A DNA stretch of 64,000 nucleotides from positions 2,063,501-2,127,500 of the forward strand of contig NZ_CP014796.1 of the NCBI RefSeq assembly GCF_001969385.1, given 5' to 3'. The notes under the pieces were generated by a model. It ran no database searches. It was not told the origin of the DNA and saw only the letters and a program-made list of their open reading frames with translations. A program made the position numbers and the translations under genes. The DNA comes from Salipiger profundus (lineage in GTDB: Bacteria > Pseudomonadota > Alphaproteobacteria > Rhodobacterales > Rhodobacteraceae). Positions 1 to 64,000 of this stretch are shown here, piece by piece (the first letter of the stretch is position 1; each line of letters starts with the position of its first letter).

Positions 1-90
1 GTAGGCGCCGGACTGCGAGAGCGGGGGCTCGCGCTGTTCGACCATGGAGTCGCGCACGTAGGCGACGGTTTCGGCGTGTGTATCGCTCAT
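1..90 (-). CDS. aapM: General L-amino-acid ABC transporter permease AapM (N-terminus only)
   Basis: Only the first 30 codons are in the window, beginning MSDTHAETVAYVRDSM; the gene runs off the left edge. The start codon lies 3 bp after the aapQ stop, so the gene is the next cistron of the aapJ-aapQ-aapM order usual in Rhodobacteraceae and rhizobia. AapM would be the second inner-membrane permease pairing with AapQ, with AapP (the ATPase) expected further left. The call rests on gene order and the short N-terminus, since no transmembrane segment is visible here. Confidence 0.75.
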   Translation of the reverse strand, partial: MSDTHAETVAYVRDSMVEQREPPLSQSGAY

Positions 91-93
91 CGC

Positions 94-1512
94 TCAGCGC
101 TCCTTCAGTTTGACCGACGCGTTGTAGATGTTCATCGCGCTCGAAATGAGCAGGCTCAGCACGAGGTAGAACAGGCCCAGCAGCAGCATCCCCTCGAGCT
201 CGCGGCCGGTCTGGTTGATGGTGATGCCGCCAAGCGTGGAGCGCGCGTCCATGTAGCCCACGGCGATGGCGAGCGAGCTGTTCTTGGTGAGGTTGAGATA
301 CTGCGAGATGAGCGGCGGGATGATGACCCGCAGCGCCTGCGGCAGGATCACGAGGTTCATCGTCGTGCCGGGGCGGAGACCGAGCGCATAGGCGGCCTCG
401 GTCTGGCCCTTGTTGATGGCGAGGATGCCGCCGCGCACGATCTCGGCGATGAAGGCGCCGGTATAGAGCGCCAGCGCCAGCCACAGGGCGATCAGCGAGT
501 TGCGCAGGTGCAGGCCGCCGTCGAAGTTGAAGCCGCCCAGCACCGGCTTGTCGAGCTGTGCGCCGAGCCCGATCAGCACGGCGATCAGGGGGATCAGGAT
601 CAGGCCGATCTGGTAGGGCAGGGTGGTCGGGCGCTTGCCGGTGGCCTCCTGCTTCTCGGTGGCCTTCCGGCCGATGATGCGGGCGCCGATGAAGCCCGCC
701 ACGAGCACGGCGAGGATCAGGAGCCAGTCCCAGGCCGAGCTCGACGGGATGATCTCCCCGTCACCGGCGGCGGCCGTGTCGGACGTTTCCTCCTCCGCGG
801 TGTCGTCCTGACCTGTCGACACGCCGGCGCCGCCGGTGGCGATGCGGCTGCCGCCGTAGGTGCCGGTCATGCCGGTGGTGCCACCCGTGCTTTCGGGCTC
901 TTCCGGTTCAGGGGCGACAACCTCGTTGCCGCCCAGCGAGCGGGTGAAGGTCAGGTTCGGAATGTAGACGCCCCGGTTGGTGATCGCGACGCTTTCGGAC
1001 ATCAGCATCGAAGGCCCGTCGTCACTGCGGAAGGCGCGGGGGGCGTTCGTCGCCTCGGTCATCAGCGCGAAGATCAGCACGATCCAGAGCAGCAGCGGCA
1101 CGTTGCGGAAGCCTTCGACGTAGACCGCCATCAGCCGCGACACGAGCCAGTTGTTGGACAGCCTGAGAACGCCTGCGATGACCCCGAGCACAGTGGCAAG
1201 AGCGCAGCCCAGGAAAGCCACGAGCAAAGTGTTCAGGATGCCGACAAGGGCGGCCCGCCCGTGCGTGCTCTGGCTGTCGTACTCGATCAGGCGCTGGTTG
1301 ATGTCGTATCCCGACGGCTGCGTGAGAAAGCCGAAATCGAAGTCCTTGCCGAGCGTCTGGAGGTTCTCGACCGTGTTGGTCACGAGCCACGAGAACAGCA
1401 GCATCAGCAGGATCATGGCCACCACCTGGATGGTCATGGAACGATAGCGGGTGTCGTAGATGAGCTGCGACAGCCGGAAACCCCGCTCTGGCGGGTCCGT
1501 CATGGTCGACAT
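94..1512 (-). CDS. aapQ: General L-amino-acid ABC transporter permease AapQ, with low-complexity insert
   Basis: The 472-residue inner-membrane permease belongs to the His/Glu/Gln/Arg/opine family and imports L-amino acids with AapM, AapP and AapJ. Hydrophobic segments lie near residues 27-45, 86-116, 138-151, 262-278, 299-317 and 340-355. The cytoplasmic EAA loop that contacts the ATPase reads TEAAYALGLRPG near residue 370, followed by further membrane segments. Residues about 196-258 (roughly 739-927) form a soluble stretch rich in Gly, Thr, Ser, Glu and Asp. Known AapQ proteins are nearer 400 residues, so this stretch looks like an insertion in the periplasmic loop region. The start at 1512 gives MSTMTDPPERG; an internal Met three codons on is possible. 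The gene follows aapJ and precedes aapM by 3 bp. Confidence 0.93.
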   Translation of the reverse strand: MSTMTDPPERGFRLSQLIYDTRYRSMTIQVVAMILLMLLFSWLVTNTVENLQTLGKDFDFGFLTQPSGYDINQRLIEYDSQSTHGRAALVGILNTLLVAFLGCALATVLGVIAGVLRLSNNWLVSRLMAVYVEGFRNVPLLLWIVLIFALMTEATNAPRAFRSDDGPSMLMSESVAITNRGVYIPNLTFTRSLGGNEVVAPEPEEPESTGGTTGMTGTYGGSRIATGGAGVSTGQDDTAEEETSDTAAAGDGEIIPSSSAWDWLLILAVLVAGFIGARIIGRKATEKQEATGKRPTTLPYQIGLILIPLIAVLIGLGAQLDKPVLGGFNFDGGLHLRNSLIALWLALALYTGAFIAEIVRGGILAINKGQTEAAYALGLRPGTTMNLVILPQALRVIIPPLISQYLNLTKNSSLAIAVGYMDARSTLGGITINQTGRELEGMLLLGLFYLVLSLLISSAMNIYNASVKLKER

Positions 1513-1607
1513 ATGTTTCTCCCCGGGCGGCTTCCGTTCTTCCTGGGCGACGGACCGGTTGATCCGGTCTCCTGCCCCTCTTCGGAAGCTCTGATTGGTG
1601 CTTGGTC

Positions 1608-1640
1608 GGCCCGTTTTCGGGCCCTTTGAGTTGGAAAGGG
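1608..1640 (-). promoter_or_regulatory. Two adjacent stem-loops in the aapJ-aapQ gap
   Basis: The 167-bp gap between aapJ and aapQ holds two consecutive inverted repeats: GGCCCG-TTTT-CGGGCC at 1608-1623 and CCCTTT-N7-AAAGGG at 1622-1640. Stem-loops at this position in binding-protein/permease operons commonly stabilise the upstream binding-protein mRNA or partly terminate transcription, giving more AapJ than AapQ. That role is inferred here. Confidence 0.5.
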
Positions 1641-1679
1641 CGCGAAGGTTGCCCTCCGCGCCCCGTCAGGTGGTTCAGA

Positions 1680-2699
1680 TCAGCGGAAGGGCGGGCTGTA
1701 CATCAGGCCGCCTTCGGTCCACTGCGCGTTCAGGCCGCGCGACAGGCCGATGGGGGTGTTCTCGCCGATGGTCTTCTCGAAGATCTCGCCGTAGTTGCCG
1801 TTGGCCATGATCGCCTTCTTCGCCCAGTCGGCGTCGAGGCCGATCATCGCGCCCAGCTCACCTTCGGTGCCGAGCAGGCGGTTGATCTCGGGGTTGTCGG
1901 TTGCCGACGAGGACAGTTCCTCGATGTTGGCCGAGGTCACGCCGTATTCCTCGGCGGCGACCAGCGCGTTCAGCGTCCAGCGGACGATGTCGCCCCACTC
2001 GTTGTCGCCGTGGCGGACCAGCGGGCCGAGCGGCTCCTTCGAGATGATCTCGGGGAGGATGACGTGATCGGACGGGCTCTCGAACGAGGCGCGGGTCGCG
2101 GCGAGGCCCGAGGCGTCCGTGGTGTAGACGTCGCAGGCGCCGGCAAGATACTGCTGCTGCGCTTCGGCGTTCGTCTCGATCGGGACCGGCTCGTAGTTGA
2201 TGTTGTTCACGCGGAAGAAGTCCGCGAGGTTGAGCTCGGTGGTGGTGCCGGTCTGGATGCAGACCGTGGCGCCGTCGAGTTCCTTGGCCGAGCTGACGCC
2301 CAGCTCCTTGGGAACCATGAAGCCCTGACCGTCGTAGTAGTTCACGCCGACGAACTCAAACTTGAGGTCGTTGTCGCGCGAGAAGGTCCAGGTGGTGTTG
2401 CGCGCCAGCATGTCGATCTCGCCCGAAGCCAGCGCGGTAAAGCGGGTCTGGCCGGTGGTGGGCACGAAGTCGACCGCCATGGGGTCACCCAGAACGGCAG
2501 CGGCGACCGCGCGGCAGACGGCAACGTCGAAGCCCTGCCAGACGCCGTTTGCGTCGGGGGCCGAGAAGCCGGTCAGGCCGGTGGACACGCCACAGTTCAG
2601 CGTGCCGCGCGCCTTGACGTCGTCGAGCGTCGCAGCCGAGGCAGCCCCTGCTGCCAGGCCGGCAACCGTGAGCGCGCCAAGGATTACGGTTTTCTTCAT
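1680..2699 (-). CDS. aapJ: General L-amino-acid ABC transporter periplasmic binding protein AapJ
   Basis: The 339-residue periplasmic solute-binding protein of family 3 captures a broad range of L-amino acids for AapQMP. A Sec signal peptide is clear (MKKTVILGALTVAGLAAGAA, cleavage near ASA-ATLDD). The mature N-terminus reads RGTLNCGVSTGLTGFSA, then GFDVAVCRAVAAAVLGD, the family 3 signature. The length matches AapJ of rhizobia. It is the first gene of the operon. The 207-bp upstream gap carries a TTGACC box on the minus strand at 2828-2833 but no convincing -10 element. Two stem-loops separate it from aapQ. Confidence 0.95.
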   Translation of the reverse strand: MKKTVILGALTVAGLAAGAASAATLDDVKARGTLNCGVSTGLTGFSAPDANGVWQGFDVAVCRAVAAAVLGDPMAVDFVPTTGQTRFTALASGEIDMLARNTTWTFSRDNDLKFEFVGVNYYDGQGFMVPKELGVSSAKELDGATVCIQTGTTTELNLADFFRVNNINYEPVPIETNAEAQQQYLAGACDVYTTDASGLAATRASFESPSDHVILPEIISKEPLGPLVRHGDNEWGDIVRWTLNALVAAEEYGVTSANIEELSSSATDNPEINRLLGTEGELGAMIGLDADWAKKAIMANGNYGEIFEKTIGENTPIGLSRGLNAQWTEGGLMYSPPFR

Positions 2700-2906
2700 G
2701 TTAACCTCTTCCTGTTGTCCGGCCCCTGATGGGCCGGTTCCATGGCCCCCGAGGGACCGTGCTAACCGGGGACGGATGTTCCTCCCCCCCTTTAGTGATG
2801 GCGAGTTTGTTCGGATTCCTCTTTGCAGGTCAAGCCGCTCTGCCTCAAAAAAGGACTATGGCCGCCGCGAAAACGGGCAGTCGTCGCGGCAACGCAAGGG
2901 GATTCA

Positions 2907-3617
2907 TCACGCCTTGCAGAGCGTATAGAACCGATGCGCATGATGAAAGGCTGCCTGCTTGCGCGCGGCCATCTCGGCGGCCTCTTCGTCGACGCCCCAC
3001 TGTTCTTCCTGCCAACTCTCGTCGAGCCGCGAAAGCGCCCACAAGTGCTGGGGATCTTGGGCCGGGTCGGTTGCCGCCAGCCCGAGCACCAGAGAGCCCG
3101 TGAGCGACACGAGATCGTGAAACGCGGCAAGCTCGAACGCGTCCATTTCGTGCACCCGCGCGGCGAGCCGGTCGAGCGCCGCGCCGTCCTGTGGTGCGTG
3201 CATGATCCCGGCGCGCGGCGCGAGGCGGGCGCCATGCGTGGCCTCGGCCCAGTCGAGCATCGGGTCCCACTGTTCGGCCTGCCGCTCGACCAGCGCCTCG
3301 GGCCCGTCGGCGCGGTAGCACAGCAGGTCGCTGTCACCGTATTCCGCGAGCATCTGCGCCACCTCGGCCCGTTGTGGCGCGACCTTCTCGATGGCGCTGT
3401 TGGCGGTGCGGGTGAAGGGCATCGTGTTGGGGTCGATCTTCTCGTCCTGCGCCTGCCATTCGGCGGCGATGGCCTCGGCCAGCGGGCGGGTGGGGACGAC
3501 GAGCGGGGACTTGCCCGGCGTCATCACCCGGCGCCCGTCCAGCGCGATGCCGTGGCCGCCCTTGACCTCGGTGGCGGTGGCCTGCTCGTAGAACCTGCGT
3601 GGGGCCCATTCGCTCAT
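2907..3617 (-). CDS. ATP12-family F1-ATPase assembly chaperone
   Basis: This 236-residue protein matches the ATP12 family, which in mitochondria and alphaproteobacteria chaperones the F1 alpha subunit during ATP synthase assembly. The N-terminal RRFYEQA, the middle DPNTMPFTRTANSAIEKV and YGDSDLLCYRA, and WDPMLDWAEATHGA are the characteristic blocks. There is no signal peptide, so it is cytoplasmic. Its start overlaps the HAD phosphatase stop by 4 bp, making it the last gene of a crcB-rluC-HAD-ATP12 string in which every junction is an ATGA overlap, so translational coupling is likely. Confidence 0.92.
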   Translation of the reverse strand: MSEWAPRRFYEQATATEVKGGHGIALDGRRVMTPGKSPLVVPTRPLAEAIAAEWQAQDEKIDPNTMPFTRTANSAIEKVAPQRAEVAQMLAEYGDSDLLCYRADGPEALVERQAEQWDPMLDWAEATHGARLAPRAGIMHAPQDGAALDRLAARVHEMDAFELAAFHDLVSLTGSLVLGLAATDPAQDPQHLWALSRLDESWQEEQWGVDEEAAEMAARKQAAFHHAHRFYTLCKA

Positions 3618-4294
3618 GCGGTCTGCTCCCGGATCTGGTGCAGAAGGCCGGGCAGCTGGCGGATGTCGTCGATCACCAGGTGCGCGTCCTTCAGTCGTTG
3701 CGCGTCGTGATAGCCCCAGCTCACCCCGATCGCGAGCATCCCGGCGGCCCGGGCCATCTCCATGTCAAAACTCGTGTCGCCGATCATCACGGCCCGTTGC
3801 GCCGGCACACCGGTCTCGGACAGCGCCGCGTGCAGCATCGCCGGATGGGGCTTCGACGGGTGGTCGTCGGCACATTGCATCGTCACGAAGAGCGACCGCA
3901 TGTCGTGCCCGTCGACCAGCTTGTCGAGGCCTCGGCGCGACTTGCCGGTGGCGATACCGAGCAGCGTCTCGGGCACCGCGTGCAGTGCCTCGAGCACCTC
4001 GCGGACATGCGGGTAGAGCGGCGAGCTCTCCGGTGTGCCCTTCTCGGAACGCAAAGCCAGGTAGTGAGCCTTGTAGGCTTCGACCATGCCGCCGCGCATG
4101 GCCGCGTCGAGGCCCGGCGAGAGCTGCGCGATGGCGCGATCGAGCGACAGGCCGACGATCGACAGGATGTCCTCGCGGGCCGGTGCCGGCCGTCCGGCAT
4201 GTGCGAAGGCCGCAGCCATGGAGGCAAGGATGTCGGCCTGGCTGTCGACGAGCGTGCCGTCGACATCGAAGACCACGAGGCTGAGGTCGGTCAT
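3614..4294 (-). CDS. HAD-IA family hydrolase, phosphoglycolate phosphatase-like
   Basis: This is a 226-residue cytoplasmic HAD phosphatase. Motif I is FDVDGTLVDSQ near residue 9 with the nucleophile Asp and general-acid Asp. Motif II is the Thr/Ser in GIATGKSRRGLDKL. Motif III is the Lys in HPSKPHPAML, and motif IV is VMIGDTSFDMEMARAAGM. The helical cap between motifs I and II is that of subclass IA, as in Gph and pyrophosphatase PpaX. The substrate cannot be fixed. The start at 4294 overlaps the rluC stop (ATGA); the longer upstream frame lies inside rluC and is not used. Confidence 0.9.
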   Translation of the reverse strand: MTDLSLVVFDVDGTLVDSQADILASMAAAFAHAGRPAPAREDILSIVGLSLDRAIAQLSPGLDAAMRGGMVEAYKAHYLALRSEKGTPESSPLYPHVREVLEALHAVPETLLGIATGKSRRGLDKLVDGHDMRSLFVTMQCADDHPSKPHPAMLHAALSETGVPAQRAVMIGDTSFDMEMARAAGMLAIGVSWGYHDAQRLKDAHLVIDDIRQLPGLLHQIREQTA

Positions 4295-5337
4295 TGCAGC
4301 GCCTCGAAGGGATCGTCGGCGGCAAGATCCTCGGTCCAGCCGAGCGTATCCCACGTGTGCTTCATGTGCTCGGGCAGGGGAGCGGTCACCGTGACCGGCT
4401 TTCGCGTCACCGGGTGCAGGAAGGTCATCGAGCGCGCGTGCAGGTGCAGCTTCTTCGAGATCACGCCGCCAAGCTGGGCGCCCCAGCCGTCGCCGAGATT
4501 CTCCTGCCCCGAGCCGCCATACTTGCCGTCGCCGATGATCGGATGGCCGATCTCGGCCATGTGTGCGCGCAGCTGGTGGGTGCGGCCGGTGATCGGCTCG
4601 AGCGCCACCCAGGAGGCGCGGCCCGCGACGCGGTAGAGCGTGGCATAAAGGCTGTGCGCCCGCTTCGCGCCAGGCGTCAAGTCGACCTCGCGGGGGTGAA
4701 CGCAGACCATCTTCTCGCCTTCGCCCGACTTGCCGTGCCCCGCCGCCTTGACCAGCCCGTAGCGGATCTCGCCCAGGTAGGGCGTCGGTACGCCGGCGAC
4801 GACGGCCCAGTAGATCTTGCGGGTCTGCTTGTGACGGATCGCGGTGGTGAGCCCCTGTGCCACGGCACGCGTGCGCGCCAGCAGCAGCACGCCCGAGGTG
4901 TCCTTGTCGAGCCGGTGCACGAGCCGCGGCTTCTCGTCGAGCCCGAAGGTCAGCGCCTCGGCCAGCCCGTCGACGTGTCGGGTCAGCTTGCTGCCGCCCT
5001 GCACCGGCAGGCCCGGCGGCTTGTTCAGCGCGATGATGTGGTCGTCCTTCCAGATCACCGCGTCGCGGATCATCTTCGCGTCGGCGTCGCTCACCTTGGG
5101 CTTCGGCGGGGCCTTGGGGGCTTCCTCGGGCTCGGGCAGGGGCGGAACGCGCACTTCCTGGCCGGGCTCGAGCCGGGTCGCCGCCTTCACGCGCCCGCCG
5201 TCGACGCGCAGCTCGCCCTTGCGGCACATCTTCTCGATGCGCCCCTGCTGGAGATGCGGGAACTGGCGCTTGAGCCAGCGGTCGAGCCGCTGGTCGCCGT
5301 CATCCGGGCCGACGGTGATGGTCTGAACGCGGCTCAT
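4291..5337 (-). CDS. rluC: RluC/RluD-family rRNA pseudouridine synthase
   Basis: A 348-residue RluA-family pseudouridine synthase converts specific 23S rRNA uridines to pseudouridine. An N-terminal S4 RNA-binding domain (about residues 13-75, RLDRWLKRQFPHL...GRIEKMCRKGELRVDG) precedes the catalytic domain. The signature PRLVHRLDKDTSGVLLLART carries the catalytic Asp in HRLDKDTSG. Further family blocks are EPITGRTHQLRAHMAEIGHPIIGD and LHLHARSM. The start MSRVQTI at 5337 overlaps the crcB stop by 4 bp; a longer in-frame extension runs inside crcB and is rejected. RluC is the best match by domain order, but the target uridines are inferred. Confidence 0.9.
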   Translation of the reverse strand: MSRVQTITVGPDDGDQRLDRWLKRQFPHLQQGRIEKMCRKGELRVDGGRVKAATRLEPGQEVRVPPLPEPEEAPKAPPKPKVSDADAKMIRDAVIWKDDHIIALNKPPGLPVQGGSKLTRHVDGLAEALTFGLDEKPRLVHRLDKDTSGVLLLARTRAVAQGLTTAIRHKQTRKIYWAVVAGVPTPYLGEIRYGLVKAAGHGKSGEGEKMVCVHPREVDLTPGAKRAHSLYATLYRVAGRASWVALEPITGRTHQLRAHMAEIGHPIIGDGKYGGSGQENLGDGWGAQLGGVISKKLHLHARSMTFLHPVTRKPVTVTAPLPEHMKHTWDTLGWTEDLAADDPFEALQ

Positions 5338-5711
5338 GCGAAGACGCTCCGTGTGAGGGCCAGCCCGGCAAACAGCGCCGCCACCGACACCAGCACCGAC
5401 ACGGCGACGTAGCCGAAGGCGAGCGCAAGGTCGCCGCGCTCGTAAAGCGTCGCGACGTCGAGCGAGAAGCTCGAGAAGGTGGTGAAGCCGCCGAGGAACC
5501 CGATGGTGAGGAAAGGCGCGAGGCGGGTGGCCGAGAAGTTGGCCATAACCACGACGAGCACGCCCATGAGAAACGATCCGAGAATGTTCACCGTCAGCGT
5601 GCCCCACGGGAAGGACCGGCCCATCAGCGAGGTCATCGCCACGCCGGTGAGATAGCGCCCGGAGGCCCCGAGTGCGCCGCCTAGGGCGACCTGGAGAACG
5701 GTGAGGATCAT
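5334..5711 (-). CDS. crcB: Fluoride channel CrcB (Fluc)
   Basis: This 125-residue, four-helix inner-membrane protein belongs to the Fluc family, dual-topology dimeric channels that export fluoride. Family features are GGALGASGRY near the N-terminus, the pore Asn in TVNILGSFLMG, and the phenylalanine-box region GFLGGFTTFSSFSLD. The length is normal for a single-gene CrcB. It starts the leftward crcB-rluC-HAD-ATP12 operon. No crcB fluoride riboswitch was recognised in the 151 bp upstream, though a covariance search would be needed to exclude one. Confidence 0.95.
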   Translation of the reverse strand: MILTVLQVALGGALGASGRYLTGVAMTSLMGRSFPWGTLTVNILGSFLMGVLVVVMANFSATRLAPFLTIGFLGGFTTFSSFSLDVATLYERGDLALAFGYVAVSVLVSVAALFAGLALTRSVFA

Positions 5712-5862
5712 GCGTGCGATCTGTCGGCTGCGGGGGCTGTTGTCAAGCGTGACGGGTCAACGTGAAAGAGCCGGGCGCAGCCCCTGCGGGCCGACCCGGC
5801 GCATCTTGCGGCTCCGCGCCTGGGGCGGAAGCGGGCGGCAGAGGCCCGCCCGTGTAGGAACC

Positions 5863-6108
5863 TTACTCGGCCCCTTTCTCGAGCGCGTCGAGCCGCGCCT
5901 TGAGCGCCTCGTTCTCCTCGCGGGCCTTCTGGGCCATGGCGCGGACGGCGTCGAACTCTTCGCGGGTCACGAAGTCGCGATCCGCAAGCCAGCGGTCGAT
6001 CATCGACTTCATCGCGGTCTCGGCCTCGTCCCGTGCGCCCTGGGCCACGCCCATCGCGTTGGTCATCAACTGCGAGATGTCGTCGAATACCTTGTTGCGC
6101 GTCTGCAT
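5863..6108 (-). CDS. ubiK: UbiK-family ubiquinone biosynthesis accessory factor (BMFP domain)
   Basis: This 81-residue protein has an amphipathic N-terminal half (NKVFDDISQLMTNAMGVAQGARDEAE) and a C-terminal coiled coil (REEFDAVRAMAQKAREENEALKARLDALE), the BMFP/UbiK architecture. UbiK homologues bind lipid and the UbiJ SCP2 protein in the aerobic ubiquinone-synthesis complex; that role is inferred from family membership. The gene stands alone, divergent from lgt across a 96-bp gap that must contain both promoters. Confidence 0.9.
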   Translation of the reverse strand: MQTRNKVFDDISQLMTNAMGVAQGARDEAETAMKSMIDRWLADRDFVTREEFDAVRAMAQKAREENEALKARLDALEKGAE

Positions 6109-6204
6109 GTGCGACTCCTGATAGCGTGTTGCTCTCTATATGGGCCGGGAGGGCGCGAGCCTCAAGGTTGACTTCCGCTCGAATCCCAAGCCACTGATGC
6201 GCGC

Positions 6205-7092
6205 ATGATAGCCGCGATCCCCTTTCCTCCGCTCTCGCCCGAGCTGTTCTCGATTTCCATCGGCAGTTTCGAGTTCGCCCTGCGCTGGTATGCGCTGGCC
6301 TATATCGTCGGCATCCTGCTGGGCTGGCAGCTTGCCACGGCGGCGGTGCGCCGCGCCCGGCTCTGGCTGGACGAGCAACCGCCGATGACCCCCGAGCAGG
6401 TCGAGCAGCTGATGACCTGGGTGATCCTCGGCATCATCCTTGGCGGACGGCTGGGCTTCGTGCTGTTCTACCAGCCGGTCTACTACCTCGCGAACCCGGC
6501 CGAGATCCCGATGATCTGGCACGGAGGCATGTCGTTCCACGGCGGTCTGCTGGGGGTGATCGTCGCCGTGCTGGCGTTTTGCGTGAAGAACCGCATTCCG
6601 CTGATGCCCGCGGGCGACATGATCGCCCTCGCGGTGCCGCCGGGCCTGCTGCTCGGGCGGCTCGCGAATTTCGTCAACGCCGAGCTCTGGGGGCGGCCCA
6701 CCGATCTGCCGTGGGGCGTGATCTTCCCCGGCGAGGCCGCGCAGGCCTGCGGGCAGGCCGCGGGCGAGCTCTGCGCCCGGCACCCCTCGCAGCTCTACGA
6801 GGCCGGGCTCGAGGGCCTTCTTTTGGGCGGCCTGCTGATCTGGCTTGCCTTCGCTCGTGGCGCGCTGAAACGGCCCGGCATGGTGGCGGGCACCTTCTTC
6901 GCGGGATATGGTCTCGCGCGCTTTCTCGTCGAGTTCGTGCGTCAGCCAGACGCGCAGTTCGTCTCGCCCGGAAACCCTCTTGGGCTGGCATGGCACGTCG
7001 GGGGCTACGGCCTGACGATGGGGCAGATGCTGTCGCTGCCGATGATCCTCATCGGGGTGGGGCTGCTGGTCTACGCGAGGCGCCGGGCGTGA
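6205..7092 (+). CDS. lgt: Prolipoprotein diacylglyceryl transferase Lgt
   Basis: A 295-residue polytopic inner-membrane enzyme transfers diacylglycerol from phosphatidylglycerol to the lipobox cysteine of prolipoproteins. The Lgt signature [17 protein letters not shown] is present near residue 113, followed by [21 protein letters not shown] and [13 protein letters not shown], which hold the conserved Arg, Asn, Glu and His residues. About seven hydrophobic segments are visible. The stop overlaps the GTG start of the next gene (GTGA), the first of two consecutive 4-bp overlaps (lgt / methyltransferase / pgeF). Confidence 0.97.
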
Positions 7093-8150
7093 CCCCGCTG
7101 GCCGAGATCCTGCGCCGGCGCATCGCCGCCGAGGGGCCGATGACCGTGGCCGAATACATGGGGCTCTGTCTCATGCATCCGCAGCACGGCTATTACACCA
7201 CGCGCGATCCGCTCGGCGCGGGTGGCGACTTCACCACCGCGCCCGAGATCAGCCAGATGTTCGGCGAGATGCTCGGGCTCTGCCTCGCGCAATGCTGGCT
7301 GGAGCAGGGGCGGCCGTCGCCGTTTCTCCTGTCAGAGCTGGGGCCGGGCCGGGGCACGCTGATGGCCGACGCGCTGCGCGCCATGAGGGCGGTGCCCGGC
7401 ATGGTCGAGGCCGCCGAGGTGCATCTCGTCGAGGCCTCGCCCAGCCTGCGCACCGCACAAAACGCGATTCTCTCGGATCACGCGCCTGTCTGGCGCGACA
7501 GCATCGCCGCCCTGCCCGAGGGGCCGCTCTTCCTGCTCGCCAACGAATTCTTCGACGCGCTGCCCGTGCGCCAGTTCCTGCGGGTCGGCGACGCATGGGC
7601 CGAGCGGGTCGTGGGGCTTCAGGACGGGGCGCTGAGCTTCGGTCTGACCGAGCCCGCCGCGCAGGCCGCGCTTTCGCACCGGCTGGATGACACGGCCGAG
7701 GGCGACTTGGTCGAGACCTGTTCGCCGGCCCTTGGCATCTCCGAGGAAATCGGCCGCCGCATCGCCGCGCATGGTGGTGCTGCGCTGGTCGTGGATTACG
7801 GCAGCGCGCGCAGTCTCGGCGATACCTTCCAGGCGCTGCGCCGGCATGAAAAGGTCGATCCGCTGGCGTACCCCGGCGAGTCCGACCTGACCGCCCACGT
7901 CGATTTCGGGGCGCTCGCCGAGGCCGCCCCCTGCGCCCATAGTGCGCTGACGCCGCAGGGCGTTTTCCTCGAACGCCTCGGCATCACCGACCGCGCTCGT
8001 GCACTCGCGGCGAAGCTCTCGGGCGAAGCGCTCGACAGCCATGTCGCCGCACATCGCCGGTTGACGCACCCCGACGAAATGGGTTCGCTGTTCAAGACAC
8101 TGGGATTCTTTCCCGAAGGCGCCACCCCGCCCCCCGGATTGCAGACATGA
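7089..8150 (+). CDS. Class I SAM-dependent methyltransferase, MidA/NDUFAF7 family
   Basis: The product is 353 residues if started at the GTG at 7089, which overlaps the lgt stop by 4 bp; the next in-frame ATG at 7140 would remove conserved N-terminal sequence. Family blocks are [40 protein letters not shown], the SAM-binding [17 protein letters not shown], and [15 protein letters not shown]. Human NDUFAF7, of the same family, symmetrically dimethylates an arginine of the complex I subunit NDUFS2, so a role in complex I assembly is plausible but inferred. It is translationally coupled with lgt and pgeF. Confidence 0.9.
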
Positions 8151-8902
8151 CGCTCGAGATCATCACCGCGCCCAGCCTGACCCCGTTCCGGCACGGCTTC
8201 TTCACCCGCAAGGGCGGGGCGTCGTCCGGCGTCTTCGCCGGTCTCAACTGCGGGAACGGTTCGTCGGACCAGTCCGAGATCGTGGCGATCAACCGCGCCC
8301 GCGTTGCCGAGGCGATGGAGGTGCCCGTCGCGCGGCTAGTGAACGTGCAGCAGGTCCATTCCGCGCGGGTCGAGGTGGTGGACGGGCCCTTCGACGGCCC
8401 CGCACCCGAGGCCGACGGGCTGGTGACGGCCACGCCGGGCGTGGCCATCGCGGTGCTGACCGCCGACTGCCAGCCGGTGCTCTTCGCGGACGCGGAGGCC
8501 GGGGTGATCGGCGCGGCCCACGCGGGCTGGCGCGGCGCCATCGACGGTGTGCTGGAAGAGACAATCGCGGCGATGGTCCGTCTCGGCGCCGAGCGCGAGT
8601 CCATTCAGGCGGTGATCGGGCCGACGATCAGCCAACGCGCCTACGAGGTCGGCCCCGAGTTCTTCGACGACTTCATGGGCGAAGGGCCCGAGAACGCGCG
8701 GTTCTTCGCGGGCGGGGCAGGGGACCGGCTGCATTTCGACCTGCCGGGCTATACGCTGCAGAAGCTGCGCGACGAGGGGATCGAGGCGGAATGGACGCGG
8801 CATTGCACCTATTCCGACCCGGACCGGTTCTTTTCCTACCGCCGCTCCGTCCATGACAGGGAAGCGGACTACGGTCGGCTGATCTCGGCAATACGGATCT
8901 GA
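8147..8902 (+). CDS. pgeF: Peptidoglycan editing factor PgeF (YfiH / DUF152)
   Basis: A 251-residue multicopper-oxidase-like family protein, formerly annotated as polyphenol oxidase or laccase. Family members correct L-Ser misincorporated into peptidoglycan precursors, or act as purine nucleoside phosphorylases. The metal and catalytic motifs are visible: VNVQQVHSARV (His), LTADCQPVLFAD (Cys) and GAAHAGWRGAIDGV (His). FFTRKGGASSGVFAGLNCG near residue 17 is the classic N-terminal block. Its ATG overlaps the preceding stop. No clear terminator follows. Confidence 0.93.
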   Translation: MTLEIITAPSLTPFRHGFFTRKGGASSGVFAGLNCGNGSSDQSEIVAINRARVAEAMEVPVARLVNVQQVHSARVEVVDGPFDGPAPEADGLVTATPGVAIAVLTADCQPVLFADAEAGVIGAAHAGWRGAIDGVLEETIAAMVRLGAERESIQAVIGPTISQRAYEVGPEFFDDFMGEGPENARFFAGGAGDRLHFDLPGYTLQKLRDEGIEAEWTRHCTYSDPDRFFSYRRSVHDREADYGRLISAIRI

Positions 8903-9363
8903 CGTGTCGGGCTCTGCCCCGGTCGGCAGGCCCGTTCGACGGAGCGCGACGGGCCGCCGCGGCGGCGGCGCACAGACCAGCCGCGCGACAGGCAGCGGCA
9001 CCATGAGGCAACCGAGCCGCTACATCAGCTCGGTGGTGAAAACCGCGAGAGCCACCGAGATAATGCTGCCGTGGGCGCAAAAGAGGCACCGTGCGGCGGG
9101 CGAGCTGCGGCAACCGGCGCCGGACTGACGCTCGCCCGGAGATGATTCGCGGCGTTTGCATCTGTGCTTTGGCGAAATCGTTTATAATTAACTGACAATC
9201 TTAGCTGACGCGCAGGATTGGCCGGACGATCTTGCTAAAAAGCGGTTCAATTTTGACAAGTCGGCGCGATTGGGTCCTGAATGTCCGCGACGGAATCTCA
9301 ATCGTCCTTCTGTCGTTGTTGGTGGGGGCCAGCACGGATGTGACCAACCTCGAGGGGGATCAC
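8903..9363. other. 461-bp intergenic region upstream of the Hint-domain gene
   Basis: No gene is supported here. Short open frames on both strands (for example 8904-9128 plus) have arginine-rich, low-complexity translations and no family resemblance. The right half turns AT-richer around 9170-9215 and contains TTGACA at 9253-9258, a possible -35 element, but the expected -10 position (CCTGAA) is poor. A ribosome binding site GAGGGGG lies just before the start at 9364. Confidence 0.4.
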
Positions 9364-11881
<2,518 letters not shown>

Positions 11882-11916
11882 GCAGCGCGAAAGCCGAGAT
11901 CACGAGACGAGCGAGC

Positions 11917-11944
11917 GGGGCGTGCCGGGAGGCGCGCCCCGTTT
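11917..11944 (+). terminator. Rho-independent-like terminator after trxB
   Basis: A 10-bp stem GGGGCGTGCC / GGCGCGCCCC (one G-U pair) with a GGGA loop is followed by GTTT. It lies 36 bp after the trxB stop. Confidence 0.6.
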
Positions 11945-12116
11945 GGATTCCGGATGGCTGCGATGGGCTGGGCGCCGAGTGCCAAGCGAGCGGGCACCGG
12001 CGCGTTGCAATTGAATCATGACGGCGGAAATCCCCCGCTTTCCGAGATTAGGGGTTTCCCCGCTGGGGGTGACTGTGCAATGCGTTCAGGCGTGAACACA
12101 CTTTGAGTCGCACGCC

Positions 12117-14195
12117 ATGTCCGCACAGGGTGCAAAACCGATCACCGACGAGGAAGGCCCGCTCTTCCACCTCCTGCGCCAGCTCGACCTGGCGCCGGAT
12201 GCGTCGCAGCGCGAGATTTCCTCGGCGATCGGTGTGTCCCTGGGGCGGCTCAACGCACAGCTTCGGGCCGCTGCCGAGGCCGGGTTCATCAAGATCAGTG
12301 AACGTTCGGGGCCGGACCGGCGTCAGCGTTTCGCCTATACGCTCACCTCGCGCGGCGCGGCCGAGAAGGCCCGGCTCACCGACCGCTTCCTCGCGCGGAA
12401 ATTTCTCGAATACCAGGCGCTTCATGCCGAATTGACGGGAACCGCCAGCGGCTACGTTCCAACCAGCCACAGGACCAGATTTATGCAGAACAACCTTGCT
12501 CCCATACCCGAGCTGTATGTTTCCTACGACAGCGCCCAGAAGATGAAGGTCGAAGCCGGCGAGCTCGTGTCGCACGACCTGACGCCGCGCCAGATCTGCG
12601 ACCTCGAGCTGCTGATGAACGGCGGTTTCTACCCGCTCAAGGGCTTCCTCGGCCAGGAAGACTATGACGGCGTCGTCGAGAACATGCGCCTTGCCGACGG
12701 CTCGCTGTGGCCGATGCCGATCACGCTCGACGTGTCCGAGAAATTCGCCGACAGCCTCGAGATCGGCCAGGACATCGCGCTGCGTGACCAGGAAGGCGTG
12801 ATCCTCGGGACCATGACCGTCACCGACCGCTGGGTTCCGAACAAGTCGGTCGAGGCCGAGAAGGTCTTCGGCGCCGACGACGATGCGCACCCGGCCGTCA
12901 ACTACCTGCACAACACCGCAGGCAAGGTCTACCTCGGTGGTCCGGTGACCGGCATCCAGCAGCCGGTGCACTACGATTTCCGCGCCCGTCGCGACACGCC
13001 GAACGAGCTGCGCGCCACCTTCCGCAAGCTTGGCTGGCGCAAGGTCGTCGCGTTCCAGACGCGCAACCCGCTGCACCGCGCCCACCAGGAGCTGACCTTC
13101 CGCGCCGCGAAGGAAAGCCAGGCCAACCTGCTGATCCACCCGGTGGTCGGCATGACCAAGCCGGGTGACGTCGATCACTTCACCCGCGTGCGCTGCTACG
13201 AGGCGGTTCTCGACAAGTATCCGGCGTCGACCACCACCATGTCGCTGCTGCCGCTCGCCATGCGCATGGCCGGCCCGCGTGAGGCTGTCTGGCACGGCCT
13301 GATCCGCAAGAACCACGGCGTGACCCACTTCATCGTCGGCCGCGACCACGCGGGCCCCGGCAAGAACTCGGCGGGCGAGGACTTCTACGGTCCCTACGAC
13401 GCGCAGGAGCTCTTCAAGGAGCACGAGGAAGAGATGGGCATCGAGATGGTGCCGTTCAAACACATGGTCTACGTGCAGGAGCGCGCCCAGTACGAGCCCA
13501 ACGACGAGATCGAGGACAAGGAAAACGTCACGATCCTGAACATCTCGGGCACCGAGCTGCGTCGTCGTCTCCAGGAGGGCCTTGAGATCCCCGACTGGTT
13601 CTCGTTCCCCGAGGTCGTGCAGGAGCTGCGCAAGACAAAGCCGCCGCGCTCGCAGCAGGGCTTCACCGTGTTCTTCACCGGCTTCTCGGGCTCGGGCAAG
13701 TCGACCATCGCGAACGCGCTGATGACCAAGCTCATGGAGATGGGTGGCCGTCCGGTGACGCTGCTCGACGGCGACATCGTCCGGAAGAACCTCAGCTCCG
13801 AGCTGGGCTTCTCCAAGGAGCACCGTGACCTCAACATCCGCCGCATTGGCTACGTGGCGTCCGAGATCACCAAGAACGGCGGCATCGCCATCTGTGCGCC
13901 GATCGCGCCCTACGCCGCGACCCGTCGCGCCGTGCGCGAGGAGATCGAGCAGTACGGTGCATTCGTCGAGGTGCACGTCGCGACCTCGCTCGAGGAATGC
14001 GAGCGCCGCGACCGCAAGGGCCTCTACAAGCTCGCGCGCGAAGGCAAGATCAAGGAGTTCACCGGCATCTCCGACCCCTACGACGTGCCGCAGAACCCCG
14101 AGCTGTCGGTCGAGACCGAGAACGTCGACGTCGACAACTGCGCGCACCAGGTGGTCCTCAAGCTGGAAAGCATGGGCCTGATCGCGGGTCACTGA
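12117..14195 (+). CDS. Winged-helix domain fused in frame to bifunctional sulfate adenylyltransferase / APS kinase
   Basis: One open frame of 692 residues. Residues 1-110 form a MarR-type winged helix (ISSAIGVSLGRLNAQLRAAAEAGFIKI, then RFAYTLTSRGAAEKARL), resembling the EPS-associated MarR regulators. From Met123 (12483) the sequence is a normal 570-residue Sat-CysC. ATP sulfurylase motifs are QTRNPLHRAHQELTF and FIVGRDHAGPGKNS. The APS-kinase P-loop is FTGFSGSGKSTIANAL, followed by LLDGDIVRKNLSSELGFSKEHRD. The enzyme makes APS then PAPS for sulfate assimilation. A weak AGGA 10-12 nt before Met123 would allow the enzyme to be made alone. No stop separates the two parts, so either they are one polypeptide or the regulator lost its stop codon. 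Confidence 0.85.
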   Translation: MSAQGAKPITDEEGPLFHLLRQLDLAPDASQREISSAIGVSLGRLNAQLRAAAEAGFIKISERSGPDRRQRFAYTLTSRGAAEKARLTDRFLARKFLEYQALHAELTGTASGYVPTSHRTRFMQNNLAPIPELYVSYDSAQKMKVEAGELVSHDLTPRQICDLELLMNGGFYPLKGFLGQEDYDGVVENMRLADGSLWPMPITLDVSEKFADSLEIGQDIALRDQEGVILGTMTVTDRWVPNKSVEAEKVFGADDDAHPAVNYLHNTAGKVYLGGPVTGIQQPVHYDFRARRDTPNELRATFRKLGWRKVVAFQTRNPLHRAHQELTFRAAKESQANLLIHPVVGMTKPGDVDHFTRVRCYEAVLDKYPASTTTMSLLPLAMRMAGPREAVWHGLIRKNHGVTHFIVGRDHAGPGKNSAGEDFYGPYDAQELFKEHEEEMGIEMVPFKHMVYVQERAQYEPNDEIEDKENVTILNISGTELRRRLQEGLEIPDWFSFPEVVQELRKTKPPRSQQGFTVFFTGFSGSGKSTIANALMTKLMEMGGRPVTLLDGDIVRKNLSSELGFSKEHRDLNIRRIGYVASEITKNGGIAICAPIAPYAATRRAVREEIEQYGAFVEVHVATSLEECERRDRKGLYKLAREGKIKEFTGISDPYDVPQNPELSVETENVDVDNCAHQVVLKLESMGLIAGH

Positions 14196-14219
14196 TCCGC
14201 GCCTGAAGATGACAGCATG

Positions 14220-14250
14220 ACGGGCGTCCGCATTCGCGGGCGCCCGTTTA
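14220..14250 (+). terminator. Terminator after sat-cysC
   Basis: A 12-bp stem, ACGGGCGTCCGC pairing with GCGGGCGCCCGT with one T-G wobble, has the loop ATTC and is followed by TTA. It sits 24 bp after the stop codon, between convergent genes. Confidence 0.65.
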
Positions 14251-14266
14251 CGTTCCGGGGCAGGGC

Positions 14267-15175
14267 TCAGAAGCGGGTGCGGTAGGTGGTGTTGAGCGTC
14301 AGCGGGCGATCCGGATCGAACACCCGGCTGCTGTCGACGCTGAGCGACAGGCTGCGCCGCTTGTGGCTCCAGCTGATGCCGGTGGACAGCCGGGGCGTCG
14401 TATACGCACAGCTGCCCGATGGCTTGCGCCAGCGTCCGTCGGACAGGCCGAAGCCCACGAAGGGCCGCAGGTCGCGATCCGGGCGAAACGTGGCGCGGGC
14501 GGACAGGCTCGCATTGCGCTTGGAGATCTCGAAGCCGGACAGGTCGCCGAGTTCCGGCACCACCTGCCGCGACAGCGCGAGGCTCGCCGATCCGGAAAGC
14601 TTCAGCGCGCCGAGGCGCCGGTCGAAATAGGCGCGCGCCCCGGCCGCGAGCCGGGTGGCGCGGGTCTTGCCTCCGCCTGCCAGCCTGTAGACCGGGCGGG
14701 CGAGGCTCATCCATGTCTTCAGCTTCATGTGCTCGCCGACCTGCGTGCGGATGTAGGGCCCGAAGGACAGGGTGCGGCTGCGGACCTCTTCTCCGGTGTC
14801 GAGATCGGCGCGGGCCAGCGTGAGCGCAAGCCCGGCCCGGCTTTGGCGCATGACTGGGACGTCGTAGCCGGACATCAGCTGTGCGCTGACGCCGCGCGTG
14901 CCGCCGCGGTACTCGCGAATCTGAAAGGCCACCCAGCCCCGCGCCATGCTCTCGCGCGAGCGCGACGCGAGGAACAGGCCGTTCCCCGAGAGGTTCACAT
15001 GCCCGAAGCCGTTCATCACCCGCCAGACCGCGGACTCCTGTGCTGCGACGTCCGCTGACAGCGTCGTCGAGGCGCTCAGGATGAAGGCGTCGCGCGGGTC
15101 TTCCTCCGCCATCGCCATGGCGGGCAGAAGACTCAGGCAGAGCCCTTGGAGTATGAATATGGACAGCGCGCGCAT
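14267..15175 (-). CDS. Predicted outer-membrane beta-barrel protein, function unknown
   Basis: This 302-residue protein has a Sec signal peptide (MRALSIFILQGLCLSLLPAM, cleavage near AMA-EEDPRD). The rest is built of alternating polar/hydrophobic strands (VSAQLMSGYDVPV, GLALTLARADLD, RTLSFGPYIRTQ, SLALSRQVVPEL), and it ends in YRTRF, a C-terminal aromatic typical of BamA-inserted barrels. No family was recognised. It lies at the left end of the accessory block that carries the exported repeat-protein operon on the same strand, separated from it by an IS5 relic. A role in surface display of those proteins is conceivable but is only inference. Confidence 0.65.
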   Translation of the reverse strand: MRALSIFILQGLCLSLLPAMAMAEEDPRDAFILSASTTLSADVAAQESAVWRVMNGFGHVNLSGNGLFLASRSRESMARGWVAFQIREYRGGTRGVSAQLMSGYDVPVMRQSRAGLALTLARADLDTGEEVRSRTLSFGPYIRTQVGEHMKLKTWMSLARPVYRLAGGGKTRATRLAAGARAYFDRRLGALKLSGSASLALSRQVVPELGDLSGFEISKRNASLSARATFRPDRDLRPFVGFGLSDGRWRKPSGSCAYTTPRLSTGISWSHKRRSLSLSVDSSRVFDPDRPLTLNTTYRTRF

Positions 15176-15310
15176 GGCAGATCACCTGCAGGAGCGGTTC
15201 GAAAGGCGGGTCGTTCGGATTTCCGAGGGCACGGCGTGAAGCAGCGTCGCCCGATGCGGATGTGCAGCGATTAGCGCCGCTTGCGAGTCGCATCAAATCA
15301 CGATTTCTCT

Positions 15311-15405
15311 TTTCAGGTGTGCTGGCCGGGTGAGGCGCGCGCTGCAGTCAACGTGATCTTTGCCGCCTACCAGCTAAGCAGGGATGTGGCGCCATGGGAT
15401 GATCA
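15311..15405 (+). pseudogene. Possible C-terminal scrap of a Gfo/Idh/MocA-type oxidoreductase
   Basis: The plus-strand translation reads CWPGEARAAVNVIFAAYQLS, which resembles the last helix of Gfo/Idh/MocA dehydrogenases (G-x-EARAAVxVIxAAYxSxxxG). Nothing upstream in any frame continues the gene. The rest of 15176-15420 shows no recognisable gene. The call is weak and based on one short motif. Confidence 0.3.
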
Positions 15406-15420
15406 CATGCCCGACCCTCG

Positions 15421-15815
15421 TTACGAGGCCGGTTCCAGCCGAAGACCGTTCCCGGCTGGACGGTCGTGAGCGATCATGACGTCGTTGCCGCCCCGAAGGG
15501 CAGAGCGTGGACATTTCGAACCACGCCATCCTCGGTAGGTGCGATGCGGATGGTGGCGGATCAATGGGCCGTCCTGGCGAGTACGGCGTCGGTTCCGGCG
15601 GTTGCAGAGCATCTTGTGGGGGGGCGCATCTGGCGCCTCTCTCCATCGCAAACCGTCGCGATTGATGAAGAGACCCCAGCCTGGGATGCGTCGGTCATCG
15701 ACCCATGGCTTGCCATGGGACTTCGGAAGGCAGGGGCCCCCGACGCGCCATCTGCGCATCGCTCAGCCAGAAGAGATCGGACAGATCACGGCTCTTTCTT
15801 CGCGCGGTGAAACAT
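15421..15815 (-). pseudogene. Decayed IS5-family transposase, N-terminal part
   Basis: Minus-strand frames together give the start of an IS5/IS427-type transposase: SDLFWLSDAQMARR at about 15770-15810, KSHGKPWVDDRR, then LFINRDGLRWREAPDAPPHK at about 15605-15665. The pieces lie in different frames, so frameshifts have accumulated, and neither the DDE catalytic core nor the C-terminus is present. The fragment sits between the barrel protein gene and the exported repeat-protein operon. The complementary C-terminal half of a similar transposase occurs at 57351-57674. Confidence 0.75.
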
Positions 15816-15911
15816 GTCGTTCAGCTTGAAACGAAGGGGTCTGAGGCTGCTGCGAGGACGCCGCTCCAAGCGGGCTCCGACCCGAGCGTGGACAAGACAG
15901 GAAAATCCCGA

Positions 15912-18098
15912 TCAGTAGGTATGGGTGGTTTCGGCGATCCCCTCGATCCCGTCTGCGGCATCCTCCGCCGTGCAGTTCGACGCTGACGCGCCTGCGGTGC
16001 CCTTGCTGCCACCAGCGCCCGCCGCGCCGACGTAGTGCGTCAGCGTGCCGGTGACGGATGAGCCGCTGCCGGTCAGCACGATGTTCACGCTGGGTCCGGA
16101 GTTTCCGCCCGCGCCCGCGCCCGAGGCGCCACCGATCCCGCCGGCGCCGCCCCTTGCACCCGAGGCGCCGCCATCGTTGCAGATGTCGCTGTAGCTCTTG
16201 CCCGCGCCGCCGGAACTGCCCGCGCCGCCCTTCTGGCCTGCGCCGCCGGGCGAGCCGTCGCCGCTGCGTGCGCCCGTGACCACCGACGGCCCGCCCGCAA
16301 GGCTCAGCTGCGCGCCGACCAGCACGATCCCGAAGCTCGCCCCGCCCATCTGGCCGCCGCTGCCGGGGGTCGCGCCACAACCGCCTGAGCCGCCGCCACC
16401 GCCCGCTCCGCCGCTGTAGGCCGAAGAGCTGCAGAGGCAGTTGGCATAGCCGCAGGAGCCGCCGGGTCCGCCGCCACCGCCACCACCACCCGCGAGCCCG
16501 TTCGTGCCCGCGCCGGCAGCGGAGCCGGTCCACACGCCGTTGGCGTCGAAGGAGCCCGTTGTGTCGGTCGCGGCAGCGCCGCCGGCGCCACAGCTTCCGT
16601 TTCCGCCCTTGGTGCCCGTGGCTGCCGACTTGGGCAGGCCGCCGCGTCCCGAGGGACAAGCGTAGCAGGCCAGCGAGTCGGCCTTCGAAAGGCTGCTGCC
16701 GGAGGCGTTGGTCCCGGTCCCGCCCGCGCCGCCGCTGCCGCCATTGCGCCATTGTACATGGCATTCGTATTTGCACTCGACCCAGGGGAAGGGCAGGTGC
16801 GAGCTCGCGGTGGCCGAAATTGTCTGGCCGCCCGTGCCGCCCGCTGCTCCGCAGCTTGACGGACCGCCCGCCCCAGGAGAGCCTGGACCGGTCCCGGGGC
16901 TACCGGTGACGCCGTCGGCCCCCGCAGTGCCGTCACCGACGGCGGGGCCGGTGGTTCCCGCTGCGGCCACGAGGTTCACGCCGTCGAACGTCAGCGCTGC
17001 ACCGGAGGCGCGAAGCGCGATGCTGTGAGCCGAGACCCTTGGTGCCGAGGGAGAGCTGCCCACGACAAGCAGGTTCTGCAACACGATGCCGCTGTCTTGC
17101 GCCGTGAGATCGAACGCGGGGACGCCATCGGCTGGTGCCTGCACCCGGGACTGGTAATTGCTCACGGGTTTGTCGCCGACATAGCCGCCCGAGATGGTGA
17201 TGGCTCCCTTGCCGGGTGCCACCGGTGCCGCCAGCGCATAGGTGCCGTATTGCAGCGTCACCAGGCAGTCCGCCGACGTGCACTGATCGGCGCCGTATGC
17301 GATGGTCTTGCAGTAGTTCGAGATGTCGCTCCCGCATCCTGCGGCGTCCGTGCCCTCTGACGAGACGTAGACGGTCTGCGCCACGGCGGCGTAGGTGCGC
17401 AGGGCAGTGCCTTTCGGTGGGACGAAGGCGGAGGATCCGGCCTTGGCGAAGCCCTCTGCGCCATCAGGGGCGGCTTCGTAACGACCCTCGGGAAGCGCGA
17501 CCGCTTCGTCGAAGACCCCTTCGAGCACCGAACCGTCGTCGAGTGTAACCGAGCAGTCCGGCAGATCGGCTCCCGTGAGATCGATGGCGTCCACACGATG
17601 CGCGAACTCGCAGCTTAGCGTCGTGTTGGTGAAGTCCGCGGTACATGCCGTATCGGCGTCCATGGCAACCACCGGGCCGAAGACGGCCTCGGTGAGCACC
17701 ACACCGGGGAAGTTGCTGCAGTTGAGCGTGGAGTACTGGAAATCGCCCGCGGTGATCGTTGTGCCGGTGAAGTCGGCGCCCGTCAGGTCAGCGTTCTGAA
17801 AGAGCGTGGGAACGCCCTCGGCGCCGGCCTGGATGGTGGCGTCCCGAAATGTCGCTCCGCTGAGAGATGCTCCGATGAAATTCCCGCCGGTGATCACTGC
17901 GCCCGAGAAATTCGCGCCGTCGAGGTCGGCTCCCGCGAGGTTCGGTGCCTCGAGCGTCCTGCCCGAGAAATCCTGACCCGAAAGATCGCAGCCGGGACAG
18001 ATGAGAGGGCCGCCCTGCGCGGCCGGGCTCCCTGCCCATGCTCCGAGAGCGAGGGCGGCAGCCCCCGCGATGTGCCAGACGCTTGTTCCGTTTCCCAT
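15912..18098 (-). CDS. Exported pentapeptide-repeat / beta-helix-like / glycine-rich protein
   Basis: This 728-residue exported protein starts at 18098 behind a strong GGAGAGGGGG. A signal peptide (about residues 1-27, VWHIAGAAALALGAWAGSPA) is followed by pentapeptide repeats near 33-165 (DLSGQ-DFSGR, ADLDGANFSGA, ADLTGADFTGT). About 255-400 resembles a right-handed beta-helix entry region (VYVSSEGTDAAGCGSDISNY, ITISGGYVGDKP). From about 410 to the end the sequence is extremely rich in Gly, Ala and Ser (GGSGGAGGTGTN, GGGGGGGGPGGS) with scattered Cys. Last gene of a three-gene operon, 38 bp after the 1094-residue gene. The function is unknown; an extracellular or surface structural role is inferred from composition. 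Confidence 0.8.
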   Translation of the reverse strand: MGNGTSVWHIAGAAALALGAWAGSPAAQGGPLICPGCDLSGQDFSGRTLEAPNLAGADLDGANFSGAVITGGNFIGASLSGATFRDATIQAGAEGVPTLFQNADLTGADFTGTTITAGDFQYSTLNCSNFPGVVLTEAVFGPVVAMDADTACTADFTNTTLSCEFAHRVDAIDLTGADLPDCSVTLDDGSVLEGVFDEAVALPEGRYEAAPDGAEGFAKAGSSAFVPPKGTALRTYAAVAQTVYVSSEGTDAAGCGSDISNYCKTIAYGADQCTSADCLVTLQYGTYALAAPVAPGKGAITISGGYVGDKPVSNYQSRVQAPADGVPAFDLTAQDSGIVLQNLLVVGSSPSAPRVSAHSIALRASGAALTFDGVNLVAAAGTTGPAVGDGTAGADGVTGSPGTGPGSPGAGGPSSCGAAGGTGGQTISATASSHLPFPWVECKYECHVQWRNGGSGGAGGTGTNASGSSLSKADSLACYACPSGRGGLPKSAATGTKGGNGSCGAGGAAATDTTGSFDANGVWTGSAAGAGTNGLAGGGGGGGGPGGSCGYANCLCSSSAYSGGAGGGGGSGGCGATPGSGGQMGGASFGIVLVGAQLSLAGGPSVVTGARSGDGSPGGAGQKGGAGSSGGAGKSYSDICNDGGASGARGGAGGIGGASGAGAGGNSGPSVNIVLTGSGSSVTGTLTHYVGAAGAGGSKGTAGASASNCTAEDAADGIEGIAETTHTY

Positions 18099-18136
18099 GT
18101 CCCGTTCCCCCTCTCCAGAATGTTTGTGCGCTTCGG

Positions 18137-21100
18137 CTAGCGGCGAGCGCCGGTGGGCGGCAGCCACATGCTGATCGACGGACCGGTCCGTCCGTCGGGC
18201 CCCGCGCCGGGCACGTCGGGGCCCGCAGGTGTCCCGGCTCCGTCCGTCACCATCGCGTAATTCTCGGTGTAGACGGTGTGCCACATGTCGACCGCGAGGG
18301 CGGCGGCGGCCATGTTCGGCGTCGCTACCAGTGGATTCTGTGCCGGTGGTGTCGCTCCGTAGGTGTAGATGGACATGGCGTAGTCCGACGGGTCGATCCC
18401 CGCGCCCTTGTAGGACAGCACGTAGATGTAGGTCTTGCGCTCGTCTCCGACGGTTTGCATGTCGATGAAGGTCGTTCCGGTGGCGCCGGTCAGATAGAGC
18501 CAATAGGTCGGATCGCCGTTGCTATCGACGAAACGTTTTACCGGGTTCATGGACAGGTCGTAGGCCGAGATCCGCGCCACCTGCGCTCCGCCGTGCGTGG
18601 GGTCGGCCGAGGTATCTTCGAGCACGAGAATGGTGCCATCGTAGGCGCAGCTCACGGCAACAGGATAGAACATCAGTCCCGGGCGGGTCGGATCGGTGGC
18701 AGGACCTGCGGCGAATTCCGCCAGTGGCACGGCGTCGTCGGCGGCGCCGCCGATGGTCAGACGGGCCACCATCAGCTTCTTGGTCGAAGAGTTGGTGCCG
18801 ATGACCTTGAGCGATGGGTGCAACGACACGGAGTCGGGGAACAGCGGGAAGCGCCCGTAGCTCGGCTGCACCGGGTCCATGTCGAAGGGCGCCCCGGTTT
18901 CGAGCGTGACCTTTCTCAGGTGGAAGCCGCCGCCTTGTTCGGGGGGCAGCGAGGAGGGGCGGGGGTCAATGTAGTACTCGCCGAGATCGAGGTCCTTTGG
19001 ATCCGGGGTCGGAATCTTCCCGTCCGGTCCCTTTGCCCAGTTGCCGCTGCTGTCCATCAGGAACTTTGGCGGGAAGTAGTCGAAGACCATGCGCGAACGC
19101 CCCGCGAAGCCGCAGGAGGGAAAGGTCTCGTCGATGGAGGGCATGCCGGGTATCGCGACGGTCTGGAAGGTGAAGAGCTGCCCGCCGGGCGTGGTCTGGC
19201 CGCATTGCGGCAGGCCGGTGCCCGCGGCCTGGAAGCCGATCCCTAGCGTCGCCTTGCGCTGGCTGAGAGAGAGCCCGGTCCAGTCGCCGAAGTTGTTGCC
19301 GGTTGGTGCGTTGTTGCGGCTGGCCACGGTTGCGGTCGGTGCGGTCGACGTGTTCGTCCATGCATAGGCGCCGCCCGCATAGGTCAGGATCTGCTTGTGT
19401 TCGTAGATCGACTTGTCGGTCAGCGGGACCGGGTATTCCACGAGGTAGAGGCTTTGCTGGGCCATCGTGGTCTCGTCATTTGGCAGCCAGCCGGTTGTCG
19501 CCTTGCCGGCCAGCCAGTCGCCAACGTAGAAATCCGCCTCAAGCTTGACCGATCCGCCGAGCGTGTTGCCCTCGAAGACCGCCTGCAGGCTCGTGGGCGC
19601 ATCTGTGTCGCCAAGCGCATGCTCGTAGCTGACCGTGGGACGGTTCTCGTTCTGGTAGATGAGCTTGACCACATACTTGCGCTCGGACCCGTGCGGGAAG
19701 ACCTGCGCCCTCGGGTCGGGGAAGACGTCGATGGTCGAGGTGATGGTGACAGCCACCTTGTTCTCGATGTTCCACGGCGACGTGGCGATGGTAACGATGG
19801 TCTCGGTCATCTGGGCCACGGTCGTGAGGATATTCACCGTCAGCATGATCCAGCCCGCGAAGGGAATCTCGTCCTCGATGGCGCCGCCGGCCATCTCGGC
19901 CTCGGCCCAGGCCAGCGCCTTGCCGACCCCCGAGCTGAACAGGAACTTGACGACCGACGTCGCGGCGGACCAGTTGAACGACCGGTTGGCCGCGGAGGTG
20001 CCGCCGATATAGGCGGCGATCAGGGCCGCGCCCGCGGCCATCACCTTCTTGTTCGAGCTCAGTTGCTGCACGATGTCGTAGAGCGGCTTGTAGGACTGCG
20101 CCGCCGCCCCCACCGCAAGCAGCATCGACGGAACGCCAAGATTGAAGACCGCGGTCAGGATCCCGCCAAGCGCCGGGGTCTTGGGCCATGGGTCCGCGCC
20201 GGTGCCGAGACCCGACCCGTAAAGGGAGCACGACACGGCGCCGGGCGGGAAGGTGAAGGTGACCTCGGTCTCTCCGGGCGGCGGGACCGGCACCGCGTAG
20301 ACCGAGTTCATCGGAGAGATCATGCCGATGAAGCGCAGGTCGTCGTACTGGTTGTCGAAGGCCTCGATGATGATCTTCGTCGAGAGCCCCTCGTCGTCCA
20401 CGGTCCAGTTCGGCAGCTTCATCGGTTTGCCCGCGGCATCGTAGAAGCGGACATAGAGACCGAGATAGCGGAATGCGGTGTTCTCGAACGTGACCTTGAC
20501 CTGGTTCTTGGCGGCATCGGCCACCGAGACCTTGAATGTCAGCATGTTCACGGGGCTGGTGTTGGCCACCGCCACCGACCAGGCGTCACCAGCCTGCGCC
20601 GCCAGTCGTTCCGAGGGCGGCAAGGCCAGGAGTTCGGCGAATTTCTGCACCTGCGGACCGCCGTCTTCGCTCTGCACGGCTGTGCCGGTCTGCACCGTCC
20701 ACTTGATGTTTTCCAGAGATTGAAGGTTGTTGACCTGATTGATCAGCATCTTGAGCGGAGCGGCAGCAGCGCCCTGAATCTGGTCGCTGGGGTGCTGGCG
20801 ATAGGTGCCCCAGGCTTTCTTGTCGTAATCCGCCTCTTCGCTCTTTTCGACGAAAGGTTGCAGCGTCGCCCAGCCCGAGGACTCGGTCGGCTGCCCCATC
20901 ATCCGCATCTGCGTCGCCAGTGCGTTCACCTGGGTCGCGACGTTCGGGCTGTCCATCAGGTCGAGGATGATCTTGGCCCCGGCCTTGTCCTTGGTCACCA
21001 GGTCGGGGTGGTGGAAGAGAAAGGTCTTCGCGGTCGAGGTGTAATCGATGGGCGTGGCGTGAACCATGCTTGCGTCGGTGGCAAATGCGTCGTCCTCATG

Positions 21101-21421
21101 GGGGAAATACATCGCGGAGTGGCTGATGCCTTCCTCGCCGTGGCTGCCCTCGAAGCCGCGCATGGTGTGGCGGATGTGGATACGCGAGACCGTCTCGGCC
21201 GGCATGTGAACCGGGGCCTCGATGTAGTGGGTGACCCCCTTGAGCGCGTCGCGACACTGCTGGTGCGGCGCCTCCCCCATCGCGGCGGCGCGCGTCTCTT
21301 CGGTATGAGGCACGAAACGGTGCCGCTTTCCCATGTGAGCGAGGAAGTAGTCCTCGCCCGGGTGGGCATCGGACAGGTCCGCGTGGAACATGATGGGTTT
21401 GGCTGTCATGGTCAGTGTCAT
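18137..21421 (-). CDS. Large orphan protein (1094 aa) with central hydrophobic helices
   Basis: I do not recognise a family. There is no signal peptide, although both operon neighbours have one. Residues 1-250 are polar and His-rich (MFHADLSDAHPGEDYFLAHM, HIRHTMRGFEGSHGEEG). Residues about 420-552 contain four hydrophobic segments (GGILTAVFNLGVPSMLLAV, VMAAGAALIAAYIGG, VVKFLFSSGVGKALAW, AGWIMLTVNILTTVAQM). Residues about 570-700 are strand-rich, and about 850-1090 look propeller-like (GTILVLEDTSADPTHGG, TYIYVLSYKGAG). It starts at 21421 behind GGGAG; the Met at 21409 is an alternative. It is the middle gene of the operon, 31 bp after the pentapeptide/LRR gene. The pattern could suit a membrane-inserting or secreted effector, but that is speculation. 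Confidence 0.75.
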   Translation of the reverse strand: MTLTMTAKPIMFHADLSDAHPGEDYFLAHMGKRHRFVPHTEETRAAAMGEAPHQQCRDALKGVTHYIEAPVHMPAETVSRIHIRHTMRGFEGSHGEEGISHSAMYFPHEDDAFATDASMVHATPIDYTSTAKTFLFHHPDLVTKDKAGAKIILDLMDSPNVATQVNALATQMRMMGQPTESSGWATLQPFVEKSEEADYDKKAWGTYRQHPSDQIQGAAAAPLKMLINQVNNLQSLENIKWTVQTGTAVQSEDGGPQVQKFAELLALPPSERLAAQAGDAWSVAVANTSPVNMLTFKVSVADAAKNQVKVTFENTAFRYLGLYVRFYDAAGKPMKLPNWTVDDEGLSTKIIIEAFDNQYDDLRFIGMISPMNSVYAVPVPPPGETEVTFTFPPGAVSCSLYGSGLGTGADPWPKTPALGGILTAVFNLGVPSMLLAVGAAAQSYKPLYDIVQQLSSNKKVMAAGAALIAAYIGGTSAANRSFNWSAATSVVKFLFSSGVGKALAWAEAEMAGGAIEDEIPFAGWIMLTVNILTTVAQMTETIVTIATSPWNIENKVAVTITSTIDVFPDPRAQVFPHGSERKYVVKLIYQNENRPTVSYEHALGDTDAPTSLQAVFEGNTLGGSVKLEADFYVGDWLAGKATTGWLPNDETTMAQQSLYLVEYPVPLTDKSIYEHKQILTYAGGAYAWTNTSTAPTATVASRNNAPTGNNFGDWTGLSLSQRKATLGIGFQAAGTGLPQCGQTTPGGQLFTFQTVAIPGMPSIDETFPSCGFAGRSRMVFDYFPPKFLMDSSGNWAKGPDGKIPTPDPKDLDLGEYYIDPRPSSLPPEQGGGFHLRKVTLETGAPFDMDPVQPSYGRFPLFPDSVSLHPSLKVIGTNSSTKKLMVARLTIGGAADDAVPLAEFAAGPATDPTRPGLMFYPVAVSCAYDGTILVLEDTSADPTHGGAQVARISAYDLSMNPVKRFVDSNGDPTYWLYLTGATGTTFIDMQTVGDERKTYIYVLSYKGAGIDPSDYAMSIYTYGATPPAQNPLVATPNMAAAALAVDMWHTVYTENYAMVTDGAGTPAGPDVPGAGPDGRTGPSISMWLPPTGARR

Positions 21422-21452
21422 TAGGGATCTCCCGGCTCCGCTAGACGATCAT

Positions 21453-23840
21453 TCAGTTGCAGCCGGGATGGGGCTCTCCGACCCATGACCGGCTGGATGC
21501 GATGTACCTGCTGCATCCGGCTGTCCCGATTGCGGGGTATTTCGTGCCGTCGACGGCGCCCAGGTCGCCGCAGGCAAGGTTCGGATTGCATTGCAGGAAA
21601 AGCCGTCCGAGCGCGCCGCCGGCGCTGCCGGACTTGGTCTCTTCGGTGAGAAGTGACTGGACCGGTCCGATGGTGCTCAGCGCGTTGTTCGAAAGGTCGA
21701 GGAAGCTCAGCGAGGTCAGCGCGCCGAGATCCTTGGCAAATGGGCCGAGCACGTCCGTCAGGGCATTATGGGACAGGTCCGCGTAGAGCATGGTGCTCTG
21801 AACTGGCAGAACGAAGCTCGTAAGCTTGTTGTACTGTGCGTTGAGCGACGACAGGTAGGTGTTGGCAGACAGGGTGATCCCGGTCAGCTCGTTGTCGGCG
21901 ACATTGAGAAACTCGATGGGCTCAATGCTCGACAGGTCCAGCGACGTGAGCTGGTTCGACTCGAGATTGAGCGAAACCAGTCCGGTCTTGTTCCCGGTGA
22001 ACTTGAGCCCGAAGCTGGTGAGCTTGTTGTCGCTCAGGTCGAGCGTGTGCATCGCGGTGAAATGCTCGAGGCCGGTGATATCGGTTATGCCCCGCGCCGG
22101 ACAGTTGACCGCGCCGATCGCCTCGGCCGTGGTGATGAGCACCTCGGTCTGGCCGGCGGGCAGGCTCTCCAGGATGCAGGACTTCAGGTTCTGGTCGGCG
22201 AAATGCACGACGTTGCCGGGGCCCGCGTTGCAGTTGATCGACCACATGGTGGTCTGACCGGACGCCGTGCAGCCGGTCGTCGTCCAGTTCGAGGCCAGCC
22301 GCCAGGTGTCGGGGCAGAGCTCGCCCGGGGTCTTGCCCGATCCGGTGTCGCTTGCGAGGCTGTTGTCGGGGCAGCGCACAGAGGTGCCGGTCACGTTCGG
22401 AAAACTGGTCGGACCGTAGGCGATTCCGAGGCTGTCTATGATGCCGCAATAGGGATCCGCGCCCGCGGTCTTGGGCTTGCAGCAGAACTGGCTGTCGACC
22501 ATCACCGCATCGTTGAACAGTGCCGAGCTGACCGAAGCGTTCGAGAAATCCGCTCCGCCGAGTTGCGCGCAGCTGAACTCGGGCGGTTTTCCCGCGCCGG
22601 TGATCTGCGAGATCGTCGCGCCCACGAAGCCCGCCGACTTGAGGCTGGCCTGGCTGAAGTTGGTCTGCTGGATGTTGGCCTTTGCGAACTGGGCGGTGTC
22701 CATCGTCGCACCGGCGAAGTTGGTTCCGCTGAGCGTCGTGCCGCTGAAATCGGCACCGATCATCGAGCATCCGGAAAAGTTGACCGACGAGACCCGTGCC
22801 TGGCTGAACCTTGCATGGTCGAAGATCGCGAACGTGACCTGCGCCGGCGGGATCGACGCGCCTTGTGCCTCGAATATCGCCTGACTGAGGTCGGCGTTGG
22901 TGAAGGTGCTGCGGGTGAGCACCGCGCCCGAGAACCGCGACTGGGAAAGCTGCGCGCCGGTGAAGTCGGTGTTGTCCGCCGTGGCGTCGGTGAAGTCCGC
23001 GGGGTCCGAGGCGGTGATCGGCGCCGGAGCCTTGGGGCAGGGGCTGCCGTCGGCGGTCTTGGTGCCCCCCGATGCGCCGAAGCCCTGCGCGCAGACGAAG
23101 GTGCTCCCGGTAAGCGCCGCTCCGGTGAAATTGGCCCCGTTCAGAGCCGTGCCGTCGAAGACCGCGTGCTGAAGGAAGGCACGGTCGAGTTTGACCTCGC
23201 TGAGATTGGCGCCGGTGAAATCGAGTGCCGCAAGATTCGTGTCCGTCAGGATCGCGCCGCTCAGATCCTGGCCGCGAAAATTGACCTTGGCGGGGTCGAC
23301 GCCGTGGAAGTTGGCATTGGTGAAATCGCTCACGCGCCAGTTGGCGCGCCGATCGGGGGACGAGGGGTCGGTGATAAGGTCGATTTCGAGACTGGCACCC
23401 GTGAAATTGGTTCGGCAGGTGGTGTCGGCAAGAATGTTCTGCGTCGCGCCGAATGTCGCCTCAAGCAGGTTCGTCTGCGAGAAATCGGTGCAATGAAACG
23501 TTGCGAACGTGAAATTCGTCTCGGGCATCTCGGCGCCGGTGAACACGGTCTTGGTAAGGTTCGCTCCGCTGAAATTCACCGCGGGATACTTGGCGCTTGG
23601 TCCGAGGTCGGCGCCGGTGAAGTTTGCGGAGGTCAGGTTCGCCTTGGCGAACGTCGACCCCTGGAGATTGGCACCGGTGAAATTTGCATGGTCGAGACTG
23701 TTCGCGGGGCACGCTCCGAAATTGAAGTCGTTGATGGTCTGCCCGCTGTAATCGGCAGGTGTTGTCGTGGGGCAGGATGCCTCTGCATGGGATGACAGCA
23801 GGGCCAGTGAAATAGAAGCTGCCAGCGTGGTCCGGAACAT
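21453..23840 (-). CDS. Exported pentapeptide-repeat plus leucine-rich-repeat protein
   Basis: This 795-residue exported protein has a signal peptide (MFRTTLAASISLALLSSHAE, cleavage before SCPTT). Pentapeptide repeats A(N/D)Lxx/F fill about residues 30-430 (DHANFTGANLQGSTFAKANL, ANLTSANFTGADL), which should form a right-handed quadrilateral beta helix. A Cys-rich linker (QFCCKPKTAGADPYCG) and residues 500-590 lead to leucine-rich repeats at about 600-730 (HTLDLSDNKLTSFGL, LVSLNLESNQLTSLDL, LSFLDLSNNALSTI). The combination suggests protein-protein or surface adhesion but no known function. First gene of the operon, with a well-spaced promoter in the AT-rich upstream sequence. Confidence 0.85.
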   Translation of the reverse strand: MFRTTLAASISLALLSSHAEASCPTTTPADYSGQTINDFNFGACPANSLDHANFTGANLQGSTFAKANLTSANFTGADLGPSAKYPAVNFSGANLTKTVFTGAEMPETNFTFATFHCTDFSQTNLLEATFGATQNILADTTCRTNFTGASLEIDLITDPSSPDRRANWRVSDFTNANFHGVDPAKVNFRGQDLSGAILTDTNLAALDFTGANLSEVKLDRAFLQHAVFDGTALNGANFTGAALTGSTFVCAQGFGASGGTKTADGSPCPKAPAPITASDPADFTDATADNTDFTGAQLSQSRFSGAVLTRSTFTNADLSQAIFEAQGASIPPAQVTFAIFDHARFSQARVSSVNFSGCSMIGADFSGTTLSGTNFAGATMDTAQFAKANIQQTNFSQASLKSAGFVGATISQITGAGKPPEFSCAQLGGADFSNASVSSALFNDAVMVDSQFCCKPKTAGADPYCGIIDSLGIAYGPTSFPNVTGTSVRCPDNSLASDTGSGKTPGELCPDTWRLASNWTTTGCTASGQTTMWSINCNAGPGNVVHFADQNLKSCILESLPAGQTEVLITTAEAIGAVNCPARGITDITGLEHFTAMHTLDLSDNKLTSFGLKFTGNKTGLVSLNLESNQLTSLDLSSIEPIEFLNVADNELTGITLSANTYLSSLNAQYNKLTSFVLPVQSTMLYADLSHNALTDVLGPFAKDLGALTSLSFLDLSNNALSTIGPVQSLLTEETKSGSAGGALGRLFLQCNPNLACGDLGAVDGTKYPAIGTAGCSRYIASSRSWVGEPHPGCN

Positions 23841-23899
23841 GGTGGACCTTTCTTACAAACATTGTTGCGGGTGATATTCAAAATCAAGAAACAACTTTT

Positions 23900-23928
23900 A
23901 CGATAGTCGCACTACTTTAAATTGTAAA
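23900..23928 (-). promoter_or_regulatory. Sigma70-type promoter of the exported repeat-protein operon
   Basis: On the minus strand TTTACA (23928-23923) and TATCGT (23905-23900) are separated by exactly 17 bp within an unusually AT-rich stretch (23870-23945). This predicts a transcript start near 23893 and a 5' leader of about 50 nt before the start codon at 23840. Confidence 0.5.
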
Positions 23929-23945
23929 TCTATTTTGATCCGAAG

Positions 23946-24245
23946 CTATGGGTGGCTCCTGCGACGGTGCAGTGTCTGGTCTTTCGGCCATTGAGCCGCG
24001 TGTGAGGGCTCTTGCTGTGCAAGAGGATTTCGCGCTGTGTCGCGCGGGTCGGGGCCACCGAGTGTTCCGCCTGTTGGCTCAGCACGGCATGGCTGCCGGC
24101 ACCGCCCGATGATGCCGCCCACAGGTTGTTTGCCGCCCAAGCCATGAGGACGTTTCGTCAGTCCGACCCGGGCTGCGAACGACCGGCCGGAGCGAAACTG
24201 ATCGGGGGTCTTGCGCGGAGCTGCAACTACGGATGCTAGAGGCAC
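23946..24245 (-). other. Intergenic stretch with a possible IS110-type transposase scrap
   Basis: No intact gene is present. The minus-strand translation at about 24110-24206 reads PDQFRSGRSFAARVGLT...GGK, which resembles the C-terminal domain of IS110/IS1111 transposases (FxSGRxFAAWxGLTPxxxSxGGK), but it loses similarity after the GGK. The rest of 23946-24110 holds nothing I can identify. Confidence 0.35.
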
Positions 24246-24334
24246 ACCTCACCTGACGGGGCGAAGACAGGTGCGCGATTCTCAAAGGGGGTGTTGATGC
24301 GCACCGGCGAGCCAGACACCTTCCGCGTCAGGGC

Positions 24335-24545
24335 AGCGGGTTCATCTCGAAAAGGATATGGGCCACCCGGAACAACGCCTGAATAAAGGCTTTCAACGCA
24401 CGGCTCCGAGCCGAATGCGTGAAGCGCACCTGTGAATGCGTCCAGACGATATCGCTGAAATGCTGGAGGATTGGCGCAAAGACCAACACGAAGGGGCAAT
24501 CGGGACCAACGTCCGCTGCAGACCTGCTCAGATCAGCGCTCGAAA
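24335..24545 (+). pseudogene. Decayed IS3-family transposase (OrfB C-terminus)
   Basis: The plus-strand reading GFISKRIWATRNNA, an in-frame stop, then IKAFNARLRAECVK (24389 onward) resembles the end of an IS3-type DDE transposase (DNAxIEAFNxRLRAECL). After a frameshift the similarity continues as DDIAEMLEDWRKDQHEGAIG (about 24439-24500), equivalent to the SLxDAxxxLExWRxDYNxxRPHSAIG block with a small deletion. The relic abuts tRNA-Gly. Confidence 0.7.
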
Positions 24546-24598
24546 CCAGCCGGTGAGCCTTATGCAGGCGCGGAAACTCGAGGCGTTGTTGAGGAGGT

Positions 24599-24672
24599 TG
24601 GAGCGGGCGACGGGAATCGAACCCGTATCTCTTGCTTGGAAGGCAAGGGTCTTACCATTACACAACGCCCGC
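24599..24672 (-). tRNA. tRNA-Gly (anticodon UCC)
   Basis: On the minus strand a 7-bp acceptor stem GCGGGCG/CGCCCGC is followed by a D-arm with AATGGTAAG, an anticodon stem CTTGC/GCAAG with loop CTTCCAA (anticodon TCC), and a T-arm ACGGGTTCGATTCCCGT. The 3' CCA is encoded at 24599-24601. It reads GGA (and GGG) codons. Its 3' end faces the accessory block at 14.2-24.6 kb, the usual orientation for an integration site, though I found no duplicate of the tRNA 3' end at the far border. Confidence 0.95.
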
Positions 24673-24767
24673 TCTGTGGGCGGGTGCATATGACATGGGC
24701 CGGCGTGCGTCAAGTCGGCGTCGCGCACCGGCTTTCCCACGCGGCGAGGCTTCGCTAGGCTGCGGAA

Positions 24768-25250
24768 ATGACCTTGCTCATCGTCTATCATTCCCGCACC
24801 GGCGGCAGCCGCCTGATGGCCGAGGCCGCGCGTGATGCGGCCGCCGAGGAAGGCCCGGCGCGGCTCCTGCGTGCCGAGGAGGCCGAGCCCGAGGACCTGC
24901 TCGACGCCGACGGCTATCTGTTCTGCGCCCCCGAGAACCTCGCGGCGCTGTCGGGCGCCATGAAGGAGTTCTTCGACCGCTGCTACTACCCGGTGCTCGG
25001 CCGGATCGAGGGCCGCCCCTACGCGCTGATGATCTGCGCCGGGTCCGACGGCGAGAACGCGGCGCGGCAGGCGGCGCGGATCGCGACGGGCTGGCGGCTC
25101 AAGGAGGCGCAGCCGCCGCTGATTCTCTGCACCCATGCCCAGACGCCCGAGGCGATCATGGCCAAGAAGACCATCCCCGAGGAAGAGCTCGACCGTTGCC
25201 GCGAGCTGGGCGCGGCGCTGGCGGCGGGGCTCTCGATGGGCGTGTTCTAG
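24768..25250 (+). CDS. Flavodoxin-like FMN / NAD(P)H oxidoreductase family protein
   Basis: This 160-residue cytoplasmic protein has a flavodoxin fold. The N-terminal [21 protein letters not shown] is the phosphate-binding loop of the FMN site (S-R-T-G-G-S). [27 protein letters not shown] near residues 49-74 corresponds to the second FMN loop of NADPH-dependent FMN reductases, and [16 protein letters not shown] the third. The length is typical for flavodoxin-type reductases. Its electron partner is unknown. It starts 95 bp after the tRNA, read in the opposite direction. Confidence 0.85.
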
Positions 25251-25369
25251 CAGCTGACGCCACGTGCTCGGCGGGCTCTTGCGCCCGCGCGGGGCGCCGC
25301 CGACATCGGGCTTGGCGCGCGTCGCGGCCCGGCGTATCAGGACGGTCCCGAACGAGAGGAGCACTGTCC

Positions 25370-27697
25370 TTGGATCATACCGCCGCACGGATCGCCCGCA
25401 CCATCGCCACCGAGATCGCCGCGAAGCCCGACCAGGTTGCCGCCGCGGTCGAGCTGCTCGACGGGGGCGCCACAGTTCCCTTCGTCGCGCGTTACCGCAA
25501 GGAAGTGACCGGGGGCCTCGACGACACGCAACTGCGCACGCTGGGCGAGCGGCTGACCTACCTGCGCGAGATGGAGGCGCGGCGGACGTCGATTCTCGAG
25601 TCGATCAAGGGGCAGGGCAAGCTGACCGACGCGCTCGCCCGGTCGATTACGCAGGCCGAGACCAAGGCCGCGCTCGAGGACATCTACCTGCCGTATCGCC
25701 CCAAGCGCCGCACCAAGGCGATGATCGCCCGCGAGCGCGGCCTCGAGCCGCTGTTACGTGGCATTCTCGACGACCGCCGCGCCGATCCGCAGGCGCTGGC
25801 CGAGGGCTACACCGGTGACGAGGTCGAGACCGTCAAGGCTGCGCTCGAGGGCGCGCGCGATATCCTCGCCGAGGAGTTGAGCGAGAACGCCGAGCTTCTG
25901 GGCAAGCTGCGCGACTTCATGCGCCGTGAGGCCCGCATCACCGCGCGGGTGCAGCCGGGCAAGGAAGAGGCCGGAGCCAAGTTCTCGGACTACTTCGACC
26001 ACAGCGAGCGCTGGGCCGACATTCCGGCGCATCGGGCGCTGGCCATCCTGCGCGCCTCGAAGGAAGAGATCGTCACCGTGGCCATCGCGCCCGAACCCGA
26101 GACCGGCACCGAGCGGGCCGTGGGCATCGTCGCGCAGGCCATCGGCATTCCCGGCGACGGCCCCGGCGACCGCTGGCTGCGCGAGGCGGCGGGCTGGACG
26201 TGGCGGGTGAAGCTCAGCCTCAACATGTATGTCGACCTGATGACCGAGCTGCGCCGCAGTGCCCACCAGGAGGCGATCCGGGTGTTCTCGCGCAACCTCA
26301 AGGATCTGCTTCTGGCGGCACCGGCGGGCAGCAAGGCGACGCTGGGGCTCGATCCGGGCATCCGCACCGGGGTCAAGGCGGCGGTGGTCGACGCCACCGG
26401 CAAGCTGCTCGAGACGGCGACGCTCTACCCGTTCCCGCCGAAGCGCGACCTGCGCGGCTCCGAAGAGCAGGTGCTGCGGATGATCCAGCGCCACGGAGTC
26501 GAGCTGATCGCCATCGGCAACGGCACCGCCAGCCGCGAGACCGAGCGCTTCGTCGCGGATGCGCTGAAGATGCTGCCGGAGGGGCCGAAACCGACGAAGG
26601 TGGTGGTCTCCGAAGCCGGGGCCTCGGTCTATTCCGCCTCGGAGCTGGCGGCGAAGGAGTTCCCCGAGCTCGACGTGAGCCTGCGCGGCGCGGTCTCGAT
26701 CGCGCGTCGGTTGCAGGACCCGCTGGCCGAGCTCGTCAAGATCACCCCCGAGAGCATCGGTGTCGGGCAATATCAGCACGACGTCGACCAGCGGCTGCTC
26801 GCGCGTGCGCTCGAGGCGGTGGTCGAGGACGCGGTGAACGCCGTGGGCGTGGACCTGAACACCGCCTCGGCGCCGCTGCTGGCGCATGTGGCGGGGCTCG
26901 GGCCGTCGCTGGCGCAGGCGATCGTCGCGCATCGCGACACGCATGGCGCCTTCCCGTCGCGCAAGGCGCTGAAGAAGGTCACCGGCATCGGCCCCAAGGC
27001 CTTTGAGCAGAGCGCGGGCTTCCTGCGCATCCGCGAGGGCGACGAGCCGCTCGATGCCTCCGCCGTGCACCCCGAGGCCTATGACGTCGCCCGCCGCATC
27101 GTGCAGGCCTGCGGGCGCGACATCCGGCAGATCATGGGCCAGCCCGAGGCGCTGAAGGCTGTGCGGGCGGAGCAGTTCGTCGATGCGAGCTTCGGCCTGC
27201 CGACGGTGAAGGACATCCTGTCGGAACTGGAAAAGCCGGGCCGCGATCCGCGCCCGAGCTTCCGGACCGCGACCTTTGCCGAGGGGGTCGAGGACATCAA
27301 GGACCTGAAGCCCGGCATGTCGCTCGAGGGCACGGTGACCAACGTCGCGGCCTTCGGGGCCTTCGTCGACATCGGCGTGCACCAGGACGGGCTCGTGCAC
27401 GTGAGCCAGCTTGCCGACCGGTTCGTCAAGGATCCGCACGAGGTGGTCAAGGCCGGCGACGTGGTGCGCGTGCGCGTGACCGAGGTCGACGTGGCCCGCA
27501 AGCGCATCGGCCTGTCGATGCGCAAGGACGGCGGTGCGCGGGGTGCCGGGGAGGGCGGCCGCGACCGGGCGCAGCCGGCACCCAAGGCGGCGCGGCAGGG
27601 CAAGCCCGGCAAGGGCGGCCGCGGCGGCGGCAAGCAGTCGGCGGACCAGACCGGCGCGCTCGGCGCGGCGCTGATGGACGCGATGAAAAAGCGCTGA
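25370..27697 (+). CDS. tex: Tex-family RNA-binding transcriptional accessory protein
   Basis: The product is 775 residues from a TTG start at 25370, preceded by AGAGGAG at the right spacing; this length matches Tex proteins, whereas the upstream frame extension is arginine-rich and unlike the family. Domains in order are an N-terminal helical region (1-190), a YqgF RNaseH-like domain ([17 protein letters not shown] near 330), tandem helix-hairpin-helix motifs ([20 protein letters not shown] and [20 protein letters not shown] near 505-560), and an S1 domain ([20 protein letters not shown] to [12 protein letters not shown], about 645-720). A basic Gly/Lys/Arg tail ends the protein. Tex binds nucleic acid and affects transcription; the precise role is unsettled. 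Confidence 0.95.
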
Positions 27698-27867
27698 CGG
27701 CGGGGCGGGGCGCGCCAAGTGGCGCCCCGGTCCGGCACGGCGCTCGCTTGACGCTTGGACAGGCGGGCACATGCCTCTAGGTTGCACCGGCGGACCGGCC
27801 TGCGGGTCGGGCCGCCGGTTTCCCCTGTCCCGCCGCGCGTTGCGGCCCAAGCCCGCGAGATCCGCCC

Positions 27868-28956
27868 ATGGCCTTCGACTTCATCCTCATGCTCACCGAG
27901 AACGACCGCACCATCCCCGACGCGAGGGCGCGGATCGACGAGGCGCTCGAGGGCGGCGTGCGTCACATCGGCTTCAAGGACGTGGGCCTGCCGTTCTCCG
28001 AGCTCACGGGGCTTTCCGATGCCATCCGTGCCGCCGGCGGGCGGTCTTATCTCGAGGTGGTGAGCCTTGACGAGGCGAGCGAGATGGCCTCGGCCCGCGC
28101 GGCGGTCGAGCTCGACGTCGACTGCCTGCTCGGGGGCACGCGCCCCGAGGTGGTGACACAGGTCACCCGCGATCATCCGCTGCGCTACTATCCCTTCTGC
28201 GGCGAGATCACCGGCCACCCGAGCGTACTCGAGGGCCCCGTCTCGGCGGTGGTCGACTCGGCGAAGCGGCTGACCGACCTCGAACACGTCCATGGGCTCG
28301 ACCTGCTCGCCTACCGCTTCGCGGGGGACGTGCCCGACCTGATGCGGCAGGTCTGCGACGCGGTTGAGAAACCGGTCATCATGGCCGGCAGCATCGACGG
28401 CGAGGCCCGGATCAACGCCGCCGCCGCAGCGGGGGCAGGGGGCTTCACCGTGGGCACCGCCGCGCTGGCGGGTGCGTTTCCCGCCGACGGGCCGGGCTTT
28501 GCCGCGCAGGTGCGCGCGATCCTGAACTTCACCGCGAAGGCCCGCGCCCGATCAACCGCGCCGCGCCGCATCGCGCTGGCCGCGCATGACACCCGCAAGG
28601 CGCATCTTCGCGCCTGGGTCACGCGCCATGCCTCCGCGCTCGAGGGGCACCGGCTGGTCTGCACCGGCAGCACCGGCCGGATGATCTCCGAGGCCGCGCC
28701 GAAGTTGTCCGTACGCCGCCTGCAGCGCGGCTCGCGCGGGGGCGACCAGCAGCTTGGCGCGCTGATCGCCACGGGCGAGCTCGACGCGGTGATCTTCTTC
28801 GCCGACCCCACCGTGCCGCATGGCGGCGAGGCCGACCTGCAGGCGCTCACCCGCCTGTCGATCCTGCATGACACGCCGCTGGCGCTCGGGCCGTCGGCCG
28901 CCGACATGATCGCCACGGCGCTGGTCGGCGAGGGTGGCGCGCGCGCGTCGATCTGA
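27868..28956 (+). CDS. Fusion of a TIM-barrel-like domain with a methylglyoxal synthase (MgsA) domain
   Basis: A 362-residue protein in two parts. Residues 1-225 look like a small beta/alpha barrel with repeated GG-ending strands (EALEGGVRHIGFKDVGLP, KPVIMAGSIDGEARINAAAA, GAGGFTVGTAAL), reminiscent of HisA or related phosphate-binding barrels; no exact family was recognised. Residues about 232-355 align with methylglyoxal synthase: IALAAHDTRKAHLRAWV, CTGSTGRMIS, GGDQQLGALIATGELDAVIFF, then DPTVPHGGEADLQAL, which keeps the catalytic Asp and His residues. MgsA converts dihydroxyacetone phosphate to methylglyoxal. E. coli MgsA is a stand-alone ~152-residue enzyme, so the fusion suggests a triose-phosphate-related pathway. 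No signal peptide. Confidence 0.8.
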   Translation: MAFDFILMLTENDRTIPDARARIDEALEGGVRHIGFKDVGLPFSELTGLSDAIRAAGGRSYLEVVSLDEASEMASARAAVELDVDCLLGGTRPEVVTQVTRDHPLRYYPFCGEITGHPSVLEGPVSAVVDSAKRLTDLEHVHGLDLLAYRFAGDVPDLMRQVCDAVEKPVIMAGSIDGEARINAAAAAGAGGFTVGTAALAGAFPADGPGFAAQVRAILNFTAKARARSTAPRRIALAAHDTRKAHLRAWVTRHASALEGHRLVCTGSTGRMISEAAPKLSVRRLQRGSRGGDQQLGALIATGELDAVIFFADPTVPHGGEADLQALTRLSILHDTPLALGPSAADMIATALVGEGGARASI

Positions 28957-29005
28957 CGGAGCACCTTGGCCGCCGGCCCCGGGTCAAACTTTCGCCTTAG
29001 TCATC

Positions 29006-29016
29006 CCTTAAGGATC
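29006..29016 (+). promoter_or_regulatory. CCTTAAGGATC element, copy 1
   Basis: The 11-mer CCTTAAGGATC ends 49 bp before the start codon at 29066. The same 11-mer occurs at 53439-53449, 52 bp before the chemoreceptor start. Identity and spacing suggest a shared regulator or promoter element; the protein that reads it is unknown. Confidence 0.4.
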
Positions 29017-29065
29017 GCGGCAGCCATGCGGTGGGGGCCGATGTGCTTGTTCGAAGGAGCGAACC

Positions 29066-29473
29066 ATGCTGCGCAAGACCGGGATCCTCGTCCTCGCCCT
29101 CGGCAGTCTCGCCGCGCCGCTGCAGGCGGCCGAGCATTACGTGCTGATGATGGGGATCGGCTATTTCCCCGACCAGATCTATCCCGACGTCGGCGACACC
29201 GTCCGCTTCGTGAATGAATCCGACCTGCCGATGTCCGCCGTGGCGACCGATCAGAGCTGGAGCACCGGGCTGCTTCTGCCCGCGGGCCAGACTGTCATCA
29301 CCGTGGCCGAGGGCATGACGCAGACGTTCGGCGATCTCCTGACCGAAGGCAGCCTTGCCACCGGGGTGATCGACTATACCTCGGAACCGCCGCTCGATCT
29401 CGAACGCAACCTCGAGCGCAACCACGAGGCCAGCTACGTGGCCGATCCGGTTCCGGACACGACGCAGAACTGA
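29066..29473 (+). CDS. Small exported cupredoxin-like protein without obvious copper ligands
   Basis: A 135-residue protein with a Sec signal peptide (MLRKTGILVLALGSLAAPLQ, cleavage after QAA). The mature part has a cupredoxin look: GYFPDQIYPDVGDTVRFVNES parallels the F-x-P-x-x-x-x-x-x-GDTVxxxN block of plastocyanins. The His that normally follows is replaced (NESDLPMSA), and the C-terminal Cys-x-x-x-x-His-x-x-x-x-Met loop is absent, so type 1 copper binding looks lost. The C-terminal 30 residues are acidic with many Asn and Arg. A good GAAGGAG ribosome binding site precedes the ATG. Function unknown. Confidence 0.7.
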   Translation: MLRKTGILVLALGSLAAPLQAAEHYVLMMGIGYFPDQIYPDVGDTVRFVNESDLPMSAVATDQSWSTGLLLPAGQTVITVAEGMTQTFGDLLTEGSLATGVIDYTSEPPLDLERNLERNHEASYVADPVPDTTQN

Positions 29474-29491
29474 CGCCGGGCCGGCGGCGGC

Positions 29492-30151
29492 TCAGAGCGG
29501 CTCGATGAGCTGCGGGCCGCTGGCGCGGTTAGAGTTGACCTCGGTGCTCACGCGGTGAAAGCGCAGCATCCCCTCGGGCGCGGGCTGCATGAGCCGTGCC
29601 GCGCCATGGCCTTCCTCGCCGAGCCAGAGCCCCCAGTCCGCAGGCGCAAGCACCACCGGCATCCGGTGGTGGATCTTCTCCATCTCGCCCGCCGCGCCCG
29701 TGGTGACGATGGCGCAGGTGCGGAGCTGCTGGCCGTCGTGCTCCCAGTCCTGCCAGATGCCGGCGAGGGCCAGAACCTCGCCCTCGGCCGGCGCGATGAA
29801 CCACGGCAGGCGGTTGCCGTCGGCGTCCTTGGTCCATTCGTAGAACCCGCTCGCGGGGATCAGGCAGCGCCGGGCGCGGGCGGCGTCGCGAAAGGCCGGT
29901 TTCTCGGCAATGCTCTCGGCGCGGGCGTTGATCAGCAGCGGGCCGTCGGTCGGGGTCTTGTACCAGTGCGGCAGGAAGCCCCAGCGCATCGCCGACAGGC
30001 TGCGCTGCCCGTCGCCGCTGCGCACCGTGTGCACCGCCGTCGTCGGGCAGACGTTGAAGTTCGGAACCTCGGGCAGGTCGTTCGCGGGCGCGGCCTCGAA
30101 GATCCGGGTCATGGCCTCGTGGGCCAGCGTGATCGCGTAGCGCCCGCACAT
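29492..30151 (-). CDS. SRAP-domain protein (YedK / HMCES family)
   Basis: This 219-residue SOS-response-associated peptidase family protein begins MCGRYA; after Met removal Cys2 is the nucleophile that forms a thiazolidine crosslink with abasic sites in single-stranded DNA. Other invariant blocks are SAMRWGFLPHWY, INARAESIAEKPAFRDA, RRCLIPASGFYEWTKD and the active-site His in IHHRMPVVL. The family shields abasic sites from error-prone repair. Its start codon lies 4 bp beyond the stop of the enoyl-CoA hydratase-like gene, so it is the last gene of that leftward run. Confidence 0.95.
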   Translation of the reverse strand: MCGRYAITLAHEAMTRIFEAAPANDLPEVPNFNVCPTTAVHTVRSGDGQRSLSAMRWGFLPHWYKTPTDGPLLINARAESIAEKPAFRDAARARRCLIPASGFYEWTKDADGNRLPWFIAPAEGEVLALAGIWQDWEHDGQQLRTCAIVTTGAAGEMEKIHHRMPVVLAPADWGLWLGEEGHGAARLMQPAPEGMLRFHRVSTEVNSNRASGPQLIEPL

Positions 30152-30155
30152 GGCG

Positions 30156-30767
30156 CTAGCGGATCAGCGCCTTGATCGCCCGCGCGTTGGCGGGATCGGC
30201 TTCCATCGTGTCGGCGGCAAGGGCGCGGGCCTCGGGAAGAAGTGCCTCCGGCGTCTCGACCACGCGGTCGATCAGACCCCAGGTCATCGCCTCCTCGACA
30301 GGGATCTTCTGGCCTGCCATGAGGATCATCTTGGCCCGTGCCGGGCCGACCAGCGCCGAAAGCCGCACGGGGTCCGAGGGTTGCGGCAGGAAGCCGAGCT
30401 TCATCACCGGGTAGAACACCTTGGCGCCGGGCACCGAGATGCGCAGGTCGCAGGCCAGCGCCATGCCCATGGCGCCCCCCGCGACGGTGCCGTTGAGCGC
30501 GCAGATCGTGAGCCCGGGCAGCCGGGCCAGCGCGCCAGACAGCCGCTCCCAGAGCGGCGAGGTGGCAAGGCCCGCGCGGGCCGCCTCGAGGTCGGCCCCG
30601 GCCGAGAACACCTTGCCCACCCCGGTCAGCACCAGCACCTGCGCGTCGCGCGCGGCCTCGGCGATCTCGCAGAGTTTCTCGAGCATCTCGGGCGTCAGCG
30701 AATTGGCCTTGTCCGGACGGTCGATGACCGCCATCCAGTAGCCCTCGTCCCGTTCGAGCGAGATCAT
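30156..30767 (-). CDS. Enoyl-CoA hydratase/isomerase family protein
   Basis: At 203 residues this is short for a crotonase-fold enzyme (usually about 260) but it keeps the core. VIDRPDKANSLTPEML is the first CoA-binding strand, LTGVGKVFSAGADLEAAR the first oxyanion-hole block, and GTVAGGAMGMALACDLRIS the second. The C-terminal helix region is abbreviated. The acidic catalytic residues of classical hydratases are not all evident, so isomerase or another crotonase activity is possible. The start at 30767 overlaps the SDR stop by 4 bp. The longer frame running upstream through other genes is spurious. Confidence 0.85.
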   Translation of the reverse strand: MISLERDEGYWMAVIDRPDKANSLTPEMLEKLCEIAEAARDAQVLVLTGVGKVFSAGADLEAARAGLATSPLWERLSGALARLPGLTICALNGTVAGGAMGMALACDLRISVPGAKVFYPVMKLGFLPQPSDPVRLSALVGPARAKMILMAGQKIPVEEAMTWGLIDRVVETPEALLPEARALAADTMEADPANARAIKALIR

Positions 30768-31513
30768 GCGACGCCGACCGTCTTGCGGATGTCCTCGTCG
30801 CGCAGCGAGATCTCGCCGCCGAGGAAGCGGTCGGCTTCCGAGTTGCACATCCACAGCAGGGTCTGCGCGACCCACTCGGGCGGGATGTGATCGGACCAGT
30901 CGAGCTCGCTGACGGCGTTGACGCCGCTCGCCTTGATGGTGCGCTGCATGTCGGTCGCCACGGTGCCGGGGGACAGCGACATCGCGCGGATGCCCTTGTC
31001 GCGGTATTCCTCGTCGGCGGCGCGGGTGAGCATCAGCGCGCCCGCCTTCGACGTGCAATAGGCCGACCAGCCCTCGAGCGGGCGCTGGGCGGCGCCGGAG
31101 CCGATGGTCAGGATCGTTCCGCCGCCGGCCTCTTCCATGACCGGCAGCGCGGCGCGCATGCCGTGGTAGACGCCCTTGATGTTGATGTCGATCAGCGCAT
31201 CCCAGTCCGCCGGATCGCTCGCCCCGAGCGGCGCGATGGGGTCGATCACGCCGGCATTGTTGACGAGGATGTCGAGCGAGCCGAAGGCCCGCAGGCAGTT
31301 CTGTACCGCCTGCTCGACTTCCCAGTAGCGCGAGATCTCGCAGGGGATGGCGACGGCGGCGGGGCCGATCTCGCCGGCGAGATCGGCGATGGCATCGCGG
31401 CTGCGGGCCACCAGCGCCACCTTGGCGCCGGCCTCGGCAAAGGCCCGGGCGGTGGCGGCGCCGATGCCCCGGCTTGCGCCGGTAATGAGCGCGGTTTTCC
31501 CTGTCAGGTCCAT
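30764..31513 (-). CDS. SDR-family NAD(P)-dependent oxidoreductase
   Basis: This 249-residue classical short-chain dehydrogenase/reductase has the cofactor motif ALITGASRGIGAATARAFAEAG (TGxxxGIG). The NNAG motif is ILVNNAGVI, and the catalytic Ser is followed by YCTSK (Tyr-x-x-x-Lys) in GWSAYCTSKAGAL. The post-catalytic block is MSLSPGTVATDM. The start MDLTGKTALITG at 31513 is chosen over a much longer upstream frame that lacks similarity. It is coupled by ATGA overlap to the enoyl-CoA hydratase-like gene, suggesting a shared role in acyl-CoA or hydroxy-acid metabolism; the substrate is unknown. Confidence 0.92.
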   Translation of the reverse strand: MDLTGKTALITGASRGIGAATARAFAEAGAKVALVARSRDAIADLAGEIGPAAVAIPCEISRYWEVEQAVQNCLRAFGSLDILVNNAGVIDPIAPLGASDPADWDALIDINIKGVYHGMRAALPVMEEAGGGTILTIGSGAAQRPLEGWSAYCTSKAGALMLTRAADEEYRDKGIRAMSLSPGTVATDMQRTIKASGVNAVSELDWSDHIPPEWVAQTLLWMCNSEADRFLGGEISLRDEDIRKTVGVA

Positions 31514-31643
31514 GGGCTGCCTCGTTTTTTCGATTCTCCTCCTTGGTAAAGGCCGGAATACCACCGGTCCAGCCTCTTGACCCCGCCCGAGCGGGGGCAG
31601 AAGCTTTGGGCAAACTATGTCCGTACGAAGGAAGGGGCACATC

Positions 31644-33182
31644 ATGCGGTTCGCGAACCAGACGGCAACATTCGGGGTGGCGGCGCTGCTGGCGGCGCAG
31701 CCCGCCATGGCCGATGTCACGCCCCAGCAGGTCTGGGACGACCTCGATGCCTACCTGCAGAGCTTCGGCTACGAGGTCTCGGCGACGGAGAGCATGGCCG
31801 GCGACACGCTGACCGTCTCGGACCTGAGCCTGCGGCTGGCGATTCCCGACGCCAACGGCGGCCTGTCGATGGCGATGGAGCAGATGACCTTCACCGACAC
31901 CGGCGACGGGTCGGTGCGTGTCGATCTGCCGCAGTCCATCCCGATCTCGGTCGATGTGGCGCCAGAGGACGAGGAGTCGATGCAGATGGTGATCGACCAT
32001 GGGCTCGAAGGCTTCTCGATGCTCGTGTCGGGATCGCCCGGCGACATGACCTATGACTACGAGGCCACGCGGATGACGCTGGCGCTGGGCAGCCTGACCG
32101 TCGACGGCGAGGACATCCCGCGCAGCGCGGCGCGGGCGACCCTTTCGGCCGGCCCGGTCGACGGCGAGACGCAGGTCACCGTGACCGGTGAGCAGCGTCA
32201 CATCGTGCAGACCGCCTCGCTGGGCGAGCTTGCATACGACATCTTCGGGCGCGATCCCGAGGTCGATGGCGACAGCGAGAACAGCGGCATGTTCAAGGGC
32301 TCGATGAGCGGCTTCGCCATCGAAAGCGATTCCACCGTTCCGATGGGGCTCGACACGAGCGACATGCCGGCACTCCTGGAGGCGGGCTTCTCGGTCAGTG
32401 GTCGCATGAGCTACGACGCGAGCGAGAGCCAGTTCTCGGGTACCGAGGATGGCAAGGCGACGACCGGGGAATCGTCGAGCGAGGGTGGCAGCTTCGAGTT
32501 CGCGCTCTCGCCGGACGGGGTGCGCTACGCGACCAGCGCGCAGGCGCTGAACATCTCGATGACGACGCCGGAGTTCCCGTTTCCGCTCAGTGCCGAGATG
32601 GACGAGATGGGGCTCTCTTTTTCGGCGCCGCTCAGCAAGTCCGACGAGCCGCAGGATTTCTCGCTGGGGCTGACGCTGGCGGGGTTCACCACCAGCGACA
32701 TGATCTGGAACATCTTCGATCCGGGGCAGGTGCTGCCGCGCGATCCGGCCACCATCGCGCTCGATCTTACCGGCAAGGCGACGCCCTACATCGATTTCCT
32801 CGATCCCGAGCAGGTCGAGACGCTCGAGGGGGGTGACACCAAGCCGGGTGAGCTGAACGCGCTGACGCTCGAGAACCTGCAGGTCAAGGCGGTGGGCGCC
32901 GAGATCACCGGCAGCGGCGCCTTCACCTTCGACAACAGTGATCTCGAGACCTTCGACGGGATGCCGGCGCCGAGCGGTGCGATCGACCTCACCGTCGCGG
33001 GCGCCAACGGGCTGATCGACAGGCTGGTCGAAATGGGCTTCATCCCCGAAGAGCAGGCCATGGGCACGCGCATGATGATGAGCATGTTCGGCGTTCCGGG
33101 CTCCGAGCCCGACACGATGACCTCGAAGATCGAGGTGCGCGAGAACGGCCAGGTCTTCGCCAACGGCCAGCGCATCAAGTAA
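31644..33182 (+). CDS. DUF2125-family exported protein
   Basis: A 512-residue protein with signal peptide MRFANQTATFGVAALLAAQP (cleavage near AMA-DVTP). It consists of repeated beta-rich segments (LTVSDLSLRLAIPD, SVRVDLPQSIPISVD, ATRMTLALGSLTVDGED, SGTFTFDNSDLETF-like) and resembles the DUF2125 proteins of alphaproteobacteria, which are predicted periplasmic or envelope proteins of unknown function. It is strongly acidic. The start at 31644 follows GAAGGGG; the upstream ATG at 31617 would put charged residues ahead of the signal peptide. It is divergent from the SDR/ECH/SRAP run. Confidence 0.8.
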   Translation: MRFANQTATFGVAALLAAQPAMADVTPQQVWDDLDAYLQSFGYEVSATESMAGDTLTVSDLSLRLAIPDANGGLSMAMEQMTFTDTGDGSVRVDLPQSIPISVDVAPEDEESMQMVIDHGLEGFSMLVSGSPGDMTYDYEATRMTLALGSLTVDGEDIPRSAARATLSAGPVDGETQVTVTGEQRHIVQTASLGELAYDIFGRDPEVDGDSENSGMFKGSMSGFAIESDSTVPMGLDTSDMPALLEAGFSVSGRMSYDASESQFSGTEDGKATTGESSSEGGSFEFALSPDGVRYATSAQALNISMTTPEFPFPLSAEMDEMGLSFSAPLSKSDEPQDFSLGLTLAGFTTSDMIWNIFDPGQVLPRDPATIALDLTGKATPYIDFLDPEQVETLEGGDTKPGELNALTLENLQVKAVGAEITGSGAFTFDNSDLETFDGMPAPSGAIDLTVAGANGLIDRLVEMGFIPEEQAMGTRMMMSMFGVPGSEPDTMTSKIEVRENGQVFANGQRIK

Positions 33183-33208
33183 CGGCTCGCCTCGGCTGAA
33201 TGGCAATG

Positions 33209-33233
33209 GACCGGCGTCCTCGTGGCGCCGGTC
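33209..33233. terminator. Possible bidirectional terminator between convergent genes
   Basis: GACCGGCG and CGCCGGTC form an 8-bp stem around a 9-nt loop in the 69-bp gap between the convergent DUF2125 and SDR genes. There is no strong T tract (CTGTTCT follows), so the call is tentative. Confidence 0.4.
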
Positions 33234-33251
33234 CTGTTCTGTCGGAAGCCG

Positions 33252-34022
33252 TCAGGCGGGGTCCGAGACCCGGCCGCGCAGGGCCGGCAGGCCAACGCCG
33301 GTCGAGTCGAACCCGCCGTCGACCGCCAGCACCTGCCCGGTAACATAGGACGCCCGCTCGGACGCCAGGAACACGATGGCTTCGGCCAGCTCGCGCTCGG
33401 AGCCGTAGCGGTTCAGCGGGATCGCGTCGTGATAGGCGTCGATGATCTCCTGCGAATGCACCGCCATCGCGAGCTTGGTGCGCACCGGTCCCGGCGCTAC
33501 GCAGTTCACCCGTACGCCGACTTCGCCCAGCTCCGCGGCATACTGCTTGGTAAGCTGGATCACCGCGGCCTTCGAGGTGCCGTAGGCAACCCGCAGGGTC
33601 GAGGCGCGCAGCCCGCTGATCGAGGCGATGTTGACGATGGCGCCCCGGGTCGCGGCAAGCGCCTCGGTGCAGGCCTGGCTGCAGAGGAACACGCCGTCGA
33701 GATTGGTGGCCATCACCCTCCGCCACATGGCGAAGTCGCAGTCGCGGATCGGGCCGAACTCGGCGACGCCGGCGTTGTTGACCAGCGCGTCGAGCCGCCC
33801 GGCCCATGCGAGCGTGTCGCGCAGCATCGCGGCGACCTGATCGGGGTCCGACACGTCATGCGGCAGCGCCAGCAGGTCGGGCCGGGCGGCGGCCACCTCG
33901 TCGAGCGCGCCCCTGTCGCGGTCGACGATGACCACCTTCCAGCCTTCCTCGCGGAAGAGGTCCGCGCTGGCCAGCCCGATGCCCCGGGCCGCCCCGGTCA
34001 CGATCACGCATTTCTCGGTCAT
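33252..34022 (-). CDS. SDR-family NAD(P)-dependent oxidoreductase (second)
   Basis: This 256-residue classical SDR has the cofactor loop VIVTGAARGIGLASADLFREEG and the acidic end of strand 2 in VVIVDRD, which favours NAD(H). LVNNAGVAEFGPI is the NNAG block. The catalytic Ser/Tyr/Lys lie in NIASISGLRAST and VAYGTSKAAVIQL, and NCVAPGPVRTKL follows. The start MTEKC at 34022 has GGGAGGACAGGAG upstream and is preferred to the 19-codon longer version. It lies 87 bp downstream of the amidase on the same strand. Substrate unknown. Confidence 0.92.
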   Translation of the reverse strand: MTEKCVIVTGAARGIGLASADLFREEGWKVVIVDRDRGALDEVAAARPDLLALPHDVSDPDQVAAMLRDTLAWAGRLDALVNNAGVAEFGPIRDCDFAMWRRVMATNLDGVFLCSQACTEALAATRGAIVNIASISGLRASTLRVAYGTSKAAVIQLTKQYAAELGEVGVRVNCVAPGPVRTKLAMAVHSQEIIDAYHDAIPLNRYGSERELAEAIVFLASERASYVTGQVLAVDGGFDSTGVGLPALRGRVSDPA

Positions 34023-34109
34023 GGTCTCCTGTCCTCCCTGAAAACCCTCGGAAGGGTTCTGGCACGCGCGCCCCGTCAAGGGAAGCGCGCCGGGGAAGGG
34101 CAGGGGGGC

Positions 34110-35438
34110 TCAGGCCAGCGCAGCCTCGGCGGCGGCCCCGAGGCGCAGCAGCCGGTCCTCGGCGTTGGGCGGGCACATCAGCGAGATCCCGCAGGAAGGC
34201 AGCCCGGTCGGCAGGCTCAGGGCGCAGAGGCCCATGACATTGCCGACCCGCGTATTGCGCAGGGTAAGCAGGTTCTCGGTGACGTAGTATTCGCCCTGTT
34301 CCATGAGCTTTGCCAGGTTCGGGGGCAGGTTCGGGGCGGTGGGGCAGAGCACCGCGTCGAATTCCGCGGTCGCCGCGGCCCACGCGGCACGCGCGGCGGC
34401 CATGCGTTCGAGCGCACGCCAGTGCTCGGCGCCGTTGGCGTTGCGGCCCGCCGCGAAGCGCTCGCGGATCGGCGGGAACATCACGTCGGGATTGGCGTCG
34501 ATGGCCTCGCCCCAGTTGGCCCAGGCCTCGGTGGTGAAGAGCAGGCCCGCGTCGCCCATGGGCACGGCCAGTTCGGGCACGTCGAGGTCGACGATCTCGG
34601 CGCCGGCGTCGGCCAGCCGGTCGAGCGCCGTCGCGTAGGCCTTTGCGGGCTCGGGCCGCAGGTCGTCGAGCACGATGGTGGTCAGACGCGCGAACCGCCG
34701 TCCCTTCAGCGAAGCCCCCCTGAGGTCCGGTGCTGCGCGGCCTTCGAGCGCCGCGAAGACCAGCGCGGCGTCCTCGACGGTGCGGCAGAGCGGGCCCACC
34801 GTGTCGAAGGTCTTGGCCAACGGCACCACGCCGTCGAGCGACATCCGACCGGCGGTGGTCTTGAGCCCCACGAGGTCGTTCCACGCCGAGGGGATCCGCA
34901 CCGAGCCGCCGGTGTCCGAGCCGATCGCCGCCGGCGCCAGCCCGAAGGCCACCGAGGCCGCCGCGCCAGACGATGAGCCGCCGGGCACGGCGTCGGGGTC
35001 GTTGACCGAAGGCGGCGTCCCCGTCACCGGGTTGAGCCCCAGCCCCGAGAACGCGAGCTCGGACATGTGGGTCTTGCCGAGACAGACGAGGCCCATGGCT
35101 GTCGCCACCTTCAGCACCTCGGCATCGTCTTCGGGTATGCGGTTCTCGAGCAGCTTCGAGCCTGCCTCGGTCGCGACACCGGCGGTGTCGAAGAGATCCT
35201 TCCAACTTACCGGCACCCCGTCGAGCGGCGAGCGGCGCTGCCCGGCTGCGGCGCGCTTGCGGGCGGCCTCGGCCTCGGCCAGCGCGCGGTCCGGCGTCAG
35301 GCGGGCATAGATGCGGTCTGCCAGCGGGTGAGCCTCGATCTTGTCGAGAAAGGCCTGCGTCAGCGCGACGGGGTCGATCTCTCCGCTGCCGATGCCCCGC
35401 CCGAGATCCGCCGCGCTCAGTTCCGTCAAGTCGCTCAT
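34110..35438 (-). CDS. Amidase-signature family hydrolase
   Basis: This 442-residue amidase has the Ser-cisSer-Lys triad visible: Lys in GVPVSWKDLFDTAG near residue 75, the cis-Ser in the glycine/serine-rich GGSSSGAAASVAFGLAPAAI, and the nucleophile Ser in GSDTGGSVRIPSAW. The fold spans the whole protein, and the length is within the family range (GatA, nicotinamidase-type and indole-acetamide amidases). The substrate cannot be assigned, and the gene lies alone rather than with gatBC. The start MSDLTELSA at 35438 is 82 bp from the divergent UbiH-like gene; the longer frame overlaps that gene and is rejected. Confidence 0.9.
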   Translation of the reverse strand: MSDLTELSAADLGRGIGSGEIDPVALTQAFLDKIEAHPLADRIYARLTPDRALAEAEAARKRAAAGQRRSPLDGVPVSWKDLFDTAGVATEAGSKLLENRIPEDDAEVLKVATAMGLVCLGKTHMSELAFSGLGLNPVTGTPPSVNDPDAVPGGSSSGAAASVAFGLAPAAIGSDTGGSVRIPSAWNDLVGLKTTAGRMSLDGVVPLAKTFDTVGPLCRTVEDAALVFAALEGRAAPDLRGASLKGRRFARLTTIVLDDLRPEPAKAYATALDRLADAGAEIVDLDVPELAVPMGDAGLLFTTEAWANWGEAIDANPDVMFPPIRERFAAGRNANGAEHWRALERMAAARAAWAAATAEFDAVLCPTAPNLPPNLAKLMEQGEYYVTENLLTLRNTRVGNVMGLCALSLPTGLPSCGISLMCPPNAEDRLLRLGAAAEAALA

Positions 35439-35520
35439 GTCATGCCCTTTCCTGTTGGCGGCGACGGTAGCGGCAGCGCAGCGCATGGACAATCCCGGGC
35501 AGGGGCGCATATTTGCCCGC

Positions 35521-36738
35521 ATGGAACATGATTGCGATATCCTCATCGTCGGCGGTGGCCTCAACGGCCCGGCCCTTGCGCTCGCCGCGGCACAGGCCGG
35601 TCTGCGCAGCACCGTCATCGACGCGCTGCCCGACGACACCCGCGCCGGTGACGATTTCGACGGGCGGGGCTACGCGCTGGCGCTCGCCTCGGTTCGGATG
35701 CTGGCGAATCTCGGCCTCTGGGAGGAGCTTTCGGAGCACGCCCAGCCGATGCACGAGATCAAGGTCACCGACGGGCGCGTCGGCGAGGCGCGCGTGTTCC
35801 TCGGGTTGCATTTCGATTCGGCCGAGATCGAGGAAGGCCCGATGGGCCAGATGGTCGAGGACCGCTACCTGCGCCGCGCGCTCAAGACGGCGATGGACGC
35901 CTCGCCGCATGTGACCCAGCGCGCCGGCGAGACGGTGATCGCGCAGGAAGCCGGGCCGCATGGCGTGACCGTGACGCTGGCCGGGGGCGACGTGCTGCGC
36001 GCGCGACTGCTGGTGGGCGCCGACGGGCGCCGCAGCGGCACGGCCGCGCGGGCGGGCATCCGGCGCACTGGCTGGTCCTATGGCCAGACCGCGCTGGTCT
36101 GCGCCATCGCGCATGAAAAGCCGCACCACGGTGTCGCGCACCAGTTCTTCATGCCGCCGGGGCCGCTGGCGATCCTGCCGCTGCCGGGCAACCGCAGTTC
36201 GATCGTCTGGAGCGAGCGCGACGAGGCGGCCCGCGCGATCAATGCGCTGCCCGACGAGGCCTACCTCGACGTGCTGCGGCCGCGCTTCGGCGACTTCCTC
36301 GGAGACATCTCGCTGGCCGACCAGCGGTTCGCCTACCCGCTGAACCTGACGCTGGCGAATGCCTTCGTCGCGGAGCGGCTGGCGCTGGTGGGCGACGCGG
36401 CCCACGGGATGCATCCGATCGCGGGGCAGGGACTCAACGCCGGGCTGCGCGACGTGGCGGCTCTGGCCGACGTGCTGGGCCACGCGGTGCGCCGGGGCGA
36501 GGATTTCGCCTCGCCGCTGGTGCTCGAACGCTACCAGCAGTGGCGGCGCTTCGACACCGCCTCGCTCGCGGCGGCGACCGACCTGTTCAATCGGCTCTTC
36601 TCGAACGACAACCCGCTTCTGCGGCTCGGCCGCGACCTCGGGATGGCGGCGGTGAACGCGCTGCCCGGTCTGCGCCGCGGCTTCATCCGCGAGGCTGCCG
36701 GCATTTCCGGAGACCTGCCCGAGCTGATGCGCGGCTGA
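35521..36738 (+). CDS. UbiH/VisC-family FAD-dependent hydroxylase
   Basis: This 405-residue flavoprotein monooxygenase belongs to the UbiH/UbiF/UbiI/VisC group. Its FAD dinucleotide motif is ILIVGGGLNGPALALAAAQAG (GxGxxG, residues 7-27). The DG motif is LLVGADGRRSGTAA, and the second FAD block is RLALVGDAAHGMHPIAGQGL, then NAGLRDVAALADVL. These enzymes hydroxylate the aromatic ring of ubiquinone precursors; which carbon is not decidable here. The start at 35521 (MEHDCDILIVGGG) places the FAD motif correctly; the longer upstream frame overlaps the divergent amidase promoter. Confidence 0.92.
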   Translation: MEHDCDILIVGGGLNGPALALAAAQAGLRSTVIDALPDDTRAGDDFDGRGYALALASVRMLANLGLWEELSEHAQPMHEIKVTDGRVGEARVFLGLHFDSAEIEEGPMGQMVEDRYLRRALKTAMDASPHVTQRAGETVIAQEAGPHGVTVTLAGGDVLRARLLVGADGRRSGTAARAGIRRTGWSYGQTALVCAIAHEKPHHGVAHQFFMPPGPLAILPLPGNRSSIVWSERDEAARAINALPDEAYLDVLRPRFGDFLGDISLADQRFAYPLNLTLANAFVAERLALVGDAAHGMHPIAGQGLNAGLRDVAALADVLGHAVRRGEDFASPLVLERYQQWRRFDTASLAAATDLFNRLFSNDNPLLRLGRDLGMAAVNALPGLRRGFIREAAGISGDLPELMRG

Positions 36739-36992
36739 GGCCGGACCGGGGCAGGGCGAGGGCAGGGCGCACAGCCGCCGGCCCGCACATGGCGAAACGG
36801 CGGAAAATGCAACGCCAAAGGGGGCTTGCACGCTTTGCCGGCCCCCTGAGGCTTTCGCGCCACATCCCCGCTCCGCCGGATCACGGCGCTGGACGAGGCG
36901 CCGGCCAATCCCGTATCCTTCCGGCAAAACGGGGCGAAAACGACCCCGAAAAACATAAGCAGTACCACAGGCAGCCAAAGGCAGACTTGCCC

Positions 36993-38174
36993 ATGTTTCC
37001 CGAGCGGTTCTCGAACCTGCCGCCCTATGCGTTCCCGCGTCTGCGGGCGCTGCTCGACGCGCATGCGCCGGGCGGTCCGGTGACTCACATGTCGATCGGC
37101 GAGCCCAAGCACCCGTTTCCCGAGTGGGTGGGCGAGGTGCTGGCGGCCAACGTCGGGGGATTCGCGAAGTATCCGCCGAACGAGGGCACGCCCGAGTTGC
37201 AGGCGGCGATTGCCGACTGGATCGCGCGCCGCTACGGCGTGACGCTGGATCCGGGCACCTGCGTCGCGCCGCTGAACGGCACGCGCGAAGGGCTCTACAA
37301 CGCGGCGATGGCCCTCGGTCCCGAAACCAAGCGCGGCCAGCGGCCGACCGTGTTGATGCCGAATCCGTTCTACCAGGTCTACGCGGTCGCCGCGGCGTCG
37401 ATCGACGCCGAGCCGGTGTTCGTCAACGCGACCTCGGAAAGCGGGCATCTTCCCGATTACGAGAGCCTGCCCGGGGACATCCTCGACCGCGCGACGCTGT
37501 GCTACATCTGCTCGCCCGCGAATCCGCAGGGCGCCGCGGCCGACCGGGCCTACTGGACCCGGCTGATCAGGCTCGCGGAGAAGCATGATTTCCGTATCCT
37601 CGCCGACGAGTGCTACTCGGAAATCTACCGGGGCGAGGCGCCGGTGGGCGCGTTGCAGGTGGCGCATGAGATCGGCGCGGATCCCGAACGCGTGGTGATC
37701 TTCCATTCGCTGTCGAAGCGGTCGAACCTGCCCGGGCTCCGCTCGGGGTTCGTCGCCGGCGGACCGGAGTGCATTGCCCGTATCCGGCAACTGCGCGCCT
37801 ACGCCGGTGCCCCGCTGCCGCTGCCGATCCAGCGCGTCAGCGAGAGGGTCTGGGCCGACGAGGAGCACGTGGTCGAGAACCGGGCCCGCTACGCCGCGAA
37901 GTTCGAGATGGCCGACCGCATCTTCGCGGGCGTGCCGGGCTACGAGCCGCCGCAGGCGGGCTTCTTCCTCTGGCTGCCGGTCGAAGACGGCGAGGCGGCG
38001 GCGCTGAAGCTCTGGACCGAGACGGGCGTGCGGGTCCTGCCGGGGCTCTTCCTGTCGCGTGATACCGAAGCGGGCAACCCGGGGCGGGCGTTCATAAGGG
38101 TCGCGCTGGTGGCCCCCGAGGACGAGACCGAACAGGGACTCACGCGGATCCGTGACTGTCTCTATGAGCGATAA
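36993..38174 (+). CDS. dapC: Class I/II PLP aminotransferase, succinyldiaminopimelate-transaminase-like (DapC)
   Basis: This 393-residue fold-type I aminotransferase resembles the DapC group that makes N-succinyl-LL-diaminopimelate for lysine and peptidoglycan synthesis. It has [15 protein letters not shown] at the N-terminus, [45 protein letters not shown] and [15 protein letters not shown]. The PLP lysine is in [17 protein letters not shown] near residue 236, and the carboxylate-binding Arg is in FIRVALV. The start at 36993 ([12 protein letters not shown]) is family-like. Its 3' end approaches the ftsK start region, so co-transcription is likely. Confidence 0.85.
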
Positions 38175-38193
38175 GAAAAAGACGAGGCGAGCG

Positions 38194-41100
38194 ATGGCAT
38201 ATCAGGCACGGGGACGCGATCCCCTCTTCGACAGCAACATGCAGGCGGCGATCGAGAAGCGCGGCAAGGAACTGGCCGGGCTTGCTCTGGTGGCGCTGGG
38301 GCTGATGGCCGCGGCGATGATCGCTTCCTACACGCCGGACGACCCGTCGTGGATGTCGGCGACCGACGCGCCGGTGCAGAACTGGATGGGCCGGATCGGC
38401 GCCTCGATCGCGGCGCCGCTGTTCATGATCGTCGGCTGGGGCAGCTGGGGTATCGCGCTCGTGCTCATGGTGTGGGGCGTTCGCCTCGCCGCACACCAGG
38501 GCGAAGAGCGCGCGCTCTCGCGGATCGTCTTCGCTCCGATCTGGATCGCGCTCTCGGCCATCTACGCCGCCGGCCAGACCGTCGGCCCCGAGTGGAGCCA
38601 CAGCTTCGGGCTGGGCGGGCTCTTCGGCGACATGATGATGGGCTCGCTGCTGGGAATCCTGCCGCTGGGCGCGGGCCTTGGCCTGAAGCTGGTGATGGTG
38701 GTGCTTGCCGTCGGGCTGCTCGCCATGGGCGGCTTCGTGCTGGGCTTCACCCGCAACGAGTTGCGGGGCATCGCCCGCTTCCTGCTGGTCGGCATGGTGA
38801 TGGTCTACGCCACCCTGCTGACACTGCTCGGGCGGGGGGCCAGCGCCTCGGTCTCCGCCGCGCAGAACATGCAGGCGGCGCAGTCCGCCCGTCGCGAGCG
38901 CCGCCGCCAGGAAGAGGCCGAGGCCGCCGCCTGGGCCGCGGCACAGGAGGCGATCCCGGCGCCCGCCGTGGTCCGCCGCGCGCCGCCGTCGGTGGTGCGC
39001 AATGCCGCGCCTGAGCCGATGCCGCAGGCCTCGGCGCCCGAGCCTGCCTACGACCACTACGCCGACGCACCCGAGATGGACTGGGTCGAGCCCGCACCCG
39101 AGCCGAAGAAGCCCGGCCTGCTGGCGCGCGTGCCCTCGCTGATCCGGCGCCCCTCGGAGCCGCTGCCCGACCCCGAGTTGGTCGATGCCGGCGATCTCTA
39201 CGGCGACGAGTTCGCCGAGCCGGGCGAGGACCGCATCCGGGCCAAGATCGCCGACGTGATCCGCGCCCGTCGCGGTGCCCCGATGATCGAGATCGAGCCC
39301 GAGTTCGAATACGACCCGAGCAAGCCGCTGACCAAGGGACGTGGCCGCCGGCCCGAGCCGCTGATCTACCGCGATCCCTCGGCCCGTCGCAGCGAGCCGC
39401 CGCTCACCGCGGCGCACGCCCACCCGCATACGCTGCCGCCCGAGCCGCCGCTGTCGGCCCCCGCCGGCGGGGCAGAGGGGATGGCGCGGGTCGCCGCGCC
39501 CGAGCGGACCGTTCCGCCGGCGCCGGCCTTCGAGCTGGAACCCGAGCCCGACGACACGGTTACCGACGACCAGGACGATTTCGCCGACTTCCGCGATTTC
39601 GACGACTACGGCGACAGCCGCGCGATGCCGGAGGCCGAACCGCAGCCGGCCCCGGTCGCGGCGCCCGAACCGCGCATGCGCGCCGCCGAGGCCCGCGACA
39701 CCGAGACGCCCGCGATGCCCCGCGAGCAGCGGGTCGCGCCGGCTCCGTCTCCCGCGCCGGCCCCGGCTCCCGCCCCGTCTCCGGCCCGCGCGCCGGCCGC
39801 GGCCGCGGCCGCGGCATCGGACCAGCCGACGCGCGTGGTGCAGAAGAGCGAACCGACCCCGATGCAGCCCGCCGCGCAGGCGCATGGCGCAGGTGCGCAG
39901 ACCGTGGGGCTCGAGGATCCGGCATCGGATTACGAGTTCCCGCCGCTCAGCCTGCTGACCAACCCCGAGGCCATCGAGCGCCATCACCTCAGCGACGAGG
40001 CGCTCGAGGAGAACGCGCGGATGCTCGAGACGGTGCTCGAGGACTACGGCGTGAAGGGCGAGATCGTCTCGGTCCGCCCCGGCCCGGTGGTCACCATGTA
40101 CGAGCTGGAGCCCGCGCCCGGTCTGAAGGCAAGCCGTGTCATCGGTCTGTCCGACGATATCGCCCGGTCGATGTCGGCGCTGTCGGCGCGGGTCTCGACC
40201 GTGCCGGGCCGCTCGGTGATCGGCATCGAACTGCCCAACGACAACCGCGAGATGGTGAGCTTCCGCGAGATCCTCTCGAGCCGCGACTACGGCGACGGCA
40301 ACCAGAAGCTGCCGCTGGCGCTCGGCAAGGACATCGGCGGCGACGCGATGGTCGCCAACCTCGCCAAGATGCCTCACCTGCTGATCGCGGGCACCACGGG
40401 CTCGGGCAAGTCGGTGGCGATCAACACGATGATCCTGTCGCTGCTCTACAAGCTCAGCCCCGACGACCTGCGGCTGGTGATGATCGACCCCAAGATGCTG
40501 GAACTGTCGGTCTACGACGGCATCCCGCACCTGCTGTCGCCGGTGGTGACCGACCCCAAGAAGGCCGTCGTGGCGCTGAAGTGGGTCGTGGGCGAAATGG
40601 AAGACCGCTACCGCAAGATGTCGAAGATGGGCGTCCGCAACATCGACGGCTACAACGGCCGCGTCGCGGAGGCGCTGAAGAAGGGCGAGATGTTCTCGCG
40701 CACGGTGCAGACCGGCTTCGACGACGACACCGGCGAGCCGGTGTTCGAGACGGAAGAGATCGAACCGAAGAAGATGCCCTACATCGTCGTCATCGTCGAC
40801 GAGATGGCCGACCTGATGATGGTCGCGGGGAAAGAGATCGAGGCCTGCATCCAGCGTCTTGCGCAGATGGCGCGGGCGAGCGGCATCCACCTGATCATGG
40901 CCACGCAGCGCCCCTCGGTCGACGTCATCACCGGCACCATCAAGGCGAACTTCCCGACCCGGATTTCCTTCCAGGTCACCTCGAAGATCGACAGTCGCAC
41001 CATCCTCGGCGAGATGGGCGCCGAGCAGCTGCTGGGCATGGGTGACATGCTCTACATGGCGGGCGGTGCCAAGATCACCCGCTGCCACGGGCCGTTCGTG

Positions 41101-41445
41101 TCGGACGAAGAGGTCGAGGAGGTGGTCAACCACCTCAAGGCCTTCGGCCCGCCGGAATACGTCAGCGGCGTGCAGCAGGGCCCCGACGACGAGAAGGCCG
41201 ACAACATCGACGCGGTGCTGGGTCTCAACACCGGTGGCAACACCGGCGGCGAGGACGCGCTCTACGACCAGGCGGTGGCCATCGTCATCAAGGACCGCAA
41301 GTGCTCGACCTCCTATATCCAGCGCAAGCTGGGCATCGGCTACAACAAGGCCGCGCGCCTGGTGGAGCAGATGGAAGACGAGGGTGTCGTGTCGTCGGCG
41401 AACCATGTCGGCAAGCGCGAGATCCTGGTGCCGGAACAGGCCTGA
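38194..41445 (+). CDS. ftsK: DNA translocase FtsK
   Basis: The product is 1083 residues from the ATG at 38194 ([13 protein letters not shown]), preceded by GACGAGGCG; upstream Mets at 38164 and 38152 would overlap dapC and lack a ribosome binding site. The N-terminal domain has four membrane segments (about 25-240). A Pro/Ala/Glu linker (about 250-590) contains GC-only alanine-coding runs near 39800. The motor has Walker [17 protein letters not shown] and Walker [15 protein letters not shown], then [19 protein letters not shown]. The C-terminal gamma winged helix ([20 protein letters not shown]) binds KOPS. FtsK pumps DNA at the septum and activates XerCD at dif during chromosome dimer resolution. 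Confidence 0.96.
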
Positions 41446-41456
41446 CCGTCCGAAGT

Positions 41457-41502
41457 GGGGGCGCTGCCCCCACACCCCCGGGATATTTTCAGCCAGAAGA
41501 AG
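41457..41502 (+). repeat. Intergenic REP-like element downstream of ftsK
   Basis: A short stem GGGGGC-GCT-GCCCCC is followed by CACCCCCGGGATATTTTCAG and CCAGAAGAAGG. This composition, a G/C palindrome then CCCCGGGATATTT then CCAGAAGAA, resembles an intergenic repeat I associate with Rhodobacteraceae genomes. Only one copy was noticed in the window. It may also act as a terminator for ftsK. Confidence 0.45.
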
Positions 41503-41597
41503 GCAGGGGCGGCCTCCCCTCCCCTGCCGCCGGAGTTCACGGGATCGGGAACGGGTTTCGCCCTGCGGCGTTGGATGGCGACCCGATGGAGATCCCG

Positions 41598-42185
41598 ATG
41601 CCGTCCGACCAATCCGTCAATGCCCTGCTCGACACGCTGAACGACCGCGCCCGGCACGAGGCGCAGGTCTCGGTCGGCGACGTGGTGTCGGACATCGGCG
41701 ACCGTGGTCTGGGGCCGTTGCTCTTCGTCCCGGCGCTGCTGGTGATCTCGCCGCTCGGGGCGATCCCGACCGTGCCGAGCCTCTTTGCCGTGGCCATCCT
41801 GCTCATCGCGGTGCAGAGCCTGTTCGGCCAGAGCCGGATCTGGCTGCCGCAGATGGTGCGGGAGCGCTCGGTCGAGGACCAGAGCATCCATCATGCGACC
41901 GACCGGCTGAGACCCTGGGCAGACAGGCTCGACGCGGTGTTCAGACCGCGTCTGGAGGTGCTGAGTGCACCACCGGTGCAGAAGTTCGCCGCGGTGCTGG
42001 TGGCGGTTCTCTGCCTCATGGTGCCGCCGCTCGAACTGGTGCCCTTCGCGGCGCTGATCCCGATGCTTGCCATCGCGCTGCTGGGATTGGCGATCACGCT
42101 CAATGACGGCATTCTCATGGCAATTGCGCTCGTGGCGGCGGCGGCCGCCTTGATCGGCGGCGGCTGGCTGCTGATATCCGCCTGA
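41598..42185 (+). CDS. exoD: ExoD-family exopolysaccharide synthesis protein
   Basis: A 195-residue inner-membrane protein of the ExoD family, named for an alkali-sensitive exopolysaccharide mutant of Sinorhizobium. A soluble N-terminus (LLDTLNDRARHEAQVSVGDV) is followed by hydrophobic segments LGPLLFVPALLVISPLGAIP, TVPSLFAVAILLIAVQSLFG, FAAVLVAVLCLMVPPLELV and a C-terminal pair ending GGGWLLISA. The conserved GxLPGIP-like loop is represented by SPLGAIPTVPS. Starting at 41598 uses GGAGA 7 nt upstream; the ATG at 41586 is equally in frame. The molecular function is unknown. Confidence 0.88.
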   Translation: MPSDQSVNALLDTLNDRARHEAQVSVGDVVSDIGDRGLGPLLFVPALLVISPLGAIPTVPSLFAVAILLIAVQSLFGQSRIWLPQMVRERSVEDQSIHHATDRLRPWADRLDAVFRPRLEVLSAPPVQKFAAVLVAVLCLMVPPLELVPFAALIPMLAIALLGLAITLNDGILMAIALVAAAAALIGGGWLLISA

Positions 42186-42258
42186 GCGGCACCGCTATCG
42201 CATAACCTGTCCCCGTCTGGCATGCGGGGCCGACCAGAGCAGGACAAAGGAAGACCAT

Positions 42259-42843
42259 ATGCTCCGACTCATTCCCGTCGCGCTGACCGCGCTGATGCTG
42301 ACCGCCTTTCCGGCGGCGGCGCAGAAACTCTCGCTGAACCAGATCTCGCAGTACCTGAACTCGATCCAGTCCGCGAAGAGCCCGTTCACGCAGATCAACG
42401 GCGACGGTTCGATCTCGACCGGCACCATCTACATCAAGCGGCCGGGCAAGGCGCGGTTCGAATACAATCCGCCGGAGCAGGCGCTGGTGCTGGCGTGGTC
42501 GGGCGCGGTCTACATCTTCGACCGCAAGGTCGGCGGTCAGCCCGAGACCTACCCGCTGAGCCAGACGCCGCTGTCGATCATCCTTGCGCGGAACGTGAAC
42601 CTCGGCCGGGCCGGCATGGTCACGGGGCACGGCTACGACGGCACCGCCACCACGGTGACCGCGCAGGATCCCAAGCGGCCGGAATACGGGTCGATCCAGA
42701 TGAAGTTCACCGGCAACCCGGTCGAGCTGCGCCAGTGGATCATCACCGACGGCAACGGATCGAAGACGACCGTGGTGCTGGGTGGGCTTCAGAAGACCAG
42801 CCTGTCGAACAGCGTCTTCGATGTGAACAGGGTGGCGAACTGA
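42259..42843 (+). CDS. lolA: LolA-family outer-membrane lipoprotein carrier
   Basis: A 194-residue periplasmic protein with signal peptide MLRLIPVALTALMLTAFPAA (cleavage AAA-QKLS). The LolA fold, an open beta barrel with a helical lid, is suggested by LSLNQISQYLNSIQSAKSPFTQINGDG, GTIYIKRPGKARFEYNPPE and LVLAWSGAVYIFDRK. The Arg in RPGKARFEY corresponds to the conserved LolA arginine. LolA accepts lipoproteins from LolCDE and delivers them to the outer membrane. It follows ftsK and exoD on the same strand. Confidence 0.9.
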   Translation: MLRLIPVALTALMLTAFPAAAQKLSLNQISQYLNSIQSAKSPFTQINGDGSISTGTIYIKRPGKARFEYNPPEQALVLAWSGAVYIFDRKVGGQPETYPLSQTPLSIILARNVNLGRAGMVTGHGYDGTATTVTAQDPKRPEYGSIQMKFTGNPVELRQWIITDGNGSKTTVVLGGLQKTSLSNSVFDVNRVAN

Positions 42844-42877
42844 CGCCACCCCGAAAAGCCACGAACGCGCGGCGGGC

Positions 42878-43468
42878 TCAGCGTGCCGCGCGGCAATTGG
42901 CGAGCTGGACCTCGTAGATGAGGGCGCGGTTGCCGACCTCGTCAGCCACCCGCAGAAGCCAGGCCTTGCTGTTGTAGCTGCCCCGCGAGAAGCCGGCGCG
43001 GCCCTCGTGGTAGGCGAGGTACTGGTTGCGGGCGTCGCGCAGGCTCAGCCCGAGCCGGTCGCGCGAGCCGGCCATGTACCAGCCCATGAAGTCCGTGGCA
43101 TCGCGGATGTCGTCGCGGCGGGCGCGGCGCGTGCCGGTCAGTTCCAGGTATTCGTCCCAGGTGCCGTCGAGCGCCTGGCTGTACCCGAAGGCCGAGCTCT
43201 GTCTGCCGTAGGGGATCACGCCGAGCGCGTAGCGGAACGGGGTCCTCGCGTCGGACTTGAACTTGCTTTCCTGGTAGATCGTCGCCATCTGGACGTGCAC
43301 GGGCACGCCCCACTTGCGTTCCGCCGCGCGCATGGCGCGGAAGTAATGGGGGCGTTGCTCGAGAATCGAACAGGCGTCGTCAAGGTTGCGGGGCGAGGTA
43401 CCGCTGCCTCCGCCGCCACAGGACGCCGCAAGAAGAACGATCACCAACGCGCGAAGCCATCTGCTCAT
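42878..43468 (-). CDS. Lytic-transglycosylase-like (SLT domain) lipoprotein
   Basis: A 196-residue envelope protein whose N-terminus MSRWLRALVIVLLAASCGGG contains a lipobox (AAS-C), so it is probably a lipoprotein. The lysozyme-like domain includes MATIYQESKFKSDAR, where E is the likely catalytic Glu (ES motif). GYSQALDGTWDEYLELTG, DATDFMGWYMAGSRD and NQYLAYHEGRAGFSRGSY are the usual SLT/transglycosylase blocks. It would cleave peptidoglycan glycan strands with anhydro-MurNAc formation. Convergent with lolA across 34 bp. Confidence 0.88.
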   Translation of the reverse strand: MSRWLRALVIVLLAASCGGGGSGTSPRNLDDACSILEQRPHYFRAMRAAERKWGVPVHVQMATIYQESKFKSDARTPFRYALGVIPYGRQSSAFGYSQALDGTWDEYLELTGTRRARRDDIRDATDFMGWYMAGSRDRLGLSLRDARNQYLAYHEGRAGFSRGSYNSKAWLLRVADEVGNRALIYEVQLANCRAAR

Positions 43469-43719
43469 CTGCCTCTCGCTTTTCGTTGTATTTTTGGTCT
43501 ACTGCCTCGGGCTCATGGTATCGCATCGCGCCGGATCTTGGAATCACATTTCCGCTGGAAACCGGGGGCGCAGGTCTTACCTTATTGGAATGTGATGAAG
43601 GTGGCGTGCCCCGGCCGGGGCACTGTCGGAAGCAGGTTCACAGAGTGTTTCCGTGGAAATACCTCCTTCAATTGGACAACTTGCCGCGAAAATGACAAGA
43701 CTTGGTCCAAGAGGTTGAT

Positions 43720-44046
43720 ATGAATACACAGCGCGCAAAATACCATCTGGGCCAGGTCGTCCGTCATCGGAAGCATCCGTTCCGCGGCGTCGTGTTCGAT
43801 GTCGACCCCGAGTTCAGCAACACCGAGGAATGGTACGAGGCGATTCCCGAGGACTCGCGTCCGACCCGGGATCAGCCATTCTACCACCTGCTCGCGGAGA
43901 ACGAACAGAGCTTCTACGTGGCCTACGTGTCCGAGCAGAACCTGATCGCGGATTACTCGGGCGAGCCGGTCGACCATCCCGACATCCCCGAGATATTCGG
44001 GGCGTTCAACGACGGCAGCTACGAGCTTCATTTCCAGATGAACTGA
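43720..44046 (+). CDS. hspQ: Heat shock protein HspQ (YccV family)
   Basis: This 108-residue protein matches HspQ, a Lon-protease enhancer that binds hemimethylated DNA. Family blocks are AKYHLGQVVRHRKHPFRGVV, FDVDPEFSNTEEWYEAIPED, QPFYHLLAENEQSFYVAYVS and EQNLIADYSGEPVDHPDI. The ATG at 43720 is preceded by GAGGTTGAT and is used; an upstream TTG at 43702 lies before the Shine-Dalgarno. The 251-bp upstream gap is AT-richer than its surroundings, but no heat-shock promoter could be assigned with confidence. Confidence 0.95.
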   Translation: MNTQRAKYHLGQVVRHRKHPFRGVVFDVDPEFSNTEEWYEAIPEDSRPTRDQPFYHLLAENEQSFYVAYVSEQNLIADYSGEPVDHPDIPEIFGAFNDGSYELHFQMN

Positions 44047-44151
44047 CCCCGGCGACGGGGCAGATGCCCCGCGCCCGAGGGAAGCCCTGGGTTGAAACTC
44101 TCCCTGAGAGGGCAGCGTGGGCCGGCACTGCTCGGCCCAGCGTGCCGCCTG

Positions 44152-45198
44152 TCAGGCGATCGCGTCGGCCACGGTGTCGAGGAAAGCCGTGACGGCCTCG
44201 GGGGTGACCGACCAGTCGCAGACGAGCCGGGCCAGCGCAGGTGCGTCGTCGGGGCCCTCGGCGGCGCCCCAGAGGCTGTAGACGGCGCCGGCGGCCTGCA
44301 CCTTGCGGTGGGCGGCGCGGGACATCTCGAAGAACACGATGTTGGCGTGACGGTCGTTGGCGACGGTCAGGCCCAAGCCCTTGAGCCCCTGCACGAGTTG
44401 ATCGCAGCGCGCATTGGCCCGTTCGGCCAGATCGCGCCAGAGATCGTCCTGCAGGTAGGCGTCCATCTGGGCCGCGAGATAGCGGTGCTTGGAGAAGAGC
44501 AGGGCGCCGCGCTTGCGGCGACGCTCGAAGCCGCGCGCCTTCTCCGGGTCGAAGATCAGCACCGCCTCGACACCCATCAGGCCGTTCTTGGTGCCGCCGA
44601 AGACGCAGACGTCGACGCCGGCCTTCCAGCTCATCTCGGCCGGGGTGGCGCCGAGCTTCACGGCGGCGTTGGCGAAGCGGGCGCCGTCGAGGTGCACCGG
44701 CAGGCCGTAGTCATGTGCCACGTCCGCCAGCGCGCGGATCTCGTCGAGCGAGTAGACGTTGCCGCGCTCGGTGAGCTGGGTGATCGAGACGGGCCCGCGC
44801 TCGGGGCCGTGCACGCCGCGGCTTTCCTCGGCCTCGATGGCGGCGCGCAGGGCGTCGGGGGTCATGCGGTCGCTGTTGCCGACGAGGGTCAGCTTGGCGC
44901 CACCGGTGAAGAACTCGGGCGCGTTGCACTCGTCTTCGTGGATATGCGCGACCGGCGAGCAGAACACCGTGGCATAGGGCGGGCAAAGCGTGGCGAGCGC
45001 CAGCACGTTCGCGGCGGTGCCCGTGGGCACGAGGTAGACCGCCGCCTCGGGGGCCTCGAAGAGGGCGCGCAGGCGTTCGGTGACATCCCGGGTCAGGGCG
45101 TCGTCGCCGTAGCCCGCGACGTGGCCGTCGTTGGCACGGGCGAGCGCCTCGAGCACCTGCGGCGGGACCGGGCCGGAATTGTCGGAGGCAAAGAACAT
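44152..45198 (-). CDS. Low-specificity L-threonine aldolase
   Basis: This 348-residue PLP enzyme of fold type I cleaves L-threonine or L-allo-threonine to glycine and acetaldehyde. MFFASDNSGPVPPQVLEAL at the N-terminus, VPTGTAANVLALATL, HIHEDECNAPEFFTGGAKL and LPVHLDGARFANAAVKLG are characteristic. The PLP-binding Lys is in VCVFGGTKNGLMG near residue 200. The length is typical. Its ATG shares one base with the stop of the YcgN-family gene, so it is the distal gene of the ribF-ycgN-aldolase string. Confidence 0.93.
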   Translation of the reverse strand: MFFASDNSGPVPPQVLEALARANDGHVAGYGDDALTRDVTERLRALFEAPEAAVYLVPTGTAANVLALATLCPPYATVFCSPVAHIHEDECNAPEFFTGGAKLTLVGNSDRMTPDALRAAIEAEESRGVHGPERGPVSITQLTERGNVYSLDEIRALADVAHDYGLPVHLDGARFANAAVKLGATPAEMSWKAGVDVCVFGGTKNGLMGVEAVLIFDPEKARGFERRRKRGALLFSKHRYLAAQMDAYLQDDLWRDLAERANARCDQLVQGLKGLGLTVANDRHANIVFFEMSRAAHRKVQAAGAVYSLWGAAEGPDDAPALARLVCDWSVTPEAVTAFLDTVADAIA

Positions 45199-45671
45199 CA
45201 GGTCGGCTCCTCGATGATATGGTCTTCCCAGTCGTCCTCGTCGATCTCGAACTCGGGCACGGTGCGGTGGCGCATCGAGACGCCCGCCTGGTGCACGGTC
45301 TCGGGATCGCCCGAGATCAGCGGGTGCCAGTCGTGGAGCGGCTTGCCCTGCCAGAGCAGCCGGTAGGCGCAGGTCTCGGGCATCCAGTAGGCGTGATCGT
45401 CGATGTTGGACGGTTTCAGCACGATGCACTCGGGCACGAACTGGTGGCGGATCGGATATTGCGCGCAGCGACAGCTCTCGTCGTCGAACAGCCGGCAGGC
45501 GACGCAGGTCAGGGCGACCTCGCCGCTTTCCTCGTCCTCGAGCTTGTTGAGGCAGCACTTGCCGCAGCCGTCGCAGAGCGCTTCCCATTCGCGGTCGGTC
45601 ATCTGGTCGAGCGGCTTGCGCTCCCAGAAGCGGGGCGCAAGACCGCCGCGGTCGATGGGATCGTCGCTCAT
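45198..45671 (-). CDS. YcgN-family cysteine-cluster protein
   Basis: This 157-residue UPF0260/YcgN protein is predicted to bind zinc or an iron-sulfur group through its conserved Cys cluster, CDGCGKCCLNKLEDEESGEV then CVACRLFDDESCRCAQYP. Other invariant elements are PECIVLKPSN, MPETCAYRLLWQGKPLHDWH and PLISGDPETVH. The C-terminus is acidic. The start at 45671 overlaps the ribF stop by 4 bp. Function unknown in any organism as far as I can state. Confidence 0.93.
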   Translation of the reverse strand: MSDDPIDRGGLAPRFWERKPLDQMTDREWEALCDGCGKCCLNKLEDEESGEVALTCVACRLFDDESCRCAQYPIRHQFVPECIVLKPSNIDDHAYWMPETCAYRLLWQGKPLHDWHPLISGDPETVHQAGVSMRHRTVPEFEIDEDDWEDHIIEEPT

Positions 45672-46600
45672 GGGGCGGACAGCACGTCGCGGGCGCGGGC
45701 GCAGTCGGCGTCCATCTGCGCGATGAGGGCATCGAGGTCGTCGAACTTCTGCTCGGGGCGCAGGTAGTCCACCAGCCCGACCGAGAGTGTGGCGCCGTAG
45801 AGGTCGCCCTTGAAGTCGAAGAGGAAGGTCTCGAGGTTCGGAGTGTTCTCGCCGAACATGGGCCGCACCCCGATGGAGGCGGCGCCGTGATACTGGCCCT
45901 TGTGCTCGCCGGTCAGAACGTCGACCAGCACAGCGTAGACGCCGAGCTTCGGCGGGTGCAGCCCGTCTATGGACATGTTGGCGGTGGGATAGCCCAGCTC
46001 GCGGCCGCGCTGCTCGCCGCCGATCACGGTGCCCTCGATGCGGTGCCAGTGGCCGAGAAGCGCCGCTGCCTCGCGCGGGCGTCCGTCGGTCAGGGCCTGC
46101 CGGATCGCGGTCGAGCTCACCTGTCCGCCGTCATGGGCAAGGATCTCGGCCACGGTCACGCCGAACCCCATCTCGGCGCCGAAGCGCTTCAGGTGCTCGA
46201 CGGTGCCCGCACGGTTCTTGCCGAAGCAGAAATCCGCGCCGACCACCACGTGCGACAGGCCCAGCCCGTCGGCGATCACCCGGCGGGCGAACTCCTCGGG
46301 GGTGAGCGCCGCGAGCGCGTTGTTGAAGTTGAGCTCGTAGAGACGGTCGACCCCGAGCTTGGCCAGCCGCGTGGCACGCGCCTTCGACGACATCAGCCGG
46401 AAGGGCGGGGCGTCGGGGGCGAAATATTCGCGCGGGTGCGGCTCGAAGGTGAGCACGCCGAGCGGCGCGCCGCCGCCCGCCTCCCGCGCGAGGTCGATGA
46501 CCGCCTGGTGGCCGCGATGCACGCCGTCGAAATTCCCGATGGCGACGCTGGCGCCTCGGTCCTCGGGGTCGACGTATTGATAGTCCCGGATGATCCGCAT
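45668..46600 (-). CDS. ribF: Bifunctional riboflavin kinase / FAD synthetase RibF
   Basis: This 310-residue enzyme converts riboflavin to FMN and then FAD. The N-terminal nucleotidyltransferase domain has VAIGNFDGVHRGHQAVIDLA (residues 19-38, HxGH-type) and VVGADFCFGKNRAGTVEHL. STAIRQALTDGRPREAAALLG closes that half. The C-terminal flavokinase domain begins GTVIGGEQRGRELGYPTANM, with the PTAN motif, and contains GVYAVLVDV and NLETFLFDFKGDLYG. The length is standard. It precedes the ycgN-like gene with an ATGA overlap and lies 104 bp after the YggS gene. Confidence 0.96.
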   Translation of the reverse strand: MRIIRDYQYVDPEDRGASVAIGNFDGVHRGHQAVIDLAREAGGGAPLGVLTFEPHPREYFAPDAPPFRLMSSKARATRLAKLGVDRLYELNFNNALAALTPEEFARRVIADGLGLSHVVVGADFCFGKNRAGTVEHLKRFGAEMGFGVTVAEILAHDGGQVSSTAIRQALTDGRPREAAALLGHWHRIEGTVIGGEQRGRELGYPTANMSIDGLHPPKLGVYAVLVDVLTGEHKGQYHGAASIGVRPMFGENTPNLETFLFDFKGDLYGATLSVGLVDYLRPEQKFDDLDALIAQMDADCARARDVLSAP

Positions 46601-46704
46601 GGCGCAGGCCTAGCCCCGACCGCGACCATGCGCAAGGCAGGGCGGAACACGCGCGGGCGATTGCGCATCACCTGCCGGATTCGGGTGCGCGGGGCGGGGC
46701 CGCG

Positions 46705-47358
46705 TCATCCGTAGTCGCGTTCGCCGAAGATCGCCGAGCCCACGCGGACATGGGTCGCGCCGAGCGAAATCGCCTCCTCGAAATCCGAGCTCATGCCCAT
46801 CGACAGACCCTCGAGCCCGTTGCGGGCGGCGATCTTGGCGAGCAGGGCGAAATGCAGCGACGGCGTTTCCTCGACCGGCGGGATGCACATCAGACCCTTG
46901 ATCGGCAGGTCGAGGGCGCGCACCTCGGCGATGAAGGCGTCGGCCTCGGCGGGCAGGATGCCGGCCTTCTGCGGCTCTTCGCCGGTGTTGACCTGCACGA
47001 AGAGATCGGGGCAGGCGCCGGTCTCCTGCGCGAGCCGCGCCAGCGTGTTGGCAAGCTTCGGCCGGTCGACCGAGTGGATCGCCGAGAACAGCTCCATCGC
47101 CTGCCGCGCCTTGTTGGTCTGCAGCGGGCCGATCAGGTGGACATCGACGCCCTCGAACCGTTCCTTGAAGGCGGGCCACTTGCCCTGCGCCTCCTGCACC
47201 TTGTTCTCGCCGAACAGACGGTGGCCCTGCTCGAGCACCGCCTCGACCCGTTCGAGCGGCTGCACCTTGCTCACCGCGATGAGCTGCACCGACCCGGGCG
47301 CGCGGCCCGCCTCGGATTCGGCTTTCGCGACGCGGTCGCGGATCTCGGTCAGTCCCAT
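46705..47358 (-). CDS. YggS/PLPBP-family pyridoxal phosphate homeostasis protein
   Basis: This 217-residue single-domain TIM-barrel protein carries PLP without known catalysis and balances vitamin B6 and amino-acid pools. The PLP lysine is in LIAVSKVQPLERVEAVLEQG near residue 31. FGENKVQEAQGKW, VHLIGPLQTNKARQAMELF, HSVDRPKLANTLAR, LSMGMSSDFEEAISLGATHV and RVGSAIFGERDYG are family signatures. The start MGLTEI at 47358 is used rather than 47373. It overlaps the end of the TPR-sulfotransferase gene by 10 bp. Confidence 0.94.
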   Translation of the reverse strand: MGLTEIRDRVAKAESEAGRAPGSVQLIAVSKVQPLERVEAVLEQGHRLFGENKVQEAQGKWPAFKERFEGVDVHLIGPLQTNKARQAMELFSAIHSVDRPKLANTLARLAQETGACPDLFVQVNTGEEPQKAGILPAEADAFIAEVRALDLPIKGLMCIPPVEETPSLHFALLAKIAARNGLEGLSMGMSSDFEEAISLGATHVRVGSAIFGERDYG

Positions 47359-48821
47359 GGTTCGTCTCCCCAAGCGTCGAAGAAGGGTTTCAGCTCGCGC
47401 TCGAAGCGGGTCCAGGCCTGCGCAGAGCTGCGGTAGATCGGCTGCCGGACCTGGCTCACGCTGAGCGTCTTCACGGCGTCGGTCTGGCGGTAGAATTCGA
47501 GGCAGGCGTCCTGCCAGTCAAGACCGGCGGCGGCGACCAGCGCGCGCGATTGCGGCTCGGGATCGGCCACGAGCGCCTCATAGCGGACCTCGTGGATCAC
47601 GCCGGTCAGGGCGGCCTTCCAGTGCGCCACCGTCCGGTTGAAGCGCTTGATGGCGTGGGCGATGTCGGCAAGGTCGTTGCCGTAGCGATGGGTGCCGGTC
47701 TCGAAGAAGTTGCGGTAGATCGACAGGGCGATGTCGCGCGGATCGCGGCGCACCACGATGACGCGCGCGCCGGGCAGGGCATGATGCAGAAGCCCGAGGA
47801 TCAGGTATGACAGGATCGACTTGTCGGTGATGACCGGCGTGTCGCCTGGCACGTCGCGGCGGGCGAGCGTGGTGTAGCGTTCGGCGAAGCGACGAATCTT
47901 TTCAGCCGGTTCCTCGGCGAGCGGGCGCATCGCTTCGCCCGCGCCGAACAGCCGGTAGGCCTGTTTCAGTGCGATCCCGAGCTCGCCGCCGGCGGCGACG
48001 TCGCCGTGCGCGGCGATTACCCGCTCGACCAGCGTGGTGCCCGAGCGCGGCATCCCGGTCACGAAGACCGGACGCGGGGACAGGCCGTCGCCATCGGACA
48101 GGGGCGAGGTCAGCCCCTCCTGCGCGGCGATCACCCGGGCGAACTCGCGGTCCTGCGCGGCCGGGTCGTAGGGCGCCTGCGCGCGCTGGAGCGCGTTGGC
48201 GCGCGCGATGCAGGCAAAACCTTTTTCGGCATGACCCGTCTCGTCCAGTGCCTTGCCGAGCGCGAAGCCCATGTGCAGCCGCTGGGTGTCGGGCAGATCC
48301 TTGCGGGTCCAGAGCCGCTCCATCGCCGGAATCAGCGGGTCGGCGGGCGTCAGCTTCTTGGTCGCGAGGAAGATGCGGTAGAGCTGCGCCTGCCCCGGGT
48401 TGCGCTTGATAAGCCGGCGGAAGATCTTCTCGGCCTCGTCGAAGCGCCCGAGAAGCTGCAGGTAATGCGCCTTGTCGGCTTCGGGCTTCAGGGTGTTGCC
48501 GCCCGCGGCGATCAGCCGGTCATAGGCGGCGAGCGCGTCGTCGGAGAGACCGAAGTGCCGGAAGCGGTCTGCCGCGTGTTGCGTGAGCTGCGCATGGTTC
48601 GGCGCCAGCGCCACGGCGCGGCGCAGGTGGCTGACACAGGCCTCGCGGTCGCCTTCCTCGAAGGCGATGCGCGAAAGCTGGAAGGGGTGTTCGGGATTCG
48701 CGGGGTCGGCCTGCGCCAGCTGGGTCAGCGCTGCCCTTGCCTGTGGCAGGCGTCCGCGGGACATCTCGGCCTTGGCCTGCTGGACAAGGCGGGTCTTCAT
48801 CGCGGGCGAAAGCGGCAGCAT
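47349..48821 (-). CDS. TPR-repeat sulfotransferase-family protein
   Basis: A 490-residue fusion. Residues about 1-200 are TPR-like helical repeats (LPQARAALTQLAQADPANPE, EEGDREACVSHLRRAVALAP). Residues about 245-470 form a sulfotransferase fold with the PAPS 5'-phosphosulfate loop PVFVTGMPRSGTTLVERVIA and the 3'-phosphate region ARVIVVRRDPRDIALSIYRNFFE. No signal peptide is visible. The acceptor is unknown; similar proteins are common in alphaproteobacteria. It is noteworthy that this genome also encodes the PAPS-making Sat-CysC. The start at 48821 (MLPLSPAMKTRL) could also be the Met at 48800. Confidence 0.88.
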   Translation of the reverse strand: MLPLSPAMKTRLVQQAKAEMSRGRLPQARAALTQLAQADPANPEHPFQLSRIAFEEGDREACVSHLRRAVALAPNHAQLTQHAADRFRHFGLSDDALAAYDRLIAAGGNTLKPEADKAHYLQLLGRFDEAEKIFRRLIKRNPGQAQLYRIFLATKKLTPADPLIPAMERLWTRKDLPDTQRLHMGFALGKALDETGHAEKGFACIARANALQRAQAPYDPAAQDREFARVIAAQEGLTSPLSDGDGLSPRPVFVTGMPRSGTTLVERVIAAHGDVAAGGELGIALKQAYRLFGAGEAMRPLAEEPAEKIRRFAERYTTLARRDVPGDTPVITDKSILSYLILGLLHHALPGARVIVVRRDPRDIALSIYRNFFETGTHRYGNDLADIAHAIKRFNRTVAHWKAALTGVIHEVRYEALVADPEPQSRALVAAAGLDWQDACLEFYRQTDAVKTLSVSQVRQPIYRSSAQAWTRFERELKPFFDAWGDEPWD

Positions 48822-48860
48822 GGGGCAGGCGGGTCCTCTCGCGGTCGAACCGGTCGTTCC

Positions 48861-48891
48861 AAAAGAAAAGAGCGGGCAATTGCCCGCTCTT
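48861..48891 (-). terminator. Rho-independent terminator of the porin gene
   Basis: A perfect 24-bp palindrome at 48868-48891 (core AGAGCGGGCA / TGCCCGCTCT) is followed on the minus strand by CTTTTCTTTT. It lies 24 bp past the porin stop codon and ahead of the sulfotransferase gene, so it separates the two transcripts. Confidence 0.85.
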
Positions 48892-48914
48892 CCTTACCTC
48901 AATCTCCGGGGAGA

Positions 48915-49889
48915 TTAGAAGTTCATGCGCAGACCGAGCGACCAGGTGTCGTAGTCAGCGGAGGAACCGGCAACGTCAGCTTCGTTGTAGCTGTAGCCCA
49001 TGCGTGCCTCGAGACCGCCACCCAGGTCGTAGGTGCCTGCCAGGCCGTAGCCGGACCAGGTGTCGCCGTCCTGGTCGAACTGACCCCAGTTCAGGCCAAC
49101 CGCGATTGCGTTCATCTCGTAGCCGAAGCCGACGCCGACGTGGTCGAGATCGTCAACACCGGAGATGTCGCTGTTCCACACCGAGTAGGTCACGCCAGCC
49201 GAGAAGCCGTTCGCGAATGCGCCGGTGACTGCAACACCGGTGGTGTCGCCGTAGTCTTCGAGGGTCTGGTAGCCCAGGCCAACGGTGAGGTCGACCATGG
49301 AGACTTGGCCGCTCCAGGACACGCCGAGGCCCCAGACGGTTTCGCCGAGACCGGCAACGTCTGCGCCGTCTGCGACCTGCTCGGCCGACAGCGAGAAGGT
49401 GAAGTCGCTGTAGGCGTAGTCGAAGCGAGCGATCTGACCGTCGCCGAAGCCGTCGAAGCCGTCTGCGTCGCCGTAGTCGCCGTCACCGTCGTTGAAGCCG
49501 AGGTGCGCGGTTTCGTCGTCAGCCAGCGTGCCGCCTGCGAGCGCCATCTCGGGGAGACGTGCGTCGAATGCACCGTCGGTGTCGCCCATGGTCAGGGTCG
49601 CGCCGCCGTAGGAGACGAAGATGGTCTCGCCGCCCTGGGTGTTGGGGCTCTCGAACGGCTGGCCGTTGCCGGCTTCGTCGATGTCGATCGATGCGCCGAA
49701 GGTCAGGCCGTTGTCCGACTCACCGGTCATGGTGAAGGTGACGTCGATGTCGGTGAAGAACTGGGTGTCGGCGGTCTCGGTGTTCGGGTTGTAGATGCCC
49801 ATTTCGGCCATCCCGGACAGTGCGATCTCTGCCGAGGCAACGCCTGCGGTTGCAACCAGCGCGGTGGTAGCAAACAGAATCTTTTTCAT
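48915..49889 (-). CDS. Outer-membrane porin
   Basis: This 324-residue Rhodobacter-type porin forms a trimeric 16-strand diffusion channel. The signal peptide is MKKILFATTALVATAGVASA, and the mature protein starts EIALSGMAEMGIYN, a first barrel strand. Strands end in alternating aromatic patterns (GLTFGASIDIDEAGNG, DFTFSLSAEQVADGA, ARMGYSYNEADVAGSS), and the last residues LGLRMNF carry the C-terminal Phe needed for Bam insertion. It is very acidic. The start at 49889 follows GAGGGAAACA. A possible promoter lies upstream on the minus strand: TTGCAA (49980-49975) and CATAGA (49956-49951), 18 bp apart. A strong terminator follows the gene. Confidence 0.93.
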   Translation of the reverse strand: MKKILFATTALVATAGVASAEIALSGMAEMGIYNPNTETADTQFFTDIDVTFTMTGESDNGLTFGASIDIDEAGNGQPFESPNTQGGETIFVSYGGATLTMGDTDGAFDARLPEMALAGGTLADDETAHLGFNDGDGDYGDADGFDGFGDGQIARFDYAYSDFTFSLSAEQVADGADVAGLGETVWGLGVSWSGQVSMVDLTVGLGYQTLEDYGDTTGVAVTGAFANGFSAGVTYSVWNSDISGVDDLDHVGVGFGYEMNAIAVGLNWGQFDQDGDTWSGYGLAGTYDLGGGLEARMGYSYNEADVAGSSADYDTWSLGLRMNF

Positions 49890-50170
49890 TGTTTCCCTCA
49901 TGTGTTCGTAAGGCACGTACCAATCCGGATAGCCCGGCCTTGATGGGCTTTCTATGCGCCTTCGGACCCCGGCTTTGCAACTGGTCGGTGCGGGCCGTGC
50001 GGAACAAGCCAATCAGTGATGCGCAATTGCCACAACGCATTTCGGGGCCGGCTTCGAGCGCGCATAGGGGCGGAAAATGCCGGGGCCATAGACGACTTGT
50101 CGCGCGCCCTGACGCCGAGTATGCAGGGGCACACTACTTACGGATTACCGACGGGCAGGAGCTTGGGCAG

Positions 50171-50701
50171 ATGAACAAGATGCGGATGGCGACCGGAGTC
50201 GTTCTTGTGAGCGGCGCGCTGATGCTCTCCGGCTGCGGCACCATGCAGGGATGGTTCGACGGTCGCGGCGCCGACACGCAGAATGTCCCGCCGGGCAACG
50301 CCGAAACCTCCGAGCGGATCATCGAGCAGGAGATCTACGGTCGCGAGGGGCGCCCGACCTCGACCATCTGGGACATCTTCGGCAACCGCGGAGACGCCGG
50401 ACAGGTCGGTGCGGTGAACAAGTACATCTGGAACGCCTCGCTCGACGTGCTCGACTTCCTGCCCGTTGAATCGGTCGACCCGTTCACCGGCGTCATCTCG
50501 ACGGGCTACGGGACCCCGCCGGGCGGTGGCCGTGCCTACCGTGCGACGATCTACGTGTCCGACCCGGCGCTCGACGCGCGGTCGCTGAACGTGGCGATCC
50601 AGACCCGCTCGGGCCCGGTCGACGGCGCCACCGTGCGGGCAGTCGAGGACGCGATCCTCACCCGGGCCCGCCAGCTGCGCGCCCGCGACAGCAACCTCTG
50701 A
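50171..50701 (+). CDS. DUF3576 family lipoprotein
   Basis: A 176-residue protein whose N-terminus MNKMRMATGVVLVSGALMLS is followed by the lipobox LSGC, so it is probably a lipoprotein. The remainder matches DUF3576, an alphaproteobacterial envelope family: IWDIFGNRGDAGQVGAVNKY, IWNASLDVLDFLPVESVDPF, GVISTGYGTPPGGGRAYRAT and VYVSDPALDARSLNVAIQTR-like strands. No function is established. The start at 50171 has CAGGAGC upstream; the longer frame overlaps the divergent porin promoter and is not used. Confidence 0.9.
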   Translation: MNKMRMATGVVLVSGALMLSGCGTMQGWFDGRGADTQNVPPGNAETSERIIEQEIYGREGRPTSTIWDIFGNRGDAGQVGAVNKYIWNASLDVLDFLPVESVDPFTGVISTGYGTPPGGGRAYRATIYVSDPALDARSLNVAIQTRSGPVDGATVRAVEDAILTRARQLRARDSNL

Positions 50702-50732
50702 GCGCCGCCGCGGACAGGCTTTCCTGTCGAAG

Positions 50733-50752
50733 GGCCCCGCCGTGGCGGGGCC
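50733..50752. terminator. Hairpin between convergent DUF3576 and DUF1244 genes
   Basis: GGCCCCGCC and GGCGGGGCC form a short-loop GC stem in a 59-bp convergent gap. No T tract follows, so efficiency is uncertain. Confidence 0.45.
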
Positions 50753-50760
50753 GCTGCGGT

Positions 50761-51075
50761 TCAGCCGTCCTTGCCCACGTTCTCGCGGAAGGCGACGTCG
50801 AAGGCGGCCTTCTTGGCATCGTCCGCCTCGGTCTGGTTCTTCGCCTTCCAGTCGTCATAGGGCATGCCGTAGTAGACTTCGCGCGCCTCTTCCTTGGTCA
50901 TCTCGATGCCACGCTCGTTCGCGGCCTCCTGGTACCAGCGCGACAGGCAGTTGCGGCAGAACCCTGCTAGGTTCATCAGGTCGATGTTCTGCACGTCCTC
51001 ACGGTCTTCCATGAGGTGCTTGCGCAGCCTGCGAAAGGCCGCGGCCTCGATCTCGGTCCGGGTCTGGTCGTCCAT
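50761..51075 (-). CDS. DUF1244 family small protein
   Basis: This 104-residue protein belongs to DUF1244, a short alphaproteobacterial and gammaproteobacterial family of unknown function. It shows AAFRRLRKHLMEDREDVQNI, DLMNLAGFCRNCLSRWYQEA and EVYYGMPYDDWKAK. The Cys pair in GFCRNCLSRWY is conserved in the family and might bind metal. A strong GGAGGAGAAG precedes the start at 51075. It lies 17 bp downstream of the N-formylglutamate amidohydrolase gene on the same strand. Confidence 0.92.
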   Translation of the reverse strand: MDDQTRTEIEAAAFRRLRKHLMEDREDVQNIDLMNLAGFCRNCLSRWYQEAANERGIEMTKEEAREVYYGMPYDDWKAKNQTEADDAKKAAFDVAFRENVGKDG

Positions 51076-51092
51076 GGTCGTCTTCTCCTCCG

Positions 51093-51830
51093 TCAGTCGG
51101 GCACCTTGGTCAGCGCCGCCTGGATCAGCGGCGCGAGACGGGCGCCCCAGTGGGTCTGGGCCTGCTCGGTCTCGATCAGGTCGTTGCGCACTTCGATCAG
51201 CGTGTTGATCCTGCCGTGGTGCAGGGCATGCCGGTCGATGGAATCCCCGGGAAGGTGGCCGGGGTAGGGCTGGTTGCGGCCGACGGTCAGGTCGGGCTCG
51301 TCCTCGAGCGCGGCGATCAGCGGATCGGCGAGCCGTCTGTCCCAGGCGTGCAGGATCCCCACGTGCCACGGCCGCGACGGGCGCCCGCGCAGCTGTCGGG
51401 TAAAGGAATGAACCGCGATGATCACCGTGTCGTCGCGCGCCGCTGCGAGCCCCGCCACCGCCTCGTGGTAGGGGCGGTAGTAGGCGTCGAGCCGGCGCTG
51501 CTTCTCGGTGGCATCGGCGGCGCGGTTTCCCGGGATCACCGACCCGTCGTAGAGGCGCATCAGCAGCGTGGGATCGTCCTCGCCGCGGTTCGGATCGATC
51601 ACCAGCCGCGAGAAGTCGGCCCAGGCCAGCGGCGAATCGAGCGCCTCGGCCAGGCCCCGCGCCACGCCCAGTGCGCCTACATCGTAGGCAATGTGACGCG
51701 CCATGTCGTCGGCGGGCAGCCCGAGGGTTCCACCGAGGTCGGGTGGCACGCTATTCGAGGCGTGATCGCAGGTGACCAGAAATCTTCCTTTCCGGCCCTC
51801 TCCCTCTATGTGGTATGGCGTATAGGTCAT
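51093..51830 (-). CDS. N-formylglutamate amidohydrolase family protein
   Basis: This 245-residue protein is of the N-formylglutamate amidohydrolase (HutG-type) family, zinc-dependent hydrolases releasing formate and glutamate in histidine degradation. Signatures are RFLVTCDHASNSVPPDLGGT (metal-binding His), HIAYDVGALGVARGLAEALD, SRLVIDPNRGEDDPTLLMRL and VIIAVHSFTRQLRGRPSRPW. The second-half block VGRNQPYPGHLPGDSIDRHA also fits. The start MTYTPYHIEG at 51830 is chosen; an upstream Met at 51893 adds residues unlike the family. No other hut genes are nearby, so the true substrate may differ. Confidence 0.88.
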   Translation of the reverse strand: MTYTPYHIEGEGRKGRFLVTCDHASNSVPPDLGGTLGLPADDMARHIAYDVGALGVARGLAEALDSPLAWADFSRLVIDPNRGEDDPTLLMRLYDGSVIPGNRAADATEKQRRLDAYYRPYHEAVAGLAAARDDTVIIAVHSFTRQLRGRPSRPWHVGILHAWDRRLADPLIAALEDEPDLTVGRNQPYPGHLPGDSIDRHALHHGRINTLIEVRNDLIETEQAQTHWGARLAPLIQAALTKVPD

Positions 51831-51984
51831 GAAGTGTGCCCTGTTTCCGCGAAACACCCTTAGAGCAGTTGTGCGCAGAAGGGAATTGGGCAATACCCGG
51901 GGCGGGCGTTAGCGGTAACCGATGCAGGCCGCCCCGTTCCGGCGGGTGCCCCGAGACAGACGAACCGGAGCAGGGGAGACGGAA

Positions 51985-53430
51985 ATGAGACGTTTGCGCA
52001 AAGTGAAGATCGTGGCGACGCTGGGACCCGCCAGCAACACCTACGAGATGATCCGGACATTGCATGAGGCCGGCGCCGACGTGTTCCGCCTCAACATGAG
52101 CCACGGCACCCACGAGGACATCACCAAGATGCACCGGGCCATCCGGCAGGTGGAAAAGGACCTCGACAGCCCCATCGCCATTCTCGCCGACCTGCAGGGC
52201 CCCAAGCTCCGCGTGGGCGAGTTCGAGAACGGCGAGGAAGAGCTCGACTGGGGCGAGACCTTCCGTCTCGATCTCGACGAGACTCCCGGCACGAAGAAGC
52301 GCGTCTGCCTGCCGCACCCCGAGATCTTCCAGGCGCTCGGCGTCGGAGCCCATCTTCTGGTCAACGACGGCAAGATCCGCCTGCGGGTCGAGGAATGCGG
52401 CGATGATTTCGCCAATTGCGTCGTCGAGGCCGGCGGCACGATCTCGAACCGGAAGGGCGTGAACGTGCCCGACGTCGTGCTGCCGCTGGCGGCGCTGTCG
52501 GACAAGGACCGCAAGGATCTCGAGTTCGCGGCGGCGCTCGGCGTCGACTGGCTGGCGCTGAGCTTCGTGCAGCGCCCCGAGGACGTCGAAGAGGCACGCA
52601 AGCTCTGCGAGGGCCGGGCCGCCATCCTGTCGAAGATCGAGAAACCCGCCGCGGTGAAATCCTTCGACAAGATCCTCGAGGCGTCCGACGGCATCATGGT
52701 CGCCCGTGGCGACCTTGGGGTCGAGCTGCCCGTGCAGGCGGTGCCGCCGATCCAGAAGCGCCTGATCCGCCAGTGCCGCAGCGCAGGAAAGCCGGTGATC
52801 GTGGCAACGCAGATGCTCGAATCGATGATCGAGAGCCCGATGCCCACCCGCGCCGAGGTGTCCGACGTGGCGACCGCCATCTACGAGGGTTCGGACGCGA
52901 TCATGCTCTCGGCGGAGTCGGCGGCCGGACAGTATCCGGTCGAGGCGGTGACCACGATGAACAACGTGGCGATCGGCGTCGAGAAGGATCCGACCTACAC
53001 CGAGATCATCGAGGCGAGCCGCAACATCGCCAAGGAAAGCGTCGCCGACGGCATCGTCGCCGCCGCGCGCGAGATCGCCGAGACCGCGGGCATCAAGGTC
53101 ATCTGCTGCTTCACCTCGTCTGGCACCACGGTGGCCAAGGTGGCGCGCGAACGGCCCCGCGTGCCGATCATCGCCATGACCTCGCTGCGCGGCACCGCGC
53201 GCCGGCTGTCGCTGACATGGGGCGTGAACTGCGTGATGACCGGCGAACTCGAGCGCTTCAAGCAGGCTGTGGTCAACGCGGCGCGCGCCGCCCGGGCACA
53301 GGGCTACGCGGGCACCGAGGACCAGATCGTCGTGACCGCCGGTGTGCCGTTCAACATGCCCGGCACCACCAACATCCTGCGCGTCGCCCCGTGCGACGAG
53401 CGGCTGATCTACTCCACCGACCCGGAGTGA
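51985..53430 (+). CDS. pyk: Pyruvate kinase
   Basis: This 481-residue glycolytic enzyme transfers phosphate from phosphoenolpyruvate to ADP. RRLRKVKIVATLGPASNTYE, VFRLNMSHGTHEDI, LADLQGPKLRVGEF, the catalytic SKIEKPAAVKSFDKILEASD, GIMVARGDLGVELP, and ATQMLESMIESPMPTRAEVSDVATA (active-site signature) are all present. The C-terminal allosteric domain is complete (VKVICCFTSSGTTVAKVARE). GGGGAGACGG precedes the start at 51985. It is divergent from the N-formylglutamate amidohydrolase gene across a 154-bp gap. Confidence 0.97.
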   Translation: MRRLRKVKIVATLGPASNTYEMIRTLHEAGADVFRLNMSHGTHEDITKMHRAIRQVEKDLDSPIAILADLQGPKLRVGEFENGEEELDWGETFRLDLDETPGTKKRVCLPHPEIFQALGVGAHLLVNDGKIRLRVEECGDDFANCVVEAGGTISNRKGVNVPDVVLPLAALSDKDRKDLEFAAALGVDWLALSFVQRPEDVEEARKLCEGRAAILSKIEKPAAVKSFDKILEASDGIMVARGDLGVELPVQAVPPIQKRLIRQCRSAGKPVIVATQMLESMIESPMPTRAEVSDVATAIYEGSDAIMLSAESAAGQYPVEAVTTMNNVAIGVEKDPTYTEIIEASRNIAKESVADGIVAAAREIAETAGIKVICCFTSSGTTVAKVARERPRVPIIAMTSLRGTARRLSLTWGVNCVMTGELERFKQAVVNAARAARAQGYAGTEDQIVVTAGVPFNMPGTTNILRVAPCDERLIYSTDPE

Positions 53431-53438
53431 TCGTCACG

Positions 53439-53449
53439 CCTTAAGGATC
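53439..53449 (+). promoter_or_regulatory. CCTTAAGGATC element, copy 2
   Basis: This is an identical 11-mer to that at 29006-29016, here ending 52 bp before the chemoreceptor start. The near-equal distance to the start codons of two unrelated genes suggests a common promoter or operator element. Confidence 0.4.
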
Positions 53450-53501
53450 TGTTCGCGTCTCTGCGCTAGGGATGCGGACAGAATCCGCCGGAGGCCGTGA
53501 C

Positions 53502-54824
53502 ATGCACCCATCCTTCCTCGATCGCTGGACGCCGGACCTGAAAGAGACCGGCGCGCAGCTTTATCCGCTCATCATCGACGCCTTCGAGCCGATGATCCGC
53601 AGCGTCTATGGGCGGGCGATCAACATCGCTCCGGAAGACCTGCCTGACACCGTCGTCGCGGTGGAGAAGCAGAAGCTGGCCCTCATCCTGCGCGGCGAGT
53701 TCGGCGCGGAGTATGAGGCACTTCAGCAAGGCATCATCGACAACCTTCTTGCCACCGGGATCGACTGGCAGAGCTACATGAGCGGCTACGCCGACTATCA
53801 GGCAGGGATCACCGGGCTTGTGGTCGATGCGCATGGCCGTGGGAGGGCTGAGCCGGAGAAGAAGCGCCGGGCCCGCGCGGCGCCGCCGGCAGAGCCCTTC
53901 GACCTGAACGCTGCGGTTCTTGTCGTGCAGCTTGCGACCACCGGCGATTCGACCGTCACGCTGGAGCGGTTCTTCCACGACATGCAGCGCGAGGCCGCGG
54001 GCGAGCGGCAGCGCCTGCTGGACCGTCTCTTTTCCTCAATCGGCAAGCGGGTGCAGGAACTCGCGCGGGTCTCGACCGACATGCGCACCACCTTCGACGC
54101 GCTCGAGCAGCGCACCATGAGCCAGGCCGCGTCGCTCGAGGAAAACACCGCCTCCATGACCGAGCTGTCGGGCACCGTGTCCGAGACCGCCAGCAGCGCA
54201 CAACGGTCGGCGGAGCTTGCGAACGCGGCCAACCAGCAGTCGCACTCGGCACGGGCCGAGCTCACGGCCACGCAGGACGCCATTACCTCCGTGGTCGAAA
54301 GCACCGCGAACATCCGCAATTTCGTCGACGTGGTGGACAAGATCGCGCTGCAGACGAAGCTGCTCGCGCTCAACGCTTCGGTCGAGGCCGCGCGGGCCGG
54401 TGATCACGGGCGCGGCTTCGGCGTGGTGGCGACAGAGGTGCGCGCCCTGGCCGAGCAGTCATCGAAATCCGCCGCCGAGGTTGCCGAGGTCATCGGCGAC
54501 ATCACCGACAAGATGGACCGCATTACCCTCCAGTCCGAGCGTCTTTCGGACACGCTGGAGGCCCTCGCACAGGGCATCGCGCAGGTGGCAGAAACCTTCG
54601 GCGCGATCGAGGCGATGACCCGCGACCAGAGTGCCTCGGTGCAGCAGGTCGGCGCGGTTCAGCACCAGCTTGACGGGATCACGCAAGAGAACGCCTCGGC
54701 GGTCAACGAGGCCGCCGAGCAGGTCCGCTTGCTCGACCGGATCGTCGAAGAGATCGGCGGCCGCATCGGAGAGTTCCAGGCGGATGCCCGCGTTGACGAG
54801 GTGCCCCTGAGTTCCGCCGCCTGA
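53502..54824 (+). CDS. Soluble methyl-accepting chemotaxis protein with degenerate globin-like sensor
   Basis: A 440-residue chemoreceptor lacking membrane segments, so cytoplasmic. Residues about 1-110 resemble a protoglobin/globin-coupled sensor: W-T-P-D-L-K, then [32 protein letters not shown] and [15 protein letters not shown]. At the position of the haem-proximal His of HemAT-type sensors I read Leu ([16 protein letters not shown]), so haem binding is doubtful. Residues about 190-430 are the signalling coiled coil with the hairpin tip [30 protein letters not shown], the CheW/CheA contact. The start at 53502 follows CGGAGG. It probably feeds a chemotaxis system encoded elsewhere. Confidence 0.88.
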
Positions 54825-54903
54825 CCGCCGCCGGTGGCAGAGGCGCTTTGGGCGGGGCGCGGAGCGTGCTAGGCTTGTCTCCGGATTTCTTCGCGGGGCC
54901 GTC

Positions 54904-55128
54904 ATGCAGCCTGATCATGCGCTCGTTCTCGGGCTCTTTCTCGTGGTGCTCTCGGTGCCAGCGGTGATTTCGGCCTATTCCGAGCGGCGCCCGCCGCGGG
55001 TCGGCGCCGTCGTCGGCGTCGCGGGGCTCGCGCTGCTGCTCCACGGCCATGTCCACACGCCGGGCGGATATGCGCCCGATGATGTTCCGGAGGCGCTTTA
55101 CGGGGTCATCGGGGACATCATCCGCTGA
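54904..55128 (+). CDS. Small two-helix membrane protein, unknown function
   Basis: This 74-residue protein has two hydrophobic segments, HALVLGLFLVVLSVPAVISA (5-24) and VGAVVGVAGLALLLHGHV (33-50), and a short hydrophilic tail ending GVIGDIIR. I do not recognise a named family. It lies between the chemoreceptor and rpmI on the same strand; the rpmI promoter begins after its stop. Confidence 0.65.
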   Translation: MQPDHALVLGLFLVVLSVPAVISAYSERRPPRVGAVVGVAGLALLLHGHVHTPGGYAPDDVPEALYGVIGDIIR

Positions 55129-55149
55129 GCCAGGGCCAGGGGATTTCCC

Positions 55150-55178
55150 TTGCATGAAAGCGCGTGTCGGCCTATAGG
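55150..55178 (+). promoter_or_regulatory. Sigma70-type promoter of rpmI-rplT
   Basis: TTGCAT at 55150-55155 and TATAGG at 55173-55178 are separated by 17 bp, predicting a start near 55185 and a leader of about 70 nt before rpmI. The leader could hold an L20 autoregulatory site, but I could not demonstrate its folding. Confidence 0.6.
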
Positions 55179-55253
55179 GCGCGCTCAACCTGCGCGGCCG
55201 GCCGTCGAGGCATGCCGAGTCGCGTGACACCTCCAGACTTCAAGGAGATCCAA

Positions 55254-55454
55254 ATGCCCAAGATGAAGACCAAGTCGAGCGCCAAGAAGCGCTTCAAGGT
55301 GACCGGGACCGGCAAGGTCGTGGCAGGTCAGGCCGGCAAGCGCCACGGCATGATCAAGCGCACGACCAAGTTCATTCGTGACGCCCGCGGCACGACCACG
55401 CTCAGCAAGCCCGACGCGAAGATCGTCAAGGGCTACATGCCCTACGACCGCTGA
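55254..55454 (+). CDS. rpmI: 50S ribosomal protein L35
   Basis: A 66-residue basic protein, [20 protein letters not shown] at the N-terminus and [19 protein letters not shown] in the middle, the L35 signature. It starts behind AAGGAG and lies 17 bp before rplT. The usual upstream partner infC is not adjacent here. Confidence 0.97.
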
Positions 55455-55471
55455 TAGAGGAGAGCTGACAC

Positions 55472-55837
55472 ATGGCACGAGTCAAAGGTGGTACCGTCAC
55501 CCACGCCCGTCACAAGAAGGTCATCGATCAGGCGAAAGGCTACTACGGCCGTCGCAAGAACACCTTCAAGGTCGCAGCCCAGGCCGTCGACAAGGCGAAC
55601 CAGTATGCGACCCGCGACCGCAAGAACCGCAAGCGCAACTTCCGCGCGCTGTGGATCCAGCGGATCAACGCCGCCGTGCGCGCGCATGACGAGTCGCTGA
55701 CCTACTCCAAGTTCATCAACGGTCTGACCAAGGCCGGGATCGAGGTCGATCGCAAGGTCCTCGCCGATCTCGCCGTTCACGAGCCCGTCGCCTTCGGCGC
55801 GATCGTGGATCAGGCCAAGGGTGCGCTGGCCGCCTGA
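55472..55837 (+). CDS. rplT: 50S ribosomal protein L20
   Basis: A 121-residue 23S rRNA-binding protein, essential for early 50S assembly and in many bacteria a repressor of its own operon. [39 protein letters not shown] and [20 protein letters not shown] are diagnostic. It follows rpmI by 17 bp and is followed by a strong terminator. In many alphaproteobacteria pheS lies close downstream; here a cysteine-peptidase-like gene and a run of mobile elements follow instead. Confidence 0.98.
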
Positions 55838-55861
55838 GGCCCGCTGTATCCCTGTGAGATG

Positions 55862-55893
55862 AAAACCGCGCCCGATGCATCGGGCGCGGTTTT
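55862..55893. terminator. Strong bidirectional rho-independent terminator after rplT
   Basis: A perfect 32-bp palindrome runs from AAAACCGCGCCCGATG to CATCGGGCGCGGTTTT, with T6 in total on the plus strand and A/T symmetry for the minus strand. It separates rpmI-rplT from the convergent gene at 55930. Confidence 0.92.
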
Positions 55894-55929
55894 TTCATGA
55901 TTCCGGCCGGCGCGCACCCGCCGGGGGCG

Positions 55930-56655
55930 TCAGATCCCGTGGAGGGTGTCGCCCGCCCCGGTCGCCTTGAAGATGTCCTCGAAAACCGGGTGGAAGAGAT
56001 CGGGCTCGCCCTTGTAGGCATCCGACCGCGCCAGCGGGAGCAGGTGCACGTCCGGCCGATGGTGAAGGTCGGGCGAAACGTCCTCGGGACGGCAGACGAA
56101 GCGCATCGTGACCGACGCGGCGGGCAGCCGCGCGCAGGCCTGCCTCAGCGCCGCGTAGCGCGCCTCGGTCAGGTGGAAGTCGGACCACGGACGGTCGACC
56201 ATCCCGGCGGCGATCTGCAGGTTGGGCTGGATATTGGACCACAGGCAGCACAGCGCCCGGTCGCCCGCCCCGAACCGCTCCGAAAGGGCGCGATACTTTC
56301 CGACGATGGCGGCCTCTGCCGGCGCCAGCTCGTCCAGACTGTCGAGCTGCAACGCGGGTTTACCGATCTCCTTGTTGATGTGCCAGAAATAGAGCCCGTC
56401 CTGCCGGCGCGCCTGTGCCAGCCCGTTGCGCAGCTCGAGCTCGTCGAGTCCACGAAGCGGGATCTCCCGCGCCTCAAGAACCGCCGCGGACGCATCGGGC
56501 GTGCTGATGAGCCAGTCGAACGGACCTGCGAACAGCTCGGCGCCCGACACGGTGGACAGCGCGAATTCGATGAGCCGGGATTGCTGCAACTGGAATTGGA
56601 CGATGCAGGAGCATCCGATGGGCAGGATCATCCGGTCGGGATCGCGATACGCCAT
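55930..56655 (-). CDS. DUF1796-family putative cysteine peptidase
   Basis: This 241-residue protein resembles DUF1796, predicted papain-like cysteine peptidases. MILPIGCSCIVQFQLQQSRL near residue 9 holds the presumed nucleophile Cys, and GPFDWLISTPD follows. A His candidate is in LYFWHINKEIG. The C-terminal half (NLQIAAGMVDRPWSDFHLTE, LPLARSDAYKGEPDLFHPVF) is less typical. The start at 56655 is supported by AGGAGG 6 nt upstream. No signal peptide. It lies at the edge of the mobile-element region and may be an acquired gene. The substrate is unknown. Confidence 0.75.
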   Translation of the reverse strand: MAYRDPDRMILPIGCSCIVQFQLQQSRLIEFALSTVSGAELFAGPFDWLISTPDASAAVLEAREIPLRGLDELELRNGLAQARRQDGLYFWHINKEIGKPALQLDSLDELAPAEAAIVGKYRALSERFGAGDRALCCLWSNIQPNLQIAAGMVDRPWSDFHLTEARYAALRQACARLPAASVTMRFVCRPEDVSPDLHHRPDVHLLPLARSDAYKGEPDLFHPVFEDIFKATGAGDTLHGI

Positions 56656-56909
56656 GCGGCCTCCTGAAGAGTGCGTCCCGCCACCCGGTCGCGGCAGCCC
56701 GATTGCCAATGTTCCATAAGTTTGCACACCCAGATGATTCGGCGACTGCATGTCGTATAACTATCTTATGTACTTCAGATACTTGCTATGGGCCGCTCTT
56801 CCCCGCAAAGCATAAGCATGCACAGTTGACACATAAGCATGCACGGTTGCGGCCAAGAAAAGGCCCGCAATGCGAGTCCTGAAACGTCCATACCGGTATT
56901 GGCCAGCCG
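56656..56909. other. Intergenic region, probable end of a decayed Tn5053-type transposon
   Basis: These 254 bp are AT-richer than their surroundings. They include TGTCGTATAACTATCTTATG at 56753-56772, which begins with TGTC as Tn5053/Tn402 termini do, followed by two 18-bp direct repeats. No gene is visible. Confidence 0.35.
56811..56849. repeat. Two 18-bp direct repeats near the tniB relic
   Basis: CATAAGCATGCACAGTTG (56811-56828) and CATAAGCATGCACGGTTG (56832-56849) differ at one base and are 21 bp apart. Tn5053/Tn402 elements carry arrays of about 19-bp TniA-binding repeats near their ends, and the decayed tniB starts just to the right, so these are plausibly transposase-binding sites. Confidence 0.55.
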
Positions 56910-57346
56910 CTATTCGTCCAGCGCCACCTCCATGAGTTTGTCGCCGTCGATCATGTCCGGATCCCTTGTCGGATCAACGAACTTGCCCGGCTGGATCTCA
57001 TCGAAATGAATGTGGGAGAGCAGGTGGGCGATCTGCTCTTCAGGGTTCACATGGCTGGCCAGAACCGGGACTCTTGGCAGGATGAGCATCAATGGCCATT
57101 CCGGTTCCTTATCAGCGCCTTGAAACGGTCGAGGAGCTTTTCATTGGACTTTGGGCCCGACGCAAAGGCGTGCTGACATTCGTCGTGGTAGAGGCCAGGG
57201 ACGCCCTGTTCGCGACATTGATGGCGAACCATGTTCCAGAGTTCACCCTGGGTGCGCCGGGAGTTCGCGTGTTATCCGAGTGCCTCACGTGTCTTGTGGC
57301 CAAGATCTTTCCAGCTGATCGAACCGTCCAGGGTCAGGACTCGTTC
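56910..57346 (-). pseudogene. tniB: Decayed tniB (AAA ATPase of a Tn5053/Tn402-type transposon)
   Basis: Minus-strand frames join into a TniB-like C-terminal half. VLTLDGSISWKDLGHKTREA comes first (about 57275-57340), then an in-frame TAA at 57272-57274. TQGELWNMVRHQCREQGVPG, LYHDECQHAFASGPKSNEK and LLDRFKALIRNR follow, where DECQH is the Walker B-like block. After a frameshift near 57110 the reading continues PLMLILPRVPVLASHVNPEEQ and HLLSHIHFDEIQPGKF to a stop at 56910. The Walker A half is missing, cut off where the IS5 fragment begins. The plus-strand frame across 57092-57448 is a shadow. It is the only visible gene of this transposon. Confidence 0.75.
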
Positions 57347-57350
57347 TCTC

Positions 57351-57674
57351 TCAAAGCCAGAAGACTACGGTCGCAGCGAATGCGATTGCTGAGAAGAAGG
57401 TTGGTGGGCAGCGGTCATGACGGGTCGCGACCCTCCCCCAGTCCTTGAGCCTGCCGAACATGATCTCGATCGGGTTGCGATGTTTGTAGCGGCGCTTGTC
57501 CAATGCCCGGCAGGGCATTGCGCAGCAATGTCCCGTGTATGGACGCCCCCGGGGCTGCAAGCGATTTTTTGACTTTGGCAACAGCATTGCGGTCGAGTTC
57601 CTTCGTGTATCCGGCCTCTGGTTGCGACCTTCAATGCCGCGGGCCCTCATGGTGAGTTCGAGGAACAGGTCCAA
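57351..57674 (-). pseudogene. IS5-family transposase, C-terminal fragment
   Basis: The last 50 residues, DKRRYKHRNPIEIMFGRLKD then WGRVATRHDRCPPTFFSAIA, ending VVFWL, are the C-terminus of an IS5/IS427-type DDE transposase, including the catalytic Glu in NPIEIMFGRL. Upstream of that the frame degenerates (RNSTAMLLPKSKNRLQPRGR). It abuts the tniB relic on the left. The remaining sequence to 57791 has no recognisable gene and separates it from the IS110 transposase. Confidence 0.8.
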
Positions 57675-57791
57675 AACGAGAGGCCGTAGTACAAGCTACT
57701 CGGGACATTACTGGTTTTCCCATTCCTGATCTCGTCGACGCTTTGCCATGACCTCCATTCAGAACCACCGCACCCCAGCCTGCCTTCGCGC

Positions 57792-58568
57792 TCAGGCGTT
57801 GGCAGGGGTCTCGTAGACGCCGCCATGAGCCATGATCGCCCAGGCCATCCGCGCCATCTTGTTTGCCAGCGCAACTGCAACCAGCATTTTAGGTTTGCGA
57901 GCCAACATACGGGCCAGCCACGACCCATCTGGCGCGCCGCCGCGTTTTTGCGCGGCTTGGATCGCGGACATTGCACCGATGATCAGCAAACGCCGCAGGT
58001 CGCGCTGACCCATTTTTGATATCTTGCCCAGCCTTGTTTTACCGCCCGTAGAATGCTGGCGTGGTGCCAGCCCGATCCAGGCTGCGAAGTCGCGCCCCTT
58101 GCTGAACATCTCTGGCGGTGCCGCCAGCACGGCAATCGATACCGCCGTCACCGGGCCGATCCCCGGCATGGTCATCAACCTGCGCGCCACATCGTCCTGT
58201 CGGGCAATCTGTCGAAGTTGCCGGGTCAGCGCGTCAATGCGCGCGCTTAGCCCGGCGATGAGATCGAAGAATATTTGGCAAAGGCCGGTGACTTCGGGCG
58301 GCAATCGTTCTCCATTCTCAGCCACAGCCTTTTCCAACCGAGGCAGATGCTGAGGGCCTTTCGGCGCGACAATCCCATGTTCAGCCAGATGCCCTCGCAA
58401 TGCGTTGATCGCCTGGGTACGTTGCCCTGTCAAAAGATCGCGGGTCTTGAGTACCATCGACTGACCTTGTTGCTCGGTTGTCTTGGTCGTCACAAAGCGC
58501 ATGGTCGGTCGGGACGCTGCTTCAGCGATGGCTTCGGCATCATTCGCATCGTTCTTTTGCCGCTTCAC
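57792..58568 (-). pseudogene. IS110-family transposase, C-terminal part (split by the RIT element)
   Basis: 258 codons (GTG at the junction) encode the rest of an IS110-type DEDD transposase: VKRQKNDANDAEAIAEAASR with the two remaining catalytic Asp, then the Transposase_20 domain MTMPGIGPVTAVSIAVLA, FAAWIGLAPRQHSTGGKTRL and ISKMGQRDLRRLLIIGAMSA, which holds the serine thought to attack DNA. No frameshift or stop is present. Joined to the N-terminal part (62673-62419) through one copy of the shared GTGAAG, it gives a 341-codon protein, the normal IS110 size. The interruption is the only damage. Confidence 0.93.
58563..58568 (+). repeat. 6-bp direct repeat (left) flanking the RIT element
   Basis: CTTCAC, read on the minus strand as GTGAAG (Val-Lys of the IS110 transposase). 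The right copy is at 62419-62424. Confidence 0.85.
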
Positions 58569-58597
58569 TTATCATCAGGTGGCCGTAATGCGGAGGA
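58563..58597 (+). repeat. RIT terminal inverted repeat, left
   Basis: The 35 bp starting CTTCACTTATCATCAGG and ending TAATGCGGAGGA are an exact inverted match to 62364-62398. The inner 12-mer TAATGCGGAGGA recurs inverted at 58639-58650. Confidence 0.92.
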
Positions 58598-58638
58598 ACC
58601 TGCGCAGACTTGCTGGTTGCCGGCGTTTTCGCCCACAT

Positions 58639-58650
58639 TCCTCCGCATTA
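58639..58650 (-). repeat. Subterminal copy of the RIT 12-mer
   Basis: TCCTCCGCATTA, the inverse of the TAATGCGGAGGA core at 58586-58597, with 41 bp between. Together they look like paired recombinase-binding arms. The copy lies just beyond the ritC stop codon. Confidence 0.75.
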
Positions 58651-58652
58651 TT

Positions 58653-59657
58653 TCAGAGCGTGTCGAGCCAGGCGAGCAGGCTCGCATCCCGTTTCCATGA
58701 CGGCGGTTGAACTGTCGTTGCCGGCAGGCTGACTTGGTCCAGTGCCTTTCGTTTCGTTTCCAGGTTCGCCTTCGCGTAATGGTTGGTGGTGTCGAGGCTC
58801 ACGTGGCCAAGCCAGCTGCGGATGACCGTGACGTCGACACCGGCCGAGACAAGATGCACGGCGGTGGCGTGGCGGAAGCTGTGCGGCGTCACATGTTTGG
58901 TGTGCAGCAATGGCTCGGTTCCGGCCGCCGCTTTCACATAGCCCGCAAGCTTGAACCGGACGCCCGAGGCACTGAGCGGCTCACCATAGCGGTTCACGAA
59001 CAGCCGCTGGTCCGGTGCTCGCGGTTTTCGTTCCAATAGCGTTTTCAACAGCAGCACGGTTTCTGGCCAGAGCGGACAGATGCGTTCCTTGCGGCCCTTG
59101 CCTGTCAGCCGCACGCAACTTGGGCTCTCGAACCGGATCATATCGGGGCACAGGTCGAGCGCTTCCTGTATTCGTGCGCCGCTGTTGTAAAGGAACGAGA
59201 GCAGCGTGTGATCGCGCATGCCTTCGAGGGTCGAGCGGTCTGGCTGGGCAAGGATCGCTGCCACTTCCGCCGGTTCCAGATAACAGGGTTCCGATACCGG
59301 TGCTCGCTTGACCGGGATGTTGAGGATTTCCGCGCATTGAGCGACCGATGCTGGATCTCTGGTCGCCACGAAGTTGAAGAAGCTGCGGATCGCGGCAAGC
59401 CGGCAGTTGCGCGTGCCGATTGTGCCGCCGCGCTCCTGTTCAGTGTGCCTCAGGAACGCAGCAACGTCGCGGGCAGTCAGATCGGCCAGCGTGATCATCG
59501 CAACCGTCTTTTTGGTGCGCTGCGCAGTGAACCGCAGGAACAGCCGCCAGGTGTCGCGGTAGGATCGGACCGTATGGACGGAGGCGTTCCGCTGCTCAAC
59601 AAGCCACTCATAGAAGAACGCGCGCATCAGGTTCGGGAACGGGTTCGCCTTGTTCAT
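58653..59657 (-). CDS. ritC: Tyrosine recombinase RitC (third of the trio)
   Basis: This 334-residue site-specific tyrosine recombinase has an N-terminal SAM-like core-binding domain (RAFFYEWLVEQRNASVHTVR, residues 11-100) and a catalytic domain. The catalytic set is complete: Arg in LYNSGARIQEALDLCPD, Lys in TGKGRKERICPLW, HxxR in TPHSFRHATAVHLV, His in WLGHVSLDTTNHYAK and the nucleophile Tyr in NHYAK. The start MNKANPFPNLM at 59657 overlaps the ritB stop by 4 bp. The C-terminus ends 3 bp from the 12-mer core repeat. All three recombinases presumably act together for excision and integration. Confidence 0.9.
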   Translation of the reverse strand: MNKANPFPNLMRAFFYEWLVEQRNASVHTVRSYRDTWRLFLRFTAQRTKKTVAMITLADLTARDVAAFLRHTEQERGGTIGTRNCRLAAIRSFFNFVATRDPASVAQCAEILNIPVKRAPVSEPCYLEPAEVAAILAQPDRSTLEGMRDHTLLSFLYNSGARIQEALDLCPDMIRFESPSCVRLTGKGRKERICPLWPETVLLLKTLLERKPRAPDQRLFVNRYGEPLSASGVRFKLAGYVKAAAGTEPLLHTKHVTPHSFRHATAVHLVSAGVDVTVIRSWLGHVSLDTTNHYAKANLETKRKALDQVSLPATTVQPPSWKRDASLLAWLDTL

Positions 59658-61024
59658 GACCTCACCCCCTGCCCAAGGTCGAGGCATGGTGCTCCCACGG
59701 CTCTGAACCGTTCGCTGGCGTGATGCAGAAGATCCTGCGTGACGGTGATGTAGACCAGGGTGGAATTGATATCCCGATGCCCGAGGTAAGTCGCGAGGAA
59801 CGGCAGCCGGTCCTGCGGATTGATGCCCGCTTTGTACCATTCCAAGATGCGGTTCACGACCATCGAGTGGCGCAGATCGTGAACGCGCGGCCCGGTTCGC
59901 CCTTGCAGTGGCTTGAACCCGGCGCGCCGTGTGACGTTAGTGAGCAGCCAGGTGATCATTTCCGGCGTGTAGCGGCGGGTGCGGCCCTGCTCGTGCCAGA
60001 ACAGACCGGCACATGGATCCTGCGATGCGCCGGCACGGCGCCGGGCTTTGATATAGGCTCGAAGCTCGACCACCACGCTGGCGGGCAGCGGCAGGATCCT
60101 GGTTTTGAAGAACTTCGTTTGGCGAACCGTGATCGTACCGCTCTGGAGATTGATGTCGCCAAGATCGAGACGGGCAAGCTCGCCCCGCCGCAAGCCTGCA
60201 CAATAGGCCAGCACCAGCATGGTGTAGATCGTCAGCGGGCGAAGTGGTGACCGTGGTGAGGGGAAGGAACGAGCGACGTCGAGCATCCGTCGTATATCGG
60301 CAGGCGAGTAGATGTGGGGCTTGCGCCATTGCTTGACCACGTCCTTCTGCGGTCGCGGGTCCGGCCTGCGTGATGGGATCGATGGGTCCCGGTGACGGAA
60401 GATTTTCGTCAGGGTGCGCCTGAGATTTTCACATTCGACGGCGTGATTGCGCGTGGATTTCGCCGCCGCCCAGTGTGTGAGCATCACCCCGACCGGCTGC
60501 TCCTGGAGCGCCGGGTTCAGCTGCAGGAACTGGTCAAATCTCAACAACCGGGCAGACTGCGAAGTGTATTTGTACCCCCGGTTCCGCATCAGCGCGACGT
60601 GCTCAGCCAAAACCTCTCCCAGCACGCTGCCGAACGGCCGGGGCCGACGCAACTCGGCAAGGGCCTTTTCCGGATCGTGCGATGCCAGAGCGCGCCAGAC
60701 TGGCATGCACTGCTTGATACTGCATGCTTCGCGCAGGGTGGTGACGGGATTGCGCTCGATCGCCTCGGTAATCAGAAGGTGATCGAGGAACCTGTCAACG
60801 ATGCGGGTGCGGTGCAGCAGCGTAGTCGCTGCCCAGCATTCAGCCGATACCCGCAGCCACGCGACCAGCACATCCTGACCAAGTTCGCTGTGATGCTCGG
60901 CGACGTCCTGGAAGCCGTGCAAGACCTGCCGGTAGCAGGTTCGACTTTTCATGCTGCGCAGACCAAGGCCGGTGAGATGGTGGTCAATGATCGTGCGATC
61001 GGGATCGGGCCAGCGAGCGGTCAT
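59654..61024 (-). CDS. ritB: Tyrosine recombinase RitB (second of the trio)
   Basis: This 456-residue recombinase is the longest of the three, with a long N-terminal region (about 1-240) rich in Arg and Trp before the catalytic domain. Catalytic residues are Arg in AYCAGLRRGELARLDL, Lys in RQTKFFKTRILPL, HxxR in RVHDLRHSMVVNRIL, His in TYLGHRDINSTLVYI and Tyr in LVYIT. All are intact. ATGA overlaps with ritA upstream and ritC downstream imply coupled translation in a fixed ratio. The middle RIT protein is usually the most divergent of the trio, consistent with its unusual N-terminus. Confidence 0.9.
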   Translation of the reverse strand: MTARWPDPDRTIIDHHLTGLGLRSMKSRTCYRQVLHGFQDVAEHHSELGQDVLVAWLRVSAECWAATTLLHRTRIVDRFLDHLLITEAIERNPVTTLREACSIKQCMPVWRALASHDPEKALAELRRPRPFGSVLGEVLAEHVALMRNRGYKYTSQSARLLRFDQFLQLNPALQEQPVGVMLTHWAAAKSTRNHAVECENLRRTLTKIFRHRDPSIPSRRPDPRPQKDVVKQWRKPHIYSPADIRRMLDVARSFPSPRSPLRPLTIYTMLVLAYCAGLRRGELARLDLGDINLQSGTITVRQTKFFKTRILPLPASVVVELRAYIKARRRAGASQDPCAGLFWHEQGRTRRYTPEMITWLLTNVTRRAGFKPLQGRTGPRVHDLRHSMVVNRILEWYKAGINPQDRLPFLATYLGHRDINSTLVYITVTQDLLHHASERFRAVGAPCLDLGQGVRS

Positions 61025-62253
61025 GCCAGCCCCTCCGCACCCGGCACATCAAGCGCAATGGCCCTGAGATCCTCGGTGGCAAGCTTGAGGTAGGGGGCCG
61101 TCGACGCGGTTGAGCGATGCCCCAAAAGGTCGCCGATGACTTTTTGCGGAACTGACGTGCGCAGCATCTCGACCGCACGCGCATGGCGGAAGATATGCGG
61201 CCCGCATTTGCCTGGCGGCTTGATGCCGGCATCGCAGAGCCGCCGTCGAACCAGACTGTATAGCTTCTCGAGCTTGCGATAGGGCGCGCGCGTGCGGATG
61301 AAGACTTCCCTGGCAGCGGTCGCTGGCCGTCCGGAACGCAGATAGGTGAGAACGGCCTCGCCCGCAGGCACCATCAGGGGCAGGAACGAGCAGGCTCCCG
61401 TTTTGCTGTGACGGACACGGATGGTTTCGCTCCGCCAGTCGATGTCCTCAATCCGCAGATTGCGGATTTCTCCAGACCGCAGCCCATAGGTTGCAAGGAG
61501 TTGCAAGATTGCGTAGTCCCGCAGCCCCGCCGGTGTCCTGTCCGCCCTCGCGCTTTCCAGTACCGCGGCGATCTGGTCCCGTTCCAGGATCGAGGGTACA
61601 CCTTCATAGGCGTAGAGCAACGGCGCGATGATGTGCGGCGACAGGTCGGTCGCAATGTGGCCCGCCCTATAGAGGTGACGCAGCAGCGAACGAAGCCGCT
61701 CCGCAACAGATTTCAGCGAGCTGCGCGTCAGCTTCAATGCACGCAGGTCCATATAGCGGTCGGTGTCGTCGATACTTAGATCCATCAGACCTTCGGCACC
61801 GCATCGTTCGAGGTGCCAGGCCAGGAAGTGTCGGGCTTCCCACAGGAGCGCATGGATGCTGGGCCGGGCAAGGCCACGCTCATCGAGAAGCCAGGCCTCG
61901 TACTCGTTACAGATCGCAAATCGCAACGCGTCGGCCGCACAGGCCGCATTTGTAGCCGGTGGCCATCGGCCCTGCACAAGCCGCAGCAGCGCGTGAATAC
62001 CCGCGCAGGGAATTTGGTGCCAGCGCGGACCAGGAAGGCGGCCGTGACGGCGCTGGAACAGCGCGACCGCTTCGCGCAGGTATTGCTCCACTTGGGCTTC
62101 GGTTACATCTGCGACCGGGATGTTCCGCTGCGCAAGATGGTCAAGAAAGCCGCGCGCGTAGGCGCAGTAATTCCTGACCACCACCGGGCTGTATCCTTGG
62201 CTGGTCAGTACGGTTTCGAGTTCGGTGATTACTTGGCGATCGGCTTTTGTCAT
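61021..62253 (-). CDS. ritA: Tyrosine recombinase RitA (first of the trio)
   Basis: This 410-residue site-specific recombinase is promoter-proximal in the RIT operon. Its N-terminal core-binding region (ELETVLTSQGYSPVVVRNYC, residues 10-200) leads to a complete catalytic set: Arg in LATYGLRSGEIRNLRIED, Lys in RHSKTGACSFLPL, HxxR in GPHIFRHARAVEMLR, His in LLGHRSTASTAPYLK and Tyr in APYLK. The stop overlaps the ritB start by 4 bp. A promoter should lie in the 110 bp between its start and the right inverted repeat, but none stands out. Confidence 0.9.
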   Translation of the reverse strand: MTKADRQVITELETVLTSQGYSPVVVRNYCAYARGFLDHLAQRNIPVADVTEAQVEQYLREAVALFQRRHGRLPGPRWHQIPCAGIHALLRLVQGRWPPATNAACAADALRFAICNEYEAWLLDERGLARPSIHALLWEARHFLAWHLERCGAEGLMDLSIDDTDRYMDLRALKLTRSSLKSVAERLRSLLRHLYRAGHIATDLSPHIIAPLLYAYEGVPSILERDQIAAVLESARADRTPAGLRDYAILQLLATYGLRSGEIRNLRIEDIDWRSETIRVRHSKTGACSFLPLMVPAGEAVLTYLRSGRPATAAREVFIRTRAPYRKLEKLYSLVRRRLCDAGIKPPGKCGPHIFRHARAVEMLRTSVPQKVIGDLLGHRSTASTAPYLKLATEDLRAIALDVPGAEGLA

Positions 62254-62300
62254 CGCTGGCTCCTCCGCTGGTCAAACAACCGCAGAGGTTCGGCCGAAAA

Positions 62301-62310
62301 TAATGCGGAG
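62301..62310 (+). repeat. Subterminal copy of the RIT core sequence, right side
   Basis: TAATGCGGAG is followed by C instead of GA and faces the inverted TCCTCCGCATTA in the right terminal repeat 53 bp away. A weaker AAATGCGGGG occurs at about 62332. It mirrors the paired arms at the left end but is less perfect. Confidence 0.6.
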
Positions 62311-62363
62311 CAAAGCCGTCGATTGGCGCGGAAATGCGGGGAATTCATGCGCCTGTCCCACAG

Positions 62364-62398
62364 TCCTCCGCATTACGGCCACCTGATGATAAGTGAAG
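62364..62398 (-). repeat. RIT terminal inverted repeat, right
   Basis: Exact inverted copy of the left 35-bp repeat. Unlike the left side it is followed by another 20 bp before the IS110 junction. Confidence 0.92.
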
Positions 62399-62424
62399 TA
62401 ATGGAGAGGTGATCATTACTTCAC
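62393..62424. repeat. 11-bp palindrome at the right RIT junction
   Basis: GTGAAGTAATG and CATTACTTCAC flank the 10-bp GAGAGGTGAT. The outer hexamers are the inverted forms of the 6-bp CTTCAC flanking repeat, so the element carries a copy of the target hexamer next to its own end. No counterpart exists at the left end. Confidence 0.85.
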
Positions 62425-62673
62425 ATAGGGTTTGACGTATTGCGGGGCGATGAGCCTGACATCGTGGCCAAGTCTGGAAAGCTCCCGGCTCCAGTGATGC
62501 GCACCCGCGCAAGCCTCCAAAGCGATGGTGCAAGGCTCAATCTGACCGAAAAACTCTAGCACCCGCCCTCGCGGCAACGCCTTGCTAAAGACCTTAGATC
62601 CATTTGCCGCCGCGCCATGCGCGTGAAACGAACTCTTGGCAATATCCAGCCCTACAATGCTAACCTTCTCCAT
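62416..62673 (-). pseudogene. IS110-family transposase, N-terminal part (split by the RIT element)
   Basis: 85 codons: MEKVSIVGLDIAKSSFHAHG with the first catalytic Asp, ALEACAGAHHWSRELSRLGH with the Glu, and LIAPQYVKPYVK, after which the RIT sequence supplies a TAA. This is the RuvC-like DEDD half of an IS110 transposase and is undamaged up to the junction. The C-terminal part continues at 58562-57792. Upstream (62674 onward) should lie the IS110 non-coding left end. Confidence 0.93.
62419..62424 (+). repeat. 6-bp direct repeat (right) flanking the RIT element
   Basis: CTTCAC, direct copy of 58563-58568. To its right the IS110 reading frame resumes (Tyr-Val-Lys on the minus strand). Confidence 0.85.
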
Positions 62674-62949
62674 GGACGCTTCCTCCTCGTAGCGAATTTC
62701 GACACCGCTACCTTGGCACAGCGATGCCGTGAGGGGGCGTCCACACCATCAAGAGGGGTACCGGACGGGCGTCGTCCGTTTCTTCCGGCCCGGGATGCAA
62801 GGACGTATCTTCTTGTCCTGCAAGGCTTCCCTGATCTCAAGTCGCCAGCCAAGGTGATGTCAGGCTGGTGCGGGCCATCTGTCAGACGGCGCGCAACCTT
62901 GTTTCCTCATGCGGTGTGAGGGACGTCCAGGTTCCTTGACCCCGAATGC
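62674..62949 (-). other. Non-coding sequence upstream of the IS110 transposase (candidate bridge-RNA region)
   Basis: No gene is supported in these 276 bp. IS110-group elements transcribe a bridge (seek) RNA from the non-coding end upstream of the transposase, and this is where it should lie. Several short GC-rich inverted pairs can be picked out (for example GGACGGGCGTCGTCC near 62763-62777), but I cannot fix the element end or fold the RNA by eye. Confidence 0.35.
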
Positions 62950-62950
62950 G

Positions 62951-62980
62951 AAAAGGCAGCGCGAACTGAATCGCGCTGCC
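62951..62980 (-). terminator. Rho-independent terminator downstream of the sugar ABC transporter ATPase
   Basis: A perfect 10-bp stem GGCAGCGCGA / TCGCGCTGCC (62955-62964 with 62971-62980) has a 6-nt loop and is followed on the minus strand by TTTTCGC. It lies 38 bp past the ATPase stop codon and insulates the transporter operon from the mobile region. Confidence 0.85.
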
Positions 62981-63018
62981 CCGGTCTCGTGGCCCGCGAT
63001 AGGGCCAGTGCGCCCATT

Positions 63019-63798
63019 TCAGGCCGCGATGGTCTCGCCCGGAGGGGCCTTTGCGCCGGTCATCAGTGCCACGGCGTCGGACATCGTGCAGTCTTCGGGC
63101 CGTACCGTGCAGAGCCTGCGCCCCAGTCGGTGCACGTGGATGCGGTCGGCCAGTTCGAACACATGCGGCATGTTGTGCGAGATAAGGATGATCGGGATCC
63201 CGCGCGACCGCACGTCCTGGATCAGGTTGAGCACCTTGCGGCTTTCCTTCACCCCGAGGGCCGCCGTGGGCTCGTCGAGAATGATGACCTTCGAGCCGAA
63301 GGCTGCCGCCCGCGCCACCGCCACGCCCTGGCGTTGACCGCCCGAGAGGGTCTCGACCGGCTGGTCGATGTTCTGGATGGTCATCAGCCCGAGTTCCGAC
63401 AGCTTCTCGCGGGCAATCTCGCGCATCTTCGCGTGGTCGAGCTTGCGCAGCCAGCGTCCGGCAGGTCCCGCGGCCCGGATCTCGCGCCCCATGAACATGT
63501 TGTCCACGATCGACATCGCCGGGGACAGCGCCAGTGTCTGGTAGACGGTCGCGATGCCCGCCTCCTGGGCCTGCAACGGCGAGGAGAAATTGACCTCCTT
63601 GCCTTCGAGGGTGATCGTCCCGCCGTCGGTCCGGACCGCTCCGGAGAGCGCCTTGATGAGCGAGGACTTTCCCGCCCCGTTGTCACCGATCACCGCGAGG
63701 ATTTCGCCCGGGTAGAGGTCGAAGTCGCAATTGTCGAGCGCGGTGACCCGGCCGTAGTGTTTCTGCAGCCCGCGGGCCGAAAGGATGGGAGCGTTCAT
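63019..63798 (-). CDS. frcA: Sugar ABC transporter ATP-binding protein (FrcA-like)
   Basis: This 259-residue ABC ATPase of the carbohydrate-uptake type 2 family is a single ABC domain like FrcA of the fructose transporter. Walker A is VIGDNGAGKSSLIKALSG, the Q-loop is ATVYQTLALSP, the signature is ETLSGGQRQGVAVARAAAF, Walker B is VIILDEPTAALGV and the H-loop is ILISHNMPHVFELADR. The start MNAPILSARGLQKHYG at 63798 overlaps the permease stop by 4 bp. Fructose (or mannose/ribose) is suggested only by resemblance to FrcBCA. Confidence 0.88.
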   Translation of the reverse strand: MNAPILSARGLQKHYGRVTALDNCDFDLYPGEILAVIGDNGAGKSSLIKALSGAVRTDGGTITLEGKEVNFSSPLQAQEAGIATVYQTLALSPAMSIVDNMFMGREIRAAGPAGRWLRKLDHAKMREIAREKLSELGLMTIQNIDQPVETLSGGQRQGVAVARAAAFGSKVIILDEPTAALGVKESRKVLNLIQDVRSRGIPIILISHNMPHVFELADRIHVHRLGRRLCTVRPEDCTMSDAVALMTGAKAPPGETIAA

Positions 63799-64000
63799 GC
63801 CGAGACCTTTCTGATCCATTGGTCGATCGCGACCGCGATGATGATGAGCCAGCCGATGGCGAAGACCTGCCAGAGCACGTCGACCCCCGCGAGGCGCAGC
63901 CCCGACTGGAAGACGCCGACGATCAGCGCGCCGAAGAGGGCACCGAGGATCGAGCCGCGTCCGCCGAAGAGCGAGATGCCCCCGATGACGACGGCGGTGA
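63795..64000 (-). CDS. frcC: Sugar ABC transporter permease (FrcC-like), C-terminal part
   Basis: The C-terminal 67 codons of a BPD_transp_2-type permease are in the window: TAVVIGGISLFGGRGSILGA, LFGALIVGVFQSGLRLAGVD and VLWQVFAIGWLIIIAVAIDQ, ending WIRKVSA. The GGISLFGGRGS block is the conserved cytoplasmic loop that docks on the ATPase in this family. The gene continues past the right edge, and its stop overlaps the ATPase start. The binding protein would be expected further right. Confidence 0.88.
   Translation of the reverse strand, partial: TAVVIGGISLFGGRGSILGALFGALIVGVFQSGLRLAGVDVLWQVFAIGWLIIIAVAIDQWIRKVSA

Follow-up and report, generated by a model that had tools for sequence, protein, structure and literature searches.

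What decides where a RIT element inserts, and how does such an element move? In Van Houdt et al. 2012 (PMC3414803), RIT elements are described as overlapping ritA-ritB-ritC genes, about 3.5 kb long, with a terminal inverted repeat; their ends are given there as a 28-9 bp inverted repeat with an overlapping palindrome and variable ends, with no defined target. The insertions on record include the transposase gene of a Tn6049-related transposon and radC (PMC3414803), and an IS66-family tnpA (PMC2864759). A 2023 paper (PMC10214605) counts target specificity, the formation of an empty site and the mode of movement among the properties of RITs still to be tested, and its authors know of no laboratory reproduction of RIT transposition. 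Here we approach these questions through one locus of Salipiger profundus. The window, a stretch of 64,000 nucleotides, contains a RIT element that splits the transposase gene of an IS110-family element (Table 1).

Table 1. Position of the target gene halves, the RIT genes and the attachment structures in the window
Feature	Position	Strand	Remark
C-terminal part of IS110 element (IS-A), core included, to the edge common to copies extending past it	57527..58568	-	
C-terminal coding half of IS110 transposase	57792..58562	-	PF02371, NF033542
RIT element, splitting the 341-codon IS110 transposase	58563-62424		ritA-ritB-ritC with 35-bp perfect inverted repeats
Core hexamer c	58563..58568	.	CTTCAC (coding strand GTGAAG); junction of inverted repeat and C-half
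Terminal inverted repeat, ritC side	58563..58597	.	35 bp including core
ritC, tyrosine recombinase	58653..59657	-	334 aa
ritB, tyrosine recombinase	59654..61024	-	456 aa
ritA, tyrosine recombinase	61021..62253	-	410 aa
Terminal inverted repeat, ritA side	62364..62398	.	35 bp including core
Core hexamer b	62393..62398	.	GTGAAG; junction of inverted repeat and spacer
Spacer, 20 bp	62399..62418	.	TAATGGAGAGGTGATCATTA; palindromic arms, part of the mobile unit
Core hexamer a	62419..62424	.	CTTCAC (coding strand GTGAAG); junction of spacer and N-half
N-terminal coding half of IS110 transposase	62419..62673	-	85 codons, ends ..QYVKPYVK
N-terminal part of IS110 element, to the edge common to 8 copies	62419..62755	-	

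The split gene and the inserted element

An earlier note on this DNA proposed that the transposase gene had been split cleanly, and the joined halves bear this out: read through one copy of the repeat, they form a single uninterrupted frame of 341 codons with IS110 motifs. The C-terminal half matches PF01548 and PF02371 as well as NF033542, and the joined frame holds DEDD RuvC-like and Tnp domains together. At exactly the Val-Lys codons, an uninterrupted relative (L107, a 344-aa frame) has GTGAAG, as the note's reading of the junctions requires; at 74% amino-acid identity, it is the closest uninterrupted relative found, and a search of plasmids for a near-identical C-terminal half of the window's IS110 type (IS-A) gave no match. 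Because the insertion splits the gene, the transposase should be disabled. The attachment site codes YVKPxVK|RQKNDA.DA, in which the 6-bp core makes up two codons and is followed closely by two conserved aspartates, D90 and D93, just past the insertion. The active-site aspartates of IS621, D102 and D105 in the excerpt of PMC11208158, are likewise three residues apart. IS621 belongs to the IS110 bridge-RNA transposons; at the window locus, in contrast, IS110 is the target and not the mover, and an Rfam search of the locus returned nothing relevant and no IS110 guide RNA.

The inserted element is a RIT element and thus belongs to a class already known. As the same note had read it, three tyrosine recombinases lie between exact inverted repeats: the genes follow one another on the minus strand in the order A-B-C with a 4-bp overlap at each junction, all three products match PF00589 (the tyrosine-recombinase catalytic domain), and the repeats are complementary over 100% of their 35 nt. 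The catalytic R, K, HxxR, GH and Y are present in all three enzymes, as read by eye from alignments with Xer-type chains. RitA has two weak SAM-like matches, one at residues 11-60 (below the curated cut-off) and one at residues 116-197 (above it); in the excerpt of PMC8138268, RitA is described with two core-binding domains, and RitC with an extra C-terminal helix. With its three overlapping tyrosine-recombinase genes and terminal inverted repeat, the window element resembles the RITs of the PMC3414803 text, at a length of 3.8 kb, and its perfect repeats compare with RIT terminal repeats of about 28-34 bp.

How should the boundaries of this element be drawn? The 6-bp CTTCAC direct repeats claimed for it are present at both outer junctions, and a crossover unit of 6 bp stands; a better description than a single element flanked by direct repeats is, however, inverted repeat, core, 20-bp spacer and core. 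The spacer and the inverted third copy of the core (core b) were absent from the earlier account. Two inverted copies of the core flank the spacer, which adjoins the N-terminal half of the target, and the mobile unit reads inverted repeat, core, 20-bp spacer, core, inverted repeat, or 3856 bp if circular. Could the spacer and its two cores instead be a pre-existing landing pad, or the scar of an earlier excision, outside the mobile unit? The palindromic arms and inverted cores do resemble a docking site, and among 76 spacer-like stretches of the fetched DNA, three, all in relatives, adjoin no element end. Yet all 13 matches to the 32-bp core-spacer-core unit in the window genome (up to three mismatches) abut a RIT end, with no free unit among them; IS110 relatives without an insertion lack the spacer at this position; and the two orphans with a recognisable target half (L049 and L140) are what remains of RITs that another element has split. 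On this evidence a landing pad is very improbable, and we treat the spacer as part of the mobile unit.

As single-stranded DNA, the 32-bp unit folds into an 11-bp stem, and the fold of the whole 61-nt piece has a z-score of -4.0, with 0 of 200 shuffles as good. Such a hairpin raises the question of whether a folded single strand is used for integration, as with the attC sites of integrons. We think this improbable, given that in RITs of the ardC group the two cores next to the spacer (GCCAGG, CGCCAG) do not complement each other, yet six different sites have been entered in one genome.

Fourteen copies at the same two codons

The earlier note regarded a RIT element within an IS110 gene as an unusual nesting. 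The rest of the genome points instead to a targeting rule of this RIT clade: there are 14 copies, every one of them in an IS110 transposase gene and at the same two codons, and relatives behave likewise. Four IS110 types are occupied, whose C-terminal halves are 100%, 57%, 52% and 40% identical in amino acids to that of the window. As that note would lead one to expect, the inverted repeats end at the same base in all 14; the site structure is complete in 13, with the rearranged L020 missing the outer spacer unit. Eleven copies, the window's included, are letter-identical to the window copy over 3836 bp, two others differ by one core base, and L016 differs by a one-base length difference. The insertion looks recent, as had been argued from the undamaged halves, in that the IS-A parts are letter-identical as well (8 of 8 N-terminal parts over 337 bp, and 9 of 9 C-terminal parts over 1042 bp, one of them over 1005).

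Elements lie in one orientation in nine copies and in the other in four of the 13, and both orientations are found within IS-A and within the 57% type. The spacer follows the orientation of the element in 13 of 13, which is expected of a circle that enters via either core and not of in-place inversion of the element alone. In a Leisingera copy (L022), the spacer has the orientation opposite to that in the window genome, so either the spacer or the element can also be inverted in place.

Do these copies reflect repeated targeting, or did a RIT enter one IS110 copy by chance, after which the composite was multiplied by IS110 transposition in trans? All IS-A copies found carry the RIT, their IS parts are identical and they sit at different places; thus, part of the copy number could be due to IS110 moving with its passenger. 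As an account of the whole pattern, composite multiplication is nonetheless unlikely: the same codons are occupied in the three further IS110 types, both orientations occur within two of the types, the same site is used in other bacteria, and a protein search of the window genome found no uninterrupted copy of the four types able to supply transposase. One contig, C9, is only 11.2 kb long and has two copies, and L009 and L013 are reciprocal hybrids of two IS110 types. That copies and hybrids of this kind are artefacts of assembling a repeat is nonetheless extremely improbable: the flanks differ from copy to copy where they fall within the fetched stretches, pairwise matches stop at the IS edges, and the same structure is found in assemblies of other species.

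Relatives and their target genes

The comparison started from 13 stretches of the window genome (holding the 14 copies), 60 named relatives and 12 plasmid loci. Only loci with a recognisable ritC end entered the reading of elements, in which 47 were used and the others set aside: 15 without a readable ritA end, 7 at a contig edge, and three odd ones, L020 and L049 having a spacer at neither end and L025 at both. Outside the window genome, 34 elements can be read on both sides, with targets called by pattern (IS110, ardC, strawberry notch): 13 lie in IS110, 16 in ardC and 4 in strawberry-notch genes, and one (L065) has an ardC N-half and its other end read one base out of register. The spacer is on the N-half side of the target in 34 of 34, 10 of which come from Sphingobium DEHP117; in one DEHP117 copy (L157) it measures 19 bp.

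A quick tree of the RITs puts all 15 rows whose known target is IS110 into a single clade (SH-aLRT 98), and three changes are required across the four target classes. The 55 rows of the tree come from a set of 68 loci, each with one or more long protein matches (two or more for the 55); targets are unknown for 15 of the 55, and some labels were assigned by hand, some of them resting on one flank only. Hand labelling placed L033, L036, L061, L068, L070 and L075 with ardC, not IS110, and also set the labels of L020, L026 and L049. The sister lineages of the IS110-targeting clade occupy conserved codons in ardC or strawberry-notch genes, and, counted from the core, the sites in all three gene families agree in TAY at -15 to -13 and in T at -3. 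Four uninterrupted ardC sites came from plasmids, all in short ardC pieces of 140-148 aa, not full genes. To the RIT description in PMC3414803, the present comparison adds the core-spacer-core site, the target codons in IS110 and ardC, and the connection of clade with target.

Proposed hexamer exchange and movement

In the window, the two outer hexamers are identical, as direct repeats would be, because the hexamers of element and target match; in contrast, they differ in 27 of the 34 readable relatives (L065, read a base out of register, is one of the 27). In Sphingobium DEHP117, four different ardC sites have the spacer-side hexamer CTGGCG in common, whereas the repeat-side hexamer varies with the site (CTCGAG, CTTCGC, GCCGAA and CTTCAG). 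A fifth site fits this pattern in the other orientation, and the last of the six, L148, has its hexamers placed the opposite way. Both copies in the 57% type of the window genome have GTTAAG on the repeat side only, a codon pair that is also found in the uninterrupted IS110 genes L118, L119 and L120. The closest match to this type outside the window genome, within the family sample, is L161, which has GTCAAG and is 79% identical in DNA, so we infer, rather than read, the type's original hexamer. A target hexamer at one end and a carried hexamer at the other fit five of the six DEHP117 sites and both copies in the 57% type. Where the hexamers differ, one appears to be the target's and the other appears to travel with the element.

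A 6-bp hexamer exchange of this form, with the target hexamer at one end and the carried one at the other, is described in the excerpt of PMC10214605 for SE elements, strand-biased circularizing integrative elements with the genes IntA, Tfp, IntB and Srap that can carry resistance genes. The same excerpt describes Tn554-related transposons as having a three-gene transposition module and a 6-bp footprint carried from the donor to the new site. The window element is without the SE gene set and has three genes only, all of them tyrosine recombinases with PF00589. The TnpC of these transposons is not known to be a tyrosine recombinase, nor are they known to end in inverted repeats; their target also differs from that of the window RIT. 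The window element has both a 20-bp spacer and long inverted repeats, which for SE elements go unmentioned in the excerpt of PMC10214605.

In total, these observations make it probable that the window element is a RIT transposon of a clade homing into IS110-family transposase genes, with a circle that has two inverted crossover sites and enters the target via one or the other of them, by tyrosine recombination and with exchange of a hexamer. In this model, the element would circularise, and the joint of the circle would hold the two inverted crossover sites, with GATWA-N6-TWATG arms. RitA, RitB and RitC would then jointly recombine the target with one or the other of these sites over 6 bp; the target's own hexamer would come to lie on the inverted-repeat side, and the one brought by the circle on the spacer side, as in SE elements and Tn554. 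An element of this kind would track codons that are hard for its target families to change. The circle junction was found in 0 of 170 fetched sequences, and one degenerate pattern for it gave 0 matches in viral contigs.

What would such a rule mean for the class? The same conserved spot in 14 copies and in relatives suggests how the poorly understood RIT elements pick a target and move. Here, one mobile element specialises on codons beside active-site residues of another, and selection acting on the target's own protein may keep the target available. One genome offers 14 near-identical copies whose ends and two-codon target are defined, together with hexamer fingerprints, which makes target choice, the empty site and movement directly testable there. 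Could RITs at large be homing transposons, each lineage tracking the DNA behind a conserved protein motif of some gene that is multi-copy or carried on plasmids (IS110, ardC, strawberry notch or other transposases)? We offer this tentatively, as a possibility somewhat short of an even one; in it, three unrelated target families would share TAY-N9-T at -3 of the core, the attachment site would have a double core, hexamers would be copied as in SE elements, and target changes would mark deep branches. Two divergent RITs, L142 and L143, lie in other transposase genes, at sites without the TAY signal.

The element, its host gene and its copies

As the earlier note had claimed, the RIT element, a ritA-ritB-ritC transposon, is bounded by exact 35-bp inverted repeats, and between them lie three recombinase genes overlapping by 4 bp. 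A tyrosine-recombinase domain is present in all three of RitA, RitB and RitC, and the catalytic residues of each align with those of Xer-type recombinases in alignments read by eye. The two flanking halves, joined via one hexamer, do give an uninterrupted 341-codon IS110 transposase without a stop, split at Val84-Lys85, immediately upstream of ..RQKNDANDAEA. D90 and D93 of this protein are spaced like the IS621 residues D102 and D105, mutation of which abolished recombination according to PMC11208158. Given this spacing and the family match, we infer that the two pairs would be equivalent.

The IS110 element seemingly sits in turn in a DDE transposase gene, which we take to be IS5-like and whose halves read ..IRPCIPGRKKRTTPVRY / DKRRYKHRNPIEIMFGRLKDW..; its DDE_Tnp_1_2 match is weak, under the cut-off for that family. 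The whole thus appears to be a three-level nest, RIT in IS110 in an IS5-like gene.

Coordinates of features in the window and in two fetched loci
Feature	Sequence	Coordinates	Remark
RIT element in IS110 gene	window	58563..62424	genes on minus strand
Inverted repeat	window	58563-58597	perfect
Inverted repeat	window	62364-62398	perfect
IS5-like gene flank	window	57380-57526
IS5-like gene flank	window	62756-62900
Element between RIT repeat and spacer	L049	7945-10577	~2.5 kb
Element between RIT repeat and spacer	L140	4889-7455	~2.5 kb

The earlier note had proposed looking for other copies and comparing their junctions. A DNA search of the window genome (5.42 Mb, 9 contigs) finds 14 full copies, and in fetched stretches covering every one of them the junctions lie in IS110 transposase genes at homologous codons (14/14). 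Four IS110 types are occupied: the window's own, IS-A (9 C-terminal and 8 N-terminal parts), and three whose C-terminal halves have 57%, 52% and 40% amino-acid identity to it. The remaining IS110-like matches reach at most 33% identity over at least 142 residues, short ones (no more than 91 residues) reach 38-59%, and in the only two of the remaining matches where the site aligned sensibly (L097 and L098) it codes LK with a different sequence.

Because four IS types are occupied and two of them were entered in both orientations, at least six separate RIT entries are needed by count. IS-A parts are letter-identical between copies, and their surroundings all differ, on the N side in 8/8 parts and on the C side in the 7 of 9 not cut by a contig end. 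Without its RIT, IS-A measures 1373 bp. Some copies may have moved as RIT and others as IS110 carrying RIT as passenger. At four of the seven readable C-ends (L012, L013, L014 and L020) the IS-A edge adjoins a similar short GCAATGCCCTGCCGG-like motif, possibly the target of an IS110 guide RNA.

Attachment sites and hexamer exchange

One end reads inverted repeat, 6-bp core, 20-bp spacer, inverted second core and target N-half; the other reads inverted repeat, core and then directly target C-half. The spacer arms are TWATG and CATWA, and the 32-bp core-spacer-core unit has 13 matches in the window genome, all of them abutting a RIT. Among 34 further elements from other genomes, readable on both sides, the target is identified by pattern on both sides as IS110 (13), ardC (16) or a strawberry-notch gene (4); in the remaining one, L065, the C-half is shifted in register by one base. 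The spacer adjoins the N-half in 34/34, and RIT occurs in both orientations: the spacer lies towards ritA in 9 elements of the window genome and 13 from elsewhere, and towards ritC in 4 and 21, respectively. In some elements the arms differ by one base, and in one copy from Sphingobium DEHP117 (L157) the spacer is 19 bp. Around each core of the joint the inverted arms form GATWA-N6-TWATG, as would be expected of a tyrosine-recombinase crossover site. No circle junction was found in 170 fetched sequences, nor in viral contigs by one degenerate pattern.

Departures from this order also occur. In L009+ and L013 of the window genome the RIT copy is flanked by parts of two different IS110 types, in reciprocal combination, which points to recombination between copies or else an assembly join. 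L020 has C-half sequence at both ends (11 bp only at one) and no spacer, and L025 has N-halves at both ends, both as expected of exchange between oppositely oriented copies. Separately, L049 and L140, from two species, carry an 84% identical insert in opposite orientations (see table); that of L140 is annotated with a tyrosine recombinase and an IS91-family transposase.

Hexamers in the window genome are GTGAAG, the only exception being the 57% IS110 type, in which both copies, facing opposite ways, have GTTAAG at the repeat/C-half side only. GTTAAG is a natural codon pair here in uninterrupted IS110 genes (L118, L119, L120); a RIT-free copy of the 57% type was not found in the family sample. 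DEHP117 holds 11 full and 2 partial RIT copies and supplies 10 of the 34 further elements; its six readable ardC sites all differ. Four have CTGGCG on the spacer side and a repeat-side hexamer that varies with the site. The fifth, entered oppositely, has CTGGAG beside the repeat; beside its spacer stands GCCAGG, the other of the element's hexamers. In the sixth (L148), reversed, GCCAGG is on the repeat side and CTCGCC on the spacer side, and CTCGCC recurs in an uninterrupted ardC piece (L167). The internal CTCGAG of L152 equals the repeat-side hexamer at L149, as if retained from that site, a single match that chance could produce. The outer hexamers are unequal in 27/34 further elements; therefore, core identity is not required. 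In PMC10214605 a hexamer rule of this kind is given for SE elements and reported for Tn554, and the target specificity, the empty site and the movement of RIT elements are listed as not tested.

Van Houdt et al. (PMC3414803) describe RIT trios, identical copies, insertions into a transposase gene and radC, and a 28-9 bp repeat plus palindrome, with no convincing recombinase binding sites. Among the titles listed by literature searches that did not cover Ricker 2013 and Nielsen 2017, none concerns RIT targeting of IS110 or ardC.

Targets, descent and distribution

Pfam confirms the ArdC target in two flanks. The strawberry-notch target is given by record annotation beside two elements (L138 and L139), and in four elements the protein motifs at the junctions agree with it. 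L138, on a Sphingobium plasmid, has two adjacent tyrosine-recombinase trios, the second cut by the fetched stretch. Two more distant RITs (L142 and L143) lie inside genes with integrase-core matches, which we take to be istA of IS21. In L143 the core codes AE, followed by AAQVDFG, in which QVDFG presumably contains a catalytic aspartate, and the N-half matches no Pfam family; in L142 the spacer-side half terminates ..ALAFFGGVPE.

On a midpoint-rooted tree of RitA-B-C (55 rows), all 15 rows whose target is known to be IS110 fall in one clade (21 rows, 6 of unknown target, SH-aLRT 98), its sister is an ardC clade (26 rows, 8 unknown, 93), and the four strawberry-notch rows form another (100). 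Three target changes suffice. Further ardC rows split off deeper, which, with the root placed by midpoint, is only suggestive of ardC having been targeted first. In a comparison of 16 IS110, 13 ardC and 4 strawberry-notch sites, all three classes have TAY 13-15 bases upstream of the core and T three bases upstream. Because this signal is shared by targets whose proteins are, to our knowledge, unrelated, it hints that recognition may read DNA letters, beyond merely the same gene.

RitB relatives at E <= 1e-25 occur in 1/197 other genomes of the family sample (30% identity; up to 8 candidates scored per genome) and in 5/397 of the phylum sample (30-35%; up to 4), a patchiness as expected of a mobile element. 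A scan of GTDB species genomes gave 60 closer named relatives, and the named RIT nearest to the window element is from Leisingera (95%).
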